From Burkholderiales bacterium (GTDB lineage Bacteria > Pseudomonadota > Gammaproteobacteria > Burkholderiales > Usitatibacteraceae), in NCBI GenBank assembly GCA_017853245.1, contig JAFMJY010000003.1:1-49835 (forward strand): a DNA stretch of 49,835 nucleotides. The letters are read 5' to 3'. Below, in pieces: positions 1-49,835 of the stretch. Both the position numbers and the translations under genes were made by a program. How positions within the stretch are numbered: position 1 is the first letter of the stretch; every line of letters begins with the position of its first letter. The notes under the pieces are model-generated. The model did not search any database. It saw only the letters and a program-made list of their open reading frames with translations, and was not told the origin of the DNA.

Positions 1-1158
1 CCGGTCATTGCCGAAGCGGCAGGCGCCATGGAAAAGGCAGCGCGCGACGTGCGCCTGTGCCTTCCCGCGGGAGCCGGGCGTTTCAACGCCGCAGCGCTCG
101 ATGGCAACCCCACCCTGGGTCCCGCGCTGGACGGGCTCGAGGAACGGCTCGGCGTTCTTGCGACGTTGCTGCAGGCGCAGGCCGAGCGCGATGAAACGCT
201 GCGGCTTGCCGGCGCGCGCGCGCAGTCGTCGCTCGAGGAGTGGCGCCAATGGCGAGTGGCGGCGGAAGCAGGCGCGGTGCGCTGGGCGGAATCCTTCACG
301 CAATCGGCGGTGTTTCATCGCACGCCGCTCGACGTGGCGCCGATCTTCGCCCAGCAGCTCGCCTCTGGCCGCCGAGCCTGGGTCTTCACGTCGGCCACGC
401 TGTCGGTGGCCGGCGACTTCCGTCATTTCCAGAGCGAACTGGGCTTGTCGGGGGCGGTGACGCGGGCCTGGGAGAGCCCGTATGACTTCGACCAGCAGGC
501 GCTGCTCTGCGTGCCCGATGGCCTGCCGGACCCCAACACCGAGGGCTACACCGCGGCGGTGATCGAGGCGGCCTATCCGGTGATCGAAGCCTCGCAAGGC
601 CGCGCGTTCCTGCTGTTCACCAGCCTGCGTGCCATGGAGGCGGGGCACGCGCGGCTCACGGAGGAACTCAAGGCCGCAGGCCACGATTGGCCGGTGTTCC
701 TGCAGGGCAAGGCCGGGAAGAACGAGCTGCTCGAGCGCTTCCGTTGCTCGGCGCACGGCATCCTGGTCGGCAGCCAATCGTTTTGGGAGGGCGTCGACGT
801 GAAGGGCGACGCGCTTTCGCTCGTGGTGATCGACCGCCTGCCGTTCAGCCCGCCCGATGATCCCGTGCTGGCCGCGCGCATCGAGCAGATCGACAAGGCG
901 GGCGGCAACGCCTTCATGGAGTACCAGGTGCCGCGCGCGGTGATCTCGCTCAAGCAGGGCGCCGGCCGATTGATCCGCGACGAGCAGGACCGCGGCGTGC
1001 TGATGATCTGCGATCCGCGGCTGGTGACCAAGCCCTACGGCAAGCGCATCTGGCGCTCGCTGCCGCCGTTTCGGCGCACGCGGGACGTGGCCGAAGCGGC
1101 GGCGTTCTTCAGCGCTACTTTGCTGCCGCCGCCCGCGCCGCCATCGCGCGACGAATGA
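1..1158 (+). CDS. ATP-dependent DNA helicase, DinG/YoaA family (C-terminal part)
   Basis: The reading frame is open to the left edge, so the N-terminal half, with Walker A and the iron-sulfur cysteines expected in this family, lies outside the window. What is visible is the second helicase domain: FTSATLSVAGDF (a SAT motif), the FLLFTSLRAME block, SFWEGVDVKGDALSLVVIDRLPF, and the terminal QGAGRLIRDEQDRG block (motif VI with its arginine finger). These are typical of XPD-like superfamily 2 helicases of the DinG/YoaA type, which unwind DNA 5' to 3' and act in repair and replication-fork rescue. The 3' end overlaps the convergent aldo/keto reductase gene by 44 bp. DinG and YoaA cannot be told apart from this fragment. 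Confidence 0.88.
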   Translation, partial: PVIAEAAGAMEKAARDVRLCLPAGAGRFNAAALDGNPTLGPALDGLEERLGVLATLLQAQAERDETLRLAGARAQSSLEEWRQWRVAAEAGAVRWAESFTQSAVFHRTPLDVAPIFAQQLASGRRAWVFTSATLSVAGDFRHFQSELGLSGAVTRAWESPYDFDQQALLCVPDGLPDPNTEGYTAAVIEAAYPVIEASQGRAFLLFTSLRAMEAGHARLTEELKAAGHDWPVFLQGKAGKNELLERFRCSAHGILVGSQSFWEGVDVKGDALSLVVIDRLPFSPPDDPVLAARIEQIDKAGGNAFMEYQVPRAVISLKQGAGRLIRDEQDRGVLMICDPRLVTKPYGKRIWRSLPPFRRTRDVAEAAAFFSATLLPPPAPPSRDE

Positions 1159-2182
1159 GGCCCGGGTAGTTCTTGCCCGGGTACGGTGGCGTAGAGGCCA
1201 CCTTGTCGAAGCCCGGAATGGTTTCCATGTGCTTCAACATCCGCTCGCGCAGGGCCTTGTCCGGCAGCGGGCCACGCAGCGCCGCCATGTTGTGCGACTG
1301 GTGCTCCGGGTTGGCCGTGGCGGGGATGGCGGCAGTGACCGCCGGATTCGAGATCACCCACTTCAGGAAGAACTGCGCCCACGTCGTCATGCCCGCTTCG
1401 CGCGCGAAGTCGGGCACGCTGCGTCCTTCAACCAGCTTGAACAGGCGCGCCTTCTCGAATGGCATGTTGACCAGAACGGCGATGCCCTTGTCGAGGGCCG
1501 CGGGGAGGATGCGCTCTTCAGCCTGGCGCACCGCAATCGAGTAATGCACCTGCACGAAGTCGACTTCGCCACGCTCGACGTACTGCGCCATCGCGTTGAA
1601 GTAGGGCAACTCATGGTGCGTGACGCCCACGTGCTTGATGAGCCCATCCTTCTTCCAGTTGCGCATGACCGGCAGGATCTGGTCGACGTTCACCAGGCTG
1701 TGCACCTGCATGCAATCGATCTTGTCGCGCCAGAGGCGTTGCATCGACTGGTCCAGGCTGCGTCGAGCGTGGCTGTCATCGGCGAGGAATTCCCCGGTAG
1801 ACCAGATCTTGTTGCACACGAAGAGGTTGTTGGTGACGTCCATCGCGCTCGCGAAGTCGCCGACGCTGATCTCGCCGGTGCCGTAGAGCGGCGAGGTGTC
1901 GATGAGCCGGCCGCCGCCCTCGTAGAAGCGCTTGAAGACTTCGCGCAGGTGGTCGCGCTTGGCGCCCGGCAGGAGGTCGAACGTGAGGTAGGTGCCCAGG
2001 CCGATGGCGGGGACGATTTCACCGGTCTTGCCGATCTTGCGGGTGATGATGTCGCCGGATTGGGCGATGGCTGAGCCTGAGGCGGCAAAGCCGGCGGGCA
2101 GGGCGGTGGCGGCGGCGCCGGCGGAGACGGTGCGCAGGAAGTCGCGGCGTGAGGCGGTAGGTGGTTGGGTGGGAGTGGTCAT
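1115..2182 (-). CDS. Tat-exported aldo/keto reductase
   Basis: A 355-residue NAD(P)H-dependent oxidoreductase of the aldo/keto reductase superfamily. It carries a twin-arginine signal (SRRDFLRTVSAG, residues 11-22, then an Ala-rich segment to about residue 40), so it should act in the periplasm after folding with its cofactor. The catalytic tetrad can be placed at D95 and Y100 (LIDTSPLYG), K125 (CNKIWS) and H161 (MQVHSLV). The start was set at ATG 2182 because it puts the RR motif close to the N-terminus; an upstream in-frame start at 2215 would add 11 residues. The substrate cannot be inferred. Its 3' end runs 44 bp into the convergent helicase gene. Confidence 0.85.
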   Translation of the reverse strand: MTTPTQPPTASRRDFLRTVSAGAAATALPAGFAASGSAIAQSGDIITRKIGKTGEIVPAIGLGTYLTFDLLPGAKRDHLREVFKRFYEGGGRLIDTSPLYGTGEISVGDFASAMDVTNNLFVCNKIWSTGEFLADDSHARRSLDQSMQRLWRDKIDCMQVHSLVNVDQILPVMRNWKKDGLIKHVGVTHHELPYFNAMAQYVERGEVDFVQVHYSIAVRQAEERILPAALDKGIAVLVNMPFEKARLFKLVEGRSVPDFAREAGMTTWAQFFLKWVISNPAVTAAIPATANPEHQSHNMAALRGPLPDKALRERMLKHMETIPGFDKVASTPPYPGKNYPGLIRRAMAARAAAAK

Positions 2183-2298
2183 GTTGTTTCCGCTTGGGGG
2201 TGGGGCGCCTGTCAACGAATGTCACGGGCGCTGCGTTGTTGCATCAGGCCCTCTTGCGTTCCGATGGGTCCGGACCCCCACATTGAAGGGAGAAACTC

Positions 2299-2781
2299 AT
2301 GAAAGTTCAAGCATTTGTGCTTACCACCGCCCTCGCGTTGAGCACCATTTCGGTGCAGGCCCAGCCTTCCGGCCCGCCTCCCGGCAAAGGCCCTGGCGCC
2401 ATGGCCGAGCGCATCAAGGCAGCCGACAAGAACGGCGATGGCTTCATCAGCCGTGAAGAGGCCCAGGCCTCCCTGCCCAAGGTCCACGAGAACTTCGACA
2501 AGATGGACCTCAACAGGGATGGCTTCATCTCCAAGGAAGAGTTCCAAAAGGCTGGCGAGGCGCGCCGCGCTGCCATGCAGGCCGAACGCAAGGCGGAAAT
2601 GGAGCGTCGTTTCGCCGCGGCGGACAAGGATGGCAACGGCAGGATCAGTCGGGAGGAAGCCAAGGCCTCGATGCCGCGCGTCGCCGAGCGTTTCGACGCG
2701 CTGGATACCGACAAGGACGGGCAACTGACTCGTGACGAACTGGCCGCGGGCCGCCCGCACGGCAAGGGGCACGGCCGGTAA
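2299..2781 (+). CDS. Exported four-EF-hand calcium-binding protein
   Basis: A 160-residue protein with an apparent Sec signal peptide (residues 1-22, ending VQAQ) and four EF-hand loops: D43-E54 (DKNGDGFISREE), D70-E81 (DLNRDGFISKEE), D109-E120 (DKDGNGRISREE) and D136-E147 (DTDKDGQLTRDE). All four keep acidic residues at loop positions 1 and 12 and Gly at position 6, so all should bind Ca2+. The loops form two pairs joined by a charged helix, and the tail is His/Gly-rich. The start is preceded by AGGGAGAAACTC. It is probably a periplasmic calcium sensor or buffer; partner unknown. It is a single gene with its own terminator-like hairpin. Confidence 0.88.
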   Translation: MKVQAFVLTTALALSTISVQAQPSGPPPGKGPGAMAERIKAADKNGDGFISREEAQASLPKVHENFDKMDLNRDGFISKEEFQKAGEARRAAMQAERKAEMERRFAAADKDGNGRISREEAKASMPRVAERFDALDTDKDGQLTRDELAAGRPHGKGHGR

Positions 2782-2791
2782 GAGAAAGATC

Positions 2792-2816
2792 CCCCGGGCC
2801 TGCATCGGGCCCGGGG
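2792..2816 (+). terminator. Hairpin downstream of the EF-hand gene
   Basis: A perfect 9-bp stem, CCCCGGGCC / GGCCCGGGG, with a 7-nt loop starts 11 nt after the EF-hand stop codon. No long T-run follows, so it may act as a weak intrinsic terminator or an mRNA 3'-end stabiliser. Confidence 0.5.
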
Positions 2817-2958
2817 CGCTCCTGTTCCCGGCGGGCGAGATTAGAGGGCAGGTACGAGCCTGAGTGTTATTCGATATATCACTTGAATAAATACAGGCAA
2901 GTACATGATAAATAACGTTAAATATACCCATCTGGCCGGCCACTTTTTGCCCCGGCGG

Positions 2959-2964
2959 TATACT
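2959..2964 (+). promoter_or_regulatory. Candidate -10 element upstream of tsaB
   Basis: TATACT lies 30 bp before the tsaB start, at the end of an AT-rich stretch (about 2860-2930) that stands out from the GC-rich surroundings. No convincing -35 is seen at 17 bp, so this is only a candidate. The 212-bp gap between the EF-hand gene and tsaB otherwise shows no coding content. Confidence 0.3.
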
Positions 2965-2993
2965 GCCGTTCTTTCGCTCAACAGGCTTGTCCG

Positions 2994-3677
2994 GTGCGCC
3001 TGCTCGCCGTCGAAACCTCCTCTGAACTGTGTTCGGCCGCCCTGGTTGTGGACGGGCACACGCTAAAGCGGCAGGAAGAAGCGCCCAACCGCCACGGGGA
3101 GGTCCTCATTCCGATGGTCTCGGCGTTGTTGTCCGAGGCCGGAATTGCCGCCACGCAACTGGATGCCCTCGCCTTCGGCCAAGGGCCTGGGTCGTTCACC
3201 GGTATTCGCATCGGGGTCGGCGTTGTTCAGGGTCTTGCCTTGGGCGCCGATCGGCCCGTCATTCCCGTTCCTTCCCTGCTTGCCGTCGCGGCCCAGTCGG
3301 GGTCAACCGCGGCGTTGGTGGCTTTTGATGCGCGAATGGGCGAGGCCTACCTCGGCGCGTATCGCCAACGGGGTGGGCAATGGGAAGAGGCCTTGGGCCC
3401 TCTCCTGGTGACGCCGCGAGGGGAACTTCCCGCGCTCGAGGGAAGCGACTGGCTTCTCTGTGGCAACGGCTTCGACAGCTTCAATTGGCTTCGCGAGGCC
3501 TATACGCCGCACAGCCCCTCGCACGCGCGCGGGCTGCGCCCCCGGGCCTGCGGGGTCGCAAGCGTGGCCCAGGGTTGGCTCTCGCAAGGGCGCGCGATCG
3601 CGGTGGACGAGGCCGCCCCGATCTACCTGCGCGACAAGGTGGCGCTCACCGTAGCCGAGCGTCGGGCTAACGCGTGA
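2994..3677 (+). CDS. tsaB: tRNA threonylcarbamoyladenosine biosynthesis protein TsaB
   Basis: A 227-residue ASKHA-fold protein that scaffolds the TsaBDE complex, which transfers threonylcarbamoyl to A37 of ANN-decoding tRNAs in the cytoplasm. Diagnostic features are the N-terminal LLAVETSSELCSAAL strand, the HGEVLIPMVSALL helix and the conserved FGQGPGSFTGIRIG motif at about residues 62-74. Length is normal for the family. The start is GTG. The stop overlaps the rimI start (GTGA), so the two are translationally coupled, a common tsaB-rimI arrangement. Confidence 0.95.
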   Translation: MRLLAVETSSELCSAALVVDGHTLKRQEEAPNRHGEVLIPMVSALLSEAGIAATQLDALAFGQGPGSFTGIRIGVGVVQGLALGADRPVIPVPSLLAVAAQSGSTAALVAFDARMGEAYLGAYRQRGGQWEEALGPLLVTPRGELPALEGSDWLLCGNGFDSFNWLREAYTPHSPSHARGLRPRACGVASVAQGWLSQGRAIAVDEAAPIYLRDKVALTVAERRANA

Positions 3678-4135
3678 GCGCCCAACTGTCCACGGCGGTT
3701 CACTATCGGCCCATGATGGCGGCCGATCTTCCCGTCGTGTCCGCGCTCGAGGGCTCGGTCTACGCCTTTCCCTGGAGCATCGGCAATTTTCGCGATTGCC
3801 TGGAGGCCGGCTACGACTGCTGGGTGGCGGCCGAGCGCGGTGTGCTCATCGGCTACGCGGTGCTGATGGTGGCCGTCGACGAGGCGCACCTGCTGAATAT
3901 CGCCGTGGCGAGCCCGCTCCAGCGGCAGGGCATCGGCAAGGCGTTCTTGCAATACATGATCGGGGTGGCGCGCCATCGGGGAGCGCAGATGGTCTACCTG
4001 GAAGTTCGGCCGTCGAACGTGGCCGCGCGCGAGCTCTATCGCGAGGCGGGCTTCCAGCAAATCGCCATCCGCCCCGGGTATTACCCTGCGCACGGCGGCC
4101 GCGAGGATGCGCTCTTCTTGGGCATCACGTTGTGA
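3674..4135 (+). CDS. rimI: Ribosomal protein S18-alanine N-acetyltransferase RimI
   Basis: A 153-residue GNAT acetyltransferase. The acetyl-CoA pyrophosphate loop is QRQGIG (residues 83-88), preceded by the LLNIAVA strand, and the C-terminal half carries the [18 protein letters not shown] block and RPGYY, as usual for RimI. It acetylates the N-terminal Ala of ribosomal protein S18. The GTG start overlaps the tsaB stop by 4 nt. Confidence 0.93.
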
Positions 4136-4137
4136 CC

Positions 4138-4905
4138 ATGTGGACCGACCGCGAGCTGCATGAGCTCGAGTTGCTGACGGTGACACGGCTCGTGGGGCTC
4201 AAGCACACCGCACCCGCCCCGATTGCAACGCCGGCCGCGGAAAGCGTCGTTGTCGCGCCGCCGCCCGCAGCGCCTGCGGTGCCGGTGCCCTCTGCGCCAG
4301 CCATGCCTTCAGCGGATTGCGCGTCGCTGGGCTGGCAGGCGCTCCGCGAAGTGGTGCGCGATTGTCGCCGCTGCCGCCTTGGCGAATCGCGCAAGCAGGC
4401 GGTCTTTGGCGTGGGCGCCGAGAGCGCGCCGTGGCTCTTCGTCGGCGAGGGCCCGGGCGCGGAGGAGGACGCGCAGGGCGAGCCCTTCGTCGGCCCAGCT
4501 GGCAAGTTGCTCGATGGCATGCTCGCCGCGATCAAGCTCGCGCGGGGCAAGGACGCGTACATCACCAACGTCGTGAAGTGCCGGCCGCCGGGCAATCGCG
4601 TGCCGCAGGCCGATGAGGCGGCGGCGTGTGCCGGCTACCTCGATCGCCAGATCGAGCTGCTCAAGCCCCGGCTCATCGTCGCGCTCGGCAAGACTGCGGC
4701 GCTTCGCCTGACGGGTGAGGAGGGCAGCCTCGCGAGCCAGCGGGGCCGTCGCTTCACCTATCGCGGTGTGCCACTGGTGGTGACGTACCATCCCGCCTAC
4801 CTGCTGCGAAACCTCCCGGACAAGGCGAAGGCGTGGGAAGACCTGCTGTTTGCGAGGCGTGTGTTCAGCGAGCCAGTCGCCGTCGTGCAGGCTCAACTTT
4901 CCTGA
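4138..4905 (+). CDS. Uracil-DNA glycosylase, family 4-like (Fe-S)
   Basis: A 255-residue protein that removes uracil from DNA. Motif A is [20 protein letters not shown] (residues 103-122) and the C-terminal motif is TYHPAYLLR (216-224). Four cysteines, C76 and C79 (CRRC), C148 (VVKCRPPGN) and C164, fit the 4Fe-4S ligands of family 4 enzymes. An Ala/Pro-rich linker (about 25-58) joins an N-terminal helix to the core, as in many proteobacterial homologues. ATG 4138 was chosen; a GTG two codons upstream would overlap the rimI stop. It is the third gene of a tsaB-rimI-udg set. A family 5 assignment is less likely given the four cysteines. Confidence 0.92.
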
Positions 4906-4924
4906 CAACCTCAAAGGCGTAGCC

Positions 4925-5830
4925 ATGGCGAAAGCGACACCGAAGGTCCAGGTGATCACCACCGACATCACGCGCAACCGAACGCTGCGCCGCGGCCGCC
5001 TTTACGTGATCGCCGATGAAGTGCACGTGCGCGCCGGGGCCAGGCTCACGATCGAGGATGGCGTGACGATCCTGGTGCGCAACGGCCGCATTCCCCGCGC
5101 GAAGCTTCGGCGCTGCGCACTGATCTTCGATCCAGGCTCGCGCCTCGCGGCTGGTCGGGTGACCCTGCGCGCCTGCAACGCGGAGAACCGGCCCGAAAGG
5201 CTGCAAGACAACGGCGGCCTGTGGTTCCTCGGCAATACGCAGGCGGCGGCAAAGGACGGCATCTCGGTAAAGCCGGACCGCGCGCTGCCGCTTTCCTCCT
5301 TCACGGCGCGCGCCATCAGCGTGCACTGGCTGGGGCGCCGCGACACCTACCGGAGTGCCGTCACCGGCCGCGAGCTGGATATCGGCGATGATGTTGACGG
5401 CTTCTCGGTGCTCGGGATGGGCGTCACCGAGTGGAAGATCTCGAAGGTGCTCAGCGCCTGGTCGGCGGACGACGGGTTTGACGTCACCAATTCGCGCATC
5501 GTCCTGGACCGTCTCGACATCCGAAGCCCGAACGAGGATGGCCTGAACATCAGCAGCAGCCGGGTGGAGATTCGCAAGAGCCTCAGCATCGACATGAACG
5601 GGGTCTGCGGCCGTGACCGCCAGTTGTTCGACCTTGAGACGGACGACGGCGCCTCCTACATCGAGATCCGTCGGGGCTGCCGGGTTCAGGTTGAGGGCGT
5701 GTTCGGCGACGAGATGGTGCTCAGCTCGAAAGACCTGAAGCAACCCGTCCGGCGCCGTAGCGGCGTGTATCGGTTCAATGGCGTGTCCCGACGCCAGGCG
5801 ACTCTGGTGTACTCAATCGACGAGGATTGA
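4925..5830 (+). CDS. Predicted right-handed beta-helix protein, function unknown
   Basis: A 301-residue protein without a clear signal peptide. The sequence is built of short repeating strands with stacked small or hydrophobic positions and Asn/Asp/Gly turns, for example LYVIADEVHVRAGARLTIED near residues 28-47, DDGFDVTNSRIVLDRLDIRS and EDGLNISSSRVEIRKSLSID. This is the look of a parallel beta-helix (pectate-lyase-like or polymorphic-repeat) fold. I cannot name a substrate or catalytic residues. ATG 4925 was preferred over an upstream in-frame ATG at 4850 that would overlap the glycosylase gene. It starts 19 bp after the glycosylase stop and may be co-transcribed with it. Confidence 0.7.
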   Translation: MAKATPKVQVITTDITRNRTLRRGRLYVIADEVHVRAGARLTIEDGVTILVRNGRIPRAKLRRCALIFDPGSRLAAGRVTLRACNAENRPERLQDNGGLWFLGNTQAAAKDGISVKPDRALPLSSFTARAISVHWLGRRDTYRSAVTGRELDIGDDVDGFSVLGMGVTEWKISKVLSAWSADDGFDVTNSRIVLDRLDIRSPNEDGLNISSSRVEIRKSLSIDMNGVCGRDRQLFDLETDDGASYIEIRRGCRVQVEGVFGDEMVLSSKDLKQPVRRRSGVYRFNGVSRRQATLVYSIDED

Positions 5831-5915
5831 TGCCAGGGGCTTGAATTGCGACCGGCTTGAACCCATTTTGCGTCTCGTTGGCTGTCCCAATCCCTCCCTG
5901 ACTGAAGGATCCGCC

Positions 5916-6530
5916 ATGCGCTCCCTGTTTGCCATTCTCGCCGTCTCGGCGGCTGCCGTGCTGCCCGGCTGCGGCTACAACGATTTCCAGGCCAGGGATG
6001 AGCAGGTGAAGGCCGCCTGGTCGGAAGTGGTCAACCAGTACAAGCGCCGCGCCGACCTCATCCCCAACCTGGTCTCCACGGTGCAGGGCTTCGCCGCGCA
6101 AGAGCAGGAAGTGCTGCTCGGCGTCACGAACGCGCGCGCCAAGGTGGGCTCCGTGCAGCTCACGCCCGAGGCGCTCAGCAACCCCCAGACACTGCGCCAG
6201 TTCCAGGCGGCGCAGGGCGAACTTTCGGGCGCGCTCTCCCGCCTGCTGGTGGTGGCCGAGAACTATCCGCAGTTGAAGAGCGACGCCAACTTCCGCGACC
6301 TTCAGGCCCAGCTTGAAGGCACGGAGAACCGCATCACCACGGCGCGCAACCGCTATATCAAGGCGGTGCAGGACTACAACATCCTCGCGCGCCAGTTCCC
6401 CACCAACCTCACGGCGATGGTGTTCGGCTACGAGCAAAAGCCGTCGTTCACCGTCGAGGACGAGAAGGCCATCGCGGCGCCGCCGAAGGTGGAGTTCGGC
6501 AAGCCGGCAAGCCCGGCGCCCGCCAAGTAG
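5916..6530 (+). CDS. LemA family lipoprotein
   Basis: A 204-residue LemA-type protein. Its signal peptide ends in a lipobox (VLPGCGY), predicting lipidation at the Cys near residue 21. The family signature region follows: VKAAWSEVVNQYKRRADLIP and LVSTVQGFAAQEQEVL, then long helices. GAAGGAT sits 6 nt before the ATG. LemA proteins are membrane-associated and commonly sit beside TPM-domain proteins, as here; their biochemical role is poorly defined. It leads a probable three-gene operon with the two TPM genes. Confidence 0.92.
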   Translation: MRSLFAILAVSAAAVLPGCGYNDFQARDEQVKAAWSEVVNQYKRRADLIPNLVSTVQGFAAQEQEVLLGVTNARAKVGSVQLTPEALSNPQTLRQFQAAQGELSGALSRLLVVAENYPQLKSDANFRDLQAQLEGTENRITTARNRYIKAVQDYNILARQFPTNLTAMVFGYEQKPSFTVEDEKAIAAPPKVEFGKPASPAPAK

Positions 6531-6560
6531 GCGCGAACGGCCCTTCGGCGCCGTTTACCG

Positions 6561-7481
6561 ATGACGCCGTCAAGCGCGGGCGTGCGTGCCAATCGCCTGT
6601 CGGCGTTGCTCCTTGCGTGGCTGGCGGTGGCGATTCTCATTTGGCCCGCCGCGGTCGGCGCCGAAGTGCCCGTTCCCAAGCTCACCGGCCGCGTGGTGGA
6701 CCTGGCGGGCGTGCTGGGCACGGGAGATCGCGAGGCCCTCAGCGCAAAACTCGCTGCCGTCGAGCGTGAGCGCGGCGCGCAGGTGGCGGTGCTGGTCATG
6801 CCCACGCTCGGCGGCGAGACGATCGAGGATTTCGCCACGCGCGTCACGGACCAGTGGAAGCTCGGCCGGGCGGGCGTCGATGACGGCGTGCTCCTGTTGG
6901 TGTCGATGCAGGAGCGGCGCATACGCATCCAGGTCGGGCGCGGCGTCGAAGGCGCGCTCACGGACGCGCTGTCCAAGCGAATCATCGCGGAACAGATGAC
7001 GCCCGCGTTCCGGGCGGGGGATCTCATCGGGGGCATCGGCGCGGGCGTGGATGGCATCCTCAAGGCGGTTGCGGGCGAGCCGCTGCCGCCGCCCAAGGCC
7101 TCGGCCAGGCAGCGCACCGGCGCAGAGCCGCCGATCGATGGGCTGTTGGCGTTCGCCTTAGTGTTCGTCGCCGTCGCTGCCATGGTTCTCCGGCGGCTGT
7201 TCGGCCGACTCCTCGGCGCTGCGGGAACGGGCCTGCTCGCCGGTGGTGGCGCGGCGGTGATCGTGGGCAGCACGTTCGCCGGCATTGTCGTCGGCGTGGT
7301 GGCATTCGTTTTCGCCCTCTTCGCCAACGTGATGGCAACGCGAAGCTGGCAGGGGCGCAACGGCGGGTGGCACTCCGGGGGCGGCTGGGGCGGTGGCGGA
7401 GGCTCCTGGGGTGGCGGCGGGGGAGGCTTCAGCGGCGGTGGTGGCGGCTTCTCGGGCGGCGGCGCATCGGGAGGATGGTGA
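6561..7481 (+). CDS. TPM-domain membrane protein with Gly-rich tail (YgcG family)
   Basis: A 306-residue protein with a signal or anchor helix (about residues 12-33), a TPM domain (about 38-165) including VVDLAGVLG, QVAVLVMPTLGGETIEDFA and VDDGVLLLVSMQERRIRIQV, then hydrophobic segments around 195-255 and a low-complexity Gly/Trp/Ser tail (from about 265). The order of signal, TPM domain, membrane helices and Gly-rich C-terminus is typical of YgcG-like proteins. The TPM domain probably sits in the periplasm. Its stop overlaps the next start (TGATG). No strong ribosome site precedes the chosen ATG. Confidence 0.9.
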   Translation: MTPSSAGVRANRLSALLLAWLAVAILIWPAAVGAEVPVPKLTGRVVDLAGVLGTGDREALSAKLAAVERERGAQVAVLVMPTLGGETIEDFATRVTDQWKLGRAGVDDGVLLLVSMQERRIRIQVGRGVEGALTDALSKRIIAEQMTPAFRAGDLIGGIGAGVDGILKAVAGEPLPPPKASARQRTGAEPPIDGLLAFALVFVAVAAMVLRRLFGRLLGAAGTGLLAGGGAAVIVGSTFAGIVVGVVAFVFALFANVMATRSWQGRNGGWHSGGGWGGGGGSWGGGGGGFSGGGGGFSGGGASGGW

Positions 7482-7978
7482 TGGACTGGAAGCGATTTTG
7501 GCGGCACGTGGTGATGACGCCGTTTGCAGCGAGGAGAGCGTTTCCGGCCTCGACGCTGGAGGCCATCCAGCGGTCAGTGAGCGAGCAGGAAAAGCACCAC
7601 CGGGGCGAAATCCGTTTCGTGGTCGAGGCGGAACTCACCACGCCGCAGTTGCGCGCCGGGCTGACGCCTCGGCAACGCGCAACCGAGCTTTTCGCGCAGA
7701 TGGGCGTGTGGGATACCGCCGAGCGCACCGGCGTGCTGGTCTACGTGATGCTTGCCGACCACAAGGTGGAGATCCTCGCCGACCGGGGAATCTCGGCGGT
7801 CATCGAGCCCGCCACTTGGCAAGCCATCTGCGAGAGCATGGTGGCGGAATTCCGCGAGGGACGATTCGAGGCCGGGTCGATCCGGGGAATCGAGGCAATC
7901 GCGGCGCTGCTCGCGCAGCACTTTCCGGCTGCAGGGGAAAACGTCAACGAGCTTTCCGACCGCCCGGTGATGCTCTAG
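7481..7978 (+). CDS. Second TPM-domain protein
   Basis: A 165-residue soluble TPM-domain protein without a signal peptide or clear membrane helix. It has GEIRFVVEAEL, GVWDTAERTGVLVYVMLADH and KVEILADRGI, equivalent to the TPM core of the upstream gene but lacking its Gly-rich tail. ATG 7481 overlaps the upstream stop and GGAGG lies just upstream. LemA plus a long and a short TPM gene is a recurring proteobacterial arrangement. The 3' end overlaps the convergent ccmH gene by 4 bp (CTAG, both stops). Confidence 0.85.
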   Translation: MDWKRFWRHVVMTPFAARRAFPASTLEAIQRSVSEQEKHHRGEIRFVVEAELTTPQLRAGLTPRQRATELFAQMGVWDTAERTGVLVYVMLADHKVEILADRGISAVIEPATWQAICESMVAEFREGRFEAGSIRGIEAIAALLAQHFPAAGENVNELSDRPVML

Positions 7979-8457
7979 CGGCGGGGCAGGTCGTCGCCGA
8001 GCAGGCGATCCAGGTCCGCGGTTCGTGACGGGCTCGCCTTTGCAGCTGCCACGGGCGCGCGCCGCCTGAGCAGCCGCACCATCACGATCACGCCGATCAG
8101 CAGCAGCACGAAGGGGCCCGCCCACAGGAGCGCCGTGCTGGCGCTGAACGGCGGCTTGTAGAGCACGAAGTTGCCGTAGCGCTCAACCATGTAGGCGCGA
8201 ATGTCGTCATCCGTCTTGCCAGCCGCAATCATGCCGCGGATCTGCTTGCGCAGGTCGACGGCGAGCGGCGCATCGGAATCGGCGATTGTCTGGTTCTGGC
8301 AGACGAGGCAGCGCAGCTCGTGCGCGAGGCCCTTGAGCCTGCTTTCAACGGCCGGGTTGGGATTCGCGATCTCGCTCGATTGTGCCGTGGCTGCCGGTGG
8401 CACGAGAAAGACAAGGAGGCTGGCGAGCAGCGCACGGGTGTATCGGGTCGATGTCAT
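7975..8457 (-). CDS. ccmH: Cytochrome c maturation protein CcmH (CycL)
   Basis: A 160-residue periplasmic, membrane-anchored thiol protein that takes part in reducing apocytochrome c CXXCH thiols. It has a signal peptide (1-25), the redox motif LRCLVCQNQ (about 48-56), DLRKQIRGMI and YGNFVLYKPPF, then one C-terminal membrane helix (about 108-128). It is the short CcmH form, without the fused CcmI part found in E. coli; CcmI is a separate gene at the other end of this operon. It is last in the ccm operon, 13 nt after ccmG. Confidence 0.95.
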   Translation of the reverse strand: MTSTRYTRALLASLLVFLVPPAATAQSSEIANPNPAVESRLKGLAHELRCLVCQNQTIADSDAPLAVDLRKQIRGMIAAGKTDDDIRAYMVERYGNFVLYKPPFSASTALLWAGPFVLLLIGVIVMVRLLRRRAPVAAAKASPSRTADLDRLLGDDLPRR

Positions 8458-8470
8458 GGCGACCTTGGCC

Positions 8471-9001
8471 TTACGCGTTCAGCTGGCGAATGAGGGGAAG
8501 CATGGTTTTCTCCCACACCTCCGGCGTGATTGGCCCGATCTGCTTGTAGCGAATGACGCCGTTCTTGTCGATTACGAACGTCTCGGGCGCGCCGTAGACG
8601 CCGAAATCGATGCCGACCTTGCCGTCGATGTCCCACACCGAGAGGCGATACGGGTCGCCAAACTGTTGCAGCCATTTCTTGGCGTCATCCCGCTGGTCCT
8701 TGTAGTTGAGGCCCACGATCGGGACGATGCCCTTGCGGCTCACCTCGTTCAGCAGCGGGTGCTCGACGCGACACGAGGCACACCACGAGGCCCACACGTT
8801 GAGCAGCCACACCTGCCCCTTCATTTGGTCCGGCGTGAAGGCCTTCTCGGGCACGTGCAGCTCCGAGAGTGTGAACACGGGCGCAGGCTTGTCGATCAAA
8901 GGCGAGGGGACCTTGCGCGGGTCCTTGGTGAGGCCCAAGCCCAGGAACACGCACAGCCCGAGGAAGGTCGCCAGCGGAATGCCGTACTTGAGGGCTTTCA
9001 C
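8471..9001 (-). CDS. ccmG: Thiol:disulfide interchange protein CcmG (DsbE)
   Basis: A 176-residue membrane-tethered thioredoxin-like reductant of the cytochrome c maturation pathway. An N-terminal anchor helix (about 5-25) precedes the thioredoxin fold. The active site is WASWCASC, followed by VEHPLLNEV, and the GAPETFVID segment carries the cis-Pro loop region with the acidic residue usual for CcmG. The GTG start lies 3 nt after the ccmF stop, implying coupled translation. Confidence 0.95.
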   Translation of the reverse strand: MKALKYGIPLATFLGLCVFLGLGLTKDPRKVPSPLIDKPAPVFTLSELHVPEKAFTPDQMKGQVWLLNVWASWCASCRVEHPLLNEVSRKGIVPIVGLNYKDQRDDAKKWLQQFGDPYRLSVWDIDGKVGIDFGVYGAPETFVIDKNGVIRYKQIGPITPEVWEKTMLPLIRQLNA

Positions 9002-9004
9002 GCG

Positions 9005-10987
9005 TCAGTCTCCCGCCGTGGCAGCGCCAGCAGGCAGGGGCTCGCGCCGCGTGGCAAGCCGGTAGCGCCTATCGGAGATGGCGATGAAGCCGCCGAGGGC
9101 CATCAGGAAGCAGCCGCCCCAGATCCAGTCGACGAAGGGCTTGTGATAAACGCGCACGCCCCACGCGCCGTTTTCCACCGGCTCGCCGAGGGACACGTAG
9201 AGATCCCCGGTCAGGCTTGGCCGGATGTCGGCCTCGGTCATGGTTTGTCCCGAAGCGCGATAGAGGCGCTTTTCCGGGTGCATGGTGAGGCGAATGTCCT
9301 GAGACCCGGAGCGGCGCACTTCGAAGTCGCCGCGCGCAGCGAGGTAATTGGGACCTTGCACTTCACGCGTGCCACGGAAGGTGAAGTCGAAGCCGGCGAT
9401 CGACACCGTCTCGCCCGGGGCCATGCGAACGTCCTTCTCGGTCTGGTAGCCGTTCACCATCGCCACGCCGATGATGAACGCGGCCACGCCCACGTGCGCC
9501 ATTTGCATGCCGTACCAGGAGGCGGAGTTGGCGCCGAGCTTGGCGAAAACCGAAGAGCCGGGGGTCACCGCGAAGCGGGCACGGAATTGCACGAGAGTCG
9601 CAAGAATCACCCAGAAGGCGAGGAAGAGCCCGAGCGCTACGAGGCTCGACCACTTGCCCTTGAGGAGCGGCACGAGAACGGCTGCGACGATGGCAACCGC
9701 CAGCGCCCACCTCAGTCGGGCAGCGAGGTTTGGCACTTCCGCCTTGCGCCAGCTGGTCATCGGCCCGATGGCCATCAGGAAAACGGCCGGGGCCATGAGC
9801 GGATAGAACACCGCATCAAAATAAGGCGGGCCGACGGAGATCTTCCCGAGGTTCAGCGTATCCAGCACCAGCGGGTAGAGGGTTCCCAGCAGCACCGCCC
9901 CCATGGCGGCGGTGAGGAGCACGTTGTTGGCGAGCAGCAACGACTCGCGGCTCACGGCGTTGAACGGCCCCCCCAGGCCCACCTTCGGCGCCCGCCAGGC
10001 GAAGAGAGCGAGCGAGCCGCCGACCACGATGGCGAGGAAGATCAGGATGAAGACGCCGCGCTTCGGGTCCGTGGCAAAGGCGTGCACGGAGGTGAGCACG
10101 CCAGAGCGAACGAGGAAAGTGCCCAAGAGCGAGAGCGAAAACGCCAGGATGGCGAGCAGCACTGTCCAGCTCTTGAACACGCCGCGCTTTTCGGTGACCG
10201 CGAGCGAGTGGATTAGCGCCGTGCCCACCAGCCAAGGCATGAAGGAAGCGTTTTCCACCGGGTCCCAGAACCACCAGCCGCCCCATCCGAGCTCGTAATA
10301 CGCCCACCAGCTGCCGAGCGCGATGCCGATGGTGAGAAAGCACCATGCGGACGTGGTCCAGGGGCGGGACCAGCGCGCCCACGCGCTGTCCAGCCGCCCT
10401 TCTAGCAGCGCTGCGATGGCGAAGGCGAACGCCACGGCAAAGCCCACGTAGCCCATGTAGAGCAGGGGCGGGTGCATCACCATGCCCGGGTCTTGCAGCA
10501 GCGGGTTCAGGTCGCGGCCATCCGGCGACGGCGGAATGACGCGCTCGAAGGGGCTGGAGGTGGTGAGGATGAAGAGCAGGAAGCCCACCGAGATGAGCCC
10601 CATGACGCCAATCACTCGCGCAACCACGCGCTCGGGAAGGTGCTTCGAGAGCACTGCGACGGCAGCCGTCCAGCCTGCGAGCATCAGCGCCCACAGGACC
10701 ATGGAGCCCTCGTGCGAGCCCCAGCTGGCGGCGAAGCGATAGTGCGCGGGCAGGCTGAGGTTCGAGTGCATCGCCACGTTCTCGACCGTGAAGTCGTTCT
10801 TCAGGAACGACGTGGCGAGCGCGGCGAACGCGAGCAGCACGAACAGGAATTGGGCGATAGCCACGGGCCGCGCCGTGGCGACCCAGGCCGGGCGGTTGGT
10901 GGCGGCACCCGCGAGCGGCAGGATGGCTTGCGTGAGGGCGAGAAACAGCGCGATGGCGAGCGCGAGCTGGCCGATTTCCGGAATCAC
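9005..10987 (-). CDS. ccmF: Heme lyase CcmF
   Basis: A 660-residue polytopic inner-membrane protein that joins heme, delivered by CcmE, to apocytochrome c. The WWD domain is visible as [22 protein letters not shown] with flanking conserved segments HEGSMVLW and [12 protein letters not shown] that hold heme-ligand histidines. Length matches the family. The GTG start overlaps the ccmE stop by 4 nt. Confidence 0.97.
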
Positions 10988-11451
10988 GGTTTACCTCCCT
11001 GGCCGGCGAACTTTTCCTTCGCCATCGGGTGTCCCGCCTGCTTGAGGGCTTCGGCGGCCTCGGGCGGCATGTAGTTTTCGTCGTGCTTGGCGAGCACCTG
11101 CGAAGCGGTGAAGAGGCCATCGGCGCCGAGCTTGCCCTCGGCCACCACGCCTTTGCCCTCCTTGAAGAGGTCCGGAAGGATGCCAATGTAGGTCACGGGA
11201 ATGGTTTGCGCCCCGTCGGTGACCTTGAAGTTGACGCGCAGCGCATCCGCCTGGCGCTTGACCGAGCCTTCCTCCACCAGCCCGCCGATGCGGAAATTGC
11301 GGTCGAGCGGCGCCTGTTTTCCCGCCACCTGGGTGGGCGTGAAGAAGAACACCAGGTTCGATTGGAACGCCTTCAGCACCAATCCCACGGCCACGCCCAC
11401 GATGGCGACGCCCGCGGCGATCGCCACGGCACGCCTAGTTCTCGGCTTCAA
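10984..11451 (-). CDS. ccmE: Heme chaperone CcmE
   Basis: A 155-residue membrane-anchored periplasmic heme carrier. An anchor helix spans about 8-27 and an OB-fold follows. The covalent heme-binding site is [12 protein letters not shown], with H123 and the downstream Y127. I chose the TTG start at 11451 because GAGGAGCGGGAAC lies directly upstream and the length then fits the family; an upstream in-frame ATG at 11508 would add 19 atypical residues. The TTG lies inside the ccmD 3' end, so translation should be coupled. Confidence 0.93.
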
Positions 11452-11617
11452 GTTCCCGCTCCTCCTCGATGGCAGCCAAGGCCCGGCGACGCCGCAGGGC
11501 CAGCCCAATCAGTTCGATCACGACCGCCAGCAAAAGTGCCCCGTAGGACATCCAGACAAAGTAGCCCGCTCCGCCCATGGCCCAGAAGTCGGCCGCACTC
11601 TTCCACCACAGGTTCAT
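11435..11617 (-). CDS. ccmD: Heme exporter protein CcmD
   Basis: A 60-residue single-pass membrane protein that helps release holo-CcmE from the CcmABC complex. It has an aromatic N-terminus ([16 protein letters not shown]), one helix (about 22-40) and a basic then Glu-rich tail ([18 protein letters not shown]), exactly the layout of CcmD. Its ATG overlaps the ccmC stop by 4 nt (ATGA) and its 3' end overlaps ccmE by 17 bp. Confidence 0.93.
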
Positions 11618-12339
11618 GCCTTCACTGCCTCCCGCACCCACTGGGCACGGCGCTCGCGCTCGAGGATGATGCTTCGCACCCTCACCAGCGTCACGGCGAT
11701 GGCGTACATCCATGCCGCGGCGCTCATTACCAGCATGGCCGTGAACATGGTGACGTGCATGGAGGTGCCCTTGAAGGACACCGATGCGCCCTGGTGCAGC
11801 GTGTTCCACCACTTCACCGAGAAATAAATGATCGGCAGGTTCACCACGCCGATGACGGCGAGCAACGCGGCCGCGCGGTCGCCACGGCGAGGGTCCTCGA
11901 AGGCGTTGGCGAGCGCGATGAAGCCGAAGTAGAGGAAGAGCAGCACCAGCTCCGAGGTGAGCCTCGCATCCCACACCCAGTAGGCGCCCCAGGTGGGCTT
12001 GCCCCAGAAGGCCCCGGTCCACAAGGCGATGAAGGTGAACATGGCGCCGGTTGGCGCGATCGCGCGCGCCATCATCCCGGACAGGCGCGTGTTGAAGATG
12101 AGCGTGAGCGCCCCGTAGCAGGCCATGATGAAGTACAGGAACATCGACATCCACGCGGCGGGCACGTGGATGTAGATGACGCGATAGACCTCGCCCTGCT
12201 GCGCGTCCGTGGGTGCCACCAGCATGCCGAGGTAGAGGCCCCAGCCCGTGAGCACCGCAGCGAGGAGGAAGAAGTAGGGCGCCAAGCGGCCGGCGAGGCC
12301 GTAAAACGTGGCGGGCGAGGCGTAGTAAAACCAGTTCAT
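11614..12339 (-). CDS. ccmC: Heme transporter CcmC
   Basis: A 241-residue, six-helix membrane protein that binds periplasmic heme and loads it onto CcmE. The WWD-type signature reads WGAYWVWDARLTSELVLLFL, flanked by the heme-ligand histidines in VIYIHVPAAW and GTSMHVTMF. Position and length are normal for the family. The ATG start sits 7 nt after the ccmB stop. Confidence 0.96.
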   Translation of the reverse strand: MNWFYYASPATFYGLAGRLAPYFFLLAAVLTGWGLYLGMLVAPTDAQQGEVYRVIYIHVPAAWMSMFLYFIMACYGALTLIFNTRLSGMMARAIAPTGAMFTFIALWTGAFWGKPTWGAYWVWDARLTSELVLLFLYFGFIALANAFEDPRRGDRAAALLAVIGVVNLPIIYFSVKWWNTLHQGASVSFKGTSMHVTMFTAMLVMSAAAWMYAIAVTLVRVRSIILERERRAQWVREAVKA

Positions 12340-12346
12340 CGGGGTG

Positions 12347-13048
12347 TCAGTCTACGGCGATCTTGAGGGCTGCGACGATGGCGAACGGAACGGCCACCAG
12401 CGCCAGCAGCAACCCCGCGGCGAGCAGGGACAAATGTGCCTCCGGCGGTATCCCGGTGGCCTGCGCCTCCGTGGCACCGGAACCGAAGATCAGCACGGGC
12501 ACGAAGAGGGGCAACGCCAGCACGGCGAGCAGCGTGCCACCGCCCCGAGCGCCTAGGGAGAGCGCAGCGCATGCGCCGCCGAGCAGGGAGAGAAGCGGGG
12601 TGCCCAGCGCGAGGGAGAGCGCCTGCACGAGCAGCGCATCGGGCGGCAAGCCGAATTGCAGCCCGATGAGGGGCGAGAGGATCACCAGTGGCAGGCCGGT
12701 CACCAGCCAATGCCCAAGCGCCTTGCCAAGCGCCCAGCCAAACGACGGGTGCGGGGAGAGGACCATCTGCTCGAGCGTGCCGTCGGCGTAATCGCCTGCG
12801 AAGAGCGAGGGCAGCGCGAGAAAGGCCGCCAGCAACGCGGCGACCCAGATGATTCCGGGCCCGATGCGCGCGAGCAACTGCGGTTCGGGGCCGATGGCGA
12901 GTGGGAACAGGGAGGCCACCAGCGCGAAGAAAGCGACCGTGAGCAGCGTTTCATCCGGGTGCCGGAGCGCTAGGCGCAAGTCGCGCGAGACGGACCACGC
13001 GATAGCGCCGGCGAAGCTACCCGATGCCGCGGTGGCGTTGCCGTTCAT
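12347..13048 (-). CDS. ccmB: Heme exporter ABC permease CcmB
   Basis: A 233-residue membrane permease of the CcmAB transporter, which uses ATP to release holo-CcmE. Family segments are SVSRDLRLALRHPDETLLTV, FAGDYADGTLEQMVLSPHP and LALGTPLLSLLGG, with about six hydrophobic segments. ATG 13048 overlaps the ccmA stop (ATGA); the in-frame extension upstream reads as ccmA shadow sequence and was rejected. Confidence 0.95.
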   Translation of the reverse strand: MNGNATAASGSFAGAIAWSVSRDLRLALRHPDETLLTVAFFALVASLFPLAIGPEPQLLARIGPGIIWVAALLAAFLALPSLFAGDYADGTLEQMVLSPHPSFGWALGKALGHWLVTGLPLVILSPLIGLQFGLPPDALLVQALSLALGTPLLSLLGGACAALSLGARGGGTLLAVLALPLFVPVLIFGSGATEAQATGIPPEAHLSLLAAGLLLALVAVPFAIVAALKIAVD

Positions 13049-13689
13049 GCGAGCCAGACTTCCCGGGCGTGGCCACCGGCGGGGGCCAGCGGGTGGTGCG
13101 TGGCGGCCACGCACACACCGCCGGAGGACAGGTGCGCCGCGAGCAGGTCCCGGAAGAGTTGCTGCCCTTCGTCGTCCAGCGCCGTGAGGGGCTCATCCAG
13201 GAGCCAAAGGCGGGCCGGGTCCAGCGCCAGCCGTGCGAGGCCGACCCGTCGCCGCTGGCCGGCCGACAGGCGCCGGGCGGGAAGCGTCAAGCGACGCCCT
13301 AGCCCCACCTGTTCGAGTGCTGCGCGGCGCTGGCCGTCAGTAACGTGGACGCCCCGAAGCTTGAGCGCAAAGTCGAGATTTTCCTCGGCGGTTAGGTCGT
13401 CCTTGACAGCCGGCAGGTGGCCCACGAAAGCGAGGCTCTCTCGAAATGCGCAATCCTCGTCCGTGATGGGGCGCCCCGACCAGCGCACTTCGCCGGCATC
13501 CAATCGCGTCAGCCCAGCCAGGCATCGCAGCAGCGTCGTCTTGCCGCTGCCGTTAGGGCCGCGCAGGCAAACCGCTTCGCCCCCCGCTGCCGTGAGGGTG
13601 AGTCCGTGGAACAGCCGGACGGGTCCGCGCCGGCAACTCAGAGAGACGGCCTCGAGCAACGCTGGCGGCTGCGCCTCAGGGAACGACAC
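13045..13689 (-). CDS. ccmA: Cytochrome c maturation ATPase CcmA
   Basis: A 214-residue ABC ATPase. Walker A is GPNGSGKTTLLR, the signature is LSAGQRRRVGLARL and Walker B is LWLLDEP, followed by the D-loop TALDD and the switch His in THHPL. It drives CcmB. The GTG start lies inside the last codons of ccmI (14-bp overlap), so ccmI and ccmA are translationally linked. Confidence 0.96.
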   Translation of the reverse strand: MSFPEAQPPALLEAVSLSCRRGPVRLFHGLTLTAAGGEAVCLRGPNGSGKTTLLRCLAGLTRLDAGEVRWSGRPITDEDCAFRESLAFVGHLPAVKDDLTAEENLDFALKLRGVHVTDGQRRAALEQVGLGRRLTLPARRLSAGQRRRVGLARLALDPARLWLLDEPLTALDDEGQQLFRDLLAAHLSSGGVCVAATHHPLAPAGGHAREVWLA

Positions 13690-14980
13690 GATTGATTACC
13701 ACCGCGACGCCCCGTGCGCCGGGCGCTACCGGTGCGCTGGTGCCCACGAGATCCCCGGGCTGAGGTGCCGCACTGCCGCTCCTCGACACACGGGCTTCGA
13801 TCACCACCGAGGGCGCGCCCGAGAGCTTGGGCCCTGCGCCCATGCCCATGGCATCGGTGAGCTCGAAGGCGCGCGGCAACTCGCCGGCGCCTGCGCGAAG
13901 AATGGCGAGCGGCATGCGCGGCCCATCAGGAACCCGGGCAAAGATGAATAGCGTGTCCGTCGCCGTCACACGCGAGGCGAGCGACGCGTCGACGCGAACG
14001 GCGCCAGAGACCGAGGCGCCGGATGCTACCGCCGGCGGCGGGGGTGCAACGGGGGCTGTCGGCAGGCTTGCAGACGAGCCCGAGGAAGCCAGGCGAGACG
14101 GCGCCTGGGGCTTGCCAGCCGCCGCCGCCCGGGCGCGTACGTCGTCGACAATGCGACGGATCTCCTGAGCGTCTTCGGAGCCCGGCGGAACCACGGCGAA
14201 GAGGCGTTCCCAAAGCGCGATCGAGGCGGCGAAGTCGCCGGCATTGAAGCGAGCGGTCGCTGCAAGCGCCAATGCCTTCGGGTGCCTCGGGTCGATCTGC
14301 AGCGCCTTGTTCACGAGTTGGGCCGGCTCTCCCGAGAGGTCGCGGCCCTTGGATAGCGCGAGCATGTCAGCGTAATCGGCCAGGACATTCGGATTATCCG
14401 GCTGCAGTGTTGAGAGGTGCCGATAGGCAGCCAGGGCCCGATCGGCCTTGCCCATTGCTGCGAGCGAGCGCGCGAGCAGCGTCCAGCCCTCGACGTCGTC
14501 GGGCCTTTGCTTCATCCGGGCGTCAAGCCCCTCCACCATGGCTTCGATTTGCGCGTCACTGAACTGTCCATCACCTTGTGGCGCGCGCTCCGAGGCCCGG
14601 GCGACGAGCGCCGAGTCCGTGGCCAACGGGGACCCTACCCAGGCGTACACACCCAGCGCCCCGAGCGGTACCAGGAGGCCGAACACCCCGGCGGCAATCC
14701 ATGCGCGGCTCGGGTGGGATGCCTCGCCACCGGCCACCGCCGGAACGAGGTCTTCCTCCGCGCGCGCTGCCAGCTCAGCCAGAACGTCATCGCGCGCGTC
14801 GGCTGGCAGCAACCCGTGGCGAATGTCGGCATCCACATCGCGCCGCTGGCCACGCAGCACCGCGAGGTTCGCCTCCCGGCTGGAGGGGCCCGGGGACGAT
14901 CGACGACGGAGCAGGGGAACGACGACGACGGCGGCAGCGAGCGCCATCAGCAGCGCCGCAATGATCCAGAACGTGAGCAT
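13676..14980 (-). CDS. ccmI: Cytochrome c maturation protein CcmI (CycH), TPR protein
   Basis: A 434-residue apocytochrome c chaperone. Two membrane helices (about 4-24 and 93-114) flank a cytoplasmic leucine-zipper-like segment (NLAVLRGQRRDVDADIRHGL), and the periplasmic part has TPR repeats (about 162-290: GWTLLARSLAAMGKADRALA, KALALAATARFNAGDFAASI) and a beta-rich C-terminal domain (about 325-434). This is the standard CcmI plan. ATG 14980 was chosen because residues 1-24 then form the first helix; the open frame further upstream is antisense-free shadow. It leads the ccm operon here rather than ending it. Confidence 0.93.
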   Translation of the reverse strand: MLTFWIIAALLMALAAAVVVVPLLRRRSSPGPSSREANLAVLRGQRRDVDADIRHGLLPADARDDVLAELAARAEEDLVPAVAGGEASHPSRAWIAAGVFGLLVPLGALGVYAWVGSPLATDSALVARASERAPQGDGQFSDAQIEAMVEGLDARMKQRPDDVEGWTLLARSLAAMGKADRALAAYRHLSTLQPDNPNVLADYADMLALSKGRDLSGEPAQLVNKALQIDPRHPKALALAATARFNAGDFAASIALWERLFAVVPPGSEDAQEIRRIVDDVRARAAAAGKPQAPSRLASSGSSASLPTAPVAPPPPAVASGASVSGAVRVDASLASRVTATDTLFIFARVPDGPRMPLAILRAGAGELPRAFELTDAMGMGAGPKLSGAPSVVIEARVSRSGSAAPQPGDLVGTSAPVAPGARGVAVVINRVVP

Positions 14981-15008
14981 GTCGGCGGGGAGCGAAAAAC
15001 GGAGCGCG

Positions 15009-15014
15009 ATTATA
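15009..15014 (-). promoter_or_regulatory. Candidate -10 for the ccm operon
   Basis: A perfect TATAAT on the minus strand lies 28 bp upstream of ccmI, in the short gap after lplT. The -35 position overlaps the lplT stop and is poor (CTAAAG at 17 bp). It suggests the ccm operon has its own start site about 20 nt before ccmI, apart from any read-through from lplT. Confidence 0.45.
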
Positions 15015-15033
15015 ACCGCGCGCCGAGGGCGCT

Positions 15034-16332
15034 TTAGTGCTTTGCCTCGCCGATCTGGCGATCGAGGTTCGGGTTGGCGCGGTGATTCGCCGCGTTCCAG
15101 CGCATCACGGCGAACATCGTCGCGGCAACGAAGGCCCCGAAGATCACGATGATGACGTTGATGTGCAGGTTGAGAGCGATCATCAGCGCGTAGATCGCGA
15201 GCATCGCGAGAATGCTGAGGTTTTCGTTGAAGTTCTGAACCGCGATGGAGTGCCCCGCGGACAACAGCACGTGGCCGCGATGCTGGAGCAGGGCGTTCAT
15301 CGGCACCACGAAGAAGCCGGCCAGAGCGCCCACCGCGATGAGCAGCAGATACACGAAGGGCATCCATCCGGCCCCGGTCATCAGCATCACGCCGAATCCC
15401 ATCGCCACGCCAACCGGCAACACCGAGAGGGCCTTCTTCAGCGGAATCATTCGAGCGGCGACGACGGCGCCAAGCGCGATGCCAAGGGCCGAGATGCCCT
15501 GCAGCATTGCACCCTGAGACAGCGGCAGGTTCAGGTGCTGCTCGGCCCACTTGAGCACGATGAACTGCAGCGTCGCGCCTGCGCCCCAGAACAGCGTCGT
15601 GACGGCGAGCGAGATCTGTCCCAGCTTGTCGCCCCACAGCGTCCTGAAGCAGTGAGCGAAGTCGGCAACCAACCGAATGGGGTTGCGCTCCTGGTGCGGG
15701 TAGCGCGCGCCCGTGTCAGGGATAGCGAGGTTGAATCCTGCCGCAATCATGTAGACCACGGCGATGACGAGGATGGCAGCTTCAGGCGCCGTGTCGATGC
15801 CCGTGTTGATGCCGGGCAAATCGAAGCCGAGCAGGAAAGTCGACACCGTCTGGCCCACCAACGCCCCGCCGAGCACGGTGCCCAACACGATGGAGCCCAC
15901 GGTCAGCCCTTCGATCCAGCCGTTCGCCACCACCAGTTGCTCCGGCGGCAATAACTCGGTGAGGATGCCGTATTTGGCGGGCGAGTAGGCCGCCGCCCCC
16001 AATCCCACCACGGCGTAGGCGAGCAGCACCATCCAGTAGACATCGGCGCCAGGAATCGCAAAGTAGCCGCTCAGGAACAACAGCCCGCAGCCGGCGATCT
16101 TGATCGTGTTGGTGATGAACATCACCCGGCCCTTCGGCATCGAGTCGGCAAAGGCGCCGACGAACGCCGCCAGCACCACGTAGGAGACGGTGAAGAAAAA
16201 CTTGAGCAGTGGCGTGAGCCAAGCGGGCCCCTCGAGCTGCAACAGGAGGGCAATGGACGCGATCAACAGCGCGTTGTCGGCAAGTGAAGAGAAGAACTGC
16301 GCCGCCATGATGGTGTAGAACCCGCGCTTCAC
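15034..16332 (-). CDS. lplT: Lysophospholipid transporter LplT
   Basis: A 432-residue, roughly 12-helix major facilitator protein. The start MKRGFYTIMAAQFFSSLADN and motifs GAFADSMPKGRVMF and AAAYSPAKYGILTELLPPEQ are typical of LplT, which flips lysophosphatidylethanolamine inward for re-acylation. In many bacteria the partner acyltransferase (Aas) is adjacent or fused, but no such gene is next to it here. The start is GTG. It lies 53 bp upstream of ccmI on the same strand, so partial co-transcription is possible. Confidence 0.92.
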   Translation of the reverse strand: MKRGFYTIMAAQFFSSLADNALLIASIALLLQLEGPAWLTPLLKFFFTVSYVVLAAFVGAFADSMPKGRVMFITNTIKIAGCGLLFLSGYFAIPGADVYWMVLLAYAVVGLGAAAYSPAKYGILTELLPPEQLVVANGWIEGLTVGSIVLGTVLGGALVGQTVSTFLLGFDLPGINTGIDTAPEAAILVIAVVYMIAAGFNLAIPDTGARYPHQERNPIRLVADFAHCFRTLWGDKLGQISLAVTTLFWGAGATLQFIVLKWAEQHLNLPLSQGAMLQGISALGIALGAVVAARMIPLKKALSVLPVGVAMGFGVMLMTGAGWMPFVYLLLIAVGALAGFFVVPMNALLQHRGHVLLSAGHSIAVQNFNENLSILAMLAIYALMIALNLHINVIIVIFGAFVAATMFAVMRWNAANHRANPNLDRQIGEAKH

Positions 16333-16424
16333 TGGCGCCTCTCCCCGGAGATTGTCGTGGCCCGCGGATGGCCGGCGGTTTCCGGCCGCCCCAGGGGCGC
16401 CGCCATTCTACGGGAAGCACTGCC

Positions 16425-16430
16425 TATAAT
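16425..16430 (+). promoter_or_regulatory. Candidate -10 for threonine aldolase
   Basis: A perfect TATAAT lies 44 bp before the ltaE start in the 142-bp divergent gap with lplT; the -35 is weak. The same gap holds an inverted repeat GGCCGG-N6-CCGGCC (16370-16387) on the lplT side. Confidence 0.45.
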
Positions 16431-16474
16431 TTCGACTCTTCGTCCATAGCGGCACGGCCCGCACGGGAGCTCCG

Positions 16475-17548
16475 ATGACCAGTTGGGTAGACAAGCAGGG
16501 GTACCCTGCAGCCCAGGCAGCCACCGCCTATGCAGATCGAAAGGACTGGGTGGATCTGCGCAGCGACACCGTGACGCGCCCGACGCCCGGAATGCTCGCC
16601 GCCATGCAGGCGGCCGAGGTGGGCGATGACGTCTACGGTGACGACCCTACCGTCAACGCTCTGCAAACGGAGTGTGCCGCGATGTTCGGCATGGAGGCCG
16701 GCCTCTATTTTCCAACTGGCACGCAGTCGAACCTCGCCGCGCTCATGGCGCATTGCGGGCGGGGTGACGAGGTGATCCTCGGGCAGGACGCGCACCACTA
16801 CAAGTACGAGGGCGGAGGCGCCGCCGTGTTGGGGTCCGCACAGCCGCAACCCCTGCAAAACCTCCCCGACGGCACGCTCGACTTGGTCCAGGTCGAGGCG
16901 GCCATCAAGCCCGACGACAGCCACTTTGCCATCACCCGTGCGCTCGCGCTGGAAAATACGATTGCCGGCAAGGTGATCGGGCGCGAGTACCTCGCCAAGG
17001 CGACCGCCCTTTGCCGGCGGCGCGGCCTCTCCTCGCACCTCGATGGCGCCCGCATCTTCAACGCCGCCGTGAAGCTGCGCATGCCGGTGGGCGAGCTTTG
17101 CGCGGGCTTCGACACCGTCTCCGTGTGCCTGTCGAAGGGGCTGGGCGCGCCCCTCGGCTCCGTGCTCGTGGGCAAGCGGGGGTTCATCGATCGCGCGCGT
17201 CGCATCCGAAAGATGCTCGGTGGCGGCATGCGCCAGGCGGGCTACGTTGCCGCAGCCGGGCGTTACGCGCTTGCGCACCACGTGGACCGGTTGGCAGAAG
17301 ACCATGAGCGCGCGGAGCGGCTTGCGGCCGGGCTCTCGGCCTCGGGGCTCGAGGTGGAGCCCCCCCAGACCAACATGGTTTTCGTCGGTGTCCCGGCCGA
17401 CCGATGCGCGGGGCTTCGCCAACACCTCGAGCAGTCCGGCATCAAGGCTTCGATCGGGCCTCGCGCTAGGCTCGCCACCCACCTGGATGTGAACGACGGA
17501 GGCGTTGACCGCGTCGTCGCAGCCTTCCGCGCTTTCTTCCGCGCCTGA
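16475..17548 (+). CDS. ltaE: Low-specificity L-threonine aldolase
   Basis: A 357-residue PLP-dependent fold-type I enzyme that cleaves L-threonine and allo-threonine to glycine and acetaldehyde. Diagnostic blocks are WVDLRSDTVTRPTPGMLAAM (about 25-44), GDDVYGDDPTVNALQ, FPTGTQSNLAAL, the HLDGARIFNAAV aspartate site and CLSKGLGAPLGS, whose Lys forms the internal aldimine. The N-terminus has about 24 residues before the usual start of the family. The ATG used here has GGGAG 5 nt upstream, so I kept it; no methionine lies nearer the core. Confidence 0.93.
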   Translation: MTSWVDKQGYPAAQAATAYADRKDWVDLRSDTVTRPTPGMLAAMQAAEVGDDVYGDDPTVNALQTECAAMFGMEAGLYFPTGTQSNLAALMAHCGRGDEVILGQDAHHYKYEGGGAAVLGSAQPQPLQNLPDGTLDLVQVEAAIKPDDSHFAITRALALENTIAGKVIGREYLAKATALCRRRGLSSHLDGARIFNAAVKLRMPVGELCAGFDTVSVCLSKGLGAPLGSVLVGKRGFIDRARRIRKMLGGGMRQAGYVAAAGRYALAHHVDRLAEDHERAERLAAGLSASGLEVEPPQTNMVFVGVPADRCAGLRQHLEQSGIKASIGPRARLATHLDVNDGGVDRVVAAFRAFFRA

Positions 17549-17555
17549 TGCCTCG

Positions 17556-18938
17556 CTAGAGAACTTCGGCGGCGTGGTCGGCTAGGCGGGAACGCTCGCC
17601 GCGAGTGAGGGTGATGTGGCCACTGTGGTTCCAGCCCTTGAAGCGGTCGACCACGTAAGTCAGGCCCGAGGAGCCCTCGGTCAGGTAGGGCGTATCGATC
17701 TGCGCGATGTTGCCCAGGCACACGACCTTGGTGCCCGGGCCGGCGCGGGTGACCAGCGTCTTCATCTGCTTGGGGGTGAGGTTTTGCGCCTCGTCGATGA
17801 TCAAGTACTTGTTGATGAAGGTGCGTCCGCGCATGAAGTTCAGGCTCTTCACCTTGATCCGGCTGCGGATGAGGTCTGCCGTAGCCGCGCGCCCCCATTC
17901 ACCGGCGTCGTCGTCGGTCTTCATCAGCACATCGAGGTTGTCCTCAAGGGCGCCCATCCAAGGGGTCATTTTCTCTTCCTCGGTTCCGGGCAGGAACCCA
18001 ATGTCCTCGCCCACCGGGACCGTCACGCGCGTCATGATGATTTCCGTGTAGACCTTGTACTCGAGCGTCTGCATGAGGCCGCTGGCGAGCGTCAGCAGCG
18101 TCTTGCCCGTGCCGGCCTGGCCCAGCAGCGTGACAAAGTCGACTTCAGGGTCCATCAGCAGGTTCAGCGCAAAGTTCTGCTCCCGGTTGCGCGCGGTGAT
18201 GCCCCAAACGCTGTTTTTGTGGTGGGAGTAATCCTTCAGGGTTTGCAGCGTAGCGGTCCTGCCGCGTACTTCCCGTACTACCGCCTGAAAGGGCTGCTCG
18301 GCATCGTGATGAACGAACTGGTTCAACAGCAGGCCGGGGCATAGCGGCCCTTTGATGCGGTAGAGCGTGCGTCCGTGCTCCTGCCAGCTTTCGACGTCCT
18401 TGCCATGCTTGTCCCAGAAATCCTCGGGCAGGGCAAGCATGCCGGTGTAGAGGAGATCCGTGTCCTCGAGCACCTTGTCGTTGAAGTAGTCCTCGGCAGG
18501 CAGGCCCACCGCATGCGCCTTGATGCGCATGTTGATGTCCTTGGACACCAGGACCACCTGCCGCTTCGCGTGGCGGCCTTTCAAGTGCAGGGCCACGCCT
18601 AGAATCACGTTGTCCGCCTTTTGGGAGGCGACGGAGTCGGGAATCTGCGCGTCGACCGAATGCGTTTGCAGGAAGAGGCGGCCGGTGGCCTCGCCATGCG
18701 TCTTGGCCTTAAGCGAGAAGCCGCTGTCGATGTCGCCGGCGCCGGTGGAGACGATCTCGTCCAGGAAGCGGCTCGCCTGACGGGCGTTGCGAGCCACCTC
18801 GCTCATGCCCTTCTTGTGGTCATCCAGCTCCTCGAGCGTCACCATGGGGAGGTAGACGTCGTGCTCCTCGAACCGGAAGAGGCTGGTGGGGTCGTGCATC
18901 AGCACGTTCGTGTCGAGCACGAACAGTTTGGTTGTCAC
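17556..18938 (-). CDS. PIN domain-PhoH family ATPase/RNase
   Basis: A 460-residue protein with an N-terminal PIN nuclease domain (LFVLDTNVLMHDP, LEELDDHKKG and DNVILGVAL hold its acidic residues) and a C-terminal PhoH P-loop ATPase (GQAGTGKTLLTLASGL, LIIDEAQNLTPKQMKTLVTR, LGNIAQIDTPY). This PIN-PhoH fusion is thought to act as an RNA helicase-RNase. The GTG at 18938 was chosen over an upstream start because GGAGG lies 12 nt before it and the PIN domain begins at once. It overlaps nothing and ends 8 bp from the convergent ltaE stop. Confidence 0.92.
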   Translation of the reverse strand: MTTKLFVLDTNVLMHDPTSLFRFEEHDVYLPMVTLEELDDHKKGMSEVARNARQASRFLDEIVSTGAGDIDSGFSLKAKTHGEATGRLFLQTHSVDAQIPDSVASQKADNVILGVALHLKGRHAKRQVVLVSKDINMRIKAHAVGLPAEDYFNDKVLEDTDLLYTGMLALPEDFWDKHGKDVESWQEHGRTLYRIKGPLCPGLLLNQFVHHDAEQPFQAVVREVRGRTATLQTLKDYSHHKNSVWGITARNREQNFALNLLMDPEVDFVTLLGQAGTGKTLLTLASGLMQTLEYKVYTEIIMTRVTVPVGEDIGFLPGTEEEKMTPWMGALEDNLDVLMKTDDDAGEWGRAATADLIRSRIKVKSLNFMRGRTFINKYLIIDEAQNLTPKQMKTLVTRAGPGTKVVCLGNIAQIDTPYLTEGSSGLTYVVDRFKGWNHSGHITLTRGERSRLADHAAEVL

Positions 18939-18972
18939 GGTGCGAGCCTCCGTGGGCGAGCGGCGACGGGAG

Positions 18973-19431
18973 TCAGAGGGACTTCGCGAGCTCAAGCACT
19001 TCCGCCGCATGCCCGGGGACCTTCACGCCGCGCCATAGCCCGGCGACTCGCCCGTCGCGCCCGATGGCAAACGTGCTCCTCTCGATGCCGCGAACCTGCT
19101 TGCCGTACATGTTCTTCAGTTTCATGACGCCAAACAGTCCGCAGGCCTTTTCCTCCGGGTCGGACAGCAGCTCGAACGGGAAGGACATTTTTGCCTTGAA
19201 GCGGTCGTGGGAAGCGACCGAATCACGCGAGACGCCAAAGATGGCCCAGCCGGCCTTCACGAATTCCCCGTGTAAATCACGGAACTGACGGCCCTCGTCA
19301 GTGCAGCCGGGCGTGTCGTCCTTGGGGTAGAAGTACAGGACATACGGGTGGCCCGCAAACGCTGCGGACCGGAACAACTGCCCGCCACTGGCGAGCAGCT
19401 CAAAGTCAGGAACCCTGCTGCCGATTTCCAT
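18973..19431 (-). CDS. Peroxiredoxin, BCP/PrxQ type, without usual resolving cysteine
   Basis: A 152-residue thioredoxin-fold peroxidase. The peroxidatic site is YPKDDTPGCTDEG with Cp at C43. The resolving Cys found five residues later in E. coli-type BCP is replaced by Arg (R48), and the alternative helix-3 position (DRFKAK) also lacks Cys. C97 (KACGLFGV) is the only other Cys, so it may work as a 1-Cys enzyme. ATG 19431 with GAGGG upstream was preferred over a TTG at 19461. It lies 34 bp upstream of the phoH-like gene on the same strand. Confidence 0.9.
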   Translation of the reverse strand: MEIGSRVPDFELLASGGQLFRSAAFAGHPYVLYFYPKDDTPGCTDEGRQFRDLHGEFVKAGWAIFGVSRDSVASHDRFKAKMSFPFELLSDPEEKACGLFGVMKLKNMYGKQVRGIERSTFAIGRDGRVAGLWRGVKVPGHAAEVLELAKSL

Positions 19432-19490
19432 GCCATCCCTCGGTGCGTGGACCACAACCAATGGTGGCGAAAATCCCCCGCCGACGCAAC

Positions 19491-20462
19491 CTAAGGGATG
19501 ATCTCCGATTCACCAACTGCCCTTGGCGCCAGGTAGGCAGCGCCTTGGGTCGCGAGCGCGCCGGATCTGCCCGCCAACGCTGCAGGCACCACCTCGTGCA
19601 GGGGCAGAGTGGCTCTACCGAGGCCTTCGTACACGCGACGGAGGGATACCAACTCGTAGCCCTGAGCCTTCCAACCGACCAGCAGGGCCTCGAATGCCGG
19701 GGCGAGCTTGCCGCCCTCCAGCTCGGCATGAAGCGTGTAGACATGCTGCCGCGGCGCGCGCGTGATGGTGAGCACGTGATCGGCTACGTTTGTGTGGGTA
19801 ATGCCGTCGAGCCCGATTAATTCGTCGAGCGTCGGCAGCGTGGTGGGCAGCTGCGGACAGTCAATGATCTCCGCGCGCCGCACCGGCATGAAAGGCGAGA
19901 ATCCGCGTGTGTCGGAGGCGTAGTCGAAGCCCAGGCTCTGGGTCAGGCGCAACGAGTGCACGTTCGCCTGCCAACCGGCTGCGCCGTGGACCCTCGCATC
20001 CTCGCCAAAAATGGTGCGAAACCGTTCGCAGGCGCGCTCCATTTGATGCCTTGTCCAAGCTTCGTCGGCACGCGCTACGCCGTCCTGCCAAGTCACGTGG
20101 TCCCAGGCATGAATGCCGACCTCGAATCCGGCATCCCGCGCCGCGCGCATGACGTCGGCGCCCCGCCGGCCGATGTCCGGACCGGGAAGCAGGGTTCCGT
20201 AGAGCAGCGTGGCGAGGCCGTAGTGCGACAGCACGGACGTTCTTCCGACCTTGCCGACGAACCCGGGGCGGAATACACGTCGGATGGCGCGCCCGGTATG
20301 GTCGGGGCCCAGGGTGAAAAGAAAGGTGGCGCCGGCCCCGTGGCGTTGGAGGATCTCGACCAGCCGAGGCACGCCGTCGCGCGTGCCGCGCCACGTGTCG
20401 ACGTCGATCTTGAGAGCGAGCTTCAAGGGGAGGGGGTCCGGCGAAGGCGCGCATGCTAGCAC
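19491..20462 (-). CDS. ArnD-like polysaccharide deacetylase
   Basis: A 323-residue NodB-fold (CE4) hydrolase closely matching ArnD, which deformylates 4-deoxy-4-formamido-L-arabinose-undecaprenyl phosphate. Shared blocks include [20 protein letters not shown] with its metal-site Asp residues, [33 protein letters not shown] with the metal His, [12 protein letters not shown], and [20 protein letters not shown]. No other arn genes are in the window, so the substrate could be another lipid-linked sugar. The start is unsure: GTG 20462 gives about 12 extra residues, and a TTG at 20426 would match the family start better. Confidence 0.85.
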
Positions 20463-20490
20463 GCAGCCGCTCGGCTCAACTGTCTTGGTG

Positions 20491-20499
20491 TGCTAAACT
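20491..20499 (+). promoter_or_regulatory. Candidate extended -10 for typA
   Basis: TGCTAAACT has the TGn extension plus a 4/6 -10 hexamer, 36 bp before the typA ATG. No good -35 is apparent, as expected for an extended -10 promoter. Confidence 0.35.
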
Positions 20500-20534
20500 T
20501 TTGAATTTTCTGCAGTTTTTTCCGGAAGCCCGCC

Positions 20535-22355
<1,821 letters not shown>

Positions 22356-22364
22356 GGCTGAGTC

Positions 22365-23555
22365 ATGGAGGCCGTTGCGATCGGCATCGCCGTGCTCGCT
22401 GCGGTCGCAGCGGTGGTGGCGGCGTGGGCTTCATTCACAGGGCTCAAGCGCTTGCGGGCGCTGCCTACCGAGGTGGCAGGTGACCGGGAGGCCCACCACC
22501 GGGCCTTGCTCACGGACCTGCGCTCGGGCCTCGCGGATTCCTCCGAGCGCATCGCCTCGCGGCAAAGCGAGGAGGGGGATCGGCTTCGGCGGGCAGTAGC
22601 CGATGAACTCGCGCGCAACAGGGACCAGCTACAAACGTTTGAGCGTGTGTTGCAGGAAAAGGTGGACGCGAGACTCGCCGAGATCGGTGGCAAGGTGAAC
22701 GAGCGCCTCGAGGAGGGCTTCAAGCGCACCAATGAGACGTTCGTGAGCGTGATGACGCGCTTGCAGACGATCGACGATGCGCAGAAGAAGATCGAGACGC
22801 TCACGGGCTCGGTGGTCAGCCTGCAGAACCTGCTTGGGAGCAAGACTTCCCGGGGGGCTCTGGGAGAGCGGCAGCTGGAGGACATCGTTCGCAATGTGCT
22901 CCCGGAGACGTCGTACGAATTTCAGTACACGTTCCAGCAGGCCAAGGGCGTTCGGGCGGATTGCGTGCTGAAGCTCCCCGAACCCACGGGACTCATCGCC
23001 GTGGACTCGAAATTTCCGCTTGAAAACTACGAGCGCATGGTCGCGGATGGTGCGGACAAGGCGAGTCCCGCCGCCTTCAAGGGCGACGTGCGGCGCCACA
23101 TCGAGGACATCGCGTCGAAATACATCATCCCTGGCGAGACGGGTGATGGCGCGGTGATGTTCCTCCCAGCGGAATCCGTCTTCGCCGAAATCCACGCCCA
23201 CCACCGCGACCTTGTGGATCTGGCAGCCGCACGACGTGTTTGGATCGTGTCCCCAACCACGCTCATGGCGGTGCTCAATACAGCCCGGGTTGTACTTAAG
23301 GACGTGGAAACGCGACGCCAGGTGCACGTCATCCAGGACGAGCTGGGGAAGCTGGGCAGGGATTTCGGGCGCTTCGACGAGCGCATGCGAAAGCTGGCGG
23401 ATCATATCCGGCAAGCTCATGAGGATGCTGACCAGGTGCAGATCTCCAGCCGCAAGATCAGCGACCGCTTCGCCGCCATCGAGCGGGCTGAGCTGCCCGA
23501 GCAGGCATCGATCGACACCCCGACAGTCGGAGCTGGATCACCTCGCCGTGAGTAG
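22365..23555 (+). CDS. rmuC: DNA recombination protein RmuC homologue
   Basis: A 396-residue protein with an N-terminal membrane helix (about 3-23), a long coiled coil (about 30-150) and the RmuC nuclease-like domain: SRGALGERQLEDIVRNVLP, FQYTFQQAKGVRADCVLKLP, LIAVDSKFPLENYERM, HIEDIASKYIIPGETGDGAV and WIVSPTTLMAVLNT. RmuC limits inversions at repeats. Slightly shorter than E. coli RmuC. It probably shares a transcript with typA. Confidence 0.93.
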   Translation: MEAVAIGIAVLAAVAAVVAAWASFTGLKRLRALPTEVAGDREAHHRALLTDLRSGLADSSERIASRQSEEGDRLRRAVADELARNRDQLQTFERVLQEKVDARLAEIGGKVNERLEEGFKRTNETFVSVMTRLQTIDDAQKKIETLTGSVVSLQNLLGSKTSRGALGERQLEDIVRNVLPETSYEFQYTFQQAKGVRADCVLKLPEPTGLIAVDSKFPLENYERMVADGADKASPAAFKGDVRRHIEDIASKYIIPGETGDGAVMFLPAESVFAEIHAHHRDLVDLAAARRVWIVSPTTLMAVLNTARVVLKDVETRRQVHVIQDELGKLGRDFGRFDERMRKLADHIRQAHEDADQVQISSRKISDRFAAIERAELPEQASIDTPTVGAGSPRRE

Positions 23556-23666
23556 GGAAATGTGCGTCATTTTTCGCGGCTGCCTGTTAACATTTCGCAC
23601 CGAGCCGCCTGTCACGTTCCACCGGCGTTTCCCCTTCGCATTGCTCATTCCCATCGAGGAGAAGTC

Positions 23667-24641
23667 ATGATCCGTATATCCGCCTTTGCCGTGGCCGGAG
23701 TGGCTACGGTCGTGAGCCTCGCGGCCCTGGCCGCCATCGACAAGCCCGAGTGCATCGTGGGCGCCAAGCCCGGGGGAGGGTTTGACCTCACCTGCAAGCT
23801 GGCCCAGCAGACGTTGCAGGACCTCAAGCTCATCAAGGAACCGATGCGCGCGACCTACATGCCTGGCGGCATCGGCGCTGTGGCCATGAATTCTGTGGTC
23901 TCCACGCGCCCGGCGGACTCCAACGTCATCGTCGCGTTCTCGGGTGGCTCGCTGCTCAACCTCGCGCAGGGAAAGTTCGGCAAGTGGACGGAGAACGACG
24001 TTCGCTGGGTTGCCGCCATCGGTGCCGACTACGGTTCCATTTCGGTGGGCAAGAACGCGCCGTGGAAGAACCTGAACGAGCTGGCTGCGGCGATCAAGAC
24101 CGATCCCTCGAAAATTCCCCTTGGCGGCGGTGGTACCGTCGGTAGCCAGGATTGGATGAAGGCAGCCATTCTCGCCAAGCAGATCGGCATCGATCCCAAG
24201 GCGATGCGCTGGGTTTCTTTTGAAGGCAACGGGGAGGCCACCACGGCGCTCATGGGCGGCCATATCCAGGTGATGTTCGGCGACGTTTCGGCAGATGAAG
24301 CCCAGGCAACAGCGGGGAACATTCGCATGCTGGCAGTGCTTTCCGACAAGCGCGTCGAAGGCAGCATGGCGAAGATTCCCACCGCCAAGGAGCAGGGCTA
24401 CGACCTTCAGTGGCCAATCGTGCGTGGCTTTTACACGGGGCCCAAGGTTTCCGACGCGGACTACAAGGCCTGGCAGGACATGTTCCGGAAAGCAACGGGT
24501 ACCAAGGAGTTCGCTGAGCTTCGGAACCAGCGCGGCCTGCAGCCGTTTGTGCTAATCGGGCCCGAGCTGGACGGCTACGTGAAGAAGCAGGTGGGGGAGT
24601 ACCGCAAGGTTGCTGAGGAGTTTGGCCTCATCAAGAAGTAA
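23667..24641 (+). CDS. tctC: Tripartite tricarboxylate transporter receptor TctC (Bug family)
   Basis: A 324-residue periplasmic substrate-binding protein. A signal peptide (about 1-22) is followed by the conserved first loop IVGAKPGGGFDLTCKLAQQTL, and later MPGGIGAVAMN, GGGGTVGSQDWM and FEGNGEATTALMGGHIQVMF. The TctC/Bug family captures carboxylates for the TctAB permease. GAGGAGAAG precedes the ATG. First gene of a complete tctCBA operon; the substrate (citrate, tartrate or another carboxylate) cannot be read from sequence. Confidence 0.93.
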   Translation: MIRISAFAVAGVATVVSLAALAAIDKPECIVGAKPGGGFDLTCKLAQQTLQDLKLIKEPMRATYMPGGIGAVAMNSVVSTRPADSNVIVAFSGGSLLNLAQGKFGKWTENDVRWVAAIGADYGSISVGKNAPWKNLNELAAAIKTDPSKIPLGGGGTVGSQDWMKAAILAKQIGIDPKAMRWVSFEGNGEATTALMGGHIQVMFGDVSADEAQATAGNIRMLAVLSDKRVEGSMAKIPTAKEQGYDLQWPIVRGFYTGPKVSDADYKAWQDMFRKATGTKEFAELRNQRGLQPFVLIGPELDGYVKKQVGEYRKVAEEFGLIKK

Positions 24642-24654
24642 GCCCGGAGGGCTC

Positions 24655-25092
24655 GTGAGCGATCGCGTCTTCGCAGTAGTGTGGCTTCTCTTCTGCGCCG
24701 GCATGGCGTGGGTGGGTTGGGCCATCCAGGCGCCGTTTAGCTACGAGCCCATCGGTCCTCGTGCCTTCCCGCTCCTGCTCGCGGTAGGAATGGCACTGAG
24801 CGCGGCATGGCTTCTGTTTCGCCCTGACCCCGCGCCCGATTGGCCCGCGGGGTCTCTGCGCGCCAAGACGGCGCTGATGGTGGGCGCATTCCTCGCCTAC
24901 TCACTTTTATTTGAGGTGTTGGGCTTCCCGATGGCGACCGCGCTGGTAACCGTGGTGGTTGGCCGCTTGTTTGGCGGTACGTGGGTCGGTGTTTCGCTCG
25001 GCGGTGTGGCGATGGGGGCGGGCATGTGGTTCCTGTTCGATCGCTTGCTTGAGGTGACGCTCCCCTTGGGCCGTCTCTTCGGTGGCAGCTGA
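24655..25092 (+). CDS. tctB: Tripartite tricarboxylate transporter small permease TctB
   Basis: A 145-residue protein with four predicted membrane helices and the family motif YEPIGPRAFPLLLAVGM (about 31-47). It partners TctA. The GTG start has CGGAGGG upstream and lies 13 nt after the tctC stop; the upstream in-frame start overlaps tctC and was rejected. Confidence 0.9.
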   Translation: MSDRVFAVVWLLFCAGMAWVGWAIQAPFSYEPIGPRAFPLLLAVGMALSAAWLLFRPDPAPDWPAGSLRAKTALMVGAFLAYSLLFEVLGFPMATALVTVVVGRLFGGTWVGVSLGGVAMGAGMWFLFDRLLEVTLPLGRLFGGS

Positions 25093-25093
25093 C

Positions 25094-26608
25094 ATGGACT
25101 CACTCGCCTATCTCGGTCAAGGTTTCCTGGTTGCGCTGAAGCCGCTCAACCTGGGTGTTGCGTTGGCCGGTTCGTTCATTGGCACCATCGTCGGGCTGCT
25201 GCCGGGGCTCGGGCCCATCAACGGAGTGGCGATCCTCCTGCCCCTGGCGTTCGCCATGAAGCTGCCGCCGGAGACGGCGCTCATCCTGCTCGCGTCGGTG
25301 TATATCGGCTGCGAATACGGCGGGCGCATTTCGTCGATTTTGCTGAACATTCCCGGGGATGCTGGTGCCGTGATGACTGCGGTGGATGGGTACCCCATGG
25401 CGCGCAACGGGCTTGCCGGCGTGGCACTGTCGATATCGGCGTGGAGCTCGTTCGTGGGCAGCCTCATTGCCACGATGGGATTGGCGCTGTTCGCGCCGAT
25501 CATCGCGAACTGGGCGCTTTCGTTCGGCCCGGCCGAACAGTTCGTGCTGATGGTGTTCGCGCTGTGTTGCCTCGCGGGGATGGTGGGCGACAGGCCCGTC
25601 AAGACCGTTCTCGCCACGCTAATGGGCCTCGCGCTCGCCACTGTCGGCATGGATGCCAACTCCGGCGTCTACCGCTTCACCTTTGATAGCGTCCACCTCG
25701 GCGATGGCGTCCAGTTCATCGTCGTCGTGATCGGCCTCTTCAGCGTGAGCGAGATGCTGATCATGCTCGAGCAATCGCACTCGGGGCAGTCGGTCATCAA
25801 AGCCACGGGCCGCAAGCTCTTCAACTTGAAGGAAATGGCGATCACCTGGTGGGGCACGGTGCGCTCGAGCCTGGTGGGCTTCGGCATCGGCGTGCTGCCA
25901 GGAGCGGGCGCGACGGTCGCAAGCGCCATCACCTACATGATGGAGCGAAGCCTCACGGACAAGGAGGGCACCTTCGGCAAGGGCGATGTGCGAGGCGTAG
26001 CGGCGCCTGAGGCAGCCAATAATGCTGCAGCCCATGGCGCCTTCATTCCGATGCTCACGCTGGGCATTCCAGGCAGCGGAACGACGGCGGTCATGATCGG
26101 CGCGCTCACGCTCTACAACATCACGCCGGGGCCATTGCTCTTTCAACAGCAGCCGGACCTGGTCTGGGGCCTCATTGCGTCGATGTTCATCGGTAACGTG
26201 GTGCTGCTGATCATGAACATCCCGATGGTCGGCTTCTTTGCCCGCATGCTCCACGTGCCGAATTGGCTGCTCGTGCCAGCCATCGCAGCGGTCAGCTTTG
26301 TCGGCGTCTATGCCGTGCATGCAACGACGTTTGACTTGATCCTCATGGTTGTCCTGGGGATCATCGGCTGGATCCTTCGTAAGCTCGGCATGCCGATGGT
26401 GCCGCTGATTCTGGGATTCGTGCTGGGCGACATGATGGAACAAAACCTGCGCCGGGCACTCTCCATCTCCAATGGCGAGCTGGGAATCCTGTTTGCAAGC
26501 CCGGTAACCTGGGTGCTATGGGCGCTCGCTGCTACCGTCATTGCGATTCCGCTCGCCATGCGCCAGCGCCGGAAGGCGAGGGCGCGCTCACGCGTGACGA
26601 GCGCATAA
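25094..26608 (+). CDS. tctA: Tripartite tricarboxylate transporter large permease TctA
   Basis: A 504-residue inner-membrane permease with about 12 helices. Family motifs: GTIVGLLPGLGPINGVAILL, IYIGCEYGGRISSILLNIPG (reading ASVYIGCEYGG), GDRPVKTVLATLMGLALATVG, GVLPGAGATVASAITYMMER and HGAFIPMLTLGIPGSGTTAV. It performs ion-coupled carboxylate uptake with TctB and TctC. ATG 25094 follows the tctB stop by 1 nt; a GTG at 25082 within tctB is possible. Confidence 0.94.
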   Translation: MDSLAYLGQGFLVALKPLNLGVALAGSFIGTIVGLLPGLGPINGVAILLPLAFAMKLPPETALILLASVYIGCEYGGRISSILLNIPGDAGAVMTAVDGYPMARNGLAGVALSISAWSSFVGSLIATMGLALFAPIIANWALSFGPAEQFVLMVFALCCLAGMVGDRPVKTVLATLMGLALATVGMDANSGVYRFTFDSVHLGDGVQFIVVVIGLFSVSEMLIMLEQSHSGQSVIKATGRKLFNLKEMAITWWGTVRSSLVGFGIGVLPGAGATVASAITYMMERSLTDKEGTFGKGDVRGVAAPEAANNAAAHGAFIPMLTLGIPGSGTTAVMIGALTLYNITPGPLLFQQQPDLVWGLIASMFIGNVVLLIMNIPMVGFFARMLHVPNWLLVPAIAAVSFVGVYAVHATTFDLILMVVLGIIGWILRKLGMPMVPLILGFVLGDMMEQNLRRALSISNGELGILFASPVTWVLWALAATVIAIPLAMRQRRKARARSRVTSA

Positions 26609-26617
26609 CGGGGAGCC

Positions 26618-27163
26618 ATGACCGAGCCCCGTCGCCACGTCTTGGGCGTTTCAGGCTTCAGCGGAAGCGGCAAGACCACGCTCATCGAAAAGCTGGTGCC
26701 TCGCCTGGTGAGCGCAGGCTTGCGCGTCTCCCTGATAAAACACGCTCATCATGACTTCGACGTCGACCAGCCCGGAAAGGACTCGTGGCGGCACCGCATG
26801 GCGGGTTGCACCGAGGTGCTGGTGAGCTCAGCACGGCGGTGGGCTTTGATGCACGAGCTCCGTAGCGAGCCCGAGCCCGGCCTGGAGGCGTTGCTGCAGC
26901 GGCTTGGCCCTTCGGACCTGGTGCTCGTAGAGGGGTACAAGCACACCCCCATGCCGCGGATCGAGGTGCATCGTCGCGAGGGCAACCGGCCCCTGCTTTA
27001 CCTCAATGACCCGAATGTCATCGCAATCGCCACGGACGAGGTGCTGGATACCACCCTTCCCCAGTTTCCGCTTGACGACGTGGAGGCGATTGCCGGTTTT
27101 GTCGTGAAGCTGGTGTCGGCGCTGCCGGTTGAGACGCGTCGCCAGCCCGGAGGGCGCAAGTGA
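26618..27163 (+). CDS. mobB: Molybdopterin-guanine dinucleotide biosynthesis adaptor MobB
   Basis: A 181-residue P-loop GTPase-like protein with Walker A GFSGSGKTTLIEKLVPRL, the switch-region block LIKHAHHDFDVDQPGKDSWRHRMAG and LVLVEGYKHTPMPRIEVHR. MobB assists MobA in attaching GMP to molybdopterin. It starts a mobB-moaD-moaE set; the moaD start overlaps its stop (TGATG). Confidence 0.94.
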   Translation: MTEPRRHVLGVSGFSGSGKTTLIEKLVPRLVSAGLRVSLIKHAHHDFDVDQPGKDSWRHRMAGCTEVLVSSARRWALMHELRSEPEPGLEALLQRLGPSDLVLVEGYKHTPMPRIEVHRREGNRPLLYLNDPNVIAIATDEVLDTTLPQFPLDDVEAIAGFVVKLVSALPVETRRQPGGRK

Positions 27164-27417
27164 TGGCCACGGTGCTGTACTTTGCCAGCCTGCGTGAGCG
27201 ACTCGGCGTAGGGCGCGAAACGATCGATCTTCCGCCCGGCAGTCATACCGTTGCCTCCGTGGTAGCGCATCTGCGCGCGAGGGGCGGCCCCTGGGAGTCT
27301 TGCTTCGGCCCCGGGTCCGTTTGGCGCGTTGCGGTGAACCACGCCATGGCGAACCCTGAGGCTACCGTCTCCGCGGATGACGAGGTCGCGTTCTTTCCCC
27401 CTGTGACAGGAGGCTGA
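27163..27417 (+). CDS. moaD: Molybdopterin synthase sulfur-carrier subunit MoaD
   Basis: An 84-residue ubiquitin-fold protein. It opens with VLYFASLRERLG and ends in the functional Gly-Gly (PPVTGG), where the thiocarboxylate forms. Together with MoaE it converts precursor Z into molybdopterin. ATG 27163 overlaps the mobB stop by 1 nt. Confidence 0.94.
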   Translation: MATVLYFASLRERLGVGRETIDLPPGSHTVASVVAHLRARGGPWESCFGPGSVWRVAVNHAMANPEATVSADDEVAFFPPVTGG

Positions 27418-27418
27418 G

Positions 27419-27883
27419 GTGGCGCACGTCCGAATCCAGGCTCATCCCTTCGACGCAGGGGCGGAGATTGCAGCGCTGACACAGGGCCGGCGGGACGTTG
27501 GCGCAGTCGCCACGTTCGTGGGCGTCGTTCGGGACCGAAACGAAGGCGCCTCCGTAGGGCGGATGACGCTCGAGCACTACCCCGGCATGACGGAAAAGGC
27601 GCTGCTAGAGATCTGCGGGCAGGCCGCGCAGCGCTGGGACCTCATCGATCTTCGGGTAGTGCACCGCGTCGGGCCAATGGAGCCGGGGGAGCCGATCGTC
27701 TTGGTGGCCGTCTCGAGTGCCCACCGGGGCGATGCATTTGCCGCGTGCGAGTTCGTGATGGATTTCCTCAAGACTCGTGCGCCTTTTTGGAAGCGGGAGG
27801 ACACGCCCTCCGGGCCGCGCTGGGTGGACGCCCGGGTAAGCGACGATGAAGCTGCAGCACGATGGGCCCCCCCAAATAGGTAG
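27419..27883 (+). CDS. moaE: Molybdopterin synthase catalytic subunit MoaE
   Basis: A 154-residue protein with the family blocks GAVATFVGVVRDRNEG, LEHYPGMTEKAL, RVVHRVGPMEPGEPIVLVAV, SAHRGDAFAACEFVMDFLKT and RAPFWKRED, which carries the active-site Lys. The GTG start lies 1 nt after the moaD stop. The Moco set ends immediately before the sox cluster. Confidence 0.95.
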   Translation: MAHVRIQAHPFDAGAEIAALTQGRRDVGAVATFVGVVRDRNEGASVGRMTLEHYPGMTEKALLEICGQAAQRWDLIDLRVVHRVGPMEPGEPIVLVAVSSAHRGDAFAACEFVMDFLKTRAPFWKREDTPSGPRWVDARVSDDEAAARWAPPNR

Positions 27884-27905
27884 GGTGTTGCCCACAAGGG
27901 GGGGC

Positions 27906-27933
27906 TTGACGCTGCCCCGCCGAGGGCTACCAT
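27906..27933 (+). promoter_or_regulatory. Candidate sigma-70 promoter for the sox operon
   Basis: TTGACG (27906-27911), a 16-bp spacer and TACCAT (27928-27933) lie in the 97-bp gap between moaE and soxY. They imply a transcript start about 40 nt before soxY. Neither the spacer nor the -10 is ideal, so an activator may be needed. Confidence 0.45.
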
Positions 27934-27980
27934 CGAATCACTACATGCCCGCCGCTAGGGCCATTGACAGGGAGGATTGC

Positions 27981-28451
27981 ATGAACAACCGCAGAAGGAA
28001 ATTACTCAAGGGTTCGAGCGGGGCGGCCGTCATGGCGCTTGCGGCCTCAGCAGGCCTGTTCCGGCCGGGTTCCGCCTGGGCCCAGGCGTGGAACAAGGCG
28101 GCGTTCGAGGCGAAGACCTTCAACGACCTGCTGAAGTCCATGGGTGCTGGCGCGTCCTCGGAATCCAAGGATGTCGTCATCAACTCGCCCGACATTGCTG
28201 AAAATGGCGCCGTCGTGCCGTTCACGATCTCGAGCCGCTTGGCAAAGACCGAGGCAATGGCGCTTCTGGTCGAAAAGAACCCGAATGTGCTCGTGGGCTC
28301 TTACGCCATTCCAGGCGGTACGGAAGCCAACGTCACCATGCGCGCCAAGATGGGCCAGACGTCCAACGTCATTGCGCTGGTGAAGGCGGACGGGAAGTAC
28401 TACCACGCCATCAAGGAAGTGAAAGTCACCATCGGCGGCTGCGGCGGCTGA
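27981..28451 (+). CDS. soxY: Thiosulfate oxidation carrier protein SoxY
   Basis: A 156-residue periplasmic carrier that holds sulfur intermediates on the Cys of its C-terminal swinging arm. The arm is intact: TIGGCGG at the very end. A Tat-type signal is present (NNRRRKLLKGSSGAA, then hydrophobic to AWAQA at about 35), in keeping with export of the folded SoxYZ complex. GGGAGG lies 6 nt before the ATG. SoxZ follows 22 nt later. Confidence 0.96.
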   Translation: MNNRRRKLLKGSSGAAVMALAASAGLFRPGSAWAQAWNKAAFEAKTFNDLLKSMGAGASSESKDVVINSPDIAENGAVVPFTISSRLAKTEAMALLVEKNPNVLVGSYAIPGGTEANVTMRAKMGQTSNVIALVKADGKYYHAIKEVKVTIGGCGG

Positions 28452-28473
28452 CCACACTCAAGGAGACAAGACC

Positions 28474-28785
28474 ATGGCAGATCCGATGCGCATCCGCGCC
28501 ACTATGGCCGGAGACAAGGTGGAAGTAAGGGTTCTGATGAGCCACGAAATGGAGACGGGGCAGCGCAAGGATGCGAAGGGCAACCTCGTGCCAGCGCACT
28601 ACATCCAGAACGTCACCGCCACCCATAACGGCAAGGTCGTGCTGACCGCTGAGTGGGGTCCCGCGATCTCGAAGAACCCCTTTCTGTCGTTCAAGTTTGG
28701 CGGGGGCAAGGCGGGTGAAAAAGTGGTTGTCACGTGGACGGACAACAAGGGCGACAAGCGAACCGACGAGGCGACCATTTCCTGA
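28474..28785 (+). CDS. soxZ: Thiosulfate oxidation carrier complex protein SoxZ
   Basis: A 103-residue immunoglobulin-like partner of SoxY. Segments MRIRATMAGDKVEVRVLMSH, MHP-region equivalent METGQRKDAKGNLVPAHYIQ and WGPAISKNPFLSFKFGGGKAG are typical. No signal peptide, so it should be exported piggy-back with SoxY. An AAGGAGACAAG ribosome site precedes the ATG. Confidence 0.96.
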   Translation: MADPMRIRATMAGDKVEVRVLMSHEMETGQRKDAKGNLVPAHYIQNVTATHNGKVVLTAEWGPAISKNPFLSFKFGGGKAGEKVVVTWTDNKGDKRTDEATIS

Positions 28786-28813
28786 CCTGGCTGTCTCGCG
28801 CTTCACCCATAGC

Positions 28814-28841
28814 AACGCGGCGGCCTCGATGCCGCCACGTT
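28814..28841 (+). other. Intercistronic hairpin between soxZ and the DsrE-like gene
   Basis: Arms AACGCGGCGGC (28814-28824) and GCCGCCACGTT (28831-28841) pair over 11 positions with one C-A mismatch and a 6-nt loop. No T-tract follows, so it is more likely an mRNA processing or stability element than a terminator. It could allow more SoxYZ than downstream products. Confidence 0.5.
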
Positions 28842-28869
28842 CCAAAACGATAACGGAGGAGGAGGGCCC

Positions 28870-29304
28870 ATGAAAGCGAGATTGTCAGCTTGGCTGTGCG
28901 TTGCAGTGGCCGGCTTTGTGCTGGGCGGCTGTGCAAGCGTTCCCACGGGCCAGGTCAAAGCGGTCTACCACATCAGCGCCGACCTGGAGCAGGCCACCAA
29001 TGGCTTGCGAAACGCGAATAACCACCTGACCGCGGACCCCAAGGCCAAGATCGTGTTCGTGGCCCATGCCAACGGGCTGCATTTCATGCTCGATGGCGCG
29101 AAGGACAAGAACGGCAACTCTTACGATGCCCTCGTGCACGACCTGATGGGCAAGGGTGTGGAGTTCCGCGCCTGCCGGTTCACGCTCGCGCGGCAGAAGA
29201 TCGACCCCAAGCGCCTTGTTCAGGGGGCCGTGATCATTCCTTCGGGCGTTGCAGAAGTGGCGCGCCTGCAGTCGCAAGAAGGGTTTTCCTACGTCAAGCC
29301 TTGA
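28870..29304 (+). CDS. DsrE-like sulfur-carrier family lipoprotein in the sox cluster
   Basis: A 144-residue protein with a lipoprotein signal (VLGGCAS, Cys about residue 21) and a DsrE/F-like domain: VKAVYHISADLEQATNGLRN, KIVFVAHANGLHFMLDGA, LVHDLMGKGVEFRACRFTLA and QGAVIIPSGVAEVARLQSQEGFSYVKP. A single domain Cys (FRAC) is at the position where DsrE-like proteins often carry their sulfur-binding Cys. A periplasmic, membrane-tethered sulfur-transfer or trapping role is a reasonable inference from position between soxZ and soxA, not shown by sequence. GGAGGAGG precedes the start. Confidence 0.82.
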   Translation: MKARLSAWLCVAVAGFVLGGCASVPTGQVKAVYHISADLEQATNGLRNANNHLTADPKAKIVFVAHANGLHFMLDGAKDKNGNSYDALVHDLMGKGVEFRACRFTLARQKIDPKRLVQGAVIIPSGVAEVARLQSQEGFSYVKP

Positions 29305-29346
29305 GGCGTGGCCGATTAGCACAAACGACAATAGGGAGTGAGGGCA

Positions 29347-30165
29347 ATGAGAAAAACCGTCGTCATTGCAGCCTGCATGGGTGTAGCTATCGGCTTCGCC
29401 TCAGGGCTAGCGCTTTCTCAGCAGGACAAGTCCACCATCGAGGAAATCGAGCGCTACCGTCAAGCGCTTGCAGATGGCAACCCCGCCGACCTGTGGGAGA
29501 TGCGCGGGGAAGGCATCTGGAAGCAGAAGCGCGGCCCCAAGAACGCCTCACTGGAGAAGTGTGACCTGGGCCTCGGGCCCGGGGTGGTGAAGGGCGTCTA
29601 CACCGTGTTACCCAAGTACTTTGCCGATTCCGACAAGGTCGAGGACCTCGAGTCTCGTCTCGTCACTTGCATGGTGACCCTGCAGGGCCTCACGCCCGCC
29701 GAGGCCAGGAAGGACCCGTTCGGGGGCCCTGGCAAGAAGGTGGCGATGGACGCGCTCGTGGCATACATCACGTCTCAATCGCGCGGTATGCCCATGAAGG
29801 TCTCCGGCAAGCACCCCAAGGAGCGCGAGGCTTACGACATCGGCCGCGCCATCTTCTTTCACAGAAGCGGCCCCTACGACTTCGCCTGTGCCACCTGCCA
29901 CGCAGTGGACAACCAGCGAATCCGGCTGCAAGACCTCCCGAACCTCCTCACGGCCAAGGACGCGCAGCGGGCCTACACCTCTTGGCCTGCTTACCGGGTT
30001 TCCCAGGGTGAGTTGCGCTCGTTTCAGTGGCGCCTCTACGACTGCTTCCGCCAGCAGCGTTTCCCGGAGCTGGAATTCGTCTCCCCGGCCTCCATTGCCC
30101 TGACGATGTTCCTCGCCCAGAACGCAAACGGCGGCGTGTTCAACGCGCCTGCTATCAAGCGCTAA
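29347..30165 (+). CDS. soxA: Sulfur oxidation c-type cytochrome SoxA (mono-heme type)
   Basis: A 272-residue exported cytochrome c that, with SoxX, conjugates thiosulfate to SoxY. Only one heme site is present, CATCH (C181, C184, H185). The N-terminal domain has C72 and C108 instead of a CXXCH, consistent with a disulfide replacing the first heme, as in the mono-heme SoxA class. The active-site heme ligand Cys is C233 in YDCFRQQRFPE, which is modified to a persulfide in studied enzymes. ATG 29347 follows AGGGAGTGAGGG; a GTG at 29338 is less likely. A signal peptide covers residues 1-25. Confidence 0.95.
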   Translation: MRKTVVIAACMGVAIGFASGLALSQQDKSTIEEIERYRQALADGNPADLWEMRGEGIWKQKRGPKNASLEKCDLGLGPGVVKGVYTVLPKYFADSDKVEDLESRLVTCMVTLQGLTPAEARKDPFGGPGKKVAMDALVAYITSQSRGMPMKVSGKHPKEREAYDIGRAIFFHRSGPYDFACATCHAVDNQRIRLQDLPNLLTAKDAQRAYTSWPAYRVSQGELRSFQWRLYDCFRQQRFPELEFVSPASIALTMFLAQNANGGVFNAPAIKR

Positions 30166-30178
30166 TCGGAGGCTTCAG

Positions 30179-30808
30179 ATGAAGATCAACACAACGCAAT
30201 GGGTTTTACTGGGCGTCGCCGCCATGCTTGCAGCGGGTTGCGCCACATCAATGCATCCTGACGAGGCGCGCACCAAAGCCGCCGCGATGATGAAGGCTTC
30301 CTTCAAGGACAGAGGCCAGGCAAAGGTCACCCGCATCGACCAGGACGACATGCAAAAGAACTGCAGCATCTACTCCGGCGGTAACGTGATGCCGAAGGAC
30401 CTTGCGGCGAGGCTGGAAAAGGCCCAACAGGCCTTGATCAAGTACCCCGCCGATGGCAAGTTGCTTGGCGACTGGAAGGCGGGGGAGCGCGTTGCGCAGG
30501 CTGGCGTGGGCATGCAGTTCAGCGACAACCCGAAAAATCCCGCAGGCGGCAACTGCTACGCCTGCCACCAGATGACCAAGGCGGAGCTCTCCTACGGCAC
30601 CATCGGGCCCAGCCTGTACAACTTTGCCAAGCTGCGCGGCTACGGCCCCGACATCCAGCGTTATGCGTATGGGAAGGTCTACAACTCCCAGGCATTCTCG
30701 GCGTGCTCCAGCATGCCGCGCTTCGGGCATGCGGGCATCCTCACAGAGCAGCAAATGAAGGATGTCGTGGCGCTCCTGATGTCGCCCGATTCGCCCGTCA
30801 ACAAGTAG
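30179..30808 (+). CDS. soxX: Sulfur oxidation c-type cytochrome SoxX
   Basis: A 209-residue mono-heme cytochrome partner of SoxA. The heme site is CYACH (C126-H130), with the distal Met in SMPRFGHAG (M179). The signal ends in a lipobox-like LAAGC (C21), so the protein may be lipidated and tether SoxAX to a membrane. The region before the heme (residues 30-120) is longer than in minimal SoxX proteins and carries an extra Cys (NCSIY, C62). CGGAGG lies before the start, 13 nt after soxA. Confidence 0.93.
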   Translation: MKINTTQWVLLGVAAMLAAGCATSMHPDEARTKAAAMMKASFKDRGQAKVTRIDQDDMQKNCSIYSGGNVMPKDLAARLEKAQQALIKYPADGKLLGDWKAGERVAQAGVGMQFSDNPKNPAGGNCYACHQMTKAELSYGTIGPSLYNFAKLRGYGPDIQRYAYGKVYNSQAFSACSSMPRFGHAGILTEQQMKDVVALLMSPDSPVNK

Positions 30809-30817
30809 CGGCTGCTC

Positions 30818-31315
30818 ATGAACCGTGCCGTCCGCACGTTGGCCGCAGTAGCCTGCGCTTCGACGCTGAGCGCCTTTGCGCAGGATGCCACTTACTCGGT
30901 GAAGATCCTCACGCCGGAAACGGCGTTGAAAGCCGCGCAGGCGGCCCTTGCGAAGTGCCGAGCGGATGGGTTCCAGGTTGCGGTGGCCGTGGTGGATCGC
31001 GCGGGCGTGAGCCAGGTGATGCTGCGAGACCGCTTTGCGGGCGCGCACACGCCGGAGACCGCAGCCGGAAAAGCGTGGACAGCGGTCTCATTTCGCACCA
31101 ATACGACGGATCTCATCAAGCCGACGTCGGCGGGGCAGGCATCCGCGGGAATCCGTGAGCTGCCCCGAGTGGTCGTCATTGGGGGAGGAATGCTGATCGA
31201 GGCTGCCGGCTCTGTGTTGGGCGGCATTGGCGTATCCGGTGCGCCCACAGGTGATGCCGACGACGCCTGTGCCAGGGCAGGTATCAAGGCCATCGCTGAC
31301 TCGCTGGAGTTCTAG
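30818..31315 (+). CDS. HbpS/GlcG-family (DUF336) heme-binding-like protein
   Basis: A 165-residue protein with a signal peptide (about 1-22, ending SAFAQD) and the GlcG/HbpS fold: TPETALKAAQAALAKCRADG, QVAVAVVDRAGVSQVMLRDR, ETAAGKAWTAVSFR and IEAAGSVLGGIGVSGAPTGD. Members bind heme or cobalamin-like ligands, or act as redox-sensing accessory proteins. It sits between soxX and soxB with short spacing, so a periplasmic role linked to the Sox hemoproteins is likely; the ligand is unproven. Confidence 0.85.
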   Translation: MNRAVRTLAAVACASTLSAFAQDATYSVKILTPETALKAAQAALAKCRADGFQVAVAVVDRAGVSQVMLRDRFAGAHTPETAAGKAWTAVSFRTNTTDLIKPTSAGQASAGIRELPRVVVIGGGMLIEAAGSVLGGIGVSGAPTGDADDACARAGIKAIADSLEF

Positions 31316-31320
31316 GCGCC

Positions 31321-33033
31321 ATGGATCGGCGCGAGTTCCTGAATGTGCTCGCCGCTGCCGCCGCGGCAGGCATGCCGCTCACGAGCCGTGAGGCCCTTGC
31401 CTCGGCTGAGGGTGGCAAGTTGTACGAGATTCCTGCATTCGGCAACGTCAGCCTTCTGCACATGACAGACTGTCATGCGCAATTGTTACCAATCCATTTT
31501 CGAGAGCCCAACGTCAACCTCGGCATTGGGCCTTCCTCGGGGAAGGTGCCGCACATCGTTGGCGAGAGGCTGCTAAAGGCCTACGGTGTTTCGCCAAAGT
31601 CACCCCAGGCGCATGCTTTTACCCATCTCGATTTCGTTCAGGCGGCTCGGACGTATGGAAAGGTCGGCGGCTTCGCTCACCTTGCCACCCTGGTAAAGCA
31701 ACTCAAGGCCTCGCGACCCGGCGCGCTGCTACTGGACGGAGGCGACACCTGGCAGGGGAGTGCCACGGCGCTCTGGAGCCGGGGCCAGGACATGGTGGAT
31801 GCCTGCAAGCTCCTCGGCGTCGATGTGATGACCGCGCATTGGGAGTTTACTTACGGTGCCGACCGCGTGAAGGCCATTTTGGAAAAGGACTTCAAGGGCT
31901 CGGTGGACTTCGTTGCCCAAAACGTCACAACGGCAGACTTTGGCGATCCGGTGTTCCCGTCGTTCGCAATGAGGATGATCAATGGGGTGCCAGTGGCAAT
32001 TGTGGGCCAGGCTTTCCCCTACACGCCCATTGCCAACCCTCGACACCTTGTTTCGGATTGGACGTTCGGCATCAAGGAGCCAGAGCTGCAGAAGTCCGTG
32101 GAAGCGGCCCGGGCAAAAGGCGCGCAGGTCGTGATCCTTCTCTCCCACAATGGAATGGATGTGGACCTCAAGCTCGCCAGCAGAGTGACGGGCATCGATG
32201 CCATTCTGGGCGGCCACACGCACGACGGTGTGCCCCAGCCTGTTGAAGTGAAGAACCCGGGCGGAACAACGCTGGTGACCAACGCCGGGAGCAACGGGAA
32301 GTTCCTGGGCGTTTTGGATCTCGATGTTCGCGGCGGAAGACTTTCTGGCTGGAAGTACCGCCTGCTGCCGGTGTTCGCCAACCTGCTCAAGCCTGACCCT
32401 GCGATGAGTGCCCTGATCAGCACTATTCGCGGGCCCCATGAGGCAAAGCTTTCCCAGGCGCTCGCGGTGACGGAAGGCTTGCTCTATCGGCGCGGCAATT
32501 TTAATGGCACCGTCGACCAGTTGATTCTGGACGCGATGATGAAAGTAAAAGGGGCTGAGATAGCGTTCTCGCCGGGCTTCCGATGGGGAACGACCCTGCT
32601 GCCTGGGCAGGCAATCACGATGGACCACGTGATGGACTGGACGGCGATTACCTACCCGCAAACCACTGTGAACGAACTCACAGGGGAAATGCTCAAGACC
32701 ATCCTCGAGGATGTTTGCGACAACCTGTTCAATCCGGACCCCTATTACCAGCAGGGTGGTGACATGGTGCGCGTTGGCGGGCTGTCATACACGTGCACGC
32801 CCGGCGAATCGATGGGCAAGCGCATTTCGGATCTTCGCCTGGCGGGCAAACCGATTGATCCGAACCGCCGCTACAAGGTGGCTGGCTGGGCCTCGGTTGC
32901 GGAGCGGCCGGTGGGCGAGCCAATCTGGGATGTGGTCACGGCCTACCTGCTAGACCGGAAAACGCTGCCCCCGGTGAAGCTCAACATGCCCAAGCTCGTG
33001 GGCATTGAAGGCAACGTCGGCCTGGCAACCTGA
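31321..33033 (+). CDS. soxB: Thiosulfohydrolase SoxB
   Basis: A 570-residue di-manganese hydrolase that releases sulfate from SoxY-bound S-sulfonate. The signal is Tat-like (MDRREFLNVLAAAAAAGMP). Metal-site blocks typical of the 5'-nucleotidase fold are visible: LLHMTDCHAQ (D50, H52), LLDGGDTWQGS, LLSHNGMDVDLKLA and DAILGGHTHDGVPQP. The C-terminal domain is complete. ATG 31321 follows the preceding stop by 5 nt. It is the last visible sox gene; no soxC or soxD follows. Confidence 0.96.
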   Translation: MDRREFLNVLAAAAAAGMPLTSREALASAEGGKLYEIPAFGNVSLLHMTDCHAQLLPIHFREPNVNLGIGPSSGKVPHIVGERLLKAYGVSPKSPQAHAFTHLDFVQAARTYGKVGGFAHLATLVKQLKASRPGALLLDGGDTWQGSATALWSRGQDMVDACKLLGVDVMTAHWEFTYGADRVKAILEKDFKGSVDFVAQNVTTADFGDPVFPSFAMRMINGVPVAIVGQAFPYTPIANPRHLVSDWTFGIKEPELQKSVEAARAKGAQVVILLSHNGMDVDLKLASRVTGIDAILGGHTHDGVPQPVEVKNPGGTTLVTNAGSNGKFLGVLDLDVRGGRLSGWKYRLLPVFANLLKPDPAMSALISTIRGPHEAKLSQALAVTEGLLYRRGNFNGTVDQLILDAMMKVKGAEIAFSPGFRWGTTLLPGQAITMDHVMDWTAITYPQTTVNELTGEMLKTILEDVCDNLFNPDPYYQQGGDMVRVGGLSYTCTPGESMGKRISDLRLAGKPIDPNRRYKVAGWASVAERPVGEPIWDVVTAYLLDRKTLPPVKLNMPKLVGIEGNVGLAT

Positions 33034-33051
33034 CCCCGGTTGCTTCCTTCC

Positions 33052-33423
33052 TCAGCCGAGGAACTGGTCGAAGGATTCCGTGAGCTTTGCGGTTGGCTTG
33101 ATGAGGCGGCCGCGCCTGTCATCTGGCTGGCGCTCGATGCGTACCCAGCCATCCCGCGCCATCGACTGCACGATGCGCCGGACCGCTCCTGGCGACCGGG
33201 CGATTTCCTTCTGCAGCAAGGTCACCGAGAGGTTGCGACCCGAGAGGTGGTACTCGCCGATGGTGAGGCAGACCTCTAGCCCTACCAGGTAGTTGTAGGA
33301 GGGGAGGCGCACAGAAACCGCCTTGCGAAGTTGCGCAAGCTGCACTTCTGCGCGTGAATTGCCGCCGGGTATAGGCTCGGCGGAAACAGCACTTTTTTTC
33401 TTGGTTGAACGGAGCTGACCCAC
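33052..33423 (-). CDS. MarR-like winged-helix regulator
   Basis: A 123-residue protein with a dimerisation-helix segment (about 45-60, YLVGLEVCLTIGEYHLSG) and a winged helix: SVTLLQKEIARSPGAVRRIVQSMARDGWVRIERQ, followed by the MarR wing motif DDRRGRLIKPTAKL. It lacks most of the N-terminal helix of full MarR proteins, so it may belong to a small MarR-like group. The start is GTG. It converges with soxB (18-bp gap) and diverges from the large NB-ARC regulator gene, so it may control either side; this is inference. Confidence 0.72.
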   Translation of the reverse strand: MGQLRSTKKKSAVSAEPIPGGNSRAEVQLAQLRKAVSVRLPSYNYLVGLEVCLTIGEYHLSGRNLSVTLLQKEIARSPGAVRRIVQSMARDGWVRIERQPDDRRGRLIKPTAKLTESFDQFLG

Positions 33424-33520
33424 GGCGCGGATGGAGGCCCACAGTCACCTGTAAGTCACTCGGCTACACCTAAAAAATTTCTTAATTTAGGGCCATAACT
33501 TGCTTGTTTTTCTAGGCTAG

Positions 33521-33537
33521 AGTGCGCCTAACGCACT
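33521..33537. promoter_or_regulatory. Inverted repeat upstream of the NB-ARC regulator gene
   Basis: AGTGCG-CCTAA-CGCACT, a perfect 6-bp inverted repeat with a 5-nt centre, lies 23 bp before the regulator start in the AT-rich 136-bp divergent gap. It could be an operator or a 5'-leader hairpin. Confidence 0.35.
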
Positions 33538-33559
33538 GTTTACGAACAAAAACCCAGGC

Positions 33560-36070
33560 ATGACGCCTCCATCCCCGCTCGGCATTTACGAGTTCGATCA
33601 ATTCCGCCTGGATGCGGTCGAAAGGGCCCTCTGGAAGGGCAACAGGCGCCTGACCGTAGGTGGCCGGGCCTTCGATGTACTGACGACCCTGGTGCGGCGG
33701 GCCGGAAAGCTCGTGACCAAAGAGGAACTGTTCCGGACCGCCTGGCAGGGAAGGGTGGTCGAGGAAAGCAACATTCACGTCCAGATTTCGAGCCTAAGGA
33801 AGCTTTTAGGGAGCGAGGCGATTTCGACGGTTTCGGGGCATGGGTATCGGTTGGAGATGTCGCTCAAGGAGGGGGCTCTTAACGAACCCCAACCGCTCGG
33901 CGCTACGCTGCCACTGCCGTTTGGCAGTCTCGTGTCTAGACCGACTGAACTCGCCGAAATCATCGGTCGGGCTAGCAAAAGCCGACTCGTAACTGTTCGC
34001 GGAATGGGGGGAATTGGAAAGTCACACCTTGCCATGGAGGCATGCCGCGCGCTGATGGTTGGCAGGTCCAACCTCCGGTGCTGGTACATCCCTATTTCCG
34101 GGGCTGAATCAGGCGACTCCTTGGTTGCAGCTTTGTTGGCGCCTATCGGCAAGGGTCTGCCGTCCGCCGAAAATCAGCTAGAGGCGTTTTTCGTGGCAGT
34201 CAGGCAAGCACCCACCCTCGTGCTGATCGATGGCTGCGAAATGGTCACAGCCGCACTTGGACCAATCCTTCGGCGTGCGCTAGAGCAATGTCCGGAGCTG
34301 GTCGTGGTCTGCACTAGTCGGAAGGCCTTGGGCCTTGTCGGGGAGGCTGTCTACGAAGTCCCGCCACTGGAGGCCTCTGCTGCGAAGAAACTCTTTTTGG
34401 AAAGAGCCTCAGCCTTGACGAACGCAGTGGATCTAGGGGGCGATGGCGATGCACGACTAGACAAAATCCTTTCGCGGCTGGAGGGCATACCGCTCGCAAT
34501 AGAGCTTGCCGCAGCGCGTCTTCGCGTGGTCGGGCTGCCGGAACTCGAGTCTCAGCTTGCCGACCTGTTGGATTCGTTGGTGGGGGTAGACACTTCTCTG
34601 CCTGATCGCCAAAGAACCCTACGAGCAACTATCGAGTGGAGTTATCAGCTTCTAACAGCTGACGAACGTGGCTTTCTTAATCGGGTTGCCGTCTTTGAAA
34701 ATCCTTTTAGTGTCGAGGCTGCTGCGGCAGTTGGTTTAGGTGACGAAGAAGCCATCTCGCTAGCAGTTACCCTGCTAGCGGGCCTAGTAGATAAATCCTT
34801 ACTAAGCCCTGCATCGGTAGGCGGCAAGCGCCGATATCGTGTAATGCAATCGGTGCGCGAATATGGGATAGAGGCGCTTCATATATCCAGCTCTTACAGA
34901 CTGACCAAAGACTCACATGCTCAATTCCTTCGACGCAAGCTCGAGGCTGCTATCAAGCAGCAGCATCAATCCGAGTGGTTTACTAACCACCTTCCCGAAA
35001 TTAGTGTGCAGTGGTCCGATTATCAAGCTGCACTATCGTTCTGTTTATTGGCGCCCGAGTGCGATGGAAACCTTGGCGCTGAATTGGCATCGAGCCTTAT
35101 TCATTACTGGATAGATCAGGGGAAGGTGGCTGATGCGATTCATTGGCTTGAGCTCGCGCTGGGGAGAGTCGACAACAACCAGGCACGCCTCTCCACGCTG
35201 CGCGCTCTAGGTTGCGCCCATGCTGAAGCGGGACGCTTTGATGCTGCAATCGTGACATTAAGCGAAGCGTTCGAGGGCTTTTCTTCGATTGACCCTACCT
35301 CGCGAGACGTAGCCATCACCGCTAATGAGCTGGGAATCGCTTATTTCGGCATACAAAATTTCGCAGAGGCACTTAGGCTATATGAGCTGTCTCGAAAGCT
35401 TCATGCTGCCGCTAACAGGGGGGAGCGCATAGGGCAGGCAACACAAAATATTGCAGTAATCCATTTTGTAGAGGGCGATCTTCCAGAAGCGGCGGCTTCA
35501 ATTGAGCAGGCTCTGGTTCTTCACCAGCGCGCAGGTAATGTGAGGTCTCAGTTCACTTCGCTCCTTTGGCTTTCAGATCTGAAGTACATCAACGAGCAGT
35601 ACGAGCTTTCTTACCAGTTACTCCGCCAAGCAGAGCAACTTAGGCCCGCCAAGACTGCAGATCTTCCCGCCGCGGCTACGCTGTTTCGGTTGGCGCGTTG
35701 CGCTGCGGTGCTCGGAAAACTGGAAGAGGCGGGGCGGTCTGCGACGGAGTCAATCTTGATATTGCTGGAGATTGGCAATCCCAGAGCCTTGGCTGAATGT
35801 TTCGACAGCGTGGTGGTGGTGGGTATGGCCTTGGGTGAATCCAGGCGCGCGAGCCGGCTTCTGCAAAAAGTTTCATCGTGGAGAGAGCGCAGAAAGACTC
35901 CGCGAAGTCGCATTTGGTCTGGCTACTATGCGCAACTTTTCGCGCGCATGTCGGTCGACCAGTCTTGCGGCGAAGAAGATCTTGGCGATGATGTCGCGGA
36001 ACTGCCTTCGGGGGCCATGACGCTTGCGCAGGAAATACTCCGGTTAGCAGTCACCCATCCGGCAGTTTAG
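33560..36070 (+). CDS. STAND regulator: winged helix, NB-ARC ATPase and TPR repeats
   Basis: An 836-residue regulator. Residues 8-100 form an OmpR-type winged helix (FDVLTTLVRRAGKLVTKEEL, VQISSLRKLLG, VSGHGYRLEM). Residues 125-440 form an NB-ARC-like P-loop ATPase: Walker A GMGGIGKSH (148-156), Walker B LVLIDGCE (about 220-227), sensor VVCTSR (249-254) and EGIPLAIELAAARL (about 308-321). From about 460 to the end are helical TPR-like repeats (STLRALGCAHAEAGRFDAAI, NELGIAYFGIQNFAEALRLY). Such proteins usually hold DNA-bound transcription in check until a ligand binds the TPRs. Codon use is richer in TTA, CTA, ATA and AAT than in neighbours, hinting at transfer. The start has no strong ribosome site. 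Confidence 0.85.
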   Translation: MTPPSPLGIYEFDQFRLDAVERALWKGNRRLTVGGRAFDVLTTLVRRAGKLVTKEELFRTAWQGRVVEESNIHVQISSLRKLLGSEAISTVSGHGYRLEMSLKEGALNEPQPLGATLPLPFGSLVSRPTELAEIIGRASKSRLVTVRGMGGIGKSHLAMEACRALMVGRSNLRCWYIPISGAESGDSLVAALLAPIGKGLPSAENQLEAFFVAVRQAPTLVLIDGCEMVTAALGPILRRALEQCPELVVVCTSRKALGLVGEAVYEVPPLEASAAKKLFLERASALTNAVDLGGDGDARLDKILSRLEGIPLAIELAAARLRVVGLPELESQLADLLDSLVGVDTSLPDRQRTLRATIEWSYQLLTADERGFLNRVAVFENPFSVEAAAAVGLGDEEAISLAVTLLAGLVDKSLLSPASVGGKRRYRVMQSVREYGIEALHISSSYRLTKDSHAQFLRRKLEAAIKQQHQSEWFTNHLPEISVQWSDYQAALSFCLLAPECDGNLGAELASSLIHYWIDQGKVADAIHWLELALGRVDNNQARLSTLRALGCAHAEAGRFDAAIVTLSEAFEGFSSIDPTSRDVAITANELGIAYFGIQNFAEALRLYELSRKLHAAANRGERIGQATQNIAVIHFVEGDLPEAAASIEQALVLHQRAGNVRSQFTSLLWLSDLKYINEQYELSYQLLRQAEQLRPAKTADLPAAATLFRLARCAAVLGKLEEAGRSATESILILLEIGNPRALAECFDSVVVVGMALGESRRASRLLQKVSSWRERRKTPRSRIWSGYYAQLFARMSVDQSCGEEDLGDDVAELPSGAMTLAQEILRLAVTHPAV

Positions 36071-36236
36071 AGTTGGTTGCCCGAATGGGCTGGAAGTTGC
36101 CAACACCGCCGTGTTTGCCTTCGAAAGGGAAGGACTATCTGCTAGGGGGGGGGGCGCAATTCGCGCTGTTCTCGGCTGTTCTACTGACCGTTAGACACGG
36201 GGCTGGGAAGGCCCGCCAATCGTGCGCTCTTTAAGC

Positions 36237-36312
36237 TGGCTCCCCGACCAGGGCTCGAACCTGGGACCTGCGGATTAACAGTCCGTCGCTCTACCGACTG
36301 AGCTATCGGGGA
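36237..36312 (-). tRNA. tRNA-Asn (GTT)
   Basis: A 76-nt cloverleaf on the minus strand. The acceptor arms TCCCCGA / TCGGGGA pair over seven positions, followed by discriminator G and an encoded CCA. The D-arm region is GCTCAGTCGGTAGAGC, the anticodon loop CTGTTAA (anticodon GTT, Asn) and the T-arm CCAGG-TTCGAGC-CCTGG. The gap between it and the NB-ARC gene (36071-36236) shows no gene, only a G10 run. Confidence 0.97.
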
Positions 36313-36333
36313 ATGTGCACACGAAAGTCCCGT

Positions 36334-36362
36334 ATTCTATTTTTGTTCTGGAGTTTGGTCAA
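36334..36362 (-). promoter_or_regulatory. Promoter of tRNA-Asn inside the HD-GYP gene 3' end
   Basis: On the minus strand TTGACC (36357-36362), a 17-bp spacer and TAGAAT (36334-36339) form a near-consensus sigma-70 promoter. Its start site would lie about 15 nt before the mature tRNA 5' end. The -35 and the spacer are within the last codons of the HD-GYP gene. Confidence 0.7.
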
Positions 36363-38220
36363 CGAGTGACCCAACTGAGGGCGTGCACGGCGAGATCTCT
36401 TCAGTGGTCGCCAACTCGTCAGGCGCGTTCGGTTTTCCCAGGGCATCCCAGATCTTCGATCGCGCTTGGAGAAATGGCGAGCTGTGTGCCGCCTCGCCAA
36501 GATAAGCATCCAGATCCTTGTGCTCCCTCTGGAGCCGGTCAATGAGGGCCACGAACAGGGCGGTGAGTTCAGGATCAAACTGCCGGCCCTGCAAGGAAGA
36601 AATCTCTTCGATCGCCTTTGCTACCGGCCACGGCTCCTTATAAGGTCGCTTGTGCGTTAGGGCGTCAAAAACATCAGCAAGGGCGGTAATGCGGGCTGCA
36701 AGCGATATGTTCTGCCCAGAGAGATTTCCCGGATAGCCTGTGCCATCCCACCATTCGTGGTGACTCCGTGCTATGTCCTCCGCCATCTGCATATGTGGAA
36801 TGTTGCTCTTCGACAAAAGCTCAGCGCCGACGGTGGTGTGGGCTTTCATCACGGACCGCTCTGCGTCGTTCAGCTTGCCAGGCTTCAGCAAGATTGCATC
36901 CGGTACTCCAATTTTTCCAATGTCATGAAGCCGCGCAGCAAGTTCGATCATGAAGCATGTGCCTGGGTCACAACCAAACTCAGCTGCAAGCAACGCCGAA
37001 AGTTTACCGACACGATATGAGTGTTTACCTGTTGAATCGTCGCGCAGTTCAGCAGTTACAGCGAGCCTTTCAAGCATATCGATCCGGGACCGAAACAGCT
37101 CCTGCTCCGCGACCTGACCCTTAAGCGCTGCCTCACGCCGCTCCAGCGTTTTTTCAACTCCAGTCGCCTCACCCAAACCGATTAGTCCTCTTTCCTGCAA
37201 ATGGATTTGGAGGTGCTTTAGCGCGTTGTCTTCCTGTGACCTAACCCCCGTATCCATCATTTCTCGCAGGTAGAGCAAGGCGCGCTGCGGTTGTCCCGCA
37301 ATCTCGTGAGACTTAACGAGGGCAGCAAGGCAGTCGCGCAGCATGGACCGGAGAGCCTTGGCCCTCTCCGAGGCTGCAGTCAAGCGCGAAATGCCAACAT
37401 CAACTCGCCCGGCGTGGACCTCACATAGGCCTTCAGCAAGAGTGGCGGCAATCTCGGCCCGCGCTGATCCGCTTTGAGAAGCGTACTTTTTTGCTATAAG
37501 CGCACGTTCTTTAGCGTGCTCAGTATCGTTGACCTCGAGAAGTAATCGGACATAATTGTTCTCGCGCAGAACCCTATTCAAGATCTCTGCTCGGCTCTGT
37601 GGCTCAGGGCTTTCCCGGACTGCCGTTGCAGCGGCACGCAACCCTCGAGAAAAATCCTCGAGGTGAAGGCAGCAAAGCGCGATATTCGATAAAGCGCTCA
37701 AACGAAAGGCAACTAAAGACTTATCGTTAGACGCAATGTCGATGACTCGTTCAAAGCATAAGAGGGCGTCTCGGTACTGAGCCCAGTTGAGCAGTGCCAC
37801 ACCAAGATTCACTAGCGAGGCGCACTTTCCCGCACTGTCGAGCAGTTGCTCCGAAAGCGCTAGCGCGTCGGCGTAGGCCTCAATAGCAAGAGCGAAGTTG
37901 CCGGTGTCCGCGCTGATTACTCCGAAAAAGTTCAGCGCTCGGCGACGCAGATGATCGAGCCCACATTCCTCGGCTATGGAGATTGCGGTCTTCACCGGGC
38001 CGAGAGCCTGGAACGGGTGCCCTAGCGTGTAGAGGAGCTGTGCCGCATCCAGTAGGACCGAGATGCGAGCCTCCGACAAATGGGGCGCATGCATCGGGGT
38101 GGCTATTGCCGCAGCTTGTGAGATCTCCTCAATCGACACCTCCGCGGGGGAGCCGAGTGCTCGCTTGAGGAAGCTGGAAGCTTTGGCTAGTGCCTCTTCG
38201 ATATTGGGTTCGTTCGTCAT
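36337..38220 (-). CDS. TPR-HD-GYP cyclic-di-GMP phosphodiesterase-like protein
   Basis: A 627-residue cytoplasmic protein with no membrane helices. Residues about 50-345 are helical TPR-like repeats (KCASLVNLGVALLNWAQYRD, LSNIALCCLHLEDFSRGLRA), then a short coiled coil (355-390) and an intact HD-GYP domain: GKHSYRVG (H400), RLHDIGKIGVPD (H432, D433), KAHTTVGAELL, HHEWWDGTGYPGNL (GYP 495-497) and ALADVFDALTHKRPYK. This should hydrolyse c-di-GMP under control of the TPR region. It is divergent from the small double-glycine peptide gene (206-bp gap). The ligand of the TPR part is unknown. Confidence 0.9.
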   Translation of the reverse strand: MTNEPNIEEALAKASSFLKRALGSPAEVSIEEISQAAAIATPMHAPHLSEARISVLLDAAQLLYTLGHPFQALGPVKTAISIAEECGLDHLRRRALNFFGVISADTGNFALAIEAYADALALSEQLLDSAGKCASLVNLGVALLNWAQYRDALLCFERVIDIASNDKSLVAFRLSALSNIALCCLHLEDFSRGLRAAATAVRESPEPQSRAEILNRVLRENNYVRLLLEVNDTEHAKERALIAKKYASQSGSARAEIAATLAEGLCEVHAGRVDVGISRLTAASERAKALRSMLRDCLAALVKSHEIAGQPQRALLYLREMMDTGVRSQEDNALKHLQIHLQERGLIGLGEATGVEKTLERREAALKGQVAEQELFRSRIDMLERLAVTAELRDDSTGKHSYRVGKLSALLAAEFGCDPGTCFMIELAARLHDIGKIGVPDAILLKPGKLNDAERSVMKAHTTVGAELLSKSNIPHMQMAEDIARSHHEWWDGTGYPGNLSGQNISLAARITALADVFDALTHKRPYKEPWPVAKAIEEISSLQGRQFDPELTALFVALIDRLQREHKDLDAYLGEAAHSSPFLQARSKIWDALGKPNAPDELATTEEISPCTPSVGSLVDQTPEQK

Positions 38221-38281
38221 CGCAACACAGCCGGAAGCCGCCGAAGCAGTTTGCTCTATCTCTTAAACGCTAACGGACTAG

Positions 38282-38310
38282 TTGACAAACTTAAACATTT
38301 CGATGAAGAC
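38282..38310 (+). promoter_or_regulatory. Candidate promoter for the double-glycine peptide gene
   Basis: A perfect -35 TTGACA (38282-38287) is followed at 18 bp by a weak -10 (AAGACT, about 38306-38311). The mismatch in the -10 suggests activator dependence. Read on the other strand, the same -35 bases form TTGTCA, which could serve the divergent HD-GYP gene. The leader to the peptide ATG would be about 110 nt and would include the truncated core copy. Confidence 0.4.
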
Positions 38311-38358
38311 TAGCACCTAACCTCAGGTTATTCAAAGGATTTTCCCGGTCGCCTTAAT

Positions 38359-38399
38359 TCACCGTTGGTCGCGGCTGCGGTGAAGTGATCTTCTACTAA
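38359..38399 (+). pseudogene. 5'-truncated duplicate of the peptide core-coding end
   Basis: This 41-nt stretch matches the 3' end of the peptide gene 119 bp downstream at 35 of 41 positions. Translated it gives TVGRGCGEVIFY then a stop, against TVGGGCGEVVFY in the intact gene. Of six differences, four are silent third-position changes and two change residues (Gly to Arg, Val to Ile). A TAA stop lies five bases upstream in the same frame and no start or leader is present, so it is a remnant. The Arg destroys the double glycine. Confidence 0.8.
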
Positions 38400-38426
38400 A
38401 CACCCCTCACGACAAGGAGCGAAACC

Positions 38427-38558
38427 ATGGAATTCAGCAAGGTTGAAATGAAAGAAGTTGCCAAGGCTGCCGATGAAGCCGTGCAAGCCATCACGGAGCT
38501 GGCTGACCTGGACCTCGTCACCGTTGGTGGCGGCTGCGGCGAAGTAGTCTTTTACTAG
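38427..38558 (+). CDS. Small double-glycine leader peptide (putative secreted heptapeptide precursor)
   Basis: A 43-codon gene with ribosome site AAGGAGCGAAACC before its ATG. The product starts MEFSKVEMKEVAKAADEA and continues as an amphipathic helix to ITELADLDLVTVGGG, then CGEVVFY. Taking cleavage after G36, the leader matches the double-glycine consensus: L25 at -12, D29 at -8, L30 at -7, V33 at -4, G35 and G36 at -2 and -1. The core would be C37-Y43, seven residues with an N-terminal Cys. Cleavage after G35 would give an octapeptide. The gene runs tail to tail into the C39 ABC exporter gene, sharing CTAG. No modification enzyme is nearby. Role (signal or bacteriocin) is inference. Confidence 0.8.
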   Translation: MEFSKVEMKEVAKAADEAVQAITELADLDLVTVGGGCGEVVFY

Positions 38559-40630
38559 ATGGTCTGCTGATTGCCCGATACCGACACCACCCGATACCCC
38601 CCCCCAACCGTCTCCGGCCGATGGCTAACTACTACAACAGCCACGCCAGAACGGGATAGGCCCTCAGAAATGCTCCGTTCGAGCGAGAGGTCCAACTGGT
38701 CGAACGCCTCATCGAGGAATAGAACCTTGGGGTTGCGGTAGAGGGCGCGGGCAAGAAGTACTCGCTGTTTCTGCCCCCCTGATAGCGCCGCGCCAAGCGA
38801 GCCTACGATGGTGTTGTAGCCCATTGGCATTGCGCTGATTTCGGAGTCGACGTGGGCAAGCCGGGCGCACTCTCGAGCCCGGTCGGGGTCGTGCTCGGGG
38901 TCGAAGAGGCTGATGTTATCTTCGACGGTGCCTGCGAACAGTTGGTCATCCTGCATCACCACGCCGATCCGACGGCGATAGGCGGCGGAGTCGAACTCCC
39001 TGAGATTCCGCCCGTTGACAAGAATCGCGCCCTCGGTGGGTTCCATGAGCCCCACCAACAACTTGATGAGCGTGGTCTTGCCGCATCCGGAAGGGCCTAC
39101 GATAGCGACGCAATCGCCGGGTCCGAGAAGTACGTTTACGTTCCGGAACACGAAGCCCTCCGGCCCGTAGGCAAAACCCAAGTCCCTGGCTTCCACCGTG
39201 ATCGGCCCTTCGGAGTTCCCCACGAGGGCGGGCCGCGAGGCCTCCGGCTCGGCCAGGGCGATGTCGGCGATGCGCTCCGCATGCAGGTCCAGCATCCGAA
39301 AGTCGTTCCACTTTTCGACCAAGGCGTTCACTCGGCCGAGGAACACGAGCTTGAACCCAAGAAACGCGTAGAGCATGCCAACCGTGAACACGCCCTGCAT
39401 TACGGCAAGCGCACCCAGCCAGATGATGGCCACGTTTTCGAGGCCAAAAATGAGTGCCGCCGCACCGCGCTGTGCGATGCCTATGTTTTGCACCTTCACG
39501 CCAGCGTTGATCTGGTCCACCACCAGGTTCTGGTAGGCCGCCAGGCGCTCCTTTTCGCGCAAGTTCAGCTTGATGGCCATCATGCCGCGCAGCGTCTCGA
39601 TGAAGTGCGTCCCGCTCTTCGCTTCATGTGAGAGCTGCTCATCTGTGGCGCTGCGCTGCGGGTAATACAAGCCCCACCGCACTGCAATGTAGAGCAACGC
39701 GGCCAACACCACTACTGCGGTGAGTGTGGGGCTATACCAGGCCATGACAACAAGCGTGAGCACGATCATCAGGCCATCGACCACCGTCTCGACGAAGGTC
39801 GTGGTGAGCGTGCGTTGCACCGCGTCCACGCTGCGGAACTTGGAGACGATGTCGCCAATGTTTCGCTTTTCGAACCAGGGAAGTGGTAACCGCACCAGAT
39901 GCGAAAACAGTGTGGTGAGCAGTCGCAGGTTCAGGTTCGTGCTGAGATACACGCTTACCCAGGCTCGCACGGCAGTCACGGCAACGGTAATGACCACCAA
40001 CGCTGCAAAGCCAACGCCGAGCACGGTGAGCAGGTCCCGATCCCGCCCTACAAGTACGCGGTCGACGACCAGCTGCAGGAAGAACGGCATGGCAATGGCA
40101 AAGACTTCCAAGGCCAGGGACAAGACGATGATCTGCGCGATGGCGCCCTTTAGCCCGCGTGCCACCCCCAGGAACTGAAGGGCGCTGATTCTCTCCCGCT
40201 CATCGCGAGGGCTGAAGCTTGCCGTCGGTGAAAACTCCATGGCAACGCCGGTGTAGTGCCGGGAGGCCTCGTCCAGCGTCATTGAACGACGTCCGCGGGC
40301 CGGGTCGTGAATCTCGATTCGGCGCCCCTTTGTCGACACGAGCACAACGAAGTGGTTCATGTCCCAGTGCAGTACCGCGGGGAGCCGCAGCTGGCTGAGC
40401 GCCTCGAGGGGGGCCTGCACGCCTCGAGAAGAAAGCCCCATGTTCTCGGCGATGCCCGCCACGTCCTTGAGCGTGATGCCTTTGAGCGAGGGCGATAGGC
40501 GTACCCGCATCGCGGACAGGTCGGTGAGGTAGCCGTGATAGGACGCCACCATGGCGAGGCAGGCGATGCCGCACTCGGGCGCCTCGCTTTGCAGGATCAC
40601 CGGCACGCGGGCGCCGAAGAGCGAGCTCAT
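38555..40630 (-). CDS. C39 peptidase-containing ABC exporter (PCAT)
   Basis: A 691-residue exporter that would cleave double-glycine leaders and export the core. The N-terminal C39 peptidase is complete: Q14 (oxyanion), C20 in SEAPECGIACLAM, H93 in DMNHFVVL and D109 in IEIHDPARG. A six-helix membrane domain (about 155-430) and a nucleotide-binding domain follow, with Walker A GPSGCGKTTLIKLL, signature LSGGQKQRVLLARAL and Walker B VLFLDEAFDQLD. The ATG overlaps the stop of the HlyD gene by 1 nt (TGATG). The last 13 residues follow a G9 tract (38597-38605 on this strand as C9), a potential slippage site. The stop overlaps that of the peptide gene. Confidence 0.94.
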   Translation of the reverse strand: MSSLFGARVPVILQSEAPECGIACLAMVASYHGYLTDLSAMRVRLSPSLKGITLKDVAGIAENMGLSSRGVQAPLEALSQLRLPAVLHWDMNHFVVLVSTKGRRIEIHDPARGRRSMTLDEASRHYTGVAMEFSPTASFSPRDERERISALQFLGVARGLKGAIAQIIVLSLALEVFAIAMPFFLQLVVDRVLVGRDRDLLTVLGVGFAALVVITVAVTAVRAWVSVYLSTNLNLRLLTTLFSHLVRLPLPWFEKRNIGDIVSKFRSVDAVQRTLTTTFVETVVDGLMIVLTLVVMAWYSPTLTAVVVLAALLYIAVRWGLYYPQRSATDEQLSHEAKSGTHFIETLRGMMAIKLNLREKERLAAYQNLVVDQINAGVKVQNIGIAQRGAAALIFGLENVAIIWLGALAVMQGVFTVGMLYAFLGFKLVFLGRVNALVEKWNDFRMLDLHAERIADIALAEPEASRPALVGNSEGPITVEARDLGFAYGPEGFVFRNVNVLLGPGDCVAIVGPSGCGKTTLIKLLVGLMEPTEGAILVNGRNLREFDSAAYRRRIGVVMQDDQLFAGTVEDNISLFDPEHDPDRARECARLAHVDSEISAMPMGYNTIVGSLGAALSGGQKQRVLLARALYRNPKVLFLDEAFDQLDLSLERSISEGLSRSGVAVVVVSHRPETVGGGYRVVSVSGNQQTI

Positions 40631-41859
40631 CAGAGTCGATCTCGCAATTGCAAAACGGGCTCGAACAGCCACTCGAGGATGGTGCGCCGCTCGAGCAGGA
40701 TGTCCGCATTGACGAGCATGCCGGGGCGCAGGGCCACTTCCTTGCCCAGCGCTGAAACGGTCTGGCGCTCAAGCGTCACTTGCACGCGGTAGACCGGTTC
40801 CTTGGCCGTGATTGGCCCCAGTCTCTCACCCGGGGACCATACATTGCGACTGATCTCCGCCACCGTGCCGCCGTACTGTCCGAAGCGCTCATGTGGGAAT
40901 GGCTCGTAGCGAAGCACAACTTTTTGGCCCTGGGTAATGAAACCGATGGCCCGGGAGGGCACCAGCAACTCGGCGTGCAAGGCGCTGCCCACCGGCACCA
41001 CGGTGGCGAGCGGCGTATTTGCGGCGGCGGATTGGCCCGCGGAGACGGCGATGTTGGTGACAACGCCGCTCACCGGTGCGCGAATCACGGTGCTGCGCTG
41101 GGCTTCGGCCGAGGCGAGGCTTTCTTGCAGCTCCGAAAGTTGGCGTGAGACCTGGCCGATCTGGGTTCGCGAGCGCAGTTTGAGGGCGGGTTCCTCGAGG
41201 CGGGCGGTGGAGAGGTCTCGCTCGGTCTGCAGGCGCGAGCGGGCGAGCGCCTGGAGCTTGATCTCCTGTTCGGTCACCTCGTCCTGCTTCTGCTTGACCA
41301 GCAACTCGGAGACAAACTTGTCCCCGGCCAGTTGCTGGTAGCGCGCTGCCTGCTCCCTCGCGCTTCGCACCCGGGTCTCCTGCAGCTTGATCTCGCGGTC
41401 AGCCTGGGCAAGCTCGCCTTGGAGGTCGGTGATGCGCTTGCGCAACTGCGCCGCCTGTTGTTCACCCAACTCGCGCACTTGCTCCTGCTCGCGCTGAAGT
41501 AACGTACGGCGGCTGGCGAGCTCGGTGGCGGAGGCCTCGGCGCTGCCGCGATCGTAGGCGATGGTGGCGATGGGCGCCCCGGCTTCGACCGGGTCACCCT
41601 CCTTTACCAATAGCTCGGCCACGCGCCCAGCTTCCGGGATCAGCACACGCGCAGCGCCGGCATCGAGGGCAAGGCTGCCGTCGACACGCTCTCGACGCGT
41701 GTATTCCCCCCAGATGGCAACGGACAGCAGGACCAGCGCAACCCCGGCGGCGAGCAGCGTGTACACCCAGTAGGCAACGGGGCGGGCGAGGCTCGTTCCG
41801 CCCAGATACTTCTCCCGCTGGGCGTCGATGGCTTCCTGGCGGAAGAGGCTGCGGCTCAC
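40630..41859 (-). CDS. HlyD-family membrane fusion protein of the peptide exporter
   Basis: A 409-residue periplasmic adaptor. One N-terminal membrane helix (about 28-50, VYTLLAAGVALVLLSVAIWG) leads to a split lipoyl/barrel-sandwich domain (VAELLVKEGDPVEAGAPIAT and IRAPVSGVVTNIAVSAGQSA) flanking a long coiled coil (about 105-260), then a beta-barrel end (VYRVQVTLERQTV). It would link the ABC exporter to an outer-membrane TolC-type channel, not seen here. GTG 41859 (SRSLFRQEAIDAQREKYLGG next) was preferred over an upstream GTG at 41910. A -10-like TACAAT sits only 9 nt before this start. Confidence 0.9.
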   Translation of the reverse strand: MSRSLFRQEAIDAQREKYLGGTSLARPVAYWVYTLLAAGVALVLLSVAIWGEYTRRERVDGSLALDAGAARVLIPEAGRVAELLVKEGDPVEAGAPIATIAYDRGSAEASATELASRRTLLQREQEQVRELGEQQAAQLRKRITDLQGELAQADREIKLQETRVRSAREQAARYQQLAGDKFVSELLVKQKQDEVTEQEIKLQALARSRLQTERDLSTARLEEPALKLRSRTQIGQVSRQLSELQESLASAEAQRSTVIRAPVSGVVTNIAVSAGQSAAANTPLATVVPVGSALHAELLVPSRAIGFITQGQKVVLRYEPFPHERFGQYGGTVAEISRNVWSPGERLGPITAKEPVYRVQVTLERQTVSALGKEVALRPGMLVNADILLERRTILEWLFEPVLQLRDRL

Positions 41860-41940
41860 GATGGGCGGATTGTAAGGCAGCCCCCCTAAAGCCCGGCTTG
41901 CGCCAGGCACGGGGGTGCAGCTTGCAGCCCTGCCGGAAGG

Positions 41941-41956
41941 GTGATAATGTTTTCAC
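41941..41956. promoter_or_regulatory. Candidate LexA operator at the lexA start
   Basis: GTGATAATGTTTTCAC is an imperfect palindrome (six of eight base pairs) that ends 1 nt before the lexA ATG and includes a -10-like GATAAT. It is unlike the E. coli CTGT-N8-ACAG box, as expected for the diverged LexA encoded here. Binding would block both transcription start and translation start. It is a candidate only. Confidence 0.5.
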
Positions 41957-41957
41957 C

Positions 41958-42572
41958 ATGCGTGAACTGACGCCCCGCCAAGCCCAAGTGCTGGACCTCA
42001 TCCGGCGCACCGTCTCCCTGGAGGGGCGCCCCCCCACGCGCCCCGAAATGGCAAAGGCGCTGGGCCTGGCCTCAACCAATGCCATCCACAAGCTGCTGCA
42101 GGGCCTTGCTGCCCGCGGGGCCATTGCGCTCACGCCCAACGCCGCGCGCGGCATCCGCCTGGTGGAGCAGGGTGGCCTTCCCCTGATTGGGCGTGTAGCC
42201 GCAGGCAGCCCTGTCCTTGCCATCGAGAATGTCATGGGGCGCTACCCGGTGGATCCGTCGCTCTTCCGCCCGCGTGCGGATTACTTGCTCCAGGTGCGCG
42301 GCCTCAGCATGCGCGACGAAGGCATCCTGGATGGCGATTGGCTCGTTGTTCATCGCACGCAGGAGGCGAAGAGTGGCCAGCTGGTGGTGGCGCGCCTGGG
42401 CAACGACGTCACGGTCAAGCGGCTCAAGCTGCGCGGCGCCAAGGCAGAGCTGGTTCCCGCCAACCCGGATTTCGACATCATCCGGCTGGATCTCACTCGC
42501 GAGCCGCTCGCCATCGAGGGCATTGCCGTGGGCGTCATCCGCAACCTGTCGGCACAGGCGGGTCTGTCGTGA
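41958..42572 (+). CDS. lexA: SOS repressor LexA (imu-cassette type)
   Basis: A 204-residue repressor. The winged helix (about 1-68) begins MRELTPRQAQVLDLIRRTVS; its recognition helix reads STNAIHKLLQGLAARG, unlike the SPNAAEEHLKAL of E. coli LexA. The auto-cleavage bond is A82-G83 (RVAAGSP), with the S117/K154 dyad in GLSMRDEGILDGDW and VTVKRLKL. It leads lexA-imuA-imuB-dnaE2, a cassette in which a diverged LexA controls inducible mutagenesis. The imuA start overlaps its stop (GTGA). Confidence 0.95.
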   Translation: MRELTPRQAQVLDLIRRTVSLEGRPPTRPEMAKALGLASTNAIHKLLQGLAARGAIALTPNAARGIRLVEQGGLPLIGRVAAGSPVLAIENVMGRYPVDPSLFRPRADYLLQVRGLSMRDEGILDGDWLVVHRTQEAKSGQLVVARLGNDVTVKRLKLRGAKAELVPANPDFDIIRLDLTREPLAIEGIAVGVIRNLSAQAGLS

Positions 42573-43267
42573 ACGCCGTTGTCGATCTCTCTCGCCTGCC
42601 CGGCGTCTGGCGCGGTGGTGATCTCGATCATGCCGCCCCTCCGGGATTGCCAACCGGCTTCCCCCTGTTGGATGTACAGCTTCCGGGTGGCGGCCTGCCA
42701 CGCAGCGGCCTGGTGGAGGTGCTGCACGAGGCATGTGGCATCGGCGAGGTGTCTTTTCTGCTTGGCGCAATGCGCCTGGTGGCAGCGGAGGGAAGGGCCA
42801 TCGCCTGGATCCAGCCGCCCCATCTGCCCTACGCGCCGGCGATTGCCTCCGCCGGCGTGCCGCTCGAAGCTTGCCTGGTGGTCCGTCCCGCCACGCCCGA
42901 AGAGGCGCTCTGGTCCGCAGACCAGGCGTTGCGCTCCGGCGCGTGCGGGGCGGCTCTTTTTTGGCTGCCGGACAAAACGGATTACGCTGCGCTCCGTCGC
43001 CTGCAAATGGCGGCGGAAGCAGGGCGCTGCCTTGCCGTGCTGTTTCGCCCTCCCGCCGCTGCTTCGCAATCCACGCCGGCGCACCTTCGCGTTTTGCTCG
43101 CCTCGCAGGATGGGCACCTTCTCGTCACGTTGCCCAAGCGGCGCGGCCCGCCGCTCACCCGCCCCGTGCCAATCTCCGTGCGCGCGCAGCCTGGCCGCCG
43201 CGTGAGCGGCCACCCTACGCTCGTCGATCTCTCCGCCGCCCGCCACGCCGCTGCTGCGTCGGCCTGA
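42569..43267 (+). CDS. imuA: Translesion synthesis-associated protein ImuA
   Basis: A 232-residue RecA-like protein. LPTGFPLLDVQLPGGGLPRSGLVEVLHEACGIGE is typical of ImuA, with a degenerate Walker A (no GKT/S). AIAWIQPPHLPYAPAIASAGV and VVRPATPEEALWSADQALRSGACGA are further family blocks. ImuA is needed with ImuB and DnaE2 for damage-induced mutagenesis. The GTG start overlaps the lexA stop. A Pro-rich C-terminal part follows. Confidence 0.92.
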   Translation: MNAVVDLSRLPGVWRGGDLDHAAPPGLPTGFPLLDVQLPGGGLPRSGLVEVLHEACGIGEVSFLLGAMRLVAAEGRAIAWIQPPHLPYAPAIASAGVPLEACLVVRPATPEEALWSADQALRSGACGAALFWLPDKTDYAALRRLQMAAEAGRCLAVLFRPPAAASQSTPAHLRVLLASQDGHLLVTLPKRRGPPLTRPVPISVRAQPGRRVSGHPTLVDLSAARHAAAASA

Positions 43268-43279
43268 GCGTTACCTGCC

Positions 43280-44722
43280 ATGCTCTGGGTTGCGCTCGAG
43301 CTGCCCGCTTTGCCTCTTCAGTTGCTGGAACGCGCGCGCGCCATTAGCGCCCCCCTGGTGGTCACTGAGGGGCCCGCCCAGCGGCCTACGGTGGCCTTTG
43401 CCAACGCTTTAGCGCGAGCGGCGGGCGTGCGGGAGGGTACGGCCGTGGCAGCCGCCCGCGCGCTTTGCGACACGCTGGCCTGCGTTGCCCGCAACCCCAC
43501 CTCGGAGAGAGAGGCTCTTGAGCGTCTCGCAGGATGGGCGCTGCAGTTCACGCCGGCGGTCTCGGTGGAGCCCACAGGAATTGCGCTCGAGGTCGAGTCG
43601 AGCACGCGCCTCTTTGGCGGCTTTGCATCCTTGCTCTCCCTCGTGCGCAGCGGCGTGCGCACCCTCGGCTTCGAGGCAAGCGTTGGCGTGGCTCCTACGC
43701 CGCTCGCAGCGCGGGTTCTCGCGCGGGCCCATGCACGCAGCTTGCCGGCACGCGGCTGCATGAGCATCGATGCGCTTCCCGAGCGCTTGGGCGAGCTGCC
43801 GCTCTTCCTCCTCGAGTGGTCTGGTGAAACACTGCAGCGCCTGGCCGATCTCGGCATCGTCCGCGTCAAGGATGCGCTGGCACTCCCACGAGCGGGCTTC
43901 TCGCGCCGCTTCGGCCCCGAGGCGCTCTTGCGTCTGGATCAACTCACCGGCCATGTGCCCGATCCGCGCAAGCCCCACGAGCCGCCCACGTGCTTTCGGG
44001 CGCGGCTGGAGCTGTCCGCCGAAGCCGAGGGGGTGGAAGCCATTCTCTTTCCGCTCAAGCGCTTGCTCGCTGAAATGGAAGGCACCCTGCGCGGCCAGGG
44101 CGCGGGCGTGCAGGAAGTCGCCCTCGTTCTCGAGCAAGGTCGGCGACACGAGCGGGTGAATCTCGCTTTTGCCACGCCGGAGCGTGAAGCGAATTTCATC
44201 CTTGCCATCGCACGCGAGCAGCTGTGCTGGCTGCAAATCAAGGCGCCCGTCACGGCACTGCGCTTGGTGGCGGAGCAGCTGTATCCATTCATGCCGCGCA
44301 ACGAGAGCTGGCTTCCGGGCCGCGAGGAGCAAGCCGTCGGGCGAGCACGCCTGGTGGAGAAGCTGTCGGCACGGCTTGGCGGGGGGCGCGTGTTTGGCAT
44401 CGCATTGGCTGACGACCATCGCCCCGAACGGGGCTGGCAGCATGCTTCGTCCGGGGTGCCATCGGTGCGTTTCGACGGCGGGCCTCGCCCAGCGTGGCTG
44501 CTCAACCGGCCGCAAAAGCTCATTGCGCGCGAAGGCGTTCCTTGGCTGCAGGGCGAGCTCGCGCTGCTCGCCGGCCCCGAGCGCATCGAAACCGGCTGGT
44601 GGGATGGCGAGGCCGTGCAGCGCGATTACTACGTCGCCGCCAATCCGGCGGGCGAGCGGCTCTGGGTTTACCGTGAGCGGCGCGAGGCGAGCGCGTGGTT
44701 CCTGCACGGCGTCTTCGCCTGA
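43280..44722 (+). CDS. imuB: Y-family polymerase-like protein ImuB
   Basis: A 480-residue Y-family homologue. The first catalytic site of active polymerases (a D-x-D-type strand) reads LWVALELPALPLQ, and the second (DE pair) reads SVEPTGIALEVESSTRLFGG, so both lack the metal-binding acids. This is the known ImuB state: a clamp-binding adaptor rather than a polymerase. The fingers and helix-hairpin-helix regions (LADLGIVRVKDALALPRAGF) and a C-terminal ImuB extension are present. It lies 12 nt after imuA. Confidence 0.94.
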   Translation: MLWVALELPALPLQLLERARAISAPLVVTEGPAQRPTVAFANALARAAGVREGTAVAAARALCDTLACVARNPTSEREALERLAGWALQFTPAVSVEPTGIALEVESSTRLFGGFASLLSLVRSGVRTLGFEASVGVAPTPLAARVLARAHARSLPARGCMSIDALPERLGELPLFLLEWSGETLQRLADLGIVRVKDALALPRAGFSRRFGPEALLRLDQLTGHVPDPRKPHEPPTCFRARLELSAEAEGVEAILFPLKRLLAEMEGTLRGQGAGVQEVALVLEQGRRHERVNLAFATPEREANFILAIAREQLCWLQIKAPVTALRLVAEQLYPFMPRNESWLPGREEQAVGRARLVEKLSARLGGGRVFGIALADDHRPERGWQHASSGVPSVRFDGGPRPAWLLNRPQKLIAREGVPWLQGELALLAGPERIETGWWDGEAVQRDYYVAANPAGERLWVYRERREASAWFLHGVFA

Positions 44723-44734
44723 GGGTGGCGGTCC

Positions 44735-47700
44735 ATGCTGCCGGGCTACGCCGAGCTGCATTGCGTTTCCAACTACACCTTCCTACGCGGTGCGTCGGAT
44801 CCGGAGGAGCTGGTGCGTCGTGCAGCGGAGCTGGGCTATGCGGCGCTTGCGCTCACGGATGAATGCTCCGTCGCCGGCGTGGTGCGCGCACACGTCGCTG
44901 CGCGCGAGGTAGGGCTGCGCCTCCTCATCGGCTCGGAGTTCCAGCTGACCTGCGGGCTTAGGCTCGCCCTTATTGCCCAGTCTCTTGCGGGCTACGCCAA
45001 CCTCTGTGAGCTGATCACCCGAGCGAGAAGGGCGGCGCCCAAGGGGGAATACCGCACTGCGCGGGCCGACCTCGAGCGTGCCAACCTCGAAGAGCTCGTC
45101 GCGCTCTGGGTTCCTGCAGCTCAAGCCCGAGAGGCGGAAGGCGAGTGGATGGCCGCGCGCTTCCCTAGCGCATGCTGGCTGGCGGTCGAACTGCACCACG
45201 GCCCGGACGACAAGAGGCGCCTGGCTGCGCTCATGGCCATCGGCGCCCGCTTCGGGCTGCCTCTCGTTGCAGCGGGCGATGTGCACATGCACCGCCGCAA
45301 CCGCAAGCGCCTGCAGGATGTCCTCACCGCCATCCGCCTCGGCACGCCCCTCGCGGGCGCCGGCCGAAGGCTCCAGGGCAACGGTGAAAAGTACCTGCGG
45401 GCCATCGGGCGCATCCAACAGCTCTATCCGCCGGAGCTGCTCGCCGCCACGCGGGATGTGGCTGCGCGTTGCCATTTCTCGCTCGATGAAATTCACTACG
45501 AATATCCGCAGGAGCTGGTTCCCGAAGGGCAAACACCCACCACGCACCTGCGCCACCTTACGCACGAGGGCATGTCGCACCGCTATCCTGCAGGCGTCCC
45601 GTCGAGCGTGGCAGCCACCGTCGACCATGAGCTAAGGCTCATCGAGGAATTGCGCTACGAGCCGTTCTTCCTCACCGTACACGACATCGTCGCCTTCGCA
45701 CGGAGTCGCGGCATCCTCTGTCAGGGCCGCGGCTCGGCCGCCAACTCCGCTGTTTGCTATTGCCTCGGCATCACCGAGGTGGACCCCGCCCGCATGTCGG
45801 TGCTTTTCGAGCGCTTCATCTCAAAGGAGCGCAACGAGCCGCCCGATATCGACGTCGACTTCGAGCACCAGCGCCGCGAGGAAGTCATTCAGTACCTCTA
45901 CGGAAAATACGGCCGTGAACGCGCTGCCCTTGCTGCCGTGGTCATCACTTATCGCCCGAGAAGCGCGCTGCGGGATGTCGGCAAGGCGCTCGGCTTCTCG
46001 CTGGACCAGGTGGACCTTCTCGCCAAGTCCCTCTCCTGGTGGGATAAGCCCGCGGCATTGGCCGATCGCTTGCGCGAGGCTGGCTTCGACCCGGAAAACC
46101 GCCTCGCGAAGCAGCTGATCGAGCTCACGCGCGAGCTGGTGGGCTTTCCCCGACATTTTTCGCAGCACCCGGGTGGCTTTGTCATCGACAACCGTCGGCT
46201 CTCACGGCTCGTTCCCGTGGAAAACGCCTCCATGCCGGACCGCACGGTGATCCAGTGGGACAAGGACGACCTCGACGCCATGGGCCTCCTCAAGGTGGAC
46301 GTGCTGGGCCTGGGCATGCTCTCGTGCATCCGCCGCGCCATCGATCTCGTGAATGGCCACCGCGGAACGCGCCTCACGGTGGCAGGCGTTCCCGCCGAAG
46401 ATCCTGCCGTCTACGAGATGGTGCAGCGAGCCGATACGCTTGGCGTGTTCCAGATCGAGTCGCGCGCGCAGATGTCGATGCTGCCGCGCCTGAAGCCCAC
46501 GTGCTTCTACGATTTGGTGATCGAAGTGGCGATCGTGCGCCCGGGCCCGATCATGGGCGGCATGGTGCACCCGTACCTGCGGCGTCGGCAGGGGTTGGAG
46601 CCGGTCACCTACCCCAGCTGGGAAGTGGAGGGCGTGCTCAAGCGCACGCTCGGCGTATCGATCTTCCAGGAGCAGGTGATGCAGCTCGCTGTGGTGGCAG
46701 CGGGTTTCACGCCGGGCGAGGCGGATCAATTGCGTCGTGCCATGGCCGCGTGGCGGCGGCGCGGCGGGCTCGAGCCGTTTCGGGAGAAGCTCATGGCCGG
46801 CATGCTCGCGCGCGGCTACGCGCCCGATTACGCTGAGCAGCTCTACCGGCAGATCCAGGGATTCGGCGAGTACGGCTTCCCGGAATCGCATGCGGCTAGT
46901 TTTGCGCTCCTGGTCTATGTTTCCTGCTGGCTCAAGTGCCACGAGCCAGCGGCTTTCGCGTGCGCGCTGCTCAATAGCCAGCCACTCGGCTTCTATAGCC
47001 CATCGCAGATCGTCCAGGATGCCCGTCGGCACGGTGTCGAGGTGCGCCCGGTGGATGTGCTCGAAAGCGAAGTTGATTGCTCGCTCCAGTCTGCAGGCGG
47101 CTCACAGCCTGCCATTCGCCTCGGCTTGCGAATGGTTTACGGGCTCAAGGCGGAGTCGCAGGACAAAATCGTGATCGCGCGCAGGGAAACAGTCTTCCAC
47201 TCCGTGCACGATTTGGCGCGTCGTGCGGACCTGGATAAATCCGATCTCGCGAGCCTCGCGCGTGCCGATGCGCTTGCAAGCCTTGCCGGCCATCGCCGCT
47301 CGGCCCTGTGGGCCACGCTGGCAGAGGATTCCCCGACTGTGCTCGCCCTGCCGGCCCGCGCCGAGGCCATGCAACCTTCACTTCTGCCCCCCACGGAAGG
47401 CCAGGATGTGACGGGCGATTACGCCTCGGTGGGACTCACGCTCCGCCGCCATCCGCTCGCCATCCTGCGCGGCGCATTGAAGGGCAGGGGGCTTGCCACG
47501 ACAGGAGAGGCGAGCGAAGCCCGCCACGGCCGATGGGTTCGCACCTCGGGGCTTGTCACGTGCCGGCAGCGCCCCAGCACGGCAAGCGGTGTTCTTTTCC
47601 TGACGCTCGAGGATGAAACGGGCTGCGTGAACCTGGTGGTGTGGCGCGACCTCGTGGAGCGTTACCGCAAGGCCGTGCTGGGCGCGCGCCTGCTGGCTGT

Positions 47701-47812
47701 GGGCGGCGTGCTGCAAAAGCAGCAGGGCGTGGTGAACGTGCTCGCGCGGCGATTTGAGGATCTTTCGCCACTGCTTGGAAGGCTGCGAACCGCCAGTCGT
47801 GACTTTTGCTGA
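44735..47812 (+). CDS. dnaE2: Error-prone DNA polymerase DnaE2 (ImuC)
   Basis: A 1025-residue C-family polymerase. The PHP domain starts AELHCVSNYTFLRGASDPEEL, typical of DnaE2. The palm catalytic acids lie in PPDIDVDFEHQRREEVIQYL, and further DnaE blocks are GRGSAANSAVCYCLGIT, QHPGGFVIDNRRLSRLVPVE and DVLGLGMLSCIRRAIDL. A C-terminal OB-fold (GLVTCRQRPSTASGVLFLTL) is present. With ImuA and ImuB it performs SOS-induced translesion synthesis. It is the last gene of the cassette and converges with the VUT gene (3-bp gap). Confidence 0.96.
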   Translation: MLPGYAELHCVSNYTFLRGASDPEELVRRAAELGYAALALTDECSVAGVVRAHVAAREVGLRLLIGSEFQLTCGLRLALIAQSLAGYANLCELITRARRAAPKGEYRTARADLERANLEELVALWVPAAQAREAEGEWMAARFPSACWLAVELHHGPDDKRRLAALMAIGARFGLPLVAAGDVHMHRRNRKRLQDVLTAIRLGTPLAGAGRRLQGNGEKYLRAIGRIQQLYPPELLAATRDVAARCHFSLDEIHYEYPQELVPEGQTPTTHLRHLTHEGMSHRYPAGVPSSVAATVDHELRLIEELRYEPFFLTVHDIVAFARSRGILCQGRGSAANSAVCYCLGITEVDPARMSVLFERFISKERNEPPDIDVDFEHQRREEVIQYLYGKYGRERAALAAVVITYRPRSALRDVGKALGFSLDQVDLLAKSLSWWDKPAALADRLREAGFDPENRLAKQLIELTRELVGFPRHFSQHPGGFVIDNRRLSRLVPVENASMPDRTVIQWDKDDLDAMGLLKVDVLGLGMLSCIRRAIDLVNGHRGTRLTVAGVPAEDPAVYEMVQRADTLGVFQIESRAQMSMLPRLKPTCFYDLVIEVAIVRPGPIMGGMVHPYLRRRQGLEPVTYPSWEVEGVLKRTLGVSIFQEQVMQLAVVAAGFTPGEADQLRRAMAAWRRRGGLEPFREKLMAGMLARGYAPDYAEQLYRQIQGFGEYGFPESHAASFALLVYVSCWLKCHEPAAFACALLNSQPLGFYSPSQIVQDARRHGVEVRPVDVLESEVDCSLQSAGGSQPAIRLGLRMVYGLKAESQDKIVIARRETVFHSVHDLARRADLDKSDLASLARADALASLAGHRRSALWATLAEDSPTVLALPARAEAMQPSLLPPTEGQDVTGDYASVGLTLRRHPLAILRGALKGRGLATTGEASEARHGRWVRTSGLVTCRQRPSTASGVLFLTLEDETGCVNLVVWRDLVERYRKAVLGARLLAVGGVLQKQQGVVNVLARRFEDLSPLLGRLRTASRDFC

Positions 47813-47815
47813 GTC

Positions 47816-48298
47816 TCAGGGGCCCGGGCGCAGGCGGTGCAACAGCACGGCCCAGAGCGCTCCTCCCGCCACCTTCGCCACGAACTGCATGGCTACGATG
47901 TGCGGCAGCAGCGCGCCGAATGCGATGGTCGGGAACACCAGCGAGTCGACAGCAGCGCCGACCACGTTGGACGCATTGGCTCGCTTGAGCCAGGAGCCCT
48001 TGACTGCCGAGAACACCGACCAGTCGGCGATCGCGGCCAGCGTGAAGGCGCTGGCGGACGCAATTGCCACCATTCCCGCGGCGGGATTCAGCCCGTAGGT
48101 GAGGACACCGCTGACGCCGATGAGCGCGGCCATCTGGCTCATGCGCAGGCGCACGTGCAGCCAATCGCGAAGCGCGAGATCGAGACCGATGAGCAGAAAG
48201 GCGTTCAGCGGCGTCACCCAGGGCCCGAACGCCGTCACCGACAGATTCGCCGCGACCATCGCAAACGCGTAAGTCAGGACGGCCAAGACGAGAATCAT
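47816..48298 (-). CDS. VUT (YhhQ-like) family transporter
   Basis: A 160-residue membrane protein with about five helices. MVAANLSVTAFGPWVTPLNAFLLIGLDLALRDWLH and NASNVVGAAVDSLVFPTIAFG are family blocks, cut here to motif scale. YhhQ homologues import queuosine precursors (preQ0/preQ1); this protein is shorter than E. coli YhhQ, so substrate identity is uncertain. The ATG at 48298 starts MILVLAVLTYAF. No neighbouring queuosine genes are visible. Confidence 0.8.
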   Translation of the reverse strand: MILVLAVLTYAFAMVAANLSVTAFGPWVTPLNAFLLIGLDLALRDWLHVRLRMSQMAALIGVSGVLTYGLNPAAGMVAIASASAFTLAAIADWSVFSAVKGSWLKRANASNVVGAAVDSLVFPTIAFGALLPHIVAMQFVAKVAGGALWAVLLHRLRPGP

Positions 48299-48398
48299 GG
48301 GTTGCCAGGGGCTGGAGGTGGATTTGCCGCAGGAAGATGCCGGCTGGAATCTAGCACGGGCGTAATGGCGAGCTCGCCCGGCCCTGGCCTGGCCAATT

Positions 48399-48418
48399 GT
48401 CGTTTAATGTCGTTTAAT
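48399..48418. repeat. Tandem 10-bp direct repeat in an AT-rich gap
   Basis: TGTCGTTTAA occurs twice in a row, followed by an AT-rich run with -10-like TATTAT. The 163-bp gap between the VUT gene and the remnant gene downstream otherwise shows no gene. Confidence 0.5.
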
Positions 48419-48461
48419 TTGTATTATGTAAACTTTAATACTGGGCAACCAACAGGCCCTG

Positions 48462-48726
48462 TCAGTGCTTGTGCCCTGCGTGCCCGCCGCCAGCAGACTC
48501 CGCCAAGGGCGTGAACTTCCCAGTCACCGAGGGCGCGCCCGGGAGCGTGAGCGAGACGTCGACCCTCATCGACTTGCTCCGACCGAATGCCCCGCTGCCG
48601 GAAAGCGAGTTAGGGCCGCCGGGTCGATCACTTGCCCGCCGTTTGGCCCCTTTTTTGCGCGACAGCCAACAGCGGGAACACTGCAACCGCAATGCCGAGG
48701 GCCGAAAAATGCCGGTTTGACAGCAT
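48462..48726 (-). pseudogene. Decayed gene for a small exported His-tailed protein
   Basis: On the minus strand an ATG at 48726 opens a signal peptide (MLSNRHFSALGIAVAVFPLL, then AVAQK). A second frame continues with KKGPNGGQVIDPA, and a third carries LSGSGAFGRSKSMRVDVSLT, LPGAPSVTGKFTPLAE and a HAGHKH tail to the stop at 48462. The pieces read in order like one family of small periplasmic proteins with a GPNGG start and a His-rich end, but the reading frame shifts near an A6 run and the middle appears deleted. The parent family is from memory of this pattern, not a search. Confidence 0.65.
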
Positions 48727-48797
48727 CGACAGCTCCACCCGCAACTTGATTGCGCGAATTGAGGCACGCGACCGAATCGCGGAGTACGAGCCCTAAA

Positions 48798-49787
48798 ATG
48801 GAGGCCATGCTTACGACCCGCCGCCACTCGCTCGCCGTGCTGGCAGCACTCGCGCTTCTCCCGTTGAGCTTCCTCGCCCGCGCCCAGGCGTTCCCCACGC
48901 GCCCGGTCCGCTTCGTCGTCCCGTACCCGCCCGGCGGGCCGCTCGATGCGGTCGCCCGGCTGCTGGCACTGCGGGTGGGCCCTCAGTGGTCACAGCCCGT
49001 CATCGTTGAAAACATCGCGGGCGCCGGCGGCAACATCGGCGCCGCAGCGGTGGCGAAGGCGGCGGCCGACGGCCACACACTCCTGATGGGCGCCGTCGCC
49101 ACGCACGCGATCAACCCTTCGCTCTACGCGTCGATGCCGTATGACGCTGCGAAGGATTTCATCGCCGTCACGCAGGTGGCGTCGACGCCGAACGTGCTGG
49201 TCGTGAATTCCCAGTTTCCTGCGCAGTCAGTGGCCGACCTCGTCGCTTATGCGCGAGCCAAGCCGGGCGGGCTGAACTACGGCTCCGGAAGCACGGGAAG
49301 CGCGGGGCATCTGGCCGGGGAGTTGTTCAACTCGCTTGCGGGCGTTCGGATGGTTCACGTGCCCTACAAAGGCGCACCAGCAGCCATGCAGGATCTCATC
49401 GGTGGCCGCATCGACCTGATGTTCGACAACTTGGCTTCGTCGCTTTCGCAGGTGAAGGCGGGCCGCATCCGCGCACTGGCAGTGACCACGGCGAAACGAA
49501 CCCCCCTCGCGCCCGACCTGCCGACGCTCGTCGAATCGGGCCTCTCGGGCTTTGACATCAGCACGTGGTTCGGGATCTTCGTGCCCGCTGGCGCGCCGAA
49601 GGCCGCAGTCGATCGCATCCATGCCGATTTCACGCGTGCGCTCGCGGAGCCGGAGGTTCGCGAGAAACTCCTTGGCATGGGCGCCGACTCGGTTGGCAGC
49701 ACGCCGGAAGCGTTCGCAGCCTTCGTCGCGGCTGAAGCGTCGAAGTATGCGAGGCTGGTCAAGGCCTCCGGCGCGAACGCAGACTGA
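48798..49787 (+). CDS. Bug/TctC-family periplasmic substrate-binding protein (orphan)
   Basis: A 329-residue receptor with a signal peptide (TTRRHSLAVLAALALLPLSF, ending ARAQA). Family blocks are RPVRFVVPYPPGGPLDAVAR, IVENIAGAGGNIGAAAVAKA, GSGSTGSAGHLAGELF, HVPYKGAPAAMQDLIGGRID and PTLVESGLSGFDISTWFGIF. It is a much closer match to typical Bug receptors than the tctC at 23667. No TctAB permease gene follows at once, as is common for Bug orphans. ATG 48798 is used; ATG 48807 is equally possible. Confidence 0.9.
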   Translation: MEAMLTTRRHSLAVLAALALLPLSFLARAQAFPTRPVRFVVPYPPGGPLDAVARLLALRVGPQWSQPVIVENIAGAGGNIGAAAVAKAAADGHTLLMGAVATHAINPSLYASMPYDAAKDFIAVTQVASTPNVLVVNSQFPAQSVADLVAYARAKPGGLNYGSGSTGSAGHLAGELFNSLAGVRMVHVPYKGAPAAMQDLIGGRIDLMFDNLASSLSQVKAGRIRALAVTTAKRTPLAPDLPTLVESGLSGFDISTWFGIFVPAGAPKAAVDRIHADFTRALAEPEVREKLLGMGADSVGSTPEAFAAFVAAEASKYARLVKASGANAD

Positions 49788-49790
49788 GCC

Positions 49791-49835
49791 ATGTCGACCG
49801 TGCGTACTCTGGCCTGGGCCTTGACGCTCGCGGGC
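49791..49835 (+). CDS. Start of an exported or membrane protein (cut by window end)
   Basis: An ATG 3 nt after the preceding stop opens MSTVRTLAWALTLAG, the beginning of a signal peptide or first membrane helix, and runs off the window. The short spacing suggests an operon with the Bug-family receptor. Nothing more can be said. Confidence 0.5.
   Translation, partial: MSTVRTLAWALTLAG

Follow-up and report, generated by a model that had tools for sequence, protein, structure and literature searches.

Short double-glycine peptides encoded beside TPR-HD-GYP proteins in Burkholderiales: a candidate pheromone family with a proposed c-di-GMP output

DSF is a cell-density signal that acts via RpfC and RpfG and ends in an HD-GYP phosphodiesterase; the signal is a fatty acid, relayed by a membrane kinase and phosphotransfer, with no peptide and no TPR protein. 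DSF RpfC/RpfG quorum sensing is listed in PMC13220807, and the sensing of re-imported pheromones by cytoplasmic TPR receptors is treated as a Gram-positive system, that of Bacillota (PMC10075063, PMC13220807). In these RRNPP or RRNPPA systems (Rap-Phr, NprR-NprX, PlcR-PapR, and AimR-AimP), a short linear peptide lies at the C-terminus of a small precursor whose gene adjoins that of a TPR protein; PMC9765709 gives Sec or PptAB as the export routes of the propeptides, and repeated identical pheromones are also known (PMC11343458). A GG motif or a C39-domain exporter has been connected with biofilm or differentiation in the abstracts on EbfG/PteB of Synechococcus (PMC4997328) and on HetC of Nostoc (PMC10986499). 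The former describes EbfG as small secreted proteins, the latter HetC as an exporter of unknown substrate, and neither abstract mentions a TPR-HD-GYP partner. Among the titles and abstract openings listed by literature searches, none connects double-glycine peptides with TPR-HD-GYP proteins.

The locus described here was found in a window of 49,835 bases, which is the whole stretch of DNA analyzed, and its features are collected in Table 1. The best reading is that of a C39-exported heptapeptide with a TPR receptor and a c-di-GMP output in a Gram-negative member of Burkholderiales, working like the RRNPP systems. With these it shares the short peptide at the end of a small precursor, a precursor gene adjoining the gene of a TPR protein, a TPR superhelix (Pfam TPR matches and AlphaFold2 model) in a receptor that looks cytoplasmic, a conserved Asn in the TPR part as in Rap, and Rap proteins with peptide as the top VIA matches of the predicted fold. 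It differs from them by its host (Betaproteobacteria instead of Bacillota), by a double-glycine leader encoded next to C39/HlyD where those systems export through Sec or PptAB, by the HD-GYP output and the divergent gene order, and by having generic TPRs as nearest TPR sequences. Because the Sec/PptAB feature is absent and descent is hard to judge from repeats, we do not file the system as an RRNPP member. A GG motif or C39-domain exporter in a Gram-negative is the point in common with EbfG/PteB and HetC; with DSF, it is the path from cell density to an HD-GYP phosphodiesterase, which here would start from a peptide and a TPR protein. We give a probability of roughly two in three to the proposal that CGEVVFY is an exported linear heptapeptide pheromone sensed by the TPR-HD-GYP protein P0004 with c-di-GMP as output. 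What sequence comparison and structure modeling show is a recurrent gene pairing, selection on the amino acids of a core that is similar within a locus and different between loci, and a TPR part whose predicted fold closely resembles that of Rap receptors.

Table 1. Coordinates of the peptide locus within the window
Feature	Positions	Strand	Basis or remark
P0004, TPR superhelix and HD-GYP phosphodiesterase, proposed peptide receptor	36337..38220	-	Pfam, AlphaFold2 model
Intergenic region between the divergent peptide and TPR-HD-GYP genes	38221..38426	.	contains the remnant copy
Remnant of another precursor copy that lacks its 5' part, FTVGRGCGEVIFY then stop	38358..38399	+	TAA stop codon immediately 5'
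Ribosome-binding site AAGGAG	38414..38419	+	sequence; ATG seven bases downstream
Precursor gene	38427..38558	+	43 codons; sequence and homologues
Double-glycine leader of the precursor	38427..38534	+	36 residues
Core CGEVVFY	38535..38555	+	7 residues; stop codon 38556-38558
P0002, C39 peptidase-ABC exporter	38555..40672	-	domain scan and sequence
P0003, HlyD-type periplasmic adaptor	40630..41910	-	Pfam/NCBIfam scans

The precursor reads MEFSKVEMKEVAKAADEAVQAITELADLDLVTVGGG followed by CGEVVFY. Double-glycine leaders follow a consensus of L-12, E/D-8, L-7, a hydrophobic residue at -4, and GG, and the leader of the window agrees with it (L-12, D-8, L-7, V-4, G-2, and G-1), ending in GGG. The original prediction had named these leader positions, the 43-codon gene with its good ribosome site, and a C39 exporter with its HlyD partner directly adjacent, all of which were found as described. 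A whole-precursor homologue in a genome of the same genus (G002; 62% identity, E 3.8e-11) takes the gene beyond chance and, judged by sequence, the 43-codon gene is real. When 200 relatives and the own genome were searched, precursor matches with E < 0.05 occurred in nine genomes, while the weaker matches, listed up to E 1, lay mostly within long frames and resembled noise. The peptide has no match in Pfam and NCBIfam. Its gene and that of the exporter meet tail to tail, their stop codons overlapping by four bases (CTAG), and a loosely defined ribosome site was found at 46 of the 56 precursor genes scored.

The remnant upstream of the intact gene has the core codons TGC GGT GAA GTG ATC TTC TAC TAA, to be compared with TGC GGC GAA GTA GTC TTT TAC TAG in the intact gene; three codon changes are silent, one turns V into I, and the stop codon differs. 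In its leader, GGG has become GRG by replacement of the middle G with R. A scan of positions 38150-38620 gave no match to a sigma-70-type promoter and a single terminator-like match, which lies inside coding sequence and compares with 0.6 expected by chance. An Rfam scan of the window detected neither a c-di-GMP riboswitch nor any other RNA except a tRNA gene (36240-36312, minus strand), located in the gap that separates the TPR-HD-GYP gene from the gene after it. Near the receptor, the window also holds a gene (33560-36070) for P0005, a regulator with winged-helix, NACHT-like ATPase, and TPR parts; in L032-L035 and L037, a second TPR-HD-GYP gene follows the receptor in its place.

The exporter P0002 comprises C39, ABC membrane, and ATPase domains. 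Its C39 domain (Pfam Peptidase_C39, E 6e-32, residues 23-151) has Q28, C34, H107, and D123, which we take to be the catalytic residues. The leader, the gene adjacency, and this intact C39 domain together argue for export of the peptide by C39-ABC/HlyD. Of the 26 genomes with a receptor in the two other families, 25 have exporters of the P0002 type (E <= 1e-100). In the peptide-bearing genomes of family f38 (genus g41), the C39 exporters are at best 46-51% identical to P0002 and several nevertheless adjoin the receptor, as in G064 at about 1 kb, so that C39 exporters of more than one branch are found in this neighborhood.

Relatives of the peptide were sought by iterated profile searches of small open reading frames, in part around the exporters; a search of species genomes with the C39 exporter gave a list of loci of which the best 80 (L032-L111) were retained. 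The branch of close exporters, L032-L061, has 30 loci; peptides were found in 18 of them and none in the other 12, including L045 and L050, where the receptor is present and there is little upstream sequence. The family set amounts to 87 precursors from 48 loci with 60 distinct cores, hand-picked from the scans, with two candidates (L040 4187 and L043 8097) dropped as they have no usable start. Every leader is of the double-glycine type and leaders tend to finish LxxLxLxxVGGG, followed by cores such as CGEVIMA, SGDVAFG, IGDVVFA, IGDTII, CGDVIWG, GGDVFVG, NVIVDLG, QAVMVFL, and LGAVSFY. The core has 7 residues in 69 precursors, 6 in 15, 8 in 2, and 10 in 1, one of the two 8-residue cores being a mis-set register at L037 (GSGDTVWA taken for SGDTVWA). 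This narrow length was not imposed by the strict scan, since the latter permitted 4-12 residues; the set was, however, hand-picked. The original prediction had placed the core in the size range of pheromones, in keeping with the 6-7 residues of 84 of the 87 precursors, and had proposed a search for homologues with a conserved core beside C39 exporters. Such homologues exist, and the idea survived.

Several loci carry multiple precursors. L183 has six in tandem, with the core EAVGTTY in five and EAVGSTY in one, and the three genes for QAVMVFL at L055 differ in their codons and considerably in their leaders. A single genome, G403, has at least four receptors that each have a peptide gene of their own, for QAVMVFL (L177), SLAIIEIY (L233), SLAVVEM (L238), and SGIFVLA (L241). 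At L037:8073-9215 (CP019169.1, GR16-43), a tandem array of six precursors encodes four different cores (CGDVIWG twice, GGDIHWG twice, GGDIVWG, and SGDTVWA) next to one receptor pair.

Other short GG peptides were encountered at more distant loci. In a distant C39 branch (Rhizobacter, Rubrivivax, and others), a second type lies shortly upstream of HlyD (L063:4539-4697, L078:4486-4659, L079:4267-4419, L085:3355-3510, L097:4414-4572, L105:4477-4641, and L106:4238-4390), with cores such as VHPTGSW, LPKGGWRVK, EGATSSPVKGW, and TDLPKKVW that contain a Trp close to the C-terminus. Convergent genes for GG peptides are found 3' of more distant TPR-HD-GYP genes (L131:4105-4377, L133:160-432, L186:4168-4410, and L187:4243-4455); three of these have a Trp-Pro tail, for instance DVSPEWPTTNG, and the fourth ends EIGPYW.

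The TPR-HD-GYP gene accompanies the peptide well beyond the window. By tblastn, a P0004 relative was present in 16 of the 18 peptide-bearing loci of the close branch, the other two (L040 and L057) ending within about 350 bases of the exporter, and in none of the 50 more distant exporter loci (L062-L111). Among the 12 peptide-less close loci, a receptor was found in L045 and L050 and a match to the HD part in L044. In one group of loci the peptide sits between exporter and receptor, and in L047, L053, L055, L059, and L060 the receptor sits between exporter and peptides. Since receptor and peptide are divergent in both gene orders, with the exception of L043, and are inverted jointly with respect to the C39 exporter, they behave as one unit. 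At L041:8461-10281, a close exporter relative with no peptide detected, a 7TMR-DISM GGDEF diguanylate cyclase takes the place of the TPR-HD-GYP neighbor. Searches with the receptor only led to more loci in three families, and a strictly scored GG peptide was found in 25 of the 41 loci L202-L242. With receptor profile A1, 72 of 399 genomes of the order matched at E <= 1e-70, many through the HD-GYP part alone; at E <= 1e-85, searches of the class (369 genomes) and of the phylum (398 genomes), in which at most three candidates per genome were scored, retrieved only the own genome, so that absence from the others is tentative.

The association was counted with a strict scan combining the leader pattern, an ATG, and a Shine-Dalgarno sequence, for genes with at least 450 nt upstream and a peptide on the opposite strand within 1.6 kb. 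A divergent GG-peptide gene was detected at 34 of 53 non-redundant TPR-HD-GYP genes as against 0 of 13 HD-GYP genes without TPR (L188-L195 and L197-L201), 11 genes having been dropped for insufficient 5' or upstream sequence. The second copy of L037 (no peptide) and L238 (peptide), which are HD-only by the first-Met rule and really TPR-HD-GYP, were excluded from both counts, and receptors without the HD-GYP motif, such as L220 (peptide present) and L216 (peptide absent), went uncounted. These figures agree with an earlier census based on a narrower receptor motif that missed some receptors (33 of 51 paired, 30 of the 33 having their nearest peptide no more than 500 nt away), from which five TPR-HD-GYP and three HD-only genes had been dropped because their upstream sequence was too short. 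Rereading 12 of the negatives by eye revealed a divergent GG peptide in seven (L053, L182, L185, L210, L213, L217, and L239) and none at L045, L181, L203, L229, and L236. The seven negatives outside this rereading are the second tandem receptor copies of L032-L035, L043 (whose peptide is on the opposite side), L232, and L237, which leaves 12 of the 53 receptor genes where the divergent peptide is still absent.

Regarding chance, the strict scan gave no match in 34 control loci (110,916 bases), which include 20 weak and apparently chance peptide matches and are thus not a random sample. In the distant exporter loci (616,011 bases) it gave nine matches, each of another peptide type and a short way upstream of HlyD, and the window had two extra matches elsewhere. 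As the upstream sequence of the 53 cases amounts to at most about 85 kb, a few chance matches would be expected against the 34 observed. The divergent TPR-HD-GYP gene, which the original prediction had overlooked, is a recurrent partner of the peptide, and likely encodes its receptor.

In P0004, a TPR superhelix (about residues 4-343) precedes an HD-GYP domain (PF13487, E 6.2e-36; top Foldseek match 4mcw) with HDIGK at 432 and HHEWWDGTGYP at 487. All 22 proteins aligned share the signature residues without exception, and the domain is apparently intact as a c-di-GMP phosphodiesterase. The protein has no apparent membrane segments and, read from its sequence, looks cytoplasmic. AlphaFold2 predicted full-length P0004 with a mean pLDDT of 83.9 and a pTM of 0.55, and the TPR part alone with 89.9 and 0.83. 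With VIA-align, ranks 1-6 are occupied by Rap proteins with bound or added peptide, both for the whole model (Z 27.7-26.9, 310-320 residues aligned, rmsd 3.3-4.8) and for the TPR part (Z 27.6-26.4, 310-320 aligned, rmsd 3.6-5.0). APPBP2 (25.5 and 24.6 for whole model and TPR part), MalT (25.2 and 25.4), and the best LGN (24.9 and 24.7) lie only some 1-3 Z units lower, so that any TPR superhelix may score like Rap; NprR reaches 20.8-24.0 and AimR 19-20. Foldseek, in two runs, found designed TPRs and LGN to be nearest and placed LGN above Rap and NprR, with NprR at ranks 36 and 32 and Rap at rank 41 in the second run. A TPR sequence profile retrieved designed TPRs and eukaryotic LGN first and, further down, Rap105 (E 9.6e-5) and RapF (E 2.7e-4), and phmmer with part of the P0004 TPR region listed no Rap. 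A Rap-like groove in P0004 is plausible, which is no proof of kinship.

Among the 39 peptide-paired receptors compared, the TPR positions of highest information content are Asn179 (39/39) and Asn138 (38/39), and Glu220 (39/39) and Arg216 (38/39) are also near-invariant. Judged from hmmsearch match ranges, Asn138 falls within about one residue of Asn227 of RapF, the peptide-anchoring residue there. According to PMC3601957, a strictly conserved Asn holds the peptide backbone in RNPP proteins, and asparagines also anchor it in TPR domains more widely.

Within loci, 67 pairs (identical genes excluded, and not mutually independent) have a mean identity of 0.81 in the core and 0.60 in the leader, with 30 identical cores, whereas the 3664 pairs taken between loci average 0.14 and 0.32 and never have the same core. 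At a leader identity of 0.20-0.35, core identity is still 0.81 within loci (6 pairs) as against 0.12 between them (2375 pairs). For the most diverged pair of each of 18 loci, the core has a pN/pS of 0.147 and the 15 leader residues preceding GGG have one of 0.510; the core is more conserved than the leader in 13 of these loci, less so in 2, and equally in 3. The register error at L037 affects both the identity and the pN/pS sets and lowers within-locus core identity. Selection, as read from these sequences, is acting on the amino acids of cores that are similar within a locus and different between loci. Overall, this pattern fits a signal read by one receptor more than diversifying toxins; the four cores at one receptor of L037 are a counter-example.

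The cytoplasmic appearance of the receptor, its divergent position next to the precursor gene, and the absence of a dedicated importer gene beside the pair in the window would also suit a regulator acting in cis. The precursor or its uncleaved tail would then bind the TPR-HD-GYP protein in the cell that made it, with the exporter merely clearing it and the system gauging synthesis or export capacity, not the presence of neighboring cells. We hold this to be unlikely, as a narrow core of 6-7 residues under selection beside diverging leaders fits a free cleaved peptide better and as a C39 exporter adjoins the pair in many loci.

Core and receptor also vary together. For 39 of the 48 loci (seven with missing, cut, or doubly counted receptors were left out and two were missed by the motif), core similarity correlates with TPR similarity (Spearman 0.404) and with HD-GYP similarity (0.326). 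The partial correlation with the TPR part given HD-GYP is 0.257, a value reached in 0 of 2000 permutations, and that with HD-GYP given the TPR part is 0.049; this TPR/core correlation is modest and could stem from a faster TPR part resolving ancestry better. That a change of core accompanies a change of TPR, and that cores are alike within a locus, speaks against an exported self-peptide acting outside the cell, in adhesion, in the matrix, or on a surface receptor, with the TPR-HD-GYP protein regulating its production. Such a role has a precedent, as other double-glycine proteins of Gram-negatives serve biofilm, for instance EbfG1-4 of Synechococcus in the abstract of PMC4997328. Nonetheless, 6-7 residues are short for a structural part, and we regard this role as improbable.

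Class II microcins are exported by means of a double-glycine leader, a C39 exporter, and HlyD, and have a long antimicrobial core and an adjacent immunity gene. The export set of the window matches theirs, which would accommodate an ultra-short bacteriocin or microcin. We disfavor this explanation strongly: the core has just 7 residues, tandem paralogues mostly retain the same core, the recurrent neighbor is a c-di-GMP enzyme, and the window has no gene, remnant copy aside, between the peptide gene and its two neighbors, hence no adjacent immunity gene. Lastly, the N-terminal Cys of the window core, to which the original prediction had attached a possible disulfide dimer or cyclization, could denote a disulfide, thioether, or cyclized product, which we consider hardly credible and reject as the key feature since only 4 of 60 distinct cores are Cys-first and 10 of 60 have any Cys, and the four neighboring genes scanned with Pfam/NCBIfam include no modifying enzyme, just as had been noted for maturation enzymes.

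For a linear heptapeptide pheromone, the following sequence of events may be proposed. The gene at 38427-38558 would encode the precursor of CGEVVFY, which the C39-ABC exporter and HlyD would cut after GGG, exporting the core. The peptide would build up outside and re-enter the cell, probably via porins and an oligopeptide permease. The SBP_bac_5 class includes oligopeptide-binding proteins and is represented in six of six genomes searched, with 16 members in G000. Re-import is thereby possible, importers being common and their presence unspecific. Inside, the core would bind to the cytoplasmic TPR protein of the divergent gene, in its concave groove, where the conserved asparagines may anchor it. 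Binding would make the fused HD-GYP domain change in activity and would thereby shift cellular c-di-GMP, which would couple cell density to a c-di-GMP-controlled behavior such as motility or biofilm.

With slightly better than even confidence, we extend this proposal to a large Burkholderiales family, without a description in the literature searched, in which C39-exported pheromones of 6-7 residues bind to the TPR domain and so directly switch the c-di-GMP phosphodiesterase fused to it, with several peptide-receptor channels per genome and with an origin independent of RRNPP. The dozens of peptide-receptor pairs with known cores, the tandem copies, and the multi-receptor genomes constitute a ready test set for specificity. 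If the proposal is true, the logic of re-imported pheromones and TPR receptors would operate in Gram-negatives as well, where it would rely on another exporter and have c-di-GMP turnover as its direct output.
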